A stretch of DNA of 35,966 nt from a virus: positions 1 to 35,966 of IMG/VR virus record IMGVR_UViG_3300048918_000111; one strand, given 5' to 3'. This document shows, one piece after another, positions 1 through 35,966 of this stretch. The notes beneath the pieces are model-generated. The model was not told the DNA's origin, made no database searches, and saw only the letters and a list, made by a program, of their open reading frames with translations. Every line of letters starts with the position of its first letter. The stretch's first letter is position 1. The translations under genes and the position numbers were made by a program.

Positions 1-127
1 CGCCGCCGACTCCGCCGCTTCGATATCACACGTATTGCCGCCAATCTCGGCTTCATGGCAGCGACGGACTTGCTGCAATACAGCTATGACCTGATTCACG
101 ACCGAATCGATTGCATCGCCATGCTTA
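1..127. repeat. Terminal direct repeat, left copy (contig circularises)
   Basis: These 127 bases are repeated exactly at 35840-35966, including the last Ala-codon repeat unit and the ordinary coding sequence after it. One long reading frame passes through the join without interruption, so the molecule assembles as a circle of 35,839 bp. The length equals a common assembler k-mer size (127), so I read it as an assembly overlap and not a biological terminal repeat. Confidence 0.95.
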
Positions 128-534
128 CCGATACTCTTGGTCTGCAAGTCAATCAGGCGGTCGATGCGGCGCAGAGCAAGCTTGTGGCGCACGGGTTCGA
201 GGTCAACACCTACCGGAATAGCCTCGCGTAGCTTTACATGGAACATCTCGCGCTCGCCCTGTGGCAAGCCTTCGAAAATGAAATCATTGAGTCGGGCTAG
301 CCACTCTGGCCAGCCGGCATGTGCAGCTACAATGGCATGCATCTTATCGGTACTCGCACGAGGCTCAATGTCATGAGCCATACAGCCGATGCTGCAACCT
401 TTGAAGTTGACTGCATTCGATTCACCATACGTGCCTGAAACAAGCATGTCGGCTTCGAAGTGATGCTTGGCCTGATCGACATGCCATTGCTTAACGGCAG
501 GATCATTGTGATACGAAAGCACCTTATCGTTCAT
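1..534 (-). CDS. Ala-rich repeat phage protein, N-terminal part (gene crosses the contig join)
   Basis: The gene starts at ATG 534 and reads leftward through position 1, continuing in frame at 35839 and ending with TAA at 35561-35563. The full product is 270 residues. The part encoded here has ordinary composition, with blocks GCSIGCMAH, GWPEWLARLNDFIFEGLP and REAIPVGVDLEPV. These resemble a widespread phage early-protein family of unknown function with a conserved N-terminal domain and an Ala-rich low-complexity C-terminus. After about residue 177 the protein becomes a run of Ser-Ala-Ala-Trp/Arg/Glu units. It lies in the leftward operon between the small membrane peptide at 564-659 and the ERF gene. 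Function is unknown; the repeat may form a long helix. Confidence 0.85.
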   Translation of the reverse strand, partial: MNDKVLSYHNDPAVKQWHVDQAKHHFEADMLVSGTYGESNAVNFKGCSIGCMAHDIEPRASTDKMHAIVAAHAGWPEWLARLNDFIFEGLPQGEREMFHVKLREAIPVGVDLEPVRHKLALRRIDRLIDLQTKSIGKHGDAIDSVVNQVIAVLQQVRRCHEAEIGGNTCDIEAAESAA

Positions 535-563
535 GTTTATTCCTTTGAGTTGGCAGGCTATGC

Positions 564-659
564 CTACCGAAAGATGAAGAAGATGACGCCAAGAATGACG
601 TCTATCACGGCCGCGCAGCGGAGAAGGTCACTCCACATCTGGCGGTCGATGGTGTTCAT
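564..659 (-). CDS. 31-residue putative membrane peptide
   Basis: ATG at 659 overlaps the TGA of the upstream gene (ATGA), the same coupling used throughout this operon. The frame ends with TAG at 564. The product begins MNTIDRQMW and ends in a hydrophobic stretch (VIDVILGVIFFIF) followed by Arg, compatible with one short membrane segment. No ribosome site is obvious apart from coupling. It fills the gap before the gene starting at 534. It may be a chance frame; function is unknown. Confidence 0.42.
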   Translation of the reverse strand: MNTIDRQMWSDLLRCAAVIDVILGVIFFIFR

Positions 660-916
660 TGCAGAAAGCCAGAGAAAGCCGCAAACGCAATGCATAGAGA
701 AGCAAAGATCATTACAGTGGCAACAAGCTTCGTGTCGCCCTTAGAACCAATCGACCCGATAGCGTCAACGAACCGAATCGTCCGCGTATCCGCCATAGCC
801 TCACGAACCATCCGCTTAGCCACGACAGGCATCTGCCTGATGCGCGTCTCAAGCTCCCAGCACTCTTGGCACTGAGTCGTTCCAGGAAGGCCGCACCATT
901 TGCATTCGGTGGTCAT
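656..916 (-). CDS. Zinc-finger and single-membrane-segment protein
   Basis: The 86-residue product starts at ATG 916, which overlaps the methyltransferase stop (ATGA); a longer frame upstream would run into that gene. Cys5/Cys8 and Cys16/Cys19 form two CxxC pairs, a likely zinc ribbon. A hydrophobic segment at about residues 63-82 is a probable membrane helix near the C-terminus. This combination suggests a membrane-tethered zinc-binding protein. I do not recognise the family, and the role in the leftward early operon is unknown. Confidence 0.7.
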   Translation of the reverse strand: MTTECKWCGLPGTTQCQECWELETRIRQMPVVAKRMVREAMADTRTIRFVDAIGSIGSKGDTKLVATVMIFASLCIAFAAFSGFLQ

Positions 917-1464
917 ATATGTCCCCATTGACTGGCCATGGCATCCGCTATGCCTTGATACGTTCGGCTGCGCTCCTTCCATCGATTAGGTCCAGGCGGC
1001 ATTTTATGAATACGAGCCTCACGCCCATCTACGATATTGGTTGGAGAAAGCTTTGGAATTCCCTTCAGCCACAGACATGTTGCCTTCGTTTCGCCATGAC
1101 CAAACTGCCATGGATGGATGATCTGATCTGGCTTTCGTATGCGAGTCGAAATGACGGAAACGGGGTTCTCTATCGCGATACGATCAATAGGGGCATCCAT
1201 GAGTTCCTGGACGAACTTTAGGGCTTCTTCCTGCTCGGTCTTCTTATCCTTGAACCATCGAGAACCTGATACAGAAAGGTGCGTACATGGAGGATGGGCA
1301 ATCATCAAATCCCAGGGCCAACCAAAGAGATTTCTTACGTCACCTTGGTAGTGGTTACCTAGCGTCTCAGAAGGAAGCAAGTCACATGACCATGCATCGT
1401 GTCCAAGGTCTGTAAATGCATCTCTCACGCGACCTGAATATTCGCAAGCGACCAAGACTCGCAT
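913..1464 (-). CDS. Phage DNA cytosine methyltransferase homologue (short C5-type)
   Basis: The 183-residue product has the architecture of small phage C5-cytosine methyltransferase homologues. It has an N-terminal Rossmann-like opening (VLVACEYSGRVRDAF), the catalytic-loop motif PPCT with Cys60 as probable nucleophile, and an ENP motif at residues 99-101. It ends with the typical YQGIADAMASQWG segment. It would transfer methyl from S-adenosylmethionine to cytosine in DNA, possibly protecting phage DNA from host restriction. It is shorter than full bacterial Dcm enzymes and has no obvious target-recognition domain, so activity is not certain. ATG 1464 overlaps the upstream stop (TGATG). Confidence 0.82.
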   Translation of the reverse strand: MRVLVACEYSGRVRDAFTDLGHDAWSCDLLPSETLGNHYQGDVRNLFGWPWDLMIAHPPCTHLSVSGSRWFKDKKTEQEEALKFVQELMDAPIDRIAIENPVSVISTRIRKPDQIIHPWQFGHGETKATCLWLKGIPKLSPTNIVDGREARIHKMPPGPNRWKERSRTYQGIADAMASQWGHI

Positions 1465-1796
1465 CACTTCACCCCAAAGTCTTCATCAAGAATAGCCTCG
1501 TCCAACTCCCACTTGGAACGCATCTTCTGGACAAGTCGAAGGTAGCGCTCGCTGGACTTTAGCCAAGCTTCGAACGTTGTTGTGAGGGCCTCGACATCCT
1601 CGCAAAGATCATCCCGTACCGACTGCTCCGAATGCCACGGACGCGACGAAAGGATCATGAATACTCGGCCCACATCAACGCCAGTGTCCTCAAGGAACTC
1701 GGTCCACGTCGCAGCATCCTGCTTAAGAAGGTCAAGGTAGAACTGCTCGCTATGGCCGTATTCGCGAATGGCTTGCTTGCCGGTATGGGTGTTCAT
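1464..1796 (-). CDS. Hypothetical protein, 110 residues
   Basis: ATG 1796 overlaps the preceding stop (ATGA), and the end overlaps the methyltransferase start, so it is firmly inside the operon. The product is soluble, acidic and predicted mostly helical, rich in Glu, Asp and Leu, with an aromatic-rich centre around WLKSSERYLRLV. There is no signal peptide, membrane segment or recognised motif. Function is unknown. Confidence 0.75.
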   Translation of the reverse strand: MNTHTGKQAIREYGHSEQFYLDLLKQDAATWTEFLEDTGVDVGRVFMILSSRPWHSEQSVRDDLCEDVEALTTTFEAWLKSSERYLRLVQKMRSKWELDEAILDEDFGVK

Positions 1797-1945
1797 GCGT
1801 CATCTCCGTACGCCTCATCATCCCACCCAAGCTGCCAATGACTAGCTGCGTTTGGATCGTTAGGCCAGTAAGGGTTAGCGCTAGACTCCTCGCCGGACCT
1901 GCATGCGGCTCGGCCATCTTCGTAAGCTTCATTCAGGTCGTTCAC
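1793..1945 (-). CDS. Rmf/CrpP-like small protein
   Basis: The product is 50 residues, starting at GTG 1945, with an AAGG ribosome site just upstream and 24 nt downstream of the predicted leftward transcription start. A longer frame back to 2029 would overlap the promoter. The pattern A-Y-x-x-G-R-A-A ... G ... NPYWPND ... HWQLGWDDEA matches small proteins related to ribosome modulation factor and to the phage/plasmid CrpP group. Known Rmf binds ribosomes and dimerises them; CrpP function is debated. It is the first gene of the leftward operon, so expressed earliest. The family call is by pattern only. Confidence 0.7.
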   Translation of the reverse strand: MNDLNEAYEDGRAACRSGEESSANPYWPNDPNAASHWQLGWDDEAYGDDA

Positions 1946-1975
1946 TTTGCCTTCCCCGTCTTGGTTGGTGAGGTG

Positions 1976-2004
1976 AATGTACGCCCATGAAATTCTCTTG
2001 TCAA
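1976..2004 (-). promoter_or_regulatory. Leftward early promoter
   Basis: On the minus strand a perfect -35 box TTGACA (2004-1999) is followed by a 17-base spacer and a -10 box TACATT (1981-1976). Transcription would start near 1969 and read the Rmf-like gene at 1945. The -35 box abuts the dyad operator at 2004-2036, so a bound regulator should repress it. Confidence 0.75.
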
Positions 2005-2036
2005 TACATCTTGCGAAAATAATTTGCATGATGTAT
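2004..2036. promoter_or_regulatory. Dyad operator between divergent promoters
   Basis: A 33-bp imperfect palindrome has outer arms ATACATC (2004-2010) and GATGTAT (2030-2036). These continue inward as TTGCGAAA against ATTTGCAT, so 12 of 15 positions per arm are symmetric. It covers the -35 and part of the -10 of the rightward promoter and touches the leftward -35. The probable ligand is the HTH protein encoded at 2064-2291, giving autoregulation and joint control of both arms (inference). Confidence 0.65.
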
Positions 2037-2039
2037 TAT
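2011..2039 (+). promoter_or_regulatory. Rightward early promoter
   Basis: A -35 box TTGCGA (2011-2016), a 17-base spacer and a -10 box TATTAT (2034-2039) give a sigma70-type promoter starting near 2046. It lies 18 bases before the HTH regulator's start codon, with the strong ribosome site GGAGGA at 2055-2060 in between. It overlaps the dyad operator. Confidence 0.72.
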
Positions 2040-2063
2040 CCATTCACGTCAACCGGAGGAAGT

Positions 2064-2291
2064 ATGAAAACAGACCCAACCCGAGCCTATCTAAAGCGCA
2101 AGATTGACGCTTTGGGAGGCGTTCTAGAGGCATCCAGAGAGTATGGAATTCCCTATTCGACCCTGGCATCGATCCTGGGCGGCTTCCGCCCGATGGGCGA
2201 GCTAACCATTAGCCGCATCAAGGAAGCTGATCCTTCGATCAATGTGGACCGTCTCAGGGCCATGAAGAGCTATCAGAGGGCCAAGTCATGA
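2064..2291 (+). CDS. Cro-like helix-turn-helix regulator
   Basis: The 75-residue protein starts at ATG 2064 with GGAGGA at ideal spacing; a longer in-frame start at 1977 would cross the promoter and is rejected. Residues about 18-40 (GGVLEASREYGIPYSTLASI) read as a helix-turn-helix, followed by a short helical C-terminus rich in Arg and Lys. Its position beside the divergent promoters and operator, first in the rightward operon, is that of Cro-type regulators. It is the only candidate here for lysis/lysogeny or early-to-late control. No CI-like partner is visible. Confidence 0.78.
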   Translation: MKTDPTRAYLKRKIDALGGVLEASREYGIPYSTLASILGGFRPMGELTISRIKEADPSINVDRLRAMKSYQRAKS

Positions 2292-2518
2292 ATATTTGCA
2301 AAGAATGCGTCTTCTATCGCGAGGATGACGAATTTAGCAACATGGAAGATCGTGAATATTTCGCAAAGTGCAGCCATCCCAAGACAACTAAGGTGGACAA
2401 GGTCAATGGGAAGGAAACCATGGGATATTGCCGTCTTAGTCGTAAATACTACGGTTGGTTTATGACCGACTGTGGCCCTAAGGGTCGCTGGTTTGAGACA
2501 AAGGAGATGAATTCATGA
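2288..2518 (+). CDS. Cysteine-rich phage early protein
   Basis: ATG 2288 overlaps the regulator's stop (ATGA). The 76-residue product begins MNICKECVFY and has further cysteines in CSHP, YCRLS and DCGPKG, a spacing seen in small phage zinc-binding early proteins. There is no membrane segment. Function is unknown; metal binding is inferred from the cysteines. Confidence 0.7.
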   Translation: MNICKECVFYREDDEFSNMEDREYFAKCSHPKTTKVDKVNGKETMGYCRLSRKYYGWFMTDCGPKGRWFETKEMNS

Positions 2519-2964
2519 GCCATACGCCTGGACCGTGGGGATGGAAAGTTTCGCTCAACGGTAAACGTGTCAATTTGGTAGGCGGTAAGCCGACTTTTGA
2601 TAAGATTGTTATGGATTTCGTCCGATGGGGTATGCAAAGCGCATCTCCAAGGTTCAATAGCGCTATTACAGGTAATGAATTCAACATCATGTATGCGCCG
2701 CATGAGCATCCCGGATGGGTAATCCCTTTCCCTGGAAGGGATCATCACGCGCATTGGTATTCTGATATATCCCATCCAGATGCGCGCCTAATCGCTGCCG
2801 CACCTTCCATGCTAGAGGCTCTTCTAGAGGCCATAGAGTGTGGGATTGTGCCTAAGTCCTCTGCTAGAGAGGGCGGGGCATCTAAGTATGTTCGTCAGCT
2901 AGAAGTAGCCGACATGATCCGAGACGCCATCGCCAAAGCAACGGGAGAAAGTCATGAAGGTTAA
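2515..2964 (+). CDS. HTPGPW-family phage early protein, copy 1
   Basis: This 149-residue protein has the widespread phage signature HTPGPW near the N-terminus and HPDARLIAAAP..LEAL in the middle. A paralogue lies on the opposite strand at 33226-33627, sharing GGxPxFDK, MDFxRWGM, PRFNSAI and MYAPHE blocks. This copy has a longer C-terminal extension (residues about 105-149). It is joined to its neighbours by ATGA overlaps. The family is common in phage early operons, but no biochemical role is known to me. Confidence 0.8.
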   Translation: MSHTPGPWGWKVSLNGKRVNLVGGKPTFDKIVMDFVRWGMQSASPRFNSAITGNEFNIMYAPHEHPGWVIPFPGRDHHAHWYSDISHPDARLIAAAPSMLEALLEAIECGIVPKSSAREGGASKYVRQLEVADMIRDAIAKATGESHEG

Positions 2965-3133
2965 GTTCTCGCTTATTGGAAGCAAGGTTTTTGATGTCAA
3001 CCTTTCTGACTATCCAGGCATGACCGAAGTGGAGGCTATAGAAAGCATCAAGGATGCCTTTCTAGATGACCCCGATCTTTTCATAAGCTCGCGCGATATC
3101 CATCTTACGATGGAAGCAAAGGTGACTAAATGA
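2954..3133 (+). CDS. Hypothetical protein, 59 residues
   Basis: The frame starts at ATG 2954, inside the end of the previous gene, with GGAGAAAG just upstream, and its TGA overlaps the next start (ATGA). The product is small and acidic in the middle, with alternating strand- and helix-like segments (VKFSLIG, VEAIESIKDAFLDD) and no cysteines or membrane segment. The exact fit between neighbours supports a real gene. I do not recognise a family. Confidence 0.7.
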   Translation: MKVKFSLIGSKVFDVNLSDYPGMTEVEAIESIKDAFLDDPDLFISSRDIHLTMEAKVTK

Positions 3134-3312
3134 GCACCATCGACCTACGCCAATGGGACAACCACCAGCATTCCTCGCGCATCAACGCAGATGGCTCTAT
3201 AGAGCTACAGGACGGCGAGCTTTCTGAGCTTAGGGCAAAGCTATGGCTTGCTGAGAACATTGGGCAAGCGCCTAGTGTGGAAGGACTCAAGGCTATGGAG
3301 ATTGTTAAATGA
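3130..3312 (+). CDS. Hypothetical protein, 60 residues
   Basis: ATG 3130 overlaps the previous stop, and its own stop overlaps the next start at 3309. The product is acidic, with a central helix of the form ELSELRAKLWLAENIG. No motif, signal or membrane segment is visible. Function is unknown. Confidence 0.65.
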   Translation: MSTIDLRQWDNHQHSSRINADGSIELQDGELSELRAKLWLAENIGQAPSVEGLKAMEIVK

Positions 3313-3566
3313 GCATCCGTTGCTGGTACGGAAGGCATAAGTTCACATATCTATATACCGGATTTCAACCTGCACATATCTCGGTTACGCAGAAATTCTT
3401 TGGCTCATCTGACAACCCTATTTCACCTAAATATCCCATTGTTTACCTAAAGAAAAGGTGCGTTAGATGCGGCTTCGAGCATGCTGACGATTTTAGGGTA
3501 GATGAGGCTAGTCTACGAAAAGCACTTGATGTGCTGGAACATATCGAGACGCGGAGGGTGAAGTGA
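3309..3566 (+). CDS. Small zinc-ribbon-like phage protein
   Basis: The 85-residue protein opens MSIRCWYGRHKF and contains a CVRCGFEH pair in its second half, after a basic LKKR stretch. The pattern (GRHKxxYxY ... CxxCG) is typical of small phage proteins with one zinc ribbon and several aromatic residues. It is coupled by overlap on both sides. Function is unknown. Confidence 0.68.
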   Translation: MSIRCWYGRHKFTYLYTGFQPAHISVTQKFFGSSDNPISPKYPIVYLKKRCVRCGFEHADDFRVDEASLRKALDVLEHIETRRVK

Positions 3567-3859
3567 TGGAAGTCATTTCTAAGCCAGGATATGACGCACT
3601 TTGGGCTGATTTCGGTTTGTCCTATGCATCATTCCTAGTTATGCCGCGCGTTCTAATGCATGAAATGCCTGATGAGTGGCAGGGAAAGATGGCCGAACTT
3701 CTGGCTGAGTGGCATGACTCATGGAATTGGCCTGATGAAATAGGTAGTTCTGTGGTCTGTCACCGGATAGACGGGAAGTTCTCTCCATGGCCCAGATGGG
3801 TTCTTAACTATCGTAGGCCAGCCGTGGATTACATAAGCACTATGAAGAGAAATCCATGA
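3566..3859 (+). CDS. Hypothetical protein, 97 residues
   Basis: ATG 3566 overlaps the previous TGA (TGATG); a GTG one codon earlier is possible but less likely. The product is Trp-rich (WADF, EWQG, EWHDSWNW), soluble, with a C-terminal segment WVLNYRRPAVDYI. It resembles many unassigned phage early proteins, and I cannot assign a function. The downstream HNH gene overlaps it by four bases. Confidence 0.65.
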   Translation: MEVISKPGYDALWADFGLSYASFLVMPRVLMHEMPDEWQGKMAELLAEWHDSWNWPDEIGSSVVCHRIDGKFSPWPRWVLNYRRPAVDYISTMKRNP

Positions 3860-4119
3860 GCACCGCTGCCGAAAAACGCCACATGTCCCGCGTAGCATCC
3901 CTTCCATGCGCCTGCTGTGGCGTGACCGGGGTTCAGGTTCACCACATCCGGGAGACGATGGGCATGGGCCAGAGGGCGTCTAACTGGCTAACGATTCCGT
4001 TGTGCCCTGACTGCCATACTGGACGGTCGGGGGTACATGGCGATAAGTCCATGCTACGCATCATAAAAGCCGACGAACTAACGTTGTTAGCTGACACGTT
4101 GAGCAAACTTTACTCTTGA
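3856..4119 (+). CDS. HNH-type nuclease (DUF968/Ref-like)
   Basis: The 87-residue protein holds a compact HNH core: CACC (Cys18, Cys21), VHHIRE (His29-His30), IPLCPDCH (Cys50, Cys53, His54) and GVHG (His61). This order matches the short recombination-linked HNH proteins of the DUF968 and Ref type, which nick or cut DNA in recombination settings. Here it would act with the ERF and NinB proteins of the leftward arm, which is inference. There is an ATGA overlap with the previous gene. It could instead be a free-standing homing nuclease. Confidence 0.75.
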   Translation: MSTAAEKRHMSRVASLPCACCGVTGVQVHHIRETMGMGQRASNWLTIPLCPDCHTGRSGVHGDKSMLRIIKADELTLLADTLSKLYS

Positions 4120-4128
4120 GGAAAGGCT

Positions 4129-5088
4129 ATGTACTTCACTGGCGATACCTTTGACGATCTTCTTGGCCAAGCTAAGCGCATGTTCGACCTTCAAAAGAAG
4201 AAGGCTGACGAAACTGTGCCGAAGGTCATGAAGTTCGATCCGATCCCATCTTTAGCGGGCTTCTATTCAAGCTCTCTCAAGGTCAAAGGTGGCTACTATT
4301 CCAGCGATAGAGACCCTGTGACTGTCGCAGAATTCGATAGCTGCTTGGAAAAGTATCTAACATCGTTAGATGAGAAGGAAAAGGAAGTAACGGCCAAGCA
4401 TGAGGCTAACAAGCCCATGATGGAGAACAACAAGATCATCCGCGAGAAGGTTTCGCTCATCATGCGTGAACTTGGAATACCCGGGACTTATCAAGAACGC
4501 GACTACAAGAGTAAGTCTCGTACTCCAAAGTATGAAACTAGGATCGCTGGCTATGAGGGAGATTTGCAGCGAAACGTACGCATTGATGATGGCTATGACT
4601 TGGCTATCAAGTCTATCCAGAAATCCCGCTTAGATGCTAAATCTTATGTAGAAGGCAAGCGAAAGGAATTGGCCTCGAAGGAGGCGGCCGAAGCTAAGAT
4701 CAAGGAAGAAAAGCGAAAGGAGGTTGTTCTAGTCCATCTTCGTGTCAAGTATGGCGCAGACCCCGAGGATAGCGCCAAAGATGTACTGTATGACCATGTC
4801 TTACCGAAAAACAAATACCTGCGACTGTATCACTATCTACTAGCCAATCGTGGTGATTGGTCGGAGGGTTACGATTATGCCGAACAGGGCATCGATGGTT
4901 TCTCCATTGAAACCGAAGAAGATCGGCGAATCTATGATGCCATTCGAGATGTTATCGACAATAGTGACGGGTTCGTAGATGGTCGCGTCTTCCGAGACAT
5001 GGAGCTTGGCTATGGTCATATCTTTGGCCTTGTCAAAGACGAAACCCTGATGGCTGATTACAACACTCTTACTTCGTACATAGTCTAA
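4129..5088 (+). CDS. Large hypothetical early protein with coiled coil
   Basis: The 319-residue protein has AGGAAAGG upstream of ATG 4129. Residues about 75-120 and 175-205 are long charged helices rich in Lys, Glu and Ala (for example KRKELASKEAAEAKIKEEKRK), suggesting a coiled coil between an N-terminal and an acidic C-terminal domain. It is the largest early gene on this strand. No nuclease, helicase or polymerase motif is visible. Its position next to the HNH gene and upstream of the replication gene hints at DNA metabolism, but that is only context. Confidence 0.75.
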   Translation: MYFTGDTFDDLLGQAKRMFDLQKKKADETVPKVMKFDPIPSLAGFYSSSLKVKGGYYSSDRDPVTVAEFDSCLEKYLTSLDEKEKEVTAKHEANKPMMENNKIIREKVSLIMRELGIPGTYQERDYKSKSRTPKYETRIAGYEGDLQRNVRIDDGYDLAIKSIQKSRLDAKSYVEGKRKELASKEAAEAKIKEEKRKEVVLVHLRVKYGADPEDSAKDVLYDHVLPKNKYLRLYHYLLANRGDWSEGYDYAEQGIDGFSIETEEDRRIYDAIRDVIDNSDGFVDGRVFRDMELGYGHIFGLVKDETLMADYNTLTSYIV

Positions 5089-5100
5089 GGAGGGAAACTC

Positions 5101-5298
5101 ATGACCACATGGCTAGACATGAAAGACGCGCCTAGGGATGGTACTGAGGTTCTTCTATGCACGGTAGGAGGGCAGCGCATTGTATGTCGTTATGACGAAG
5201 GGCCTTACCCTTGGTCATCGACAGGAGTTGGATGGAGCGAAAGCACGATGATTGGCTTTGTGATTATGCCAGATGCCATCACGAAGGAGGATGTATGA
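5101..5298 (+). CDS. DUF551-like small protein, copy 1
   Basis: A near-perfect ribosome site (AAGGAGGG) precedes ATG 5101. The 65-residue product has the W-x-x-MKDAPRDGTEVLL opening of the phage DUF551-like group (usually W-x-x-IETAPKDGTxIL). It has shorter C-terminal sequence than the other copy at 8938-9171. Function is unknown. Confidence 0.7.
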   Translation: MTTWLDMKDAPRDGTEVLLCTVGGQRIVCRYDEGPYPWSSTGVGWSESTMIGFVIMPDAITKEDV

Positions 5299-5501
5299 GC
5301 TATTCCATCGAAGACATCATTAGACGTCATCCAGAAGTCCTAGATCAGGACGGCATGATCCATATCCTTATGGATGCTTTTGCCTGTGGTTACTTTCAGG
5401 GAGCGATAGACTATTTGCAGTATGAAACCATGGAGAAGGGAGAACCAGAGTCTTCCGCAAGGCATTGGGCCAAAGACTGGCCGCATGCCGATGAGCTATA
5501 G
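5295..5501 (+). CDS. Hypothetical protein, 68 residues
   Basis: ATG 5295 overlaps the previous stop (ATGA) and is preceded by GGAGG. The product is acidic and helical, opening MSYSIEDIIRRHPEVL with a central GYFQGAIDYLQYE. There are no cysteine clusters or membrane segments. It is the last gene before a short intergenic palindrome. Function is unknown. Confidence 0.68.
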   Translation: MSYSIEDIIRRHPEVLDQDGMIHILMDAFACGYFQGAIDYLQYETMEKGEPESSARHWAKDWPHADEL

Positions 5502-5502
5502 A

Positions 5503-5521
5503 TATAGGAAAAATTCCTATA
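5503..5521. promoter_or_regulatory. Perfect 8-bp inverted repeat with AAA loop
   Basis: TATAGGAA (5503-5510) and TTCCTATA (5514-5521) flank AAA, and a further TTCCTA half-site follows at 5529-5534. It lies in the only gap between 5501 and 5559. It could be an operator or an mRNA hairpin. There is no U-tract, so it is not a classical terminator. Confidence 0.45.
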
Positions 5522-5558
5522 AGAATAATTCCTAGGTGTGAACTAAGAGGATAGGATC

Positions 5559-5840
5559 GTGCTAAGTGACATGGTGTACGTTGAGAATCTGATGAGAAGT
5601 TACCGCAGAATGGCGGAAGACTTCTCTGATCGCATCCCTCATATGTATGACCCTAGGAGGCTTGTGAAGCGCTGGAAGCGGAGGATGTTTGTCATCCGTA
5701 AGTTCTCATGCGGAAGGCCAGAGTGTGGCATATGCGGTAAGCGTCAACAGACTCAGCGATGGGCTATTGACTCAAGATTCACCCAATGGCAATCTGGTCG
5801 TGCAATTCTTGCACCGACACCCCTTACCTGGAAGTCATGA
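5559..5840 (+). CDS. Hypothetical basic protein with CxxC motif
   Basis: GTG 5559 has AGAGGA at good spacing; ATG 5571 is an alternative start. The 93-residue product is strongly basic (RRLVKRWKRRMFVIRK) and holds Cys-Gly-Arg-Pro-Glu-Cys-Gly-Ile-Cys-Gly, a possible zinc knuckle. Basic charge and cysteines suggest nucleic-acid binding. It sits directly before the replication gene. Function is otherwise unknown. Confidence 0.6.
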   Translation: MLSDMVYVENLMRSYRRMAEDFSDRIPHMYDPRRLVKRWKRRMFVIRKFSCGRPECGICGKRQQTQRWAIDSRFTQWQSGRAILAPTPLTWKS

Positions 5841-5903
5841 GCCGGGGACAGCGTGACCAAGCACGTTGGGGAGTCAACCCATCTTGGAGCACTTGGAAGT
5901 GGT

Positions 5904-6641
5904 ATGGCACACCAATGGTTTCGTCTCTATAGCGAATTTGCCGCTGACCCAAAGGTTCAGAGTATGTCTGAAGCTATGCAGCGCCGACTCGTTATGGTTC
6001 TTTGTATACGTTCCAGTAACGTTCTTGAAACGTTACATGAAGAAGAAATCGCTTTCTTTCTTAGGTTAAGCGCCGAGGAACTAGCCGCCACCAAGTCACT
6101 CTTTGTTCGTAAGGGTTTCATTGATGAAACATGGTCTATCTTAAATTGGGACAAGCGCCAGTATGCCTCTGATTCAAGCACAGACCGGGTTAGAAGGTTC
6201 CGGGAGGCAAAGAAATTACATGATGAAACGAAAGGAAACGTTTCAGAAACACCCCCAGATACAGATACAGATACAGATACAGATGCTCTATCTAACCCTA
6301 ACGGGTTAGAAGTCGGAAAAGATTCCGACGCGCCTAAGCGTAAGATTCAAAACTGCCCAGTGCAGAAAATCATCGATCTGTACCATGAGATTCTTCTTCC
6401 CGAGCTTCCAGCGGTCGAGAAGGTCACTAAGACCCGAGAGGGCTATATCCGGCAACGTTGGTTGCAAGACCTCCAAGAGCTTGACCACTGGCGGAACTAC
6501 TTCCAAGACGTGAGGCGGTCCAATTTCCTGATGGGCCGAGTCGATGGAAGGGATGGAAAGCCACCGTTTCGAGCTGATCTGGAATGGCTCACAAGGCCCG
6601 GTAATTTCACCAAAGTAGCCGAGGGTAAATACCACCGATGA
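5904..6641 (+). CDS. Phage replication-initiation (O-like) protein
   Basis: From ATG 5904 the product is 245 residues; a GTG at 5853 would add 17. The opening MAHQWFRLYSEFAADPKV and about 100 residues of helical sequence form the winged-helix-type N-terminus of many phage replisome organisers. A low-complexity Asp-Thr linker follows (about residues 117-126), then a C-terminal domain with YFQDVRRSNFLMGR and PPFRADLEWLTRPGNF, the region typical of proteins that recruit the host helicase. No phage helicase or polymerase is visible, so replication would depend on the host machinery. The origin may lie within this gene, as in lambda (inference). Its stop overlaps the next start. Confidence 0.8.
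   Translation: MAHQWFRLYSEFAADPKVQSMSEAMQRRLVMVLCIRSSNVLETLHEEEIAFFLRLSAEELAATKSLFVRKGFIDETWSILNWDKRQYASDSSTDRVRRFREAKKLHDETKGNVSETPPDTDTDTDTDALSNPNGLEVGKDSDAPKRKIQNCPVQKIIDLYHEILLPELPAVEKVTKTREGYIRQRWLQDLQELDHWRNYFQDVRRSNFLMGRVDGRDGKPPFRADLEWLTRPGNFTKVAEGKYHR
6256..6285 (+). repeat. CAGATA hexamer tandem repeat in the replication gene
   Basis: Four exact CAGATA units and a fifth ending CAGATG encode the Asp-Thr linker. Asp-Thr linkers are frequent in this protein family. The repeat may only be a slippage-prone linker, but direct repeats inside an O-like gene can also mark an origin. Confidence 0.8.
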
Positions 6642-6949
6642 ACGATGACTATTTCCCGCAGGATCGTGGATACGCGCCAAAGAAGAAATATTCTTCGCGA
6701 GTAGAGCGACAAGAGGAAGCGGCCGAATCCCCGAAGTGGTGTGGCGATCCCGACTGCCGATCGATCTACCATCCAGCGCGTGGCCGTGAAGGTCCGACTT
6801 TCAGCCGAGGCTATGCCGACATCGCGATATACCTTGGCGAAAAGACGATCTACCGTTGCCAATCGTGCTATATCGGAACTATTTACCGTGCCGGTAGATC
6901 ACAAATTCAATGCGCTGAGCGGTCAGAAAATATGAAGGTGAAGGCATGA
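6638..6949 (+). CDS. Hypothetical protein with two CxxC-type motifs
   Basis: ATG 6638 overlaps the replication gene's stop (ATGA). The 103-residue product has WCGDPDCRSIYHP and YRCQSCYIG, probably one zinc site, in a basic and polar background. It is likely a small nucleic-acid-associated protein. I do not recognise the family. Confidence 0.65.
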   Translation: MNDDYFPQDRGYAPKKKYSSRVERQEEAAESPKWCGDPDCRSIYHPARGREGPTFSRGYADIAIYLGEKTIYRCQSCYIGTIYRAGRSQIQCAERSENMKVKA

Positions 6950-7158
6950 GCCGTGAACCGGTGTGGAAGCGCGTTATAGCGGCTCTAGGGTTAGGGGAGC
7001 TCACCATGAGTCAACTGGCAAAGATGCTTAGCGTTACCCAGCAATCCATCTCAGTAGCTATAGCGTGGTGCATGAAGCATGGCTATGTGGTTAGAAAGGG
7101 TTATAAGCACTACAAGCATGGTCAACCGGCGAGGCTGTATAGGCTGGCTTCGCCATGA
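6946..7158 (+). CDS. Winged-helix DNA-binding protein
   Basis: The 70-residue product contains a clear helix-turn-helix: LGELTMSQLAKMLSVTQQSI, followed by a wing-like VVRKGYKHYKHGQPARLYRL. It resembles MarR/ArsR-type winged helices reduced to one domain. It may regulate middle or late transcription or assist replication; its place just after the replication gene does not decide which. ATGA overlaps lie on both sides. Confidence 0.72.
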   Translation: MSREPVWKRVIAALGLGELTMSQLAKMLSVTQQSISVAIAWCMKHGYVVRKGYKHYKHGQPARLYRLASP

Positions 7159-7388
7159 GTGCCACAAACGCCATGAAGGTCTTGCTGATCGTCCAGAACG
7201 CCATGAATCGAGACGAGCATGTGCTTATCTCTGAAATCGTACCGAAGATCCGTGATCGCATGGGGTACAAGCGAGCCAACGCCTATCGCCTAGCCCGTAA
7301 GGCTTTCGACGTATTGTGCATCGACTACGATGGTGATGAAGTTAGGGCGAAGAAAGACAAGCTTCGCAACATTCGACCGGAGGTTTAA
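7155..7388 (+). CDS. Hypothetical helical protein, 77 residues
   Basis: ATG 7155 overlaps the previous stop. The product is basic and mostly helical, with KIRDRMGYKRANAYRLARKAFDVL in the centre that could be a helix-turn-helix but is not diagnostic. GGAGG at its 3' end serves as ribosome site for the next start at 7389. Function is unknown. Confidence 0.65.
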   Translation: MSATNAMKVLLIVQNAMNRDEHVLISEIVPKIRDRMGYKRANAYRLARKAFDVLCIDYDGDEVRAKKDKLRNIRPEV

Positions 7389-7747
7389 GTGAACAACGAA
7401 AAGTACATCAAGGCGCTGAGAGTCGGATTGCTGATCTGAACGCAGTCATCGATGGCATGAGGGACAAATCAGGTTGTCAGCATATGCAATGGAGCGAGGC
7501 TGATATTGCGGCCATGAAGATGGCTTCGGCTGGAAAGGGAAAGCTTGTTTTCAATCAGCTATCGATACCAGAAGCTGGATGCGGTGAGCAGAAGACTGTG
7601 AAACGTAATGATAAGGTTACTTATGGTCCGATTACCGAATCAGAAGTAGATGAATGTTTTAACTATTTATCCCGGCTGACTAAGATCTACAAGTTAGATG
7701 CAGTGACAGTGCTTCGACGCTTTGCAGAGAAACGTGGACTAGTATGA
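7389..7747 (+). pseudogene. Hypothetical gene with a one-base frameshift near 7418
   Basis: GTG 7389 has the ideal ribosome site GGAGG (7379-7383) but its frame stops at 7437-7439 after 16 codons. Shifting by -1 after the CTG codon at 7416-7418 gives an unbroken product, VNNEKYIKAL then ESRIADLNAVIDGMRDKSG, running to TGA 7745-7747, about 119 residues. The only start in the downstream frame, ATG 7457, has no ribosome site. Loss of one G from an ancestral CTGGAG would explain it. It may be a real lesion, a sequencing error or programmed slippage. The downstream part (96 residues) has no recognised domain. Confidence 0.65.
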
Positions 7748-8040
7748 GACGAAGCGCCCGTACGGACGAAAACCACTCTGAGATAGTCTCAGCTCTTCGC
7801 CAGTGCGGAGCGTTCGTGACTAGCTTGGCTGCGGTAGGTAAAGGTTGCCCTGACCTACTTGTGGGCTTCCGTGGCCGCTGGATGCTTATCGAGGTTAAGG
7901 ACGGGAAGAAGTCGCCATCGGAACGGAAACTCACCGAGTGGCAGGAGTACTTCCATGCTCAAGCCTTCACCGTAGGCTGCGGCGTACACATCGTTAAAAA
8001 CATTGATGAAGCGGTTGCGCTTCTTGGCATTGATTCATGA
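7744..8040 (+). CDS. VRR-NUC nuclease
   Basis: The 98-residue protein is the size of phage stand-alone VRR-NUC domains. GCPDLLVGFRGRWMLIEVKDG carries the PD-(D/E)xK catalytic set: Asp37, Glu50 and Lys52. The N-terminal helix has the usual polar pattern (RTDENHSEIVSAL). These enzymes are structure-specific DNA nucleases; the phage forms may resolve branched recombination or replication intermediates. It overlaps the previous and next genes by ATGA. Confidence 0.88.
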   Translation: MRRSARTDENHSEIVSALRQCGAFVTSLAAVGKGCPDLLVGFRGRWMLIEVKDGKKSPSERKLTEWQEYFHAQAFTVGCGVHIVKNIDEAVALLGIDS

Positions 8041-8219
8041 AACAAACATTCAGAAAGCTAAAGATTCTCGTTGGCATGCTCAAGGAAACATTCCGTCATT
8101 GGCGAAATGAAGTTTGGAAACGAGATTTGGATGAGCTTCATTGCTGCACTGGCCAGATGATGGACCAATGCGCCTGCGGTGGTATCACTGTAGGCGAAGC
8201 GTATGGAGAAAGGTCATGA
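8037..8219 (+). CDS. Hypothetical protein, 60 residues
   Basis: ATG 8037 overlaps the nuclease stop. The N-terminal half is basic and amphipathic (KQTFRKLKILVGMLKETFRHW); the second half has Cys-Cys, Cys-Ala-Cys-Gly and Asp-Gln residues. It is possibly a metal-binding small protein. Its stop overlaps the next start at 8216. Function is unknown. Confidence 0.55.
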   Translation: MKQTFRKLKILVGMLKETFRHWRNEVWKRDLDELHCCTGQMMDQCACGGITVGEAYGERS

Positions 8220-8482
8220 TCTACACATCAGACTCATCAGGATACGTAACCACGCCGCCTCACGTGCGCCAAGTAGCCGACCGCATGGGATCGATATCGC
8301 AGCGGGCTATGCTGTGTCATAGGGGGCATCACGAACCTAAAGCAGTTCTTCGGCATACGCGTCTGAATTTAGTTCACCAAGTTCATCCAACTAACTATTC
8401 GCGCATCGATGATTTGATCCCGATACGAAATCGATGGTTGTTCATCGGCAACAAGTGCAAGCACTGCGGGAGGTGGGTGTGA
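8216..8482 (+). CDS. Hypothetical protein, 88 residues, C-terminal CxxC
   Basis: ATG 8216 is preceded by GAGAAAGG and overlaps the previous stop; a longer frame from 8141 is rejected because it would cover the upstream gene. The product is His- and Arg-rich (RHTRLNLVHQVHPTN) and ends CKHCGRWV, a partial zinc ribbon. Function is unknown. Confidence 0.6.
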   Translation: MIYTSDSSGYVTTPPHVRQVADRMGSISQRAMLCHRGHHEPKAVLRHTRLNLVHQVHPTNYSRIDDLIPIRNRWLFIGNKCKHCGRWV

Positions 8483-8586
8483 TGTGTCAATGCAACTTTG
8501 AAAGGCTGTTCTTCATCTATGTCATCTTCGTAGCCAGCGCACCTTCCTTGATCCTGATCCATCACTGGTGGAGATGCAGAAAGTGA
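8482..8586 (+). CDS. 34-residue putative membrane peptide A
   Basis: ATG 8482 overlaps the previous TGA (TGATG), with GGGAGGTGGG upstream. The product starts MCQCNFERL, then has a hydrophobic segment (FFIYVIFVASAPSLILI) and a basic Trp-rich end (HHWWRCRK). One membrane helix is likely. It is directly followed by a second tiny membrane peptide. Confidence 0.5.
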   Translation: MCQCNFERLFFIYVIFVASAPSLILIHHWWRCRK

Positions 8587-8687
8587 AGACTAACCGCAAA
8601 GATATCCTAACCATCGCCGCCATGTGGTTCGTAGCGTCACTTCTGGCTACTGGCGGGATGATGGCTATCGATTGGTGGCTGATGTGA
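8583..8687 (+). CDS. 34-residue putative membrane peptide B
   Basis: GTG 8583 overlaps the previous stop (GTGA) and has GGTGGAG nine bases upstream; ATG 8574 is an alternative giving three extra residues. The product has a basic start (KTNRKD) and one hydrophobic helix (ILTIAAMWFVASLLATGGMM) ending in DWWLM. The pair 8482/8583 could act together in the membrane, which is inference. The next gene overlaps by GTGA. Confidence 0.5.
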   Translation: MKTNRKDILTIAAMWFVASLLATGGMMAIDWWLM

Positions 8688-8935
8688 TTCGCAGGAATGC
8701 CGTAGCTTCCATGATAGCCATGGGCTTAGAAGTCATAGAAGAGGCTGCGCTCAGTAGACAATCCTGCGGAAAGCACGGCTACGCCACAGAGAAAGCCGCC
8801 AAGCGAAAGATGAAGGAGATTCGAAAGCGTAGGTCTTCTACGACTCGGAGAAAGTTTGGCAAGTTTGAGACGCGCGTTTACAAGTGTCAGGTTTGTTCGA
8901 AATTTCACCTAACATCGCACGAATTTGAGGAATAG
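8684..8935 (+). CDS. Small basic zinc-ribbon phage protein
   Basis: I chose GTG 8684, overlapping the previous stop; ATG 8711 is possible, but its ribosome site is too far away. The 83-residue product has CGKHGYAT, a strongly basic middle (KAAKRKMKEIRKRRSSTTRRKFGKF is the region) and CQVCSKFHLTSH. This Cys/His arrangement with basic helix is common in small phage proteins near the late switch. Nucleic-acid binding is likely. No specific role is known. Confidence 0.65.
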   Translation: MIRRNAVASMIAMGLEVIEEAALSRQSCGKHGYATEKAAKRKMKEIRKRRSSTTRRKFGKFETRVYKCQVCSKFHLTSHEFEE

Positions 8936-8937
8936 TT

Positions 8938-9171
8938 ATGGAATGGCAATCCATTGAGACGGCTCCGAAGGATGGTACAAAGATATTGGCTTGGAATGGA
9001 GCCACTTTGACTACTGTCTATTGGTATACATTTAGCGGCGAATGGCTTAGCGAAGAACAAAGGAGAATGGGTGGCTATTGGGAGTTGGAATGTCCGGGAG
9101 GTCACGCGGAGGACATCGATTGGGAGCCTACGCATTGGATGGATTTGCCAGCACCACCTATCTCCAAATGA
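8938..9171 (+). CDS. DUF551-family protein, copy 2
   Basis: The 77-residue protein has both hallmarks of DUF551: the opening W-x-SIETAPKDGTKIL and the ending P-T-HWMDLPAPP. It is related to the gene at 5101-5298, which has the opening only. It is the last clear early gene before the large non-coding region. Function is unknown for the family. Confidence 0.82.
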   Translation: MEWQSIETAPKDGTKILAWNGATLTTVYWYTFSGEWLSEEQRRMGGYWELECPGGHAEDIDWEPTHWMDLPAPPISK

Positions 9172-9175
9172 CCTA

Positions 9176-9203
9176 TTGATTCGCGCCTGAAAACGTGGAT
9201 ACT
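9176..9203 (+). promoter_or_regulatory. Possible promoter for the large structured RNA
   Basis: TTGATT (9176-9181), a 16-base spacer and GATACT (9198-9203) form a weak sigma70-like promoter just after the last early gene and just before the first long helix at 9220. The match is moderate, and read-through from the early operon is equally possible. Confidence 0.35.
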
Positions 9204-9204
9204 T

Positions 9205-10470
9205 GATACAAAGTTCAACCATTGCTAGGCCCGCTGAATGCCCTTCAACGGTCCTGCTGTGAAGCACTACCGGGCTACGCGTAAACAACCTAGAGTTTCC
9301 CCCTTGCACCATACGCTTCCGTCCGCCTAGCAATGATCTATACGTCGAATGGGAAACCAGCGACAAATCCTAGGAGAAATCCTAGAGGCAGGAAGAAGGG
9401 AAAGCTCATACGGGAAATAGTATGAAGCTGCCTAGACCTAACCAGTGGGTCTGTCCCGGATAGATTGGACGTGCCGCCCTTCACGGCTTAAGGGTTTTAG
9501 TCAAGAATTCGTAGGCAGATACGAAAACGGTTGCGATAAGATAAGTGATGGGAACGGGCTAGGTCCTTAGGACTGCTATGAAAACATACCGCCATCGCCG
9601 AGCAAGAGTTCAGCACTTGCCTTGACTGAGGTTTCATGGGGATGATGTGGAAGTCCCCGATTCATGGCCTTGAAGGCCATGACGACTGGAAAGGTTGCGA
9701 AAGTTGGTCGTTAAACTACAGGCAACCCGCGCCGTCCTCTCGCGTAATAGAGGGCTTTAGGTAGCTGGTTGAAGTCGAAAGACACGCAGGAAACGTCCAA
9801 GCATCCCGCCGAAACGCAAGACGAATGGGATATAGGCAGAATGCAGCAAGAGATGTTCGGTGAAATTGCTGCCTTGCGATCCGTGAAGCCGGTCAGCCAG
9901 TTACCTAAACAGTTATTCAGGGTATAGCTCAATCTGGTAGAGTTCCGGCCCTGGAAGCCGGTTGTTGTAGGTTCAAATCCTACTGCCCTGACCAGTTTTG
10001 GAAGTGATTTCGCAGGCTGATGCGATGGGGATCTCGAGAGGCAGGGCCACCACCGATGTAGGTGTAAGGGTCCAATGCCAGAGATCAGTACTGGCCACTT
10101 CCGCCATTTATGGATAGCCGTGGTACGCAAGCCACCAGTCCGGGGCGGAGCCGGTGCTATCCTTTCAGTTATGAGTTTGAATGGCTTTATTACGTAGCGC
10201 CATGCGGAAACGCTGGCCAGCATATCTTTAAGGTCATCGCGATGGCTTTGGAGAACATGGAATTGGATGGATGAGGTTCGACTCCTCACTTTCATGATCT
10301 GTATGGCGCTACGTGATGAAGCTATGAGGTTGAATGCCGGGTGCTGACCGGCTATGTCACATGATCGCCATCGAGCTAGTTGCCTTGTCGCCGGGTGATG
10401 ATGAGAAATGGGCAGATGTGATTAGCAAAACACAATGCCGGGATCAGCTCCGGCCAACCTCAAACCTATG
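9205..10470 (+). ncRNA. Giant ornate structured RNA candidate (GOLLD/ROOL-like class)
   Basis: About 1.27 kb has no convincing protein frame but dense complementary segments. In the 5' domain, 9220-9230 pairs with 9325-9335 (11 bp), enclosing a GUGA tetraloop hairpin (9255-9266); 9295-9301 pairs with 9351-9357, crossing that helix as a pseudoknot. Hairpins follow at 9403-9429, 9508-9525 and 9662-9682 (9 bp), then 9815-9820/9873-9878 stacked on 9843-9849/9866-9872. After the embedded tRNA come 10000-10006/10096-10102 enclosing 10010-10025 and 10030-10086; a three-way junction closed by 10112-10118/10156-10162 with a GCAA loop; 10192-10205/10301-10314 (14 bp); and 10325-10332/10455-10462 closing the last domain. 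Size, GNRA loops and tRNA association resemble GOLLD and ROOL RNAs. Ends are approximate and family membership is untested. Confidence 0.75.
9918..9994 (+). tRNA. tRNA-Pro (anticodon TGG), embedded in the structured RNA
   Basis: The 77-nt cloverleaf has acceptor CAGGGTA/TGCCCTG, D-arm GCTC...GAGT, anticodon stem CCGGC/GCCGG with loop CCTGGAA, T-arm GTAGG-TTCAAAT-CCTAC and an encoded ACCA end. Loop positions 34-36 read TGG (Pro). The C1-G72 pair and A73 discriminator are also proline identity features. Position 33 is C instead of the near-universal T, which is odd and may affect decoding. It sits between structured domains with no spare sequence, so processing would have to cut it out of, or leave it in, the larger RNA. 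Confidence 0.82.
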
Positions 10471-10494
10471 AGTTATTGAACTTTGGAGTTCAGT

Positions 10495-10671
10495 ATGAAA
10501 ACTAGGATTCGTCTCGCTCTGGATGGTAAAGGGTGGATATGCCAAATGAGGCCTCATTCGTGGACCGGCTATGGCATGACGCCATATAACGCATACAAGG
10601 AATGGAAATGGCTAATTTGGCTATCACGACAATGGTTGCCTGACAACATTCCAAGATCGATTAAGCTTTGA
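10495..10671 (+). CDS. Hypothetical protein, 58 residues
   Basis: ATG 10495 has GGAG (10485-10488) at good spacing; that site lies within a small hairpin, GAACT-TTGG-AGTTC (10478-10491), that could modulate translation. The product is basic and Trp-rich (GWICQMRPHSWTGYG, EWKWLIWLSRQWLPD). The pattern GxGWxxxxR...GxGxTPxxAYxxW is seen in other small phage proteins. Function is unknown. Confidence 0.6.
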   Translation: MKTRIRLALDGKGWICQMRPHSWTGYGMTPYNAYKEWKWLIWLSRQWLPDNIPRSIKL

Positions 10672-10702
10672 CTCGCCTTGATTTGTCCGGGTAATATCAA
10701 GG
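10668..10702 (+). promoter_or_regulatory. Possible late promoter overlapping an inverted repeat
   Basis: TTGACT (10668-10673), 18 bases, then TAATAT (10692-10697) gives a weak sigma70-type promoter in front of the packaging genes. CCTTGAT (10676-10682) and ATCAAGG (10696-10702) form a perfect 7-bp inverted repeat. Its right arm contains the AAGG ribosome site of the gene at 10704, so it could act as an operator or an RBS-masking hairpin. Confidence 0.35.
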
Positions 10703-10703
10703 C

Positions 10704-10985
10704 ATGGCAGCTAGAACTCTACGACCACGACATAGCGATGAGGTCAGGGCTAAAATCCAGGCCAGTCAGCTTATAAACCGCCTTTCCGATCATGTAGATG
10801 GGAAAATTGAGCTTTCTCAGACGCAAGTTCGTGCGGCAGAGATACTTTTGAAGAAGTCAATACCCGATCTTTCGGCTGTTGAGATGACCGGCAAGGATGG
10901 AAAGGACCTATTCGCCTCCGAGACCGATGAGTCGCTAAGCCTACGAATCGCTAAGCTGATGGCTAGCAAAGGTGCCGAGAAATGA
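10704..10985 (+). CDS. Putative terminase small subunit
   Basis: The 93-residue protein resembles short phage proteins annotated as terminase small subunits upstream of P22-like packaging genes. It has an N-terminal HSDEVRAKIQASQLINRLSDH, a helix-turn-helix-like ELSQTQVRAAEILLKKSIPDL and a Ser/Glu-rich tail. A small subunit recognises the packaging site and hands DNA to the large subunit. It is shorter than P22 gp3, and two other genes and a zinc-finger gene separate it from the large subunit, so the assignment rests on pattern and position. Confidence 0.65.
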   Translation: MAARTLRPRHSDEVRAKIQASQLINRLSDHVDGKIELSQTQVRAAEILLKKSIPDLSAVEMTGKDGKDLFASETDESLSLRIAKLMASKGAEK

Positions 10986-11398
10986 CTTGGGTAAGTTCTT
11001 TCAGTGAAGGGTCTTTGGCCGTCGAGGTGACTTATCAGACCTCTACACTCTTCTCAGGTTCTATCGGTCTTAATGGCTCCGTAGATTTCGAAGACGCCAA
11101 TTCTGACTTCACGTGCACCCTCTCTGTGGGTTCGGATGGGATCATATCCCTTGTGAGCACAGCTGACCCGGGAAACTGGACTGGCGGACAATACATTGTT
11201 TCCCTAGCCCTTCCTTCTTCGCCACCTTTCGACGGTATCCAGCTTATCCAGTGTGCATCCGATCCAGCTGTCTTTGGTGGGACTCAGCTTGCCAGCCTGA
11301 GCGATGGGACTGCCACGGATTTTGAGGGAACGACGTTCGTTTATGGCTCGCTGCCAGTGGGAACCTTTGGCATGGGCGCGACCCCGGGTGGTGCGTAA
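10982..11398 (+). CDS. Hypothetical beta-rich protein, 138 residues
   Basis: ATG 10982 overlaps the previous stop. The product is rich in Ser, Thr, Gly, Val and Phe, with alternating hydrophobic strands (SLAVEVTYQTST, FTCTLSVGSDGIISLVS) and few charged residues, suggesting an all-beta, possibly Ig-like fold. It may be a virion decoration or minor structural protein, but its position before the large terminase is not decisive. It couples to the next gene by TAATG. Confidence 0.65.
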   Translation: MTWVSSFSEGSLAVEVTYQTSTLFSGSIGLNGSVDFEDANSDFTCTLSVGSDGIISLVSTADPGNWTGGQYIVSLALPSSPPFDGIQLIQCASDPAVFGGTQLASLSDGTATDFEGTTFVYGSLPVGTFGMGATPGGA

Positions 11399-11856
11399 TG
11401 ACGGTCACTTATCTCACTTTCGAGCCGCAGATTCAGGTTGTTCAGCCTGTCGACTGCGATGAGATTGGTAACGCTACCAAGATCGTAGCTTCGGCCTGGG
11501 ATCGTACTCGTGTCTTCCTGGGGCGACTTGTGCGTGGCGAGAAGCGATGCCTTCTAGTGGACTTCAATGGCGCCTTAGACAAGGCTAGAACCATCGTTGG
11601 CGTCAAATGGCAGTGTGGACAGCCCTATATCGCCCTCATGTCCAATCCGAGGATTCAATCAGATCTTCGGTCCACGGCTGTTGATGTCCAGGCCAATTAC
11701 CCGAACGACACCATGTTCAAGTGCACTGCTTATCTGGACAATGGCGAGCGCTATGTTCAGACCATCCGCATGGCGGTTGACGATACCTATTGGTTCGATG
11801 GCGATACGGTTCAGCAGAATGGCCCAACTGTCCTGACCGTAGGGACGATCACATGA
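11398..11856 (+). CDS. Hypothetical protein conserved beside packaging genes
   Basis: This 152-residue, mostly beta-predicted protein has the segment NYPNDTMFKCTAYLDNGERY near residue 105-125 and ends VLTVGTIT. It follows the previous gene by TAATG and overlaps the zinc-finger gene by ATGA. It resembles unassigned proteins encoded beside terminases of P22-like phages. A virion role is possible. I do not recognise a defined domain. Confidence 0.65.
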   Translation: MTVTYLTFEPQIQVVQPVDCDEIGNATKIVASAWDRTRVFLGRLVRGEKRCLLVDFNGALDKARTIVGVKWQCGQPYIALMSNPRIQSDLRSTAVDVQANYPNDTMFKCTAYLDNGERYVQTIRMAVDDTYWFDGDTVQQNGPTVLTVGTIT

Positions 11857-12155
11857 ATTGCAGCCAGTGCGGTATAGAACATGATCGTTCAGGCCATTAC
11901 TGCCTAAGTTGCCATGCTGCCTATATGCGGAATTGGCGTAAAACTCATAGGCTTCAGGGTGAGGCGCGCGAGAAATCCAATGCCAGAGCTTATGCGAATG
12001 TCTATCAACGGCGAGGCAGGCTCATTCAGATGCCATGCGAGGAATGCGGTAGCCATGATTCTCAAAAGCATCATGATGACTACACGAATCCTCTAGATGT
12101 TCGCTGGCTGTGTCGTAAATGCCATCTAGAACACCATGCATCTAAGGCTGCATAG
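11853..12155 (+). CDS. HNH-like zinc-finger phage protein
   Basis: From ATG 11853 (ATGA overlap) the 100-residue product has two zinc modules. The first is Cys3, Cys6, Cys17, Cys20; the second is PCEECG (Cys62, Cys65), KHHDDY (His73-His74) and WLCRKCH (Cys87, Cys90). The second matches the HNH-like zinc proteins common in phages. The protein lies immediately upstream of the large terminase, a typical place for HNH proteins that assist packaging, though a homing role is also possible. Confidence 0.75.
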   Translation: MNCSQCGIEHDRSGHYCLSCHAAYMRNWRKTHRLQGEAREKSNARAYANVYQRRGRLIQMPCEECGSHDSQKHHDDYTNPLDVRWLCRKCHLEHHASKAA

Positions 12156-12157
12156 AC

Positions 12158-13564
12158 TTGACCTTCGATCATCTCACTCGGGATGAAAAGATCGAGCTTA
12201 TAACTCTGCTCGAAGAACAGCAGCGTCGGCACAGCGTCAATAAACTAGCCACTTATATACCCTACCCAAAGCAGTCGGAATTCCACGGAAATAGCATTAA
12301 CTTCCGTGAACGTCTGCTAATGGCAGCCAATCAGGTCGGTAAGACGTGGTGTGCCGGCTTTGAGATAGCCATGCACGCTACCGGCATCTATCCCGAGTGG
12401 TGGACTGGGCGCCGATGGGACAGGCCGACAGTAGGATGGTCCGCCTCTGTCACTATGGAAGTCAGTCGTGACGCAGCTCAGCGTATCCTTTTGGGGCGTG
12501 ATACCTCGCGTGGAACAGGAGCGATACCCGGTGACCTTATCGAGTCGATTGCGTCCTATCCGAACGTTCCTGGGGCGGCGGCTCTATGTCGTGTTCGCCA
12601 CGTATCGGGTGGCCTATCTACGATTGTTTTCAAGTCCTACGATCAGGGACGAAAGAAGTTCCAGGGAGATACCATCGATTGGTTCTGGCCCGATGAGGAG
12701 CCGCCGGAGGATATCTATTCCGAGGGCCTGACGCGTACGAATGCTACTGGCGGCATGGTCCTGATGACCTTCACGCCCCTGCTAGGCATGTCGAATGTCG
12801 TTCACAGGTTCCTGAACGAGCAGTCCGATGACCGTGTAGTCACCCGCATGGGTCTCAAAGATGCTATGCACTACACCGAGGTTGAGCGCGAACGGATCAT
12901 CAATAGCTATCCTGAGCATGAGCGAAAGGCCCGCGTAGAAGGCCTTCCAATGCTTGGTCAAGGCATGGTCTTCCCCATTGCCCGCGAGGCTATCTCAATT
13001 GCAGCCTTCCCTATCCCTGAGCACTGGCCACGCATTGCCGCGCTGGACTTTGGCTGGGACCATCCTACGACCTGTTCATGGTTGGCTTGGGACCGCGATA
13101 ACGACTGTGTTTATGTCTACGACTGCTACACCAAGTCCAAGGAGACGCCGGTCATTCATGCAGCGGCCGTGAAGTCCCGCTTGGGTGGCGACTGGATTCC
13201 CGTCATGTGGCCACACGATGGCTTGCAGCACGACAAGGGTTCGGGTGAGCAGTTGGCTACTCAGTACCGAAAGCTTGGCGTCAAGATGCACCATGAGAAG
13301 GTGACATTCTCAGACGGTACCAATGGCTTAGAGGCCGGCGTTATGGAGATGCTGACCCGCATGCAGACCGGTCGTCTAAAGGTTTTCAGCCACCTTGAGC
13401 CATGGTTCGAGGAATTCGCCATGTATCACCGGAAAGACGGACTTATCGTCAAGGAACGGGACGACATTCTGTCCTCAACCCGATACGCCATCATGGGTTT
13501 ACGCTTCGCCCAAGTCGCTCCGAGCCCTGTAGAAGAATTACAGTCCTTCCCGGTAGACTATTAA
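12158..13564 (+). CDS. terL: Terminase large subunit
   Basis: The 468-residue packaging motor has an N-terminal ATPase: Walker A AANQVGKT (56-63), Walker B IDWFWPDEE (173-181) and the coupling motif TFTP (about 204-207). A C-terminal RNase H-like nuclease follows, beginning IAALDFGWDHPTT with catalytic Asp297. It pumps DNA into the prohead through the portal encoded next and cuts concatemers. The start is TTG 12158, two bases after the previous stop, with only a modest AAGG upstream; no ATG lies before the Walker A region. The size is normal for P22-type terminases. Confidence 0.95.
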   Translation: MTFDHLTRDEKIELITLLEEQQRRHSVNKLATYIPYPKQSEFHGNSINFRERLLMAANQVGKTWCAGFEIAMHATGIYPEWWTGRRWDRPTVGWSASVTMEVSRDAAQRILLGRDTSRGTGAIPGDLIESIASYPNVPGAAALCRVRHVSGGLSTIVFKSYDQGRKKFQGDTIDWFWPDEEPPEDIYSEGLTRTNATGGMVLMTFTPLLGMSNVVHRFLNEQSDDRVVTRMGLKDAMHYTEVERERIINSYPEHERKARVEGLPMLGQGMVFPIAREAISIAAFPIPEHWPRIAALDFGWDHPTTCSWLAWDRDNDCVYVYDCYTKSKETPVIHAAAVKSRLGGDWIPVMWPHDGLQHDKGSGEQLATQYRKLGVKMHHEKVTFSDGTNGLEAGVMEMLTRMQTGRLKVFSHLEPWFEEFAMYHRKDGLIVKERDDILSSTRYAIMGLRFAQVAPSPVEELQSFPVDY

Positions 13565-13587
13565 GCAATACTTAAAGGTTCATCACC

Positions 13588-15726
13588 ATGGCCGCAAAGA
13601 AAGATCAAGATCGCATCTCTGAGATGCAGGATCGCTACGAGAAGGCCCAAGAGGGCTGTACCGAGCGATACGATGCGGCGGCGGACGATATCCGGTTTGT
13701 GACGATTCCGGGGTCTCAGTGGGATTCCAGGCTACGTGCTCGGCGTGGTGATCGTCCTACCTACGAATTCCCTAAGCTTGCTTCTCATATTCGCCTTGTG
13801 GTGAACGAGATGCGTCAGGCTCGACCACAGGGAAAGGTTCGAGGCGTTGAGGAGTCTGACGTTGGGCTGGCTGAAATCATCCAGGGTCTAGGCCGGAACA
13901 TCGAGGACATCTCGAATGCCGATCTTGCCTATCTGAACGCTTATCAGCAGGCCGTCAAGGGCGGCTTGGGATGGATCGCTCTAGATACTGACTATGCCAA
14001 GCCGGACGATTTTGACCTCGATATCCTGATTTGCCCAGTGCGCAACTTCGCGAGCGTCAAGATCGACCCTTCGGCGGTCAAGATAGACCGTTCGGACATG
14101 ATGTTCGCCTTTGAGGAAGACACGCTTTCAGTCGATGAGTACAAGCGTCAGTTCCCGGATGCTGATATCACCGGCTTCTTCGAGGATCAGCAATCCGTCG
14201 ATTGGCGAACGGACAATAAGGTTCGCATTGCCCGATACTGGTGGAAGTCGCCTCTCACTCGGACCCTATGGGCCTTGAGCAATGGCGATACGGTCTACAA
14301 GGATGACGTAAAGGATCAATACAACTGGATCGATGAGGGCGAAGTCAGTGCTGAGCCGGAGGAAATCCTTGCGGCTAATGGCATCTCGATCCTCAAGGAG
14401 CGAGAGGTCAAAGACCATAAGGTCATGTGTGCGCTGACCAATGGCTATGAGTTCCTGACCGATCCTTATGAGTTCCCATCGCGGCATATTCCACTTGTTC
14501 CAGTATGGGGCGACATCGAGAACATCGATGGCGACGACTATTGGCAGGGCATGGTCCGCCCCTCTAAGGATCAGCAGCGTCTAATCAACGTGTTTGGCAC
14601 GGCTCAGGTTGAGGCCGTTGCCAAGGCTCCCAAAACCCCATTCATGCTCAAGATGAGCTGGATTAAGGGATTTGAGAGCATCTGGGGTAAAGCCAATGCA
14701 GAGGATCGACCTTATCTTCCTGTAACGGAAGAAGCTACCTCGATGCCTCAACGTGTCCAGGGACCTGAAATTCCTGCCGCCATGATCCAGTTGTCGCAGA
14801 TCGCGAACAACGATATGAAGGACACGACAGGCATCTACAACGCCAGTCTGGGCAATCAGTCGAATGAGCTATCTGGCGTAGCGATCAATAGCCGAAAGCA
14901 ACAGGGTTCAGTAGCTACTTTCCACTACATCGATAACTTGTCCCATGCGATCCGTCGCGTCTGGGAAATCATGATCGATATGATTCCGCGCGTTTACGAC
15001 ACCAAGCGCGTGGTTCGAATCCTTGGCGCCGATGGAGCTACGGAATGGAAGCAGCTCTATCAGGAAGTGCCTGACCCCATGACGGGTCAAACGGTCGTTT
15101 TGAACGATATCTCGAAGGGCAAGTACGATGTGACGGTAACCATTGGTCCTTCGTACGCGACCCAGCGCCAGGAGGCCGTCGATGCCTTCTCGCAGCTTGC
15201 TGGGCAGATTGGTGGAGCATTCCCTGCCATTGGACCGCTACTCGCCTATCAGGTTGTCAGTAACCTCGATCTACCAGGGTCTGAGGAGGTTTCTGAGGCA
15301 TTGCGAACTGCTCTGGTCAAACAAGGGCTACTTCCTCCGAAAGAAGGAGATCAGCCGCCATCACCTCCGCCGCCCGATCCGCGAGTCATGGCTGAGGTTG
15401 AGGAAATCATGGCCCGGGCCGGAAAGCATCAAGCCGATGCCGCCGCAGCTACGGCCAAGGCTCAAGTCACCGTGCCCACATCTATGGCGGACAACCAGAA
15501 AACGCTTGCCGAGGCAGTTCAAAAGCAGATCGAGAACCTTATCGCCCAAGGGCATTTACAGGTTGTCCATAACGCCGTGAGGACGACTCAGGCGATGGCC
15601 GATCATATGGATGCCACCAATCAGGCGATGGGATCGGGAATTGTGGGTGGCGACCTGCTTCCTACCCGCGTTTCCCGCGGCGAGCTTTCCCAGCTAGACC
15701 CAAGTCAGTTCAACGGTTCCTTCTGA
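13588..15726 (+). CDS. Portal protein (P22 gp1-like)
   Basis: At 712 residues the protein is close to P22 portal length. The N-terminus has long charged helices and the signature RPTYEFPKLASHIRLVVNEMRQ, typical of the P22 portal family. The middle holds NGYEFLTDPYEFPSRHIPLVP and SGVAINSRKQQG. The C-terminal 120 residues are Ala/Gln-rich helices, like the barrel of P22 gp1, with a Pro-rich break at about 590. It forms the dodecameric DNA channel at one head vertex. ATG 13588 is separated from the terminase by 23 bases. Confidence 0.95.
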   Translation: MAAKKDQDRISEMQDRYEKAQEGCTERYDAAADDIRFVTIPGSQWDSRLRARRGDRPTYEFPKLASHIRLVVNEMRQARPQGKVRGVEESDVGLAEIIQGLGRNIEDISNADLAYLNAYQQAVKGGLGWIALDTDYAKPDDFDLDILICPVRNFASVKIDPSAVKIDRSDMMFAFEEDTLSVDEYKRQFPDADITGFFEDQQSVDWRTDNKVRIARYWWKSPLTRTLWALSNGDTVYKDDVKDQYNWIDEGEVSAEPEEILAANGISILKEREVKDHKVMCALTNGYEFLTDPYEFPSRHIPLVPVWGDIENIDGDDYWQGMVRPSKDQQRLINVFGTAQVEAVAKAPKTPFMLKMSWIKGFESIWGKANAEDRPYLPVTEEATSMPQRVQGPEIPAAMIQLSQIANNDMKDTTGIYNASLGNQSNELSGVAINSRKQQGSVATFHYIDNLSHAIRRVWEIMIDMIPRVYDTKRVVRILGADGATEWKQLYQEVPDPMTGQTVVLNDISKGKYDVTVTIGPSYATQRQEAVDAFSQLAGQIGGAFPAIGPLLAYQVVSNLDLPGSEEVSEALRTALVKQGLLPPKEGDQPPSPPPPDPRVMAEVEEIMARAGKHQADAAAATAKAQVTVPTSMADNQKTLAEAVQKQIENLIAQGHLQVVHNAVRTTQAMADHMDATNQAMGSGIVGGDLLPTRVSRGELSQLDPSQFNGSF

Positions 15727-15769
15727 GCCGAGCGTAGCGGCGCATTCCGCAATCCCAAGGGGATTTAAG

Positions 15770-16609
15770 ATGGAAAACCACGAAGTCATTCCTGCCAGTA
15801 CTACCGCACCTGCGGTTACAGCCACCGCACCTGCGGTCGATGCGCCCGTAGTTGAGTCGGAAGTTATCGAAACGCCTGAACAGATCGCCGCCAAAGAGGC
15901 TGATGAAGCGGCTAAGCGCGAGAAAGAGGAAACGCGCAAGAAGAACCGTACGACCGCGTATATTGAACGCACCCAGCAGAAGGTCCGCGAGCAGGAGGAA
16001 GAACTCCGCCAGCTCCGTGAAACTGTAGGCAAACTCAACCAGCCCAAGCCTACTCCGGGACCAATTGAAGGCGAGCCTCGCCTAGCTGATTACAACTATG
16101 ATATTGAGGCATTCCAGCGCGCTCACTCGAACTGGACTCTTGACAACTTCAAGAAGTCTGCGATAGATTCGGCGAAACAGGCCGAAACTGAGCGTAAAAC
16201 CCGCGAACTGGCACAGAACTACGATAACAGGCTGAACGACTTCGTTGCCGATCATCCTGATTTCCCTGTAGCTATCGCCAATATGCGGATTGTACCGCCT
16301 CAAGATTTTCAGCTCGCGATCATGGCCCATGAGCAAGGCCCTGCCATCGCCTATCACCTCGCTCAGAATGAAGATGACCTGCTAGCGCTAGTACAGACGC
16401 CAGTCCAATATGCTGAGTTTGCTGTCGCTAAGCTCGCATCGCGCCTCAAGGCCGCGCCTCAAGAGCCGCCTACACCCAATCGTTCGATTTCTCAGGCCCC
16501 AACGCCTGTGCCTTCCGTTCAAGGCCGTGCTCCGACAAAAACCCCTGTCGAGAAGCTTACGGACGATGAATGGTACGCGCGTCAGAAGGCTGAGCGTCGA
16601 AAGAAATAA
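15770..16609 (+). CDS. Scaffolding protein
   Basis: The 279-residue protein lies between portal and coat, the usual scaffold position. It has an Ala/Pro/Thr/Val-rich start, a strongly charged helix (about residues 45-90, with KREKEETRKKNRTTAY and EQEEELRQLRETV), an acidic middle and a basic end, DEWYARQKAERRKK. A basic C-terminal helix is how P22 gp8 binds the coat protein. AAGGGGATTTAAG precedes ATG 15770. Sequence similarity to gp8 itself is not evident, so the call rests on position and composition. Confidence 0.82.
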   Translation: MENHEVIPASTTAPAVTATAPAVDAPVVESEVIETPEQIAAKEADEAAKREKEETRKKNRTTAYIERTQQKVREQEEELRQLRETVGKLNQPKPTPGPIEGEPRLADYNYDIEAFQRAHSNWTLDNFKKSAIDSAKQAETERKTRELAQNYDNRLNDFVADHPDFPVAIANMRIVPPQDFQLAIMAHEQGPAIAYHLAQNEDDLLALVQTPVQYAEFAVAKLASRLKAAPQEPPTPNRSISQAPTPVPSVQGRAPTKTPVEKLTDDEWYARQKAERRKK

Positions 16610-16614
16610 GCCTT

Positions 16615-16652
16615 GAGGACCTGTGAGTCCTCGGGACAACTCTTGAGGACTC
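16615..16652 (+). promoter_or_regulatory. Mutually exclusive leader hairpins masking the coat ribosome site
   Basis: GAGTCCTC (16625-16632) can pair with GAGGACTC (16645-16652), an 8-bp helix that buries GAGGA, the ribosome site for coat ATG 16657. Alternatively GAGGAC (16615-16620) can pair with GTCCTC (16627-16632), freeing that site. The two structures share one strand, so they exclude each other. A role in translational control of the coat gene is inferred. Confidence 0.55.
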
Positions 16653-16656
16653 ATGC

Positions 16657-17853
16657 ATGGCAAATAACATCCTTACCCACCAGATGATCGCCCGCGAAGC
16701 GGTGGCGATGCTGGTGGAAGATACGTTCATCAAGACCATCAATACTGGTCGTTCTGATGAATTCGGCGAAGTGGTCAATGGCTATAAGAAGGGCCAGTCG
16801 ATTTCCATCGACGTTCCGGCTACTCCGGTCGCCTTTGATGGCGCTTCGTTCGCTGGTGGTGGTGCGGCTCCGGACTTCACTGAAAGCTCCGTCCTGCTCA
16901 CCCTGGATACCCAGAAGCACGTCCCCCTGACCTTCACGGCCAAAGAAAAGCTGCTCAATATCACCGAGTTCAAGCAGCGCATCTTGCGTCCGTCGATGCA
17001 GGCGCTGATTTCCATCGTGCAGGCCGATCTTCTGACCCGCATGAAGAACCAGACGCCGAATGTGGTTGGCACGTGGGGCACGACTCCGAACACCCGTACG
17101 ACCTACGGTCAGGCTCGCGCTTCCTTGCAGCACTTCTTGGCGCCCATGGATATGCGCAGCGTCCAGTTCACCTCGGATGCCAACCTTGCCTTGGTTGAAG
17201 CGAATGCGCCGCTGTTTAACCGTGGCCCGGAAGTCAGTGACGAGTTCGCCGAAGGTGCGGTGGGCGAATTCGCTAACTTCGAGTTCTTTGAAAACCAGTC
17301 GTTGCCCGTTCACCTTAATGGCGCTGGTACTGGCTACCTTGTGAACGGTGCCAGCCAAACGGGCAGCACTCTTGCTGTCAATACTGGCACGGGCAATATC
17401 ACGCGCGGCTCGATCATCACCATTGCCGGTGTGAATGCTGTTCACCCGATCACTGGCCTGACGCAAGGCTTCCTGCGACAGTTCGTGGTTACGGCTGACT
17501 ATGCGGGTGGCGCGGGCAATATCTCGATCTATCCGGCTATCGTACCGACCAGTGCGAGCGTTATCGGCACTGTGACGGCCTCGCCGGCTGCGGGCGCGGC
17601 TATCACCATCTTCGGTACGGTGAGTACGTCGGCTCGTCAGAACTTTGCCTATCAGAAGAATGCCTTCACTGCGGCCTTTGCTCCGCTCCCGGTGCTGGCA
17701 AGCTGCGAGGGCTATACCGCCACCATGCAGGGCATCAGCGTGCGTGTGATGACCTTCGGCGACGGTAAGTCGGACGTTGAGAACACCCGTGTTGACGTTC
17801 TCTACGGTGAAGCTCCGACTCGCGCCGACCACGCCGTTCGTATCACCCAGTAA
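16657..17853 (+). CDS. Major capsid protein (P22 coat-like)
   Basis: The 398-residue protein opens MANNILTHQMIAREAVAML, with FGEVVNGYKKGQSISIDVP, the N-arm typical of P22-like coat proteins of the HK97 fold. A Gly/Thr/Ser/Ala-rich stretch at about residues 225-325 could be an inserted beta domain comparable to the P22 I-domain. The C-terminus ends DVLYGEAPTRADHAVRIT. The ribosome site is GAGGA. A strong terminator follows directly. Codon choice here favours GGT/GGC, TCG/TCC and CCG more than in neighbouring early genes, as expected for a highly expressed gene. Confidence 0.93.
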   Translation: MANNILTHQMIAREAVAMLVEDTFIKTINTGRSDEFGEVVNGYKKGQSISIDVPATPVAFDGASFAGGGAAPDFTESSVLLTLDTQKHVPLTFTAKEKLLNITEFKQRILRPSMQALISIVQADLLTRMKNQTPNVVGTWGTTPNTRTTYGQARASLQHFLAPMDMRSVQFTSDANLALVEANAPLFNRGPEVSDEFAEGAVGEFANFEFFENQSLPVHLNGAGTGYLVNGASQTGSTLAVNTGTGNITRGSIITIAGVNAVHPITGLTQGFLRQFVVTADYAGGAGNISIYPAIVPTSASVIGTVTASPAAGAAITIFGTVSTSARQNFAYQKNAFTAAFAPLPVLASCEGYTATMQGISVRVMTFGDGKSDVENTRVDVLYGEAPTRADHAVRITQ

Positions 17854-17874
17854 TTCGTCCGGGCAGGGATGGAT

Positions 17875-17906
17875 GGGGGTTGAGGGAAACTTTAACCCCC
17901 TTTTTT
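17875..17906 (+). terminator. Rho-independent terminator after the coat gene
   Basis: GGGGGTT (17875-17881) pairs with AACCCCC (17894-17900); the stem can extend inward through GAG/CTT to a GGAAA loop. It is followed by TTTTTT (17901-17906). It lies 22 bases after the coat stop and before the gp4-like gene, so it should reduce expression of downstream tail genes relative to coat. Confidence 0.92.
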
Positions 17907-17917
17907 GAGAGGTCCAC

Positions 17918-18331
17918 ATGAAGGCTGGCGAAGCGGTTAAACGAGCGATGGGCCTTTTGCGTGTTGTCGATGCACAAGGATCGCCTGACGAGCTGGACAT
18001 GGAAACGGGCATCTCACGTCTGAACGACATGATGAATCTGTGGGAGTCGGAAGGTCTTTCACTGGGCTGGCAGAATGCTGTCTTGCCCGAGGATGTCCTG
18101 CCGACGCCTGACAATGCCAATATCGCGATTGTGTACAACTTGGCTGGCTATCTTGCTGATGACTATGGCGTGGACCTTCAACCTCGCGTCGGCCTATTGG
18201 CTCAAGATGCTAAGAACACGCTACAGGGAAATCAGGCTTGCACGACCGATCAGGTCGTTAGCTATGACGACTATCCGCGCGGCCAAGGCCAGCGAGTGGG
18301 CTACAGCTGGCGTGATGGGTACTACCGTTGA
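17918..18331 (+). CDS. Head-tail connector (P22 gp4-like)
   Basis: The 137-residue protein begins GEAVKRAMGLLRVVDAQG and has LDMETGISRLNDMMNLWESEGLSLG, matching the pattern of the P22 gp4 family (head-closure/tail accessory factor that binds the portal). Size and order (coat, gp4, gp10) also fit. GAGG precedes ATG 17918. P22 gp4 also has peptidoglycan hydrolase activity; nothing here shows whether that is retained. Confidence 0.85.
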   Translation: MKAGEAVKRAMGLLRVVDAQGSPDELDMETGISRLNDMMNLWESEGLSLGWQNAVLPEDVLPTPDNANIAIVYNLAGYLADDYGVDLQPRVGLLAQDAKNTLQGNQACTTDQVVSYDDYPRGQGQRVGYSWRDGYYR

Positions 18332-20175
18332 GATATATCGAGCTACCGCTAGCGGGTGGTTCTTACGCGGATGAATCGCGGCCTTGGACGTCTCAAGAGA
18401 CCATCAATTACCTTGTGGTTCCTGCTGAGCGCCCCGGAACGCGATCCAAGGCACTTATGCGACAGGTGCCGGGACTGACAAAGTTCTGCGATACCGAATC
18501 TAACCCCGTTAGAGGCATGCATAATGCCGAAGGCGTCCTTCTGGCTGTCGTCGGCAACACGCTGTATCAGATCAATCCCAATGGGACGGCCACTAACCGT
18601 GGTCATATCCCTGGTGTTGGTCGTGTCTCGATGGAGCATAACCAGCGCTCTAGTGGGAATCAGGTAGCCATTGCGAATGGCATCTCGGGATATGTCTACG
18701 ACACGTCCAATAGCACCTTAGTTCAGATCACGGATGACGGATTCCCGGGAGCCTTGAGCTTTGCCTATCTGGATAGCTCGATCCTAGGCATTGAGCCAGC
18801 CCGTCGCTTCGCCTTCTGGTCCGATTTGGCTGATGCGACTAGCTACAACACGCTTAACCAGACGGAGGCCGAGGCTTCTCCTGATAAGCTTGTAGGTCAG
18901 GTCGTTACACATGCCGAATGGTGGCTCATGGGCGAGCGAACCATCGAGCCTTTCATCGATACGGGCGAGAACACCGGAACATTCCAGAGGCAGCAAGGAA
19001 CCATCATCGAGCGTGGTCTTGCAGCCCCCTTTGCAGTTGCAGTTCTCGACAACACAGTCTTCTGGCTAGGCAATGATGGCATTGTCTATCGGGCTACCGG
19101 CTATACGCCTACCCGCATTTCAACGCATGCCATCGAGCAATCGATTGCCCATAGCGACCTGTCCAAGGCCTTTGCCTTTATCTATGAGGATCGAGGACAT
19201 TCGATCTTCTACCTGACCTTTCAGGATGGTAAGACGTTCGGCTTCGATGTCAGCTCGGGCGAGTGGCATCGCCGAAAGTCCAAGGGCCTCAACCGTTGGC
19301 GTATCAATGACCTTGTTAACTGGAATGGGGCTTGGTATGCCGGCGACTTCTCAAACGGGACCATCTATCAGCTTGACTGGGATGCGAGCACCGAAAATGG
19401 GGATGAGCTAGAACGCTCGAGGGTTCCCGGAGTTCTGGCGGATAGCGGCAATAAGCTGATCGTCAACCGATTGGATATCGTGATCGACACCGGCCATCCA
19501 TCCTACATCGAGGTAGCTGGCTCGGGTGGATCAATCCGCTGGCAGTCGGCATTAGGCAAGCAATGGACCAATACAGGCAATAACGTCACGCTTCCCTTGT
19601 CGGGAACGGTAAGCGGATCGTTCCTTCCATCCGTGGTCATGTCACAAGCTCAACTAGCATCATTGCTAGGCCCTGGCGAGACCATTATCGGCGTTCGTGC
19701 TCAAGGCACATTGACGGTAAGTGCCTTTACGGCTGGGTCTCAGACATCCCTGCATTGGGGCGCTAATGTTCAGTCGCAGAGTACAGTCGTAGGAGCGAAT
19801 CCTATTACCTTAGCTGAAACGGCTTGGGATGGCTCGGGTAACTTCTCACTTGGCGCTTCTCTTATTGCTGGAGGCACAAGCATCGCCTTTGCCATGTCTC
19901 AGCTGGATATCAAGATTCAGTCGCCTGTTTCGCCTGATGTCATCACCGAATCCTTTGGCGAGACCTATCTAGACCTGCGTTACTCTAAAGACGGAGGCTA
20001 TAACTGGTCGGACTGGCGCAAGATCAAGATGGGTAAAACGGGATCGTTCCTCAAGAAACTGACCATTTCACGGCTTGGCATTGGTCGTGAATGGATGTTC
20101 GAAATTCGTGTCACAGATAACGTAAAAGCGGATATCATCGCTCTAAATGCCATGATCGAGCAGGTAAATTCATGA
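18328..20175 (+). CDS. DNA-stabilisation/tail protein (P22 gp10-like)
   Basis: The 615-residue protein begins at TTG 18328, overlapping the previous stop (TTGA). The first 330 residues (ETINYLVVPAE, RQVPGLTKFCD, GNTLYQINPNGT, NTVFWLGNDGIVYRATGY) follow the beta-propeller-like family of P22 gp10. The last 280 residues are an extra beta-rich region ending DLRYSKDGGYNWSDWRKIKM, making it longer than P22 gp10. It plugs the head after packaging and forms the tail hub. Confidence 0.88.
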   Translation: MRYIELPLAGGSYADESRPWTSQETINYLVVPAERPGTRSKALMRQVPGLTKFCDTESNPVRGMHNAEGVLLAVVGNTLYQINPNGTATNRGHIPGVGRVSMEHNQRSSGNQVAIANGISGYVYDTSNSTLVQITDDGFPGALSFAYLDSSILGIEPARRFAFWSDLADATSYNTLNQTEAEASPDKLVGQVVTHAEWWLMGERTIEPFIDTGENTGTFQRQQGTIIERGLAAPFAVAVLDNTVFWLGNDGIVYRATGYTPTRISTHAIEQSIAHSDLSKAFAFIYEDRGHSIFYLTFQDGKTFGFDVSSGEWHRRKSKGLNRWRINDLVNWNGAWYAGDFSNGTIYQLDWDASTENGDELERSRVPGVLADSGNKLIVNRLDIVIDTGHPSYIEVAGSGGSIRWQSALGKQWTNTGNNVTLPLSGTVSGSFLPSVVMSQAQLASLLGPGETIIGVRAQGTLTVSAFTAGSQTSLHWGANVQSQSTVVGANPITLAETAWDGSGNFSLGASLIAGGTSIAFAMSQLDIKIQSPVSPDVITESFGETYLDLRYSKDGGYNWSDWRKIKMGKTGSFLKKLTISRLGIGREWMFEIRVTDNVKADIIALNAMIEQVNS

Positions 20176-20780
20176 GTTTCCTTGTTATAGACGACTTCTG
20201 TGATGACCTTGAAAGGGTCAAGAAGTCAGCCTTCGCGGCTGGCTTTGACACATGGCGTCCTAATAAAGGTGAAGTGGGTAGCTCGGTTTACGATGGGATG
20301 GGATTCTGGGGTGACCATGCGATCATGCTTAAGTCCCTTACTCGCGCCATGGGTGGCATTGTTCTGCCTAACACCCTGTATTTCCGGGTGACCAACGAAG
20401 GCATGGAAAAGGCTTATATCCATAGTGACCGAGAGTCGGGCAACCATACCTGCATCTGCTACATGACTGAGCATGAGGAGGAAAGCGGCACAGCCTTCTT
20501 CATGCATAAGCGCACCGGGCTACGGTCGATGCCTTCGTTCCAAGAGATGTCCGATATGGGCATCTTGGATGAAATGAAGGAAGACATGGTTTCACGCGAT
20601 CCTGATAAGTGGATCCAGCTTGACTATGTGAAGGGCCTGAAGAACCGAGCACTCATCTTCCATGCGCCATTGTTTCATTCACGATTCCCCTTAGGGGGGA
20701 TTGGTTCGACTGCCGAAACTGGCCGGTTGGTTTGGGTCAGTCATTTTTATAAGCTTGGACCGTTTGGGGAGTTCATTTGA
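20172..20780 (+). CDS. 2-oxoglutarate/Fe(II)-dependent oxygenase-like protein
   Basis: The 202-residue protein has the double-stranded beta-helix motif set: H84-S-D86 (AYIHSDRES), an acidic ESGTAFF strand, a distal histidine in LIFHAPLFHSRFP (His169, with His164 nearby) and GRLVW (Arg185), where the 2-oxoglutarate-binding Arg is expected. It resembles DUF6445-type prolyl-hydroxylase-like proteins. ATG 20172 overlaps the gp10-like stop, so it is translationally coupled to virion genes. It might hydroxylate a virion protein or a host target; the substrate is unknown. Confidence 0.75.
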   Translation: MSFLVIDDFCDDLERVKKSAFAAGFDTWRPNKGEVGSSVYDGMGFWGDHAIMLKSLTRAMGGIVLPNTLYFRVTNEGMEKAYIHSDRESGNHTCICYMTEHEEESGTAFFMHKRTGLRSMPSFQEMSDMGILDEMKEDMVSRDPDKWIQLDYVKGLKNRALIFHAPLFHSRFPLGGIGSTAETGRLVWVSHFYKLGPFGEFI

Positions 20781-20887
20781 TGAGGAAAGTAAAATAATTT
20801 GTCTTACCCCAGATGTGGGGAGATTGCCTTTTGTTGATTAATTCGATAATTTGGGGACACTAGTCTAGATAGTATGAGGCGCGCCCC

Positions 20888-21394
20888 ATGGGATCGAAAT
20901 ATCCGGAAGAATTTATCACCACCAAGCATTACCATTTGTATCGCGTATGGATGAGCATGATCCGACGCTGCGAAGATCATCCTGACAGGGAAGATTCTCG
21001 CAGATACTTTGGCAAAGGAATCACTGTTTGCGAAAGTTGGAAGCATTGGCCCAATTTTGCAAAATGGATGCTGGATAATGGATGGAAGCGTGGCCTGACC
21101 ATTGATAGAATCAATAATGAATTAGGCTATTATGATGAAAATTGTCGAATAGCGACGTTCAAAGATCAGCACCATAACCGCGACCTACAGCTTACTTATC
21201 AAAAGATTAAGGAAGGGCAAACACGGCGGTGGCAGAAGCCTTTCATGTGCGTGGAGACTGGCGAAGTGTTCAAGACTCAAATCGAAGCCTTTCGTAAGCA
21301 CAACGTAGACCGCAAGAGTCTTCGTTATGCGCTGAATGGCCGTTATTCACATGCTGGCGGTCTGCGCTGGCGTTACGTGGAGGCATCGCCATGA
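20888..21394 (+). CDS. HNH homing endonuclease (inserted)
   Basis: The 168-residue protein has the free-standing HNH homing nuclease pattern: YRVWMSMIRRCEDHPD, YFGKGITVCESWKHWPNFAKWM, GLTIDRINNELGYYDENCRIAT and a DNA-binding tail with KTQIEAFRKHNVDRKSLRYAL. The DNA is visibly richer in A and T than the flanking virion genes, a sign of recent transfer. It separates the oxygenase gene from the first ejection gene and seems to have displaced the latter's start codon. A weak GAGG lies upstream of ATG 20888. Confidence 0.85.
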   Translation: MGSKYPEEFITTKHYHLYRVWMSMIRRCEDHPDREDSRRYFGKGITVCESWKHWPNFAKWMLDNGWKRGLTIDRINNELGYYDENCRIATFKDQHHNRDLQLTYQKIKEGQTRRWQKPFMCVETGEVFKTQIEAFRKHNVDRKSLRYALNGRYSHAGGLRWRYVEASP

Positions 21395-22121
21395 AAATGC
21401 CGATGACAAGCTAGTCGCGGAGATATGGGGAGCAGCCATCGTTGCAGGCGGTGCCATCATTGGCGGCGTCATGCAGAACAATGCCGCTGGGAAAGCTGCT
21501 TCCGCCCAGCAAAGCGCCGCTAACGCCGCAATAGCTCAGCAAGAGTTGAACTACAACCGAACGCAGACGAACTTGCAGCCTTATATGGATGCAGGTACGA
21601 ACGCACTCAGCCTGATGAATCAAGCTAACTCTGGCGACTACTCTGCGTTTAATAACTCGCCTGACTACCAGTTCGCTTTACAGCAGGGATTGGGCGGCCT
21701 AGATCGTTCTGCCGCTGCTAAGGGTTCGCTCTATTCTGGCGGCCACTCCGCCGACCTTCTGAACTATGCCTCCGGCTTGGCCTCGCAGAACTATGGCAAC
21801 TGGTACAACCGTCTTGCTGGGCTTTCTAGTCAGGGTCAGGCAGCAGCTAGCAACCTTGGCTCCATTGGTAACGGCCAAGCGGCAGCTATCGGCGGCTATC
21901 TGACGAATGCCGGCAACGCCAATGCGAATGCCGCGATCAATCAGGGCAATCAGAACGCCAATACCATCGGCCAGATCGGAAATGTGATTGGTAACTACCT
22001 TGGTGGTCAGCAGGGCGCTCAGAATGCGTCCTCTTATGCGCCTCCTGCATCGGCCAATGTCTTAGGCGGCGGTATGTTTACTGGCGGCGGTTCTACGTCT
22101 ACCTACTGGCCGGGGCAATAA
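21336..22121 (+). CDS. Ejection/DNA-transfer protein (P22 gp7 position); start displaced
   Basis: The core of about 230 residues is Ala/Gln/Asn/Gly-rich: a glycine-rich hydrophobic N-segment (WGAAIVAGGAIIGGVMQNN), then LQPYMDAGTNALSLM, SPDYQFALQQGLGGLDRSAA and LASQNYGNWYNRLAGLSSQG. This is the pattern of podophage DNA-transfer proteins. The natural start should lie just before WGAAIV (about 21424), but no ATG, GTG or TTG is there in frame. The nearest starts are ATG 21351 and 21336, inside the HNH gene, and would add about 30 unrelated residues. The true start is uncertain. It is followed by the gp20- and gp16-position proteins. Confidence 0.78.
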   Translation: MAVIHMLAVCAGVTWRHRHENADDKLVAEIWGAAIVAGGAIIGGVMQNNAAGKAASAQQSAANAAIAQQELNYNRTQTNLQPYMDAGTNALSLMNQANSGDYSAFNNSPDYQFALQQGLGGLDRSAAAKGSLYSGGHSADLLNYASGLASQNYGNWYNRLAGLSSQGQAAASNLGSIGNGQAAAIGGYLTNAGNANANAAINQGNQNANTIGQIGNVIGNYLGGQQGAQNASSYAPPASANVLGGGMFTGGGSTSTYWPGQ

Positions 22122-22123
22122 CC

Positions 22124-23758
22124 ATGGCACAAGTCGTCAATGGGCAGCTTCTTCCCGATATCGCTGGTTCATTCAACCAGGGGTATGACCGTGGGCAGCA
22201 GAACCAGTTCAATATGCTGGCTGGTCAAGGCCTCAACGGAAACCCGAATGCCTTGGCTCAGGCTGCACAGATCAATCCGATGGCGGCTACGCAGCTCCAA
22301 GGGATGGCGACGAATAACGCCGCGAACCAGTATGGCTTGCAGCAGCAGCAGGCTGTCGATAACCGGACGAAGCTGGGTGGTGCTGCGCGCTACATGATCC
22401 AGGCCATTCAGTCGAAGAATCCGGCGCAGATCGAAGGCGCGTACCAGAATGTCAGACCATTGCTCGATGACATTGCTAGGCAGCACAATATGCCGCCTCC
22501 GCCTCCTAATTTTACCCAGGAACAATTGCCGGCGATCTATCAGTTAGCAGCCCAAGACCCTCAGGAAGTTAACGGACAATCGGCGGATTTCAAGGATTTT
22601 CAGGCCTTGACATCTGCGGCCGGTCTACAGCCAGGAACGAGTGACTACCAAAAGGCTGCGGCTGTGAAGCTTCGGCTTAGTAGCCCTGCGGCTACGGGCG
22701 GTTTTAGCTTCTCTAAGTTCACCGATGCTTCTGGCCGTGAGCGATTTGTCAGGCAAGACCCGACCACTGGCAATATTGATCTAATGGATGAGACAGGTAA
22801 CTGGTCGCCTATTGGTTCATCCGGCCAGCGTGGACAGGTTCGTGGTCCTGTCGCCAGTAATCCTGCGCCTGAGCAACCTGTACTAACCTCGAATCAAATA
22901 ATCTCCATAGCTACCGAAATGGCTAATATGGGTGGTCCAGGGGCAAATAAGGATGCTGCCGAACAATGGATGATTCGAAAAATGGCGGAGCAGAAGCAAG
23001 ACCCAAGGCTTCCAAATGGTCAAAGTGCCGTTACGCAGCCAATCAATACGCCTCCTCAAGTAGTTCCCAATGCTCTCGTAGGCCCAACTGCGGGCGACCT
23101 TTCGCATGCTAAGGAAGCCGGGCAGCAGCAGGCCATTACTGAAGCATTGCCAGCCCAGGAGACCATTAAGGCGAATGCAGCCATTACTAAGGCTCAAGGC
23201 GAGGGACAAGCCAAGGCATCTGTAGAAAACGATCAGAAGGCCGCTCAGAGCCAGCAGGATGCGCAAAAGACACTAGCCCTACTTGATACAGCTGAGCCAT
23301 TGCTCAATAAGGCTTCTGGCGGCTCCTTGGCTCATCTTGGGAATGAACTGGCTGGCGCAGCCGGCTATTCCACGCCGAGCGCTCAGGCTCAGGCTCAGCT
23401 CAAGGTAATCGCCGGTCAGTTGACCTCTAGCGTCCCACGCATGCAGGGACCGCAGTCCGATAAAGACGTTCAGCTTTATCGTGAGATGGCTGGCGACCTT
23501 GCTAACGAGTCGCTTCCTGTGCCGACACGTTTGGCTGCTTTGAATGGCATTCGAGACTTACAGAAGAAATATCTAGCGAATCCTGTGGGCATGGGTGTGG
23601 CTAGGCCGAGTGCCGGTCAGCGTGAGCCTGGGGCGTCTTCTATACCAGCAGGCGCGGTTCAGCTACTTCGCTCTAATCCGCAACTCAAGGCGCAGTTCGA
23701 TGCGAAATATGGTCAAGGCGCTGCTGACCAAGCGCTAGGCGGTGGAAATGGCCAGTAA
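22124..23758 (+). CDS. Ejection protein (P22 gp20 position)
   Basis: The 544-residue protein is Gln-, Ala- and Asn-rich and largely helical. It has an N-terminal NQGYDRGQQNQFNMLAGQG, a Pro stretch MPPPPPNF near residue 124, a central disordered region and a C-terminal coiled-coil-like part (about 330-480). It resembles internal virion proteins ejected with the DNA, and order and size match P22 gp20. ATG 22124 follows the previous stop by two bases. Confidence 0.75.
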   Translation: MAQVVNGQLLPDIAGSFNQGYDRGQQNQFNMLAGQGLNGNPNALAQAAQINPMAATQLQGMATNNAANQYGLQQQQAVDNRTKLGGAARYMIQAIQSKNPAQIEGAYQNVRPLLDDIARQHNMPPPPPNFTQEQLPAIYQLAAQDPQEVNGQSADFKDFQALTSAAGLQPGTSDYQKAAAVKLRLSSPAATGGFSFSKFTDASGRERFVRQDPTTGNIDLMDETGNWSPIGSSGQRGQVRGPVASNPAPEQPVLTSNQIISIATEMANMGGPGANKDAAEQWMIRKMAEQKQDPRLPNGQSAVTQPINTPPQVVPNALVGPTAGDLSHAKEAGQQQAITEALPAQETIKANAAITKAQGEGQAKASVENDQKAAQSQQDAQKTLALLDTAEPLLNKASGGSLAHLGNELAGAAGYSTPSAQAQAQLKVIAGQLTSSVPRMQGPQSDKDVQLYREMAGDLANESLPVPTRLAALNGIRDLQKKYLANPVGMGVARPSAGQREPGASSIPAGAVQLLRSNPQLKAQFDAKYGQGAADQALGGGNGQ

Positions 23759-25562
23759 CAATCCATTTGACCAGTTCGACTCTCAAGCGAAGCCAGCAGC
23801 TTCGGCGAACCCGTTTGACCAGTTCGATGGGCCAAAAGCCCCGTTGACATCTGACCAAATCAACGCCCAGCTCAATGCCATCAGCGGCATGCCGTCCGGA
23901 CCTGATTTCAGCAATGTGCAGAGTGCCATAACGTCAACAGCTCCCATGACTAGGGAGGGTCCGCAGCGCTCGACGGCCGAGGACTTTGCGCGTTCTCAAT
24001 TGATGATGACCCGCGATCTTGCTCAAGGTGCCGGATCGTTGCCGGGCCTTATCCATGATTATCTCATCGAGAAGCCTTACAACGCGGCAGCTCAGGCTTT
24101 AGGCTCGGATTCCCGCATAGCTCCCGCAAGCCAGCAGATTGACTATTTGCTACAGAAGGCAGGCATTCCTACCGATAACCCTGATCTACAGCCACAGAAC
24201 CGCGCCGAGCAGGTCTACAGCGCTATCAATCGAGGCGTAGGTGGTGCTGCGACGGGTATCGGCATTGGACAGGCTATCGCTCGCTCGGCCAATCCTCTAG
24301 CGGCAGCTGTTGGGTCTACACTGGCATCCAATCAAGGTGCCCAGTTGCTAGCTGGCGGGTCGGCTGGCGCTTCGTCTGATATTGCTAGGCAGGCGGGTGC
24401 AGGACCTACAGGACAGCTTCTTGCAGGTCTGGCTGGTGGTTTTGCCCCTGGTATTGCATCAGCGGCCACGACAGGCGCAACTCAGGCCGCAGCCAATCTA
24501 CTTCGTCCCGATGAAGCGCAGCGATTGCTTGTCCAGAAAGCCTTGGCGAATGGCATTCCCGTCAATGCCGCTCAGGCCAATGGCGGTCAATTTGCCAAAT
24601 ATCTCGACTCGGCGACCGGGATCGTTCCGTTTTCCGGGGGTAAGGCAGGTCAGCAGGCCACGCAAGAGGCATTCAATCGTCAGGTTGGACAGACGATGGG
24701 TATCGATGTTCCCAAGATCACGCAGCAAGAGTTCAACACTGGCGTACAAAGGCTCGGGAACAACTACAACGCTTTGTGGCAACGCAACAATCTGCCTGTC
24801 GATCAGGGCTTGCAGAACAGCTTCAGTCAAGTCCTAGACCGCGCAGCTTCGGCTGATCCTTCGATTCAGTCCATGATTAAGGGCTATTGGGACCGTGTCA
24901 CTAAGGGCTTGCAGGTCGATCCGAATGGGAATGTCTACCTACCCGGATCGCGATTCAAAGAGATCGACTCGGATATGGGCGGCGATCTAACCCAGGGTGG
25001 CGCGACGGCTAACTATATCGGCCCTCTCCGTCAGGCTTTCAGGGATGCTATGGCTAACAACATGTCTCCCAATGACAAGGCGCTTCTTGACCTGACAAAT
25101 AAGCAGTATGGAGCCATGAAGACCTTGGAGCCACTAGTGGCAAAGTCCACGACCGGTGATATCAGTCCTGCTAGCCTCATGGGTGCCGTCACCAAGAATG
25201 CTGCCGCAAAGACTTCCATGGCACGCGGTACTCGCGGCGATTTGGGTGATTTGGCTCAGGTGGGTCAGTTGCTCAAAGAGCCGCCTCAGTCTGGCACAGA
25301 GCCTCGCATGATGATTCGAAACCTTCTTGCGGGCATTGGCAGCGCGGGTGGCGCTCTGGCTGGCGGTCAGGTGCTTGGTCCGTTAAACACCTTGGGCGTT
25401 GGCGCTTTGACAGTTGCGGGCTCGCGAGGCATTCAGAACTTCCTGCAAAACCCTGAGCTAGTTCGTCTTATGGCTGGTGGTCAAGCTAACTATCAGAATG
25501 CCCTGAATCGCATTGGAGCAACTGCATTGCCGACAGCTCAAGGCATACAGGTGAGTCAATGA
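23748..25562 (+). CDS. Ejection protein (P22 gp16 position)
   Basis: ATG 23748 overlaps the previous gene and has GGCGGTGG upstream; GTG 23742 is an alternative. The 604-residue product starts with two NPFDQFD repeats, a short motif often found at the start of phage internal virion proteins. Gly/Ala-rich hydrophobic stretches follow at about 160-245 (GVGGAATGIGIGQAIA, LLAGLAGGFAPGIASA) and again near 520-570, which could insert in membranes. Length equals P22 gp16, which helps DNA cross the host membrane. Confidence 0.75.
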   Translation: MASNNPFDQFDSQAKPAASANPFDQFDGPKAPLTSDQINAQLNAISGMPSGPDFSNVQSAITSTAPMTREGPQRSTAEDFARSQLMMTRDLAQGAGSLPGLIHDYLIEKPYNAAAQALGSDSRIAPASQQIDYLLQKAGIPTDNPDLQPQNRAEQVYSAINRGVGGAATGIGIGQAIARSANPLAAAVGSTLASNQGAQLLAGGSAGASSDIARQAGAGPTGQLLAGLAGGFAPGIASAATTGATQAAANLLRPDEAQRLLVQKALANGIPVNAAQANGGQFAKYLDSATGIVPFSGGKAGQQATQEAFNRQVGQTMGIDVPKITQQEFNTGVQRLGNNYNALWQRNNLPVDQGLQNSFSQVLDRAASADPSIQSMIKGYWDRVTKGLQVDPNGNVYLPGSRFKEIDSDMGGDLTQGGATANYIGPLRQAFRDAMANNMSPNDKALLDLTNKQYGAMKTLEPLVAKSTTGDISPASLMGAVTKNAAAKTSMARGTRGDLGDLAQVGQLLKEPPQSGTEPRMMIRNLLAGIGSAGGALAGGQVLGPLNTLGVGALTVAGSRGIQNFLQNPELVRLMAGGQANYQNALNRIGATALPTAQGIQVSQ

Positions 25563-25783
25563 AAATCGATGCGACGGCGCATACGTACGACATCCACGGG
25601 GATGCCTAGCGTTCGCGCCACTGCTCGATCCTGTAGATAGTTCAGGAGCCTTGATTCGGCAGGGCGAGAAAGATTCAATAGCGTCAAAAGCAGGAAACCT
25701 AAGATAGCCTTGCAAAGGTAGAATGCTAGCCAGAAGCTAAACACCAGCCCTATCGTGAAAATAGTCGCAATCATCTGGATCAC
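25556..25783 (-). CDS. Antisense small membrane protein within the late operon
   Basis: This leftward frame fills exactly the 224-base gap between two rightward genes, overlapping the end of the upstream one by seven bases. GTG 25783 or ATG 25774 are possible starts, with GGGG upstream. The product of up to 75 residues has an N-terminal hydrophobic segment (IATIFTIGLVFSFWLAFYL, then AILGFLLLTLL) followed by a basic cytoplasmic tail (RAVARTLGIPVDVVRMRRR). A one- or two-helix membrane protein, expressed separately from the late operon like a moron gene, is the likely reading. Function is unknown. Confidence 0.55.
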   Translation of the reverse strand: MIQMIATIFTIGLVFSFWLAFYLCKAILGFLLLTLLNLSRPAESRLLNYLQDRAVARTLGIPVDVVRMRRRIDFH

Positions 25784-25786
25784 CCC

Positions 25787-26557
25787 ATGGCCGCTTTCCG
25801 TATTCTAGACCAAAACCCAGCCTATTTAGGTCTACTCGGCCTGATCGCGGCAGGAGGTTCGCTGAACTTCTATAGCGCAGGCACGGCCACGCCTAAAGAT
25901 GTATTCGGCGATGAGGCGCTCACCGTCAATAATGGTCCCGTGCTTGCCCTTGGTCCTGATGGAAGGACTCAGGTAGACGTGTGGGGAGACGGCGCGTATC
26001 GCGTACGCCTGTACGATGCTAATGCGACCCTTATCTGGGATAGGGACGATGTTGAGATCCCTGGTGGCACTGGAACATCCATACCTTCACTCCAGGCAAG
26101 CAAATTTCTTACCAATGACGGCGCGCTGCTTCTTTGGCAGGCCATCATGCAGGTGCCAGATCCCACCGGGCAGTCTGGAAAGATCCTTGGCACGGATGGT
26201 GTAAATCCCCTTTGGCAGTCAATCTCATCCCTGAATATCCCGAGCTTCTCGGCAGTACCGGGTGGATTTCAAGCCGGGACCCTACTCATCCAGTTAGGAA
26301 GCGACTCACTTCCTGCATCGGGTACCGTTACCTCCGTCAAGGCTGTGACCTTCCAGACCGCCTTCTCAGCAGCTCCGTATGCTATTGCCATTGCTCAGGG
26401 AAATAGTCAGCCTGCTGGACCCGTGGTCATGTACCAAACGAGTGCGCCTACGGTTACGGGAGCCTCTTTTACAGGGGATATCGCCGAAGGCAATGCAGGC
26501 GGCGCGAACTTCACGCAGCCGGCGCCGTTTCAGTACATCGCCATAGGCACTAAGTGA
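25787..26557 (+). CDS. Tail fibre/spike protein
   Basis: The 256-residue protein opens with LGLIAAGGSLNFYSAGTATPKDVF and GDGAYRVRLYDANATLIWDRDDV, an N-terminal domain found at the base of many podophage tail fibres and spikes. Its C-terminal half is a beta-sandwich-like domain ending QPAPFQYIAIGTK, typical of fibre tips. It is probably a short fibre or adaptor bound to the tail hub. It is followed after one base by the next fibre gene. Confidence 0.75.
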   Translation: MAAFRILDQNPAYLGLLGLIAAGGSLNFYSAGTATPKDVFGDEALTVNNGPVLALGPDGRTQVDVWGDGAYRVRLYDANATLIWDRDDVEIPGGTGTSIPSLQASKFLTNDGALLLWQAIMQVPDPTGQSGKILGTDGVNPLWQSISSLNIPSFSAVPGGFQAGTLLIQLGSDSLPASGTVTSVKAVTFQTAFSAAPYAIAIAQGNSQPAGPVVMYQTSAPTVTGASFTGDIAEGNAGGANFTQPAPFQYIAIGTK

Positions 26558-26558
26558 G

Positions 26559-27743
26559 TTGAATACACCTCAGCTACCTAAGCAAAGCGCTCCGGCTGTC
26601 TTTGTCGGCGGCCCTACTTCGGGCACATTTCGCCCGGAGTTTTATCGTGCTTTGCAAGGTGTTATTAGCTCATTGGTTCAGGCCATTGAACTGGCTACAG
26701 GTAATTCCTCTCAGATTGATGCTGTATTGCAACATATACAGGTGCTTCAAGCGGAACTTGGAACATTGTTCTCATCCAACGGGAATGGTTTCCTAGCAAG
26801 GAACAACGGCAATTTCTCGCTTCATACGATTACCGGTCAAGCAGGAAACGTCACTGTTCTGAATGGGAATGGCGCTGGCGGTGACCCTCTTATCAACCTA
26901 GCGACGGTGACTCAGGCCAATACAGGGACATTGCGAGCCATCACGCTAGACACCTTTGGTCGGGTTGTAGGCAACCGAGATGCGACCATTACGGGTACGT
27001 CCGCGCGGATTACTGTCACTAATGGCAATGCCTCGGCAGGTGTTCCGACGATTGATATCGCCTCGACCTATATCGGTCAGACGTCGATCACGACCCTGGG
27101 AACGATTACGACAGGCGTATGGAATGGGACGGTCATCACAGCCCCATTTGGCGGCACAGGGCAGTCATCCTATGTTGTTGGCGACCTTCTCTATGCCTCA
27201 GCGACGAACGCGCTTAGTCGGCTTGCTGCCGTGGCTGCGGGAAATGTCCTACGCTCTGGCGGCGTTGGCGTGGCCCCAGCCTGGGGTAAGGTCAGCCTAA
27301 CGACCGATATCTCTGGAACGCTCCCTATAGCCAATGGAGGCACCGGACAGACGACAGCATCTACAGCCTTTGATGCCCTATCGCCGACTACGACGAACGG
27401 GGACATCATCTACCGAAATGCCACGACCAATACGCGTCTTGGCGTTGGCGCGACAGGTCAAGTACTCACTGTCGTAGCAGGCGTCCCCGCATGGACTAGC
27501 CCTACAACGGGGGCTATCGTTCTCTTTGCCGATATCGCTCCGGCGACGGCTGGACTTATGGCGGGAACATGGTGGATAAATACTTCTAACGGTAAGATCT
27601 ATACACTATATATCGACGTAGATACCACACAGTGGGTGGAGTTCGGCGAAGTTCCTGTTACGTATAATGTCCCGGTTGATGGAGGTACATTTGCCGATAC
27701 CTACGTGGGATCGCCCTATTCATTTGACGGAGGTTCGTTCTAA
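26559..27743 (+). CDS. Tail fibre protein with beta repeat units
   Basis: The product is 394 residues from TTG 26559, one base after the previous stop. The first 80 residues are helical (ALQGVISSLVQAIELATG, IDAVLQHIQVLQAELG), suggesting a trimeric coiled coil. The rest is beta-rich with fibre-type repeats: NGGTGQTTASTAFDALSP, TTTNGDIIYRNATTNTRLGVG and TGQVLTVVAGVPAW. It would be a trimeric fibre shaft, with receptor binding probably by the downstream tip proteins. Its stop overlaps the next start. Confidence 0.8.
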   Translation: MNTPQLPKQSAPAVFVGGPTSGTFRPEFYRALQGVISSLVQAIELATGNSSQIDAVLQHIQVLQAELGTLFSSNGNGFLARNNGNFSLHTITGQAGNVTVLNGNGAGGDPLINLATVTQANTGTLRAITLDTFGRVVGNRDATITGTSARITVTNGNASAGVPTIDIASTYIGQTSITTLGTITTGVWNGTVITAPFGGTGQSSYVVGDLLYASATNALSRLAAVAAGNVLRSGGVGVAPAWGKVSLTTDISGTLPIANGGTGQTTASTAFDALSPTTTNGDIIYRNATTNTRLGVGATGQVLTVVAGVPAWTSPTTGAIVLFADIAPATAGLMAGTWWINTSNGKIYTLYIDVDTTQWVEFGEVPVTYNVPVDGGTFADTYVGSPYSFDGGSF

Positions 27744-28549
27744 TGGCGACGAAGATTCAGATACGCCGAGGAACGACGACTCAGCGTCAGGCGATCACCC
27801 TAGATAGCGGCGAGCTTGGCTTCGATCAGACGCAGAAGCAGCTTTATATCGGTGACGGAACGACAGCCGGGGGCATCCCTGTCAATGCGGTTAGTCAGGG
27901 ATATATCGATGGACTTAAGATGATATGGGTTTCCACCACGGCTGTTTCATTCAGCTCTGGTGCAGCCTATGTCCAAGGTGTTGGTGGGGTCGTCAATCTA
28001 GCCTCTCAATTTAATCTTACCGGTCTATCCTTGACTGCATCGACGTTTTATAACGCCTATCTTTTTCTATCAGCTGGTGTTCCTACCATAGAACTTGTCA
28101 CTACAGCTCCCGCAACAGCCTTCTATGGAACAGCTAGATCTAAGACGGGAGATACAAGCAGGAGATATATAGGAAGTATACTTACCGATGGATCAGGTCT
28201 TGTACTTCAATTCGCTCATGACCAAGAATCGGGTAAAATTTCAATTTCTGGGAATCCCAATGGATCTATCGTAGCTTCCTTTACAAGCACCACATGGGTA
28301 TCTGCGACAACATCAGCAGTTGCTCCAACTACAGCAACTTACATCACAGTGAGAATAGCTACGAGCGCTACGACTGGTCCTGCTCTCTTGGCAGGATGGA
28401 TTACGAATACAAATTGGTGTGCAGCCCAGACGCCGGGTACAGCAGTAATTGATTTTCCTAATACAGGAAATCTCTATTTTGAATGGAATTCTGCACCATC
28501 TGGCGGCAACGGATCAGCTACCGGAATCGGATATATCTACGCGAGGTAA
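27743..28549 (+). CDS. Receptor-binding tail protein with Mtd-type N-terminal domain
   Basis: The 268-residue protein starts IQIRRGTTTQRQAITLDSGE and LYIGDGTTAGGIP, the N-terminal domain shared with the Bordetella phage major tropism determinant and many fibre proteins. Residues about 75-268 are a beta-rich tip related to the gene at 29020-29742: both have GTARxKxGDTxRRYxGS and end GYxYxR. No reverse transcriptase or variable/template repeat is present, so this is not a diversity-generating system. Confidence 0.8.
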   Translation: MATKIQIRRGTTTQRQAITLDSGELGFDQTQKQLYIGDGTTAGGIPVNAVSQGYIDGLKMIWVSTTAVSFSSGAAYVQGVGGVVNLASQFNLTGLSLTASTFYNAYLFLSAGVPTIELVTTAPATAFYGTARSKTGDTSRRYIGSILTDGSGLVLQFAHDQESGKISISGNPNGSIVASFTSTTWVSATTSAVAPTTATYITVRIATSATTGPALLAGWITNTNWCAAQTPGTAVIDFPNTGNLYFEWNSAPSGGNGSATGIGYIYAR

Positions 28550-28713
28550 TGAAAATGACAGGTTATGCACTTTCGCAGAATGAAGATGGATCATGGACTT
28601 ATCGAGCTGTCCTAGAAGATTGGGTATTAAACCAAGGCGAGACGTTTTACCCATCCACGGATGACTTTCCCCAAGAAGCAAAAGATTGGTTTCAAGCCCA
28701 TCCTAATCCCTAA
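28549..28713 (+). CDS. Small tail-associated protein, 54 residues
   Basis: ATG 28549 overlaps the previous stop (TAATG) with GAGG upstream; a longer frame from 28483 is rejected. The opening GYALSQNEDGSWTYRAV and LNQGETFYPS are seen in small phage proteins encoded beside fibre genes and at the ends of some fibre-assembly proteins. A role in fibre assembly is possible. It overlaps the next gene by TAATG. Confidence 0.65.
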   Translation: MKMTGYALSQNEDGSWTYRAVLEDWVLNQGETFYPSTDDFPQEAKDWFQAHPNP

Positions 28714-29009
28714 TGCCATTTAACTTCCCAACGGCGACAACGCTAGGCCAGACCTTTACTTCCGGCGGAAGGACATGGGTTGTCACTAGCGTTACGCCGC
28801 CATCATGGGACTTGCAAGGAATTACGTCGGACCCGGCCGGCACGTCTAGTCCGTTTAAGCTAGCGACCTACCTTAAAACGGCAGTTCCAAGCGCTTCAAC
28901 GTATCAATGGTGTCTGATCATCGTCACAGACCTTACAGGTGGCGCAGAACCATGTTTTAGCGATGGCACGAACTGGCGTCGCTGTTCCGACCGATCAATC
29001 ATTTCATAA
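28713..29009 (+). CDS. Small beta-rich virion-region protein, 98 residues
   Basis: ATG 28713 overlaps the previous stop. The product opens FPTATTLGQTFTSGGRTWV with a TPPSWDLQG segment, features found in short proteins between fibre genes. It is Thr/Ser/Pro-rich and lacks membrane segments. It is probably a tail-associated structural protein. Function is not established. Confidence 0.65.
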   Translation: MPFNFPTATTLGQTFTSGGRTWVVTSVTPPSWDLQGITSDPAGTSSPFKLATYLKTAVPSASTYQWCLIIVTDLTGGAEPCFSDGTNWRRCSDRSIIS

Positions 29010-29019
29010 AGGAAGTGTC

Positions 29020-29742
29020 ATGGCAGACCCTACAGATTCACAGATATCAGATCTTGCGCTTTCCGTAGACGTAGGTGGTTTGACGGCTATATGTGGCCCT
29101 GGCGTGTGCTACTTGCCCGGGACAAGCCGTCTTTCGACGGATGTATCCATTACGGCAGCTATTTCGGGTCTAACGCCCAACTCGTGGGTCCATGCCTATG
29201 GCTGGATGGATTCGAGCTTCGTCATGCAGCTTGAGATATCGGCTACGTCCCCTGATGTTCCCTATCAAGGAACGGCCCGCTGCAAGCTAGGCGATACGAC
29301 ACGGCGTTATCTAGGATCGTATCGCGTCAATGCATCTGGTGCGCTTCTTCCCATCCTTCATCGCGCGCCAGGGTCTAAGGGAAACCGCGTCTACTATTAT
29401 TCCACCAATGGTATCGCGGACGCTAACTATACGATCCTAAGTGGCATCACGACCCAGACGGCAACGCTTACCTCAGCCGCAGCGCAAGTCCCACTTACGG
29501 CACGCGTGCTGCTTGGCTTCGTTGACAACACTGCGGCACTACTCGGCACGCCCTTCTATATCGGCGACCCCGATCTAGGCACGGTAAGCTCGACCAATTA
29601 TCAGGTCTACCAGCGACTCGGAAGTGCAAGCCATGATATCTTGCTTAACGCATCGCAGCAGTTTAGTTATATGTTCGGTGCTGGCCTTTCGCTGGGCGGT
29701 ACGGCTTCGGTCAAAGCACGTGGCTACGCGTACGACAGGTGA
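29020..29742 (+). CDS. Receptor-binding tail protein, paralogue of 27743-28549
   Basis: ATG 29020 has GGAAG at ideal spacing; an upstream frame start at 28939 overlaps the previous gene and is rejected. The 240-residue product shares with 27743-28549 the core GTARCKLGDTTRRYLGS (compare GTARSKTGDTSRRYIGS), a following SGxxLxxxH segment and the ending GYAYDR. Unlike that protein it lacks the Mtd-type N-terminal domain, starting instead with ADPTDSQISDLALSVDVGG. It may be an alternative or additional receptor-binding tip. Confidence 0.75.
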   Translation: MADPTDSQISDLALSVDVGGLTAICGPGVCYLPGTSRLSTDVSITAAISGLTPNSWVHAYGWMDSSFVMQLEISATSPDVPYQGTARCKLGDTTRRYLGSYRVNASGALLPILHRAPGSKGNRVYYYSTNGIADANYTILSGITTQTATLTSAAAQVPLTARVLLGFVDNTAALLGTPFYIGDPDLGTVSSTNYQVYQRLGSASHDILLNASQQFSYMFGAGLSLGGTASVKARGYAYDR

Positions 29743-29745
29743 TCT

Positions 29746-29985
29746 ATGAATGATTCTTTCGCCACGTTAGTTGCAGCTCTACTACCTATAGGTGTGGCAG
29801 GCTTGGTTGGTTGGTTGGTCAAGATCAACATAGACTTGAACAAATTCAAGCTGCATGTGGCAGAGGAGTACGTTCGCCGTGACTCTTTAAAGGACTCTCT
29901 CAAGGAAATCAGGGACGAAATGCACGCCATACGCTCCGTCATCTTCGATATTGCCGGCAAAGTCGGCGTGAATCCTAGGAGGTAG
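29746..29985 (+). CDS. Small membrane protein with coiled coil (lysis region)
   Basis: The 79-residue product has an N-terminal membrane segment (TLVAALLPIGVAGLVGWLV) and a charged helical tail (YVRRDSLKDSLKEIRDEMHAI). The topology resembles XhlA-like or holin-accessory proteins, in keeping with its place just before the lysis genes. It lies three bases after the previous stop. The role is inferred from topology and context only. Confidence 0.65.
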   Translation: MNDSFATLVAALLPIGVAGLVGWLVKINIDLNKFKLHVAEEYVRRDSLKDSLKEIRDEMHAIRSVIFDIAGKVGVNPRR

Positions 29986-29988
29986 TCG

Positions 29989-30330
29989 ATGGATCTGGAA
30001 CAGGGGGATATTGAGAAATTCCAAGAAGCCATCAACAAGTTCGGACTTTTGATGGATAAACTACCAAACGGTAGCTCGAATTCAGAGATTCACATCAATG
30101 CAGGCGGTATCGGTATCTGGCTATGCACTACGGCCTGTTTCGTCATGCTTGCATGTATGGTAGTAGGTGGCGTGGTGGGTAGTGTTTGGGTAGGTCGAGA
30201 ATTCAGCCGGGTCGATGCTGTCCTGAAAGATCGAAAGGACGAAAATGACTCCATGAAGTCCTATCTTTCAGCCATCTATATACAAGCTCCACAGTTAAAA
30301 CCCAAAGAGGAAAAAGACCATGGCAACTGA
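29989..30330 (+). CDS. Membrane protein of the lysis region, 113 residues
   Basis: CTAGGAGGTAG supplies a ribosome site for ATG 29989. The N-terminal 50 residues are soluble and helical (EKFQEAINKFGLLMDKL), followed by one long hydrophobic segment at about 43-68 (GIWLCTTACFVMLACMVVGGVVG) and a charged tail ending KPKEEKDHG. It could be a second holin-type or antiholin component. No family is recognised. Confidence 0.65.
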   Translation: MDLEQGDIEKFQEAINKFGLLMDKLPNGSSNSEIHINAGGIGIWLCTTACFVMLACMVVGGVVGSVWVGREFSRVDAVLKDRKDENDSMKSYLSAIYIQAPQLKPKEEKDHGN

Positions 30331-30493
30331 TCCGATCATCATTCTTACCCCCAAGCCGCATCCGAATTCACAGGTCAGCCAGACTCAACTTGGCTGGACG
30401 GTCCAGCAGCCTGATGGCTCTGCCGCAGGTTGTGGTTGGGAATCCTTTGGCGCTGCCAGTGAGTGGCTTGCTGAAGCTCTGAAAGAGGACTGA
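30320..30493 (+). CDS. Hypothetical protein, 57 residues
   Basis: ATG 30320 lies within the end of the previous gene with GAGG upstream, and TGA 30491-30493 lies four bases before the holin candidate start. The product is polar, opening MATDPIIILTPKPHPN with LGWTVQQPDG and WESFGAASEWLAEALKED, and has no membrane segment. Tight spacing supports a real gene. Function is unknown. Confidence 0.65.
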   Translation: MATDPIIILTPKPHPNSQVSQTQLGWTVQQPDGSAAGCGWESFGAASEWLAEALKED

Positions 30494-30496
30494 ATC

Positions 30497-30733
30497 ATGA
30501 AGCTGCGAGAACTTATCGTCGCCGACGTTTCTGCCGTATGGAAGCAATGGAGCACGTATGTTCTCACAGCTCTGGTTGCCTTTCCTAGCGCTTATGACGC
30601 CATTGCAGCTATGGGATGGATGGATCAGTTGCCGGAGCCGGCTCGGTGGTCCATACGCGGCCTAGCGACGGCTGGTATCCTAGCTAAGCACTATCGTCAG
30701 GGCTGGTGGAAACAGGACAAAACTAATGTCTGA
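30497..30733 (+). CDS. Putative holin (DUF7940-like)
   Basis: The 78-residue product overlaps the start of the endolysin gene. It has a basic/acidic N-terminus, a hydrophobic segment STYVLTALVAFPSAYDAIAAM and a second weaker one around SIRGLATAGILA, followed by a basic C-terminus. The sequence resembles small phage proteins placed directly before GH24 lysozymes and annotated as holin-like. It would form lesions that release the endolysin. The position is strong evidence; the pore function is inferred. Confidence 0.72.
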   Translation: MKLRELIVADVSAVWKQWSTYVLTALVAFPSAYDAIAAMGWMDQLPEPARWSIRGLATAGILAKHYRQGWWKQDKTNV

Positions 30734-31172
30734 CTGGAAAGGCACCGCAATCGAACTCATCAAGAAGTTCGAAGGTCTAAGGCTTGAGGCTTATCCTGAT
30801 CCTGCGTCAGGTGGCGATCCATGGACTATTGGCTATGGCGCTACCGGACCAGAAATCCAGAAAGGCACCGTATGGACGCAAGATCAGGCCGATGCCGATC
30901 TTAGCCAGCGAATAGAGCAGCTTGGTCGGCAGGTAGATGTCAACGTTTTCATCCCCATCACGGACAACCAGAAGGCTGCTTTGGTCTCCTTCGCCTATAA
31001 CGTAGGCATCAACGCATTGGTTAGCTCGACGCTTCTCAAGCTCGTGAATCAAGACGACATGCATGGCGCTGCCGATGAATTCCCGAAATGGATACATGCG
31101 GCAGGAAAGGTCATGTCCGGATTAGTCGCTAGGCGAGCCGCTGAGCAGGCTACTTTCTTGGAGGGCCTATGA
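30726..31172 (+). CDS. Endolysin, GH24 lysozyme
   Basis: The 148-residue enzyme has the T4/P22-type lysozyme active site: Glu16 in KKFEGLRLEAY, Asp25 and Thr34 in PWTIGYG. The C-terminal helices NQKAALVSFAYNVGINAL and SGLVARRAAEQATFL also match the family. It hydrolyses the peptidoglycan glycan backbone. There is no signal-anchor segment, so it depends on a holin. It overlaps the holin candidate and the i-spanin. Confidence 0.95.
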   Translation: MSDWKGTAIELIKKFEGLRLEAYPDPASGGDPWTIGYGATGPEIQKGTVWTQDQADADLSQRIEQLGRQVDVNVFIPITDNQKAALVSFAYNVGINALVSSTLLKLVNQDDMHGAADEFPKWIHAAGKVMSGLVARRAAEQATFLEGL

Positions 31173-31447
31173 TCGTCCTATGGGAAAAGATCAAGACATG
31201 GATCATTGCCCTTGGCAGCATTATCGTCACTATCGCCGGATTCTGGCTGTATGGCCGTGAGCAGGGCAAGAAGGATCAGAAGCAAGCCGAGGCTATCGAA
31301 GCGTCCGAACAGACTCAGAAGGCTCAAGAGACGCGTTCTGAGGTCAACCAAGAGGTGCAGAAGCTTCCCGATGCGCCTGCACAGAAGCTCGATACGCCGA
31401 TCAAAGGCACCGCTGCCGAGGAGCTTAGTCCATGGCTTCGAGACTAA
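31169..31447 (+). CDS. i-spanin (Rz-like)
   Basis: The 92-residue product has an N-terminal membrane anchor (residues about 10-27, WIIALGSIIVTIAGFWLYG), then a charged periplasmic coiled coil rich in Gln, Glu and Lys, and a Pro-containing end. This is the inner-membrane spanin layout. ATGA overlap with the endolysin and a 16-base overlap with the o-spanin are typical. With its partner it fuses inner and outer membranes in the last step of lysis. Confidence 0.85.
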   Translation: MIVLWEKIKTWIIALGSIIVTIAGFWLYGREQGKKDQKQAEAIEASEQTQKAQETRSEVNQEVQKLPDAPAQKLDTPIKGTAAEELSPWLRD

Positions 31448-31665
31448 AGACCAATTTGCGTGGTTGCGCAATATGGTTAGCTTTGAGCGTACTATGCGCC
31501 TGCAAGCCAGTCGTCAAGGTCGATGTATGTCAAGGCTGGCAACCGATCTATCCGAGCCGCCAGGATGTTCTAACCGATGGCACGGCGAAGCAGGTTTTGG
31601 CGCATGACCAATATGGACTAAAGATGGGATGTTGGAAGATCCCAAAGAAAAACCCCTCTAAGTGA
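31432..31665 (+). CDS. o-spanin (Rz1-like lipoprotein)
   Basis: The 77-residue product has a basic start (ASRLKTNLRG), a hydrophobic signal (CAIWLALSVLCAC) and a lipobox LCAC, with lipidation expected at Cys24. The mature part is short, with Pro and Lys. It starts within the end of the i-spanin gene in another frame, as in Rz/Rz1. Its last codons lie inside a leftward terminator and overlap the convergent gene ending at 31658. Confidence 0.85.
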   Translation: MASRLKTNLRGCAIWLALSVLCACKPVVKVDVCQGWQPIYPSRQDVLTDGTAKQVLAHDQYGLKMGCWKIPKKNPSK

Positions 31666-31669
31666 GGGC
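31644..31669 (-). terminator. Rho-independent terminator of the leftward operon
   Basis: Read on the minus strand, CCCTC-ACTTA-GAGGG (31668-31654) is followed by GTTTTTCTTT. It overlaps the stop codons of both convergent genes. On the plus strand the hairpin lacks a good U-tract, so it mainly stops leftward transcription. Confidence 0.82.
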
Positions 31670-32125
31670 TTCATCTATGGCGCGATCAAGATCATCACCG
31701 CCAAATAGACTTTCCGAGATATCTCTCGTACGTAGATCATTTAAGGGAATATCTCCACGAATTGCTCGATATCGATTAGCATCCGCATCCCGAGCCGCAT
31801 CGGGCTGAGTGAGCGTATCCACTGAATTTAGAGAAGCGGTGAAGTCAAGAAGTCCCGGAAGAATAGAATTCACGTATTTAGCAATTACAACTAGTGGGAA
31901 TCTAGCTGCCAACTCTCCTATAACGCGAGCAGGATCAGTGTAATGTGCATTGATAATGATATTTTCCGTATCATCTTCTGGCGGCTGCGGCGCGGCTTCG
32001 AGCATGACTTTCCAGTCATCATCTGCCGTAGATCCTGATTTCGTCCACCAAGCTTGGCGCATCTCTTCAGTCGCCACCACCGGCACAAGCCGCCACTCGT
32101 TCTCGTTGTAACAAACTGTCTTCAT
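31658..32125 (-). CDS. Hypothetical phage early protein (WRLVPV / RYRxxR type)
   Basis: ATG 32125 overlaps the stop of the HNH gene (TGATG). The 155-residue product has two segments frequent in phage early proteins: YNENEWRLVPV followed by TEEMRQAW at the start, and DANRYRAIRGDIP with DLDRAIDEAL at the end. The middle is variable. Function is unknown. It is the last gene of the leftward operon and ends inside the terminator. Confidence 0.75.
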   Translation of the reverse strand: MKTVCYNENEWRLVPVVATEEMRQAWWTKSGSTADDDWKVMLEAAPQPPEDDTENIIINAHYTDPARVIGELAARFPLVVIAKYVNSILPGLLDFTASLNSVDTLTQPDAARDADANRYRAIRGDIPLNDLRTRDISESLFGGDDLDRAIDEALT

Positions 32126-32580
32126 CACGCAATCTCCGACCACGTCTGCCCAAGGCGTATCCTTGTGATACTTCTCTTAGTAACGCCATAAATAGTTGAT
32201 AGATGACCATTTGTTTCCATCGAAGAGCGGATAGCACGTACATCTTCTTCTGTAAGTACCCCGTATCCTCTTGGTCCTGTTCTTGTGTATCTAGCTACTC
32301 GGTTCTTTTTTACCTTGTCGTCAGAGTTTTCTTTGTGGGTACCTAGGAACAGATGGCTTGGGTTTACACATGGAGGAGTATCGCATTTGTGGCATACGAT
32401 CATACCATCTGGTATTTCTCCAACGAATAACTTATAGAACTCACGGTGCACAAAGCAGTGGTTCTTTCCATTACTGGCGTATCTTGCATACTTCTTATCA
32501 GTCCAATTACCTAACCATATCCAACAGCCTGTCTCTGTTACAGGTATATAGTTAGACATGAAGTAGTCAGACCTACCCAT
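32125..32580 (-). CDS. HNH homing endonuclease
   Basis: The 151-residue protein has TGCWIWLGNWTDKKYARY, VHREFYKLFVGEIPDGMIVCHKCD and PPCVNPSHLFLGTHKENSDD, the HNH_3-type core with paired cysteines. A C-terminal helix-turn-helix for DNA binding follows (LTEEDVRAIRSSM ... STIYGVTKRSITRI). It is a mobile, free-standing nuclease, more A+T-rich than the adjacent DUF550 gene, and is inserted within the leftward operon. Confidence 0.88.
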   Translation of the reverse strand: MGRSDYFMSNYIPVTETGCWIWLGNWTDKKYARYASNGKNHCFVHREFYKLFVGEIPDGMIVCHKCDTPPCVNPSHLFLGTHKENSDDKVKKNRVARYTRTGPRGYGVLTEEDVRAIRSSMETNGHLSTIYGVTKRSITRIRLGQTWSEIA

Positions 32581-32581
32581 C

Positions 32582-33229
32582 TCACTCCCCCTTGCCGTCG
32601 TGCGCGGCGATGAGCTGTTCGAGGGTTTCCAAAAGGAACTCCATCTCAGGCTTCCAAGCTAGCGGCGGGTCTTCGACATTCGCTCGCATGGCTTTAGCGA
32701 ATTCCTTCACCATCCCTACCGGCACGCTCGGCTGCGCAGGTTGTGCATCGTGCGAGCGATCGTGCTCGATGGCCTTATTTGGGTCGGCTGTTCGCCAGTT
32801 CGGCCAGGTTCGACCCTCGTTCTTTATTTGCTTGGCAACTAGGGCCTCGATGATCTCGTGTGGTTGCGCGCCTGAGCGCCATGCGCCGTCCAGAGCAAGA
32901 ATGACAACGTCGATCCATTCCTTTAGGTCACCTGGGTCTGCCTCGATTTCGCAAAGCTCTTTGCGAATGTGATCGACTACGCCTTGCGCACGAGAACCCG
33001 GACCAAACGTTTTTACAGACCAGTCTCGCTGGCGACACAGATGGGTAGCGAAGTTGAAATGAACCACCGGCTCTTGCTGCGAGCGGGCGGCTTGCCAGCC
33101 TTCCCAAGCACCTTGCGTTTTCGGATCAACGAAAGCTGCGAGGCCTTCGTTCAAATGGTCTCGCAAATCAAGATGCGCGAACGCCGCCACAAACAGCTTC
33201 CGCTCCGCTTCCAGTTGTTCGCTTCTCAT
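32582..33229 (-). CDS. DUF550 (MazG-like) nucleotide pyrophosphohydrolase
   Basis: The 215-residue protein has the DUF550 core: FGPGSRAQGVVDHIRKELCEIE (about 75-96), DLKEWIDVVILALDGAWR (101-118) and KNEGRTWPNWRTADPNKAIEHDR (about 135-158). The Glu91/Glu94/Glu96 and Glu104/Asp107 set is the metal site of all-alpha NTP pyrophosphatases. Such phage enzymes hydrolyse dATP/dGTP or other NTPs to monophosphates and may alter nucleotide pools or signalling. The N- and C-terminal extensions are typical phage add-ons. ATG 33229 overlaps the previous stop. Confidence 0.85.
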   Translation of the reverse strand: MRSEQLEAERKLFVAAFAHLDLRDHLNEGLAAFVDPKTQGAWEGWQAARSQQEPVVHFNFATHLCRQRDWSVKTFGPGSRAQGVVDHIRKELCEIEADPGDLKEWIDVVILALDGAWRSGAQPHEIIEALVAKQIKNEGRTWPNWRTADPNKAIEHDRSHDAQPAQPSVPVGMVKEFAKAMRANVEDPPLAWKPEMEFLLETLEQLIAAHDGKGE

Positions 33230-33627
33230 TTCTCGCTCCCGGTGGCTTTGGCGATGGCTTCCCGCGCTAGTTGCCCATCGACTGACCTGTCGCTATGGCG
33301 TTCGGCTATCTTCTGCAATGCCTCAAGAAGATCGGGCGCAGCGGTGATGAGGCGTGCGTCTGGATGGTCGATATCAGCGCACCAATGCGCGTGGTGTTCT
33401 CGACCTTCGAAAGGTATTACCCAGCCACGATATTCATGCGGGGCGTACATGGTATTGAATTCGTCGCCGACAATTGCACTATTGAATCTAGGAGCGGAAC
33501 TACTCATTCCCCATCGCTTGAAATCCATGACTGTTTTATCGAATAAGGGTCGGCCTCCAACTAGTTCTATGCGCTTCCCATCAAGCGCGACTTCCCATCG
33601 CCACGGTCCAGGCGTATGCGCGCTCAT
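33226..33627 (-). CDS. HTPGPW-family phage early protein, copy 2
   Basis: This 133-residue paralogue of 2515-2964 shares HTPGPW, LVGGxPxFDK, RFNSAI, EFNxMYAPHE, GWVIPF, HHAHW and HPDARLI. The C-termini differ: this copy has EALQKIAERHSDRSVDGQLAREAIAKATG. DNA similarity is also evident, so duplication or recombination between the two arms is likely. ATGA overlaps lie on both sides. Function is unknown. Confidence 0.8.
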   Translation of the reverse strand: MSAHTPGPWRWEVALDGKRIELVGGRPLFDKTVMDFKRWGMSSSAPRFNSAIVGDEFNTMYAPHEYRGWVIPFEGREHHAHWCADIDHPDARLITAAPDLLEALQKIAERHSDRSVDGQLAREAIAKATGSEK

Positions 33628-33884
33628 TTCTTCACCTTGGCTAGGATTTCTTGGCGGCAGGCGTTGTAGCCTCCGTCATATATGGCGGCTTCATATTGCT
33701 CAGATCGAGATTCATCGGCATATAGGAAACCTTTTCTCTCGGTAGGCACCAACCCCTGCACCACCAACGGTATCGCGGCTTGGAGGGTCTCGCGCATGGC
33801 AATAGCCAACGTATCGAACTCATAGTCCCGTGACTTTTTGAATGCCTTTACAGCAACCTCCACAACCTCGTCGCTAATTTCCAC
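33624..33884 (-). CDS. Hypothetical phage early protein, 86 residues
   Basis: I chose GTG 33884, which has AAGGAG at ideal spacing; the longer frame from ATG 33944 would overlap the preceding gene by 71 bases. The product opens EISDEVVEVAVKAF with IAMRETLQAAIPLVVQG, a pattern common in phage proteins of unknown role (ISDEAVEAAxxAF...MRxALEAAxP). The stop overlaps the next start by ATGA. Confidence 0.72.
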   Translation of the reverse strand: MEISDEVVEVAVKAFKKSRDYEFDTLAIAMRETLQAAIPLVVQGLVPTERKGFLYADESRSEQYEAAIYDGGYNACRQEILAKVKK

Positions 33885-34143
33885 GGCGGTCTCCTTCTTT
33901 GTATGCGGTAATGAGCAGGCGACAAAGTCTCCGAAACATGACATCGGATCGAGGCAAGTCCATCCAGGTAAATCCTGGCGATGTCATCTGACCAAACTCA
34001 CCTTCGTACTCGGGACGTTCGTTAGGGTATTTAGTCCGAAGTATCTTCCTTGCATCGCTGTAAACAGCGCCCTTCAAGGTCATGAATCGTCTTCCTGACA
34101 TCGAAGACCGGTAGACAACGCGCTGTTCGGCTTCAATTGCCAT
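33874..34143 (-). CDS. Hypothetical protein, 89 residues
   Basis: ATG 34143 has GGGAG upstream (GTG 34146 is a possible start too). The product is basic, with SGRRFMTLKGAVYSDARKIL, then EFGQMTSPGFTWMDLPRSD and a basic end KEGDRRGN. It overlaps both neighbours by about 11 bases. No family is recognised. Confidence 0.7.
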   Translation of the reverse strand: MAIEAEQRVVYRSSMSGRRFMTLKGAVYSDARKILRTKYPNERPEYEGEFGQMTSPGFTWMDLPRSDVMFRRLCRLLITAYKEGDRRGN

Positions 34144-34303
34144 CACTCACTCCCAAAAGCTTGAGGTCGATATGTTTGCATTGAATGCACGCGTAGTGGA
34201 ATGGATCGTTCTTAGCCAATATCCATCCATCTTTATGGATATCTTTCCGCTGCCCAATTGCGCCGCAGTATTTGCACTCAATATTCGTTAGGATCAGGCA
34301 CAT
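34133..34303 (-). CDS. Small zinc-ribbon protein, 56 residues
   Basis: ATG 34303, inside the end of the NinB-like gene, starts a frame ending at TGA 34133. Cys10/Cys13 (IECKYCGAIG) and Cys39/Cys42 (ACIQCKH) make a four-cysteine zinc ribbon around KDGWILAKNDPFHY. GGAG lies ten bases upstream. The clear paired-cysteine pattern supports a real gene in a spot that otherwise would be a 130-base gap. Confidence 0.7.
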   Translation of the reverse strand: MCLILTNIECKYCGAIGQRKDIHKDGWILAKNDPFHYACIQCKHIDLKLLGVSDGN

Positions 34304-34685
34304 AGTACCCATTCTCCGCAGCGCGTCGCTGTATGAACTGGTAGAAGTCAGAGAACTCGGAAGTCGTCATGGTCGAGCTACGTTTGATGGGAACCTTGCG
34401 CTTCTGGCCCATAACTTCGACAACTTCCCATCCGCCGTATTCCCCCTTGAAGTAACAATGTAAGTCTTCTGGATCATTGCCAGTGGCTTCATGCAGGGCT
34501 TTGTAGGCAACGCCAAACAGTGCTCGATTCTGCTGAATACTTCGATTCTTCCGGTACTGACCTACCGTGACCTTGACCTTCTTCCCCGCCAACACCGTTC
34601 GCATAATATGCGCTATGCTTTCGACGGTTTCAACACGTTCGGATAGGTTTTCGGATAGTACGAAAGACCTAGTTTCGGAAGACAT
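34278..34685 (-). CDS. ninB: NinB-like recombination protein
   Basis: The 135-residue protein has the NinB/Orf pattern: YRKNRSIQQNRALFGVAYKALHE, PEDLHCYFKGEYGG and STMTTSEFSDFYQFIQRRAAENG, ending YVPDP. NinB (lambda Orf) binds single-stranded DNA and SSB and helps load annealing proteins, replacing RecFOR. Here it directly follows the ERF annealing protein gene, a functional pair for phage homologous recombination. Confidence 0.88.
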   Translation of the reverse strand: MSSETRSFVLSENLSERVETVESIAHIMRTVLAGKKVKVTVGQYRKNRSIQQNRALFGVAYKALHEATGNDPEDLHCYFKGEYGGWEVVEVMGQKRKVPIKRSSTMTTSEFSDFYQFIQRRAAENGYYVPDPNEY

Positions 34686-34687
34686 GA

Positions 34688-35551
34688 CTAGCCCTCTTTT
34701 GATTCCTCACCATGACTATCCTTGAACTTAGGCATTTCTTCCTTGAGCCACTTGCGTTCGTCCGTCGTGAAGCAACCACCCTTCGAAGGTGCTAGCCAAA
34801 GCTTGCGCTGCTCGTCCTGGGTAAGCTCAAACCATGCCTCGGCAATGGCATAGCCATCGGGCTCATCGGCTAATAAGTGATCCTTGATCGTCTGGACGGT
34901 TCTCCAGTTACGACCCACGGCCGCCTGATGATCATTAAGATAGCGAGCGTTCTTTTCTTCCTCGGACTCCTCGCGACCATCGAAAGTATCGACCGATGCG
35001 CTGTTACCGTCATCATCCTCATCGGCCTCGACAACATCAAAGATCATCTTGAGAAGATATCGACGGCCATAGCTCGTAGCCGACCCGTAAGCATGTGTAC
35101 GGGTCATTACATCATTACCTTTTGGTCCCTTGCCATCGCAAGGCATATCGACCTTGTAGGTTCTTGTATGGCCATCTGCGTGGCTTACATAGCACAGGAA
35201 GCGAACCTCTAACGGATTGATCGGCTCGCCAGTATCAAAGCTCAGTGAGAAACCATGCCTAATGTAGATCGGACGCAATGCCGAATTCATCTTTCCGTAA
35301 GTCACATAGGAGCTGCTGGTCTGGCGGTTCTGCTTGTCCCATCCAATAGCCTTAACCTCAGACTGTGCCGCATTCATGGCATTGTTAAACGCCTGTTCAG
35401 CTCGCTTAGCATCCATCTCGCGCTTCATGGCAATGATGCGCTCCATCTTCTCGATGTCGATGGATGGATCGGATGATGCTCGTGAGATAAGCGCCAAGAG
35501 CGAAAGTGACTCATCCTTCCCATTGTCTTGGATTGTCTGTAGCTCAGTCAC
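34688..35551 (-). CDS. erf: ERF-family single-strand annealing protein
   Basis: The 287-residue protein starts at GTG 35551 with AAGGA upstream. The core is ERF: FNNAMNAAQSEVKAIGWD, SSYVTYGKMNSALRPIYIRHGFSLSF and THAYGSATSYGRRYLLKMIFD. An acidic linker (about 175-200) precedes a C-terminal domain with TQDEQRKLWLAPSKGGCFT. As in P22, Erf anneals complementary strands to circularise and recombine the headful-packaged, terminally redundant genome. It works with the NinB-like protein. Confidence 0.93.
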   Translation of the reverse strand: MTELQTIQDNGKDESLSLLALISRASSDPSIDIEKMERIIAMKREMDAKRAEQAFNNAMNAAQSEVKAIGWDKQNRQTSSSYVTYGKMNSALRPIYIRHGFSLSFDTGEPINPLEVRFLCYVSHADGHTRTYKVDMPCDGKGPKGNDVMTRTHAYGSATSYGRRYLLKMIFDVVEADEDDDGNSASVDTFDGREESEEEKNARYLNDHQAAVGRNWRTVQTIKDHLLADEPDGYAIAEAWFELTQDEQRKLWLAPSKGGCFTTDERKWLKEEMPKFKDSHGEESKEG

Positions 35552-35560
35552 GATTATTCC

Positions 35561-35966
35561 TTATGCCTGAGAAAGAAGTTCGAGAAGATCAGCGGCCTCT
35601 TGCTTCCACGCCGCCGACTCCGCCGACCACGCCGCCGACTCCGCCGACCTCGCCGCCGACCACGCCGACCACGCCGCCGACCTCGCCGCCGACTCCGCCG
35701 CCGATTCCGCCGACCTCGCCGCCGACTCCGCCGCCGACCTCGCCGCCGACCACGCCGCCGACTCCGCCGCCGACCTCGCCGCCGACCACGCCGACCACGC
35801 CGCCGACCTCGCCGCCGACGCCGCCGACTCCGCCGACCACGCCGCCGACTCCGCCGCTTCGATATCACACGTATTGCCGCCAATCTCGGCTTCATGGCAG
35901 CGACGGACTTGCTGCAATACAGCTATGACCTGATTCACGACCGAATCGATTGCATCGCCATGCTTA
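35561..35966 (-). CDS. Ala-rich repeat phage protein, C-terminal part (continues at 1-534)
   Basis: This is the 3' part of the gene that starts at 534; bases after 35839 duplicate 1-127. From the end of the conserved domain the protein runs through about 85 residues made of Ser-Ala-Ala plus Trp, Arg or Glu, then ends KQEAADLLELLSQA with TAA at 35561. Similar phage proteins end in a Leu-rich helix after an Ala-rich repeat. AT- or stop-containing codons are absent for about 250 bases, so all other frames are open there and give artefactual Pro-, Gly- and Arg-rich frames. Confidence 0.85.
   Translation of the reverse strand, partial: KHGDAIDSVVNQVIAVLQQVRRCHEAEIGGNTCDIEAAESAAWSAESAASAARSAAWSAWSAARSAAESAAWSAARSAAESAARSAESAAESAARSAAWSAWSAARSAESAAWSAESAAWKQEAADLLELLSQA
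35606..35857. repeat. GC-rich imperfect tandem repeat (Ser-Ala-Ala-X codons)
   Basis: About 250 bases are built from GCC GCC GAC followed by TCC, CTC/CGC or CAC-type variants, in units of 9, 12 or 15 bases. On the minus strand this encodes Ser-Ala-Ala-Trp/Arg/Glu. Variation is in whole codons, so the frame is kept. The contig join lies in the last unit, and short-read assembly may have mis-sized the array. Confidence 0.9.
35840..35966. repeat. Terminal direct repeat, right copy
   Basis: Identical to bases 1-127. Removing one copy gives a circular molecule in which the Ala-rich gene is uninterrupted. Confidence 0.95.

Follow-up and report, generated by a model that had tools for sequence, protein, structure and literature searches.

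A repeated RNA domain absent from Rfam builds a large structured phage RNA and recurs in untranslated leaders and tRNA arrays

Herein we describe an untranslated, strongly structured RNA of ~1.25 kb at positions 9209-10463 (+ strand) of the analysed window, which is a whole 36-kb virus record (35,966 nucleotides) from a phage that is podovirus-like by gene content, and where the RNA lies just before the packaging genes. Its core is a repeated domain of ~100-140 nt, here named KH (kissing hairpins), which constitutes an RNA family absent from Rfam, widespread in untranslated leaders and tRNA arrays and carried without annotation by hundreds of phages and prophages, P1 and HK620 among them. We are highly confident in this identity of 9209-10463 as a structured KH RNA. 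The best explanation of the whole, to which we would give about even chances, is a single untranslated RNA of separately folding domains that serves as a KH-based cis leader.

The earlier note on this DNA, made from the letters alone, had seen no plausible gene here, and the frame scan agrees: there are no + strand frames of ≥60 aa between 9172 and 10482, and the long frames in the region, all on the minus strand, cross the tRNA and covarying stems. The features of the locus are as follows.
Left of the RNA: replication genes
9176..9203, + strand: promoter-like TTGATT-16 nt-GATACT, immediately ahead of the RNA
9214..9345, + strand: 5′ domain M1, closed by 9220-9230/9325-9335
9477..9494, + strand: small hairpin CCCUU/AAGGG preceding KH1, seen in the sequence
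9497..9629, + strand: KH1, loops GGCAGA and AGUUCAGCA; model R1 44.4 bits, E 5.6e-11
9736..9910, + strand: domain M2, a hairpin CCUCU/AGAGG, then a long helix 9756-9772/9893-9909 around a variable insert
9918..9994, + strand: tRNA-Pro (anticodon TGG, CCA encoded); Rfam tRNA 63.5 bits, also called by ARAGORN
9998..10104, + strand: KH2, loops GGCUGA and AGAUCAGUA, P1 UGGAAGUG/CACUUCC; R1 68.1 bits, E 5.5e-18
10112..10162, + strand: hairpin GGAUAGC/GCUAUCC, seen in the sequence and in the fold
10190..10325, + strand: three-armed long stem, in which one arm is similar to the T-arm of a tRNA (GAGGUUCGACUCCUC); z -5.3
10324..10463, + strand: KH3, loops containing GCUGA and UCAGC; R1 44.4 bits, E 5.7e-11
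10668..10697, + strand: second promoter-like sequence, from the consensus scan, before the putative small-terminase gene
10704: putative small terminase gene (terS), with no PHROG match of its own
12158: large terminase
13588: portal, P22-type
Also right of the RNA: scaffold and major head protein

The sequence at 9176..9203 is a putative promoter, although the consensus scan did not list it among its matches. The stretch from CCTATTGATT to GATACTTGA is near-identical in the window and in two related contigs, L083 and L407, while what follows differs in each: the RNA itself in the window, a pair of small genes ahead of the RNA in L083, and a tRNA-Ala ahead of it in L407. The second promoter-like sequence at 10668-10697, to which L407 holds a similar one, came from a scan whose matches were no more numerous than in shuffles.

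The region folded more strongly than its dinucleotide shuffles, at z -3.7 (9205-9917) and z -5.9 (9995-10480), and none of the shuffles did equally well. Since some coding windows scored as low as the RNA region in a sliding 200-nt fold scan, the evidence rests on comparison and not on fold energy. The helices named in the earlier note are all present (9220-9230/9325-9335, 11 bp; 9999-10006/10096-10103; 10112/10162; ~10190/10317; 10325-10332/10455-10462), and its large, ornate structured phage RNA is borne out by folding, homology and covariation. What that reading missed was the tRNA-Pro at 9918-9994 and the fact that the domains closed at 10000/10102 and 10325/10462 repeat a single element, of which 9497-9629 is the third copy. 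The chain thus runs M1, KH1, M2, tRNA-Pro, KH2, two extra stems and KH3. We considered a global closing helix of 10 bp (9209-9218/10476-10485) and dropped it; it is not kept in L083 or L407, and its 3′ arm (10476-10485) overlaps a conserved hairpin and ribosome-binding site.

KH was first recognised from the 3′ end of the RNA, which matched unrelated phage leaders only over AAUGCCGGAGAUCAGCACCGGCC. Its order is P1 (7 bp), AAU, H1 (5 bp, loop GGCUGA), a variable insert (7-167 nt, median 75), H2 (5 bp, loop AGAUCAGCA) and then directly the other strand of P1, so that H2 stacks on the closing stem in a 12-bp stack (7+5). The loops of H1 and H2 are complementary (GCUGA/UCAGC) and may kiss in three dimensions, a contact that is supported by complementarity and conservation and not by covariation, given that H1, H2 and their loops are nearly invariant. 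Such kissing should give a compact fold resembling the tRNA elbow and tolerant of inserts, even of whole tRNAs. All three window copies have the P1-H1-insert-H2 order with complementary loops (one mismatch in the loop-loop pairing of KH1) and match the covariance model R1 at 44-68 bits, a model that was built from 32 diverse sequences with the window, L083 and L407 left out.

Across these 32 sequences, 97.7% of the cells are paired, 11 pairs are changed on both sides, and 77 cells are double-changed compared with 17.5 in shuffles, extensively so in the closing stem; sliding the partner by 1-3 columns lowers the pairing from 98% to 30-46%. Covariation is strong in P1 and weak in the nearly invariant H1 and H2, which exact-pattern sampling makes look more invariant than they are. 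P1 also covaries in instances picked by the 3′ half only or by the 5′ half only, with its pairs formed in 95-98%, as opposed to 43-52% after shuffling at the most variable positions; as the choice of these instances depended on a single half, P1 and the half not used provide a fair test. The KH descriptor found 234 instances in the loci and none in 553 kb of shuffled sequence.

The same RNA is carried in shorter versions by L083 and L407 (the latter located by the 5′-domain pattern), and the full-length arrangement, from ~0.67 to 1.25 kb, is common only to the window and these two close relatives. Pattern scan and local BLAST likewise matched M1 and M2 in L083 and L407 only. M1 has ~90% mean column identity over 130 nt in the three sequences and folds at z -3.3 to -3.8 in each; its BLAST matches are 93% and 87% identical at the DNA level in L083 and L407, respectively (L407 compared with L083), whereas the genes beside the RNA are ~70-80% identical in the relatives, below the ~87-93% of this 5′ domain. 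Within L083, where the large terminase is 84% identical, islands of the RNA reach 93% and 96% DNA identity against ~80% for the late genes. Conservation above that of the neighbouring genes is support that folding alone cannot give. In M2, an island of 45 nt matches L083 and L407 at 96% identity, and the M2 helix, aligned in five copies, shows five double-changed pairs, with 95% of the cells paired versus 23-55% when slid. The hairpin-plus-helix layout of 9477..9494 recurs before M2 and before both L083 copies.

With R1, L083 yields one KH and L407 yields two, of which the second is weak. The KH3 homologue of L407, at 5793-5924, carries a compensatory change in hairpin 2, while L083 keeps the 3′ half of KH3 only; a 65-codon frame (L083:1985-2182) sits where the 5′ half would be. 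The L407 version, of 0.67 kb, has a tRNA-Ala before it and a tRNA-Pro inside, in the same place as in the window; this tRNA is absent from L083. The 10112..10162 hairpin folds no better than shuffles (z -0.78) and is absent from both relatives, as is the 10190..10325 stem. Aligning homologues and checking them for covariation, as the earlier note had advised, came out in favour of a structured RNA: KH P1 and the M2 helix covary, and the 5′ domain outlasts the neighbouring genes.

The earlier note had placed the RNA with GOLLD and ROOL, or else in a new family of similar size. No family other than tRNA reached E = 1 in a cmscan of the region against Rfam, in which the large-RNA models it had proposed (GOLLD, ROOL, OLE) gave no match; a NEAT1_2 hit (15 bits, E 2.6) is noise. 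The GOLLD model (RF02032, 416 positions of the conserved 3′ domain, with a 150-bit cut-off) matched neither in cmscan to E 5 nor in a targeted search, and the ROOL model (RF03087, 574 positions) did not match in cmscan, its targeted search also being empty, as it was for control genomes. Membership of either class is consequently not supported. The alternative of a new family stands, except that the conserved unit is the KH of 100-140 nt and not the 1.27 kb. With BLAST, the whole region matched phage records in tRNAs only, and no description of KH was found in Rfam 15, in the annotations of the records examined or in the literature searchable without subscription.

GOLLD and ROOL, which often lie near tRNA islands and form cages (PMC12286853), share several traits with the window RNA: GOLLD is a large phage RNA with a variable 5′ part, a linker tRNA and a tRNA-island neighbourhood (PMC12286853), though the unit of the window RNA is, by contrast, a repeated domain of 100-140 nt. 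ROOL is a large phage or prophage RNA near tRNAs with loop-loop contacts, for which no repeated KH unit is described. In put-type antitermination of phage HK022, termination is suppressed in cis without a phage protein. putL and putR are cis-acting structured RNAs in phage leaders that alter termination, as KH may be, but by description they are ~70 nt long, with two stem-loops and a triplex and no kissing loops (PMC9378689). Lambda-type late leaders (pR′ to tR′) offer a parallel in position, as KH of HK620 lies in the pR′/qut-tQ leader, although KH occurs in other contexts too. Lambda's own late leader is not known to carry KH. Proteo-phage-1 (RF03044) and isrJ (RF01393) are phage or prophage RNAs of distinct sequence that lie at most ~300 nt upstream of KH without covering it, which suggests that they share leader transcripts with KH; such matches were seen at L260:6343-6422, L237:3517-3593 and L275:2518-2595.

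KH occurs three times in the window and singly in most phages; its carriers include N4-like IME11, Ackermannviridae and Pseudomonas phages. With one KH leader as the query, BLAST matched 254 phage records and 1034 of 5426 complete E. coli genomes (~19%, a BLAST count and not a model count). A scan with the 19-nt 3′ core found at least 120 stretches in viral contigs and 68 in bacterial genomes; actinobacterial 19-mer matches were rejected as chance, no full KH being found there. Under strict filters, R1 on whole bacterial genomes was positive in 2 of 185 (class sample) and 6 of 99 (family sample), lower and patchy counts as expected for prophages. Loci fetched by terminase proteins, and thus not picked by the RNA, contained KH in 7 of 95 cases (E < 0.001), always on the terminase strand and upstream of the terminase, upstream of terS in relatives. 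One relative from the small-terminase search also holds a group I intron (L006:11635-11869, 73.9 bits). R1 confirmed KH in all 14 annotated loci tested, and named examples are placed as follows.
HK620: between pR′/qut and tQ/holin
P1: in a 1.2-kb gap with two tRNAs
N4-like IME11: in a 2-kb gap
PY54: before the lysis genes
Ackermannviridae KP6: in a 3-kb gap
KP591P1, SOVA965, ST4 and phPA-G: in tRNA arrays
Pseudomonas phage Shamal and E. coli D6: between Q and holin
These contexts are leaders of late and early operons and positions beside tRNA arrays. Among the genes upstream, CI-like repressors account for up to 15 of 68 and Q-like antiterminators for 8 of 68; endolysins and recombination exonucleases are found among those downstream.

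Near KH, the signals are oriented as for a transcript. The tRNAs within 1.5 kb lie on the same strand in 63 cases and on the opposite strand in none, the nearest long frames are mostly co-oriented, and 46 intrinsic terminators fall within the first 100 nt downstream, against ~6 expected. The exact boxA GCTCTTTAACA has 33 sites in the 7.1 Mb of loci and strands, and 23 of them have a same-strand KH no more than 2.5 kb further downstream. BoxA recruits NusB/S10 and shields untranslated RNA from Rho (PMC4807359), and its association with KH suggests Nus-factor antitermination in these phage operons. By locus, it was seen upstream of KH in ~22, at ~60 nt in L243, L268, L282, L297 and L299 and at 1.2-1.8 kb in L125, L248 and L262. 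Near the window RNA there was no close boxA, the sole match being weak and on the minus strand; immediately behind KH3, no terminator was matched either.

Two further observations concern tRNA-related sequences. Whole or truncated tRNAs are nested in KH inserts (L369, L377, L392, L125, L296 and others), that of L392 being a tRNA-like sequence without an anticodon arm. Separately, an unannotated tmRNA-like element reads GCGACTTTGCGG...TTTTTAGAAACTGACC...AAAT and continues into a frame of 10 codons closed by a stop; the encoded tags (ANDDVVLMAA*, ANDEQFLAVA*, ANEEMYLAVA*, ANDNTFLAVA*, ANDDLMMVAA*) resemble the E. coli tmRNA tag. The element is carried by HK620, P1, IME11, KP6, KP591P1, swi2, Felixounavirus and Det7, with positions at L304:2799, L305:2126, L306:2815, L309:2821, L310:2781, L411:1557, L412:1511 and L413:1542, and also by prophage loci L143, L158, L251, L325, L337, L348, L370 and L382. 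KH often lies 190-350 nt downstream of it. The IME11 stretch that holds the element matched 686 phage records by BLAST; in the elements scanned, ARAGORN called no tmRNA, and the Rfam tmRNA models stayed below threshold.

The fold of KH is established, as are its covariation, strand, copy number and contexts, and from the contexts we infer its function. Since these share an untranslated leader, at the head of an operon or of a tRNA array and in many cases close to signals for termination, a role in cis is favoured. The RNA would be transcribed from its own putative promoter at the early/late boundary, and the KH domains would fold co-transcriptionally and act mainly in cis, with the transcribing polymerase or the ends of the transcript as their target. 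Where the next operon starts, they would thus affect termination, antitermination or processing. We hold this mechanism tentatively, at somewhat less than even chances. Against it, the window lacks a close boxA and a terminator match after KH3, the second promoter-like site before terS would let the late genes be expressed without the RNA, and KH also lies between genes and in the tRNA arrays of lytic phages, where antitermination is less obvious; nor does a cis role explain why M1 outlasts the genes in conservation. The size of the window RNA, its phage origin, the string of domains with a linker tRNA and the tRNA-array neighbourhood of KH would also suit a trans-acting RNA of the GOLLD/ROOL kind, stable, abundant, made late and multimerising by loop-loop contacts with tRNAs in its linkers, and terminators just after KH would free such an RNA in about a fifth of cases. 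We nonetheless judge this unlikely, as there is no sequence match to GOLLD or ROOL, most KH stand alone at ~100 nt, which is too little for a cage of that kind, and full lengths differ almost twofold between close relatives.

The 7-bp P1 and 5-bp H2 could also be read as the 12-bp acceptor/T-arm stack of a tRNA mimic, with kissing in place of the elbow, through which KH would recruit enzymes that handle tRNA (RNase P, RNase Z, EF-Tu or SmpB-like partners) and have phage RNA cut, protected or redirected by them. The stem lengths and their order match tRNA topology, and the tRNA-like domain of tmRNA has the same 7-bp and 5-bp stack with cargo replacing the anticodon arm; a T-arm motif is present in 10 of 230 KH inserts (~1 expected), some inserts hold whole or partial tRNAs, nearby tRNA genes are always on the same strand, and in enterobacterial phages KH often follows the tmRNA-like tag element. 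KH has, however, no T-loop consensus and no clear preference for a CCA end, its H1 loop is too short for a D-loop, the Rfam tRNA model does not match it, and tmRNA models match neither KH nor the window, and we regard the mimic as rather improbable. More speculative still, and doubtful at present, is that KH forms the structural core of a very widespread class of phage RNAs that imitate the elbow of tRNA and, in enterobacterial phages, is partnered from upstream by an as yet undescribed tmRNA-like RNA bearing a 10-residue tag; the multi-KH RNAs would be enlarged versions that redirect host tRNA handling or ribosome rescue late in infection. An element acting as DNA (a folded single-strand recombination site of the attC kind, a transposon end or a packaging signal) is very improbable: hairpin ends around variable cargo and the adjoining terminase gene of the window would fit, but the 63-to-0 strand bias of tRNAs, the mostly co-oriented long frames and the transcript-like placement of terminators and boxA do not, P1 changes in sequence by lineage as a recombinase site would not, and most KH loci are not beside terminase genes. 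Decaying genes or tRNAs with structure by chance, to which the tRNA-like fragments in the region and the small frame replacing part of KH3 in L083 might point, are refuted by the covariation and by the matches of the independent model R1, and have a negligible probability. The KH-based cis leader hence remains our preferred reading.

KH covaries extensively, and by a BLAST estimate ~19% of complete E. coli genomes carry it, as do P1, HK620 and PY54, yet it has had no Rfam family and bore no annotation in the records examined. Long gaps ahead of lysis, terminase and tRNA genes that seemed 'empty' thereby become testable functional RNAs in laboratory phages, and KH offers a tractable entry to what large phage RNAs do.
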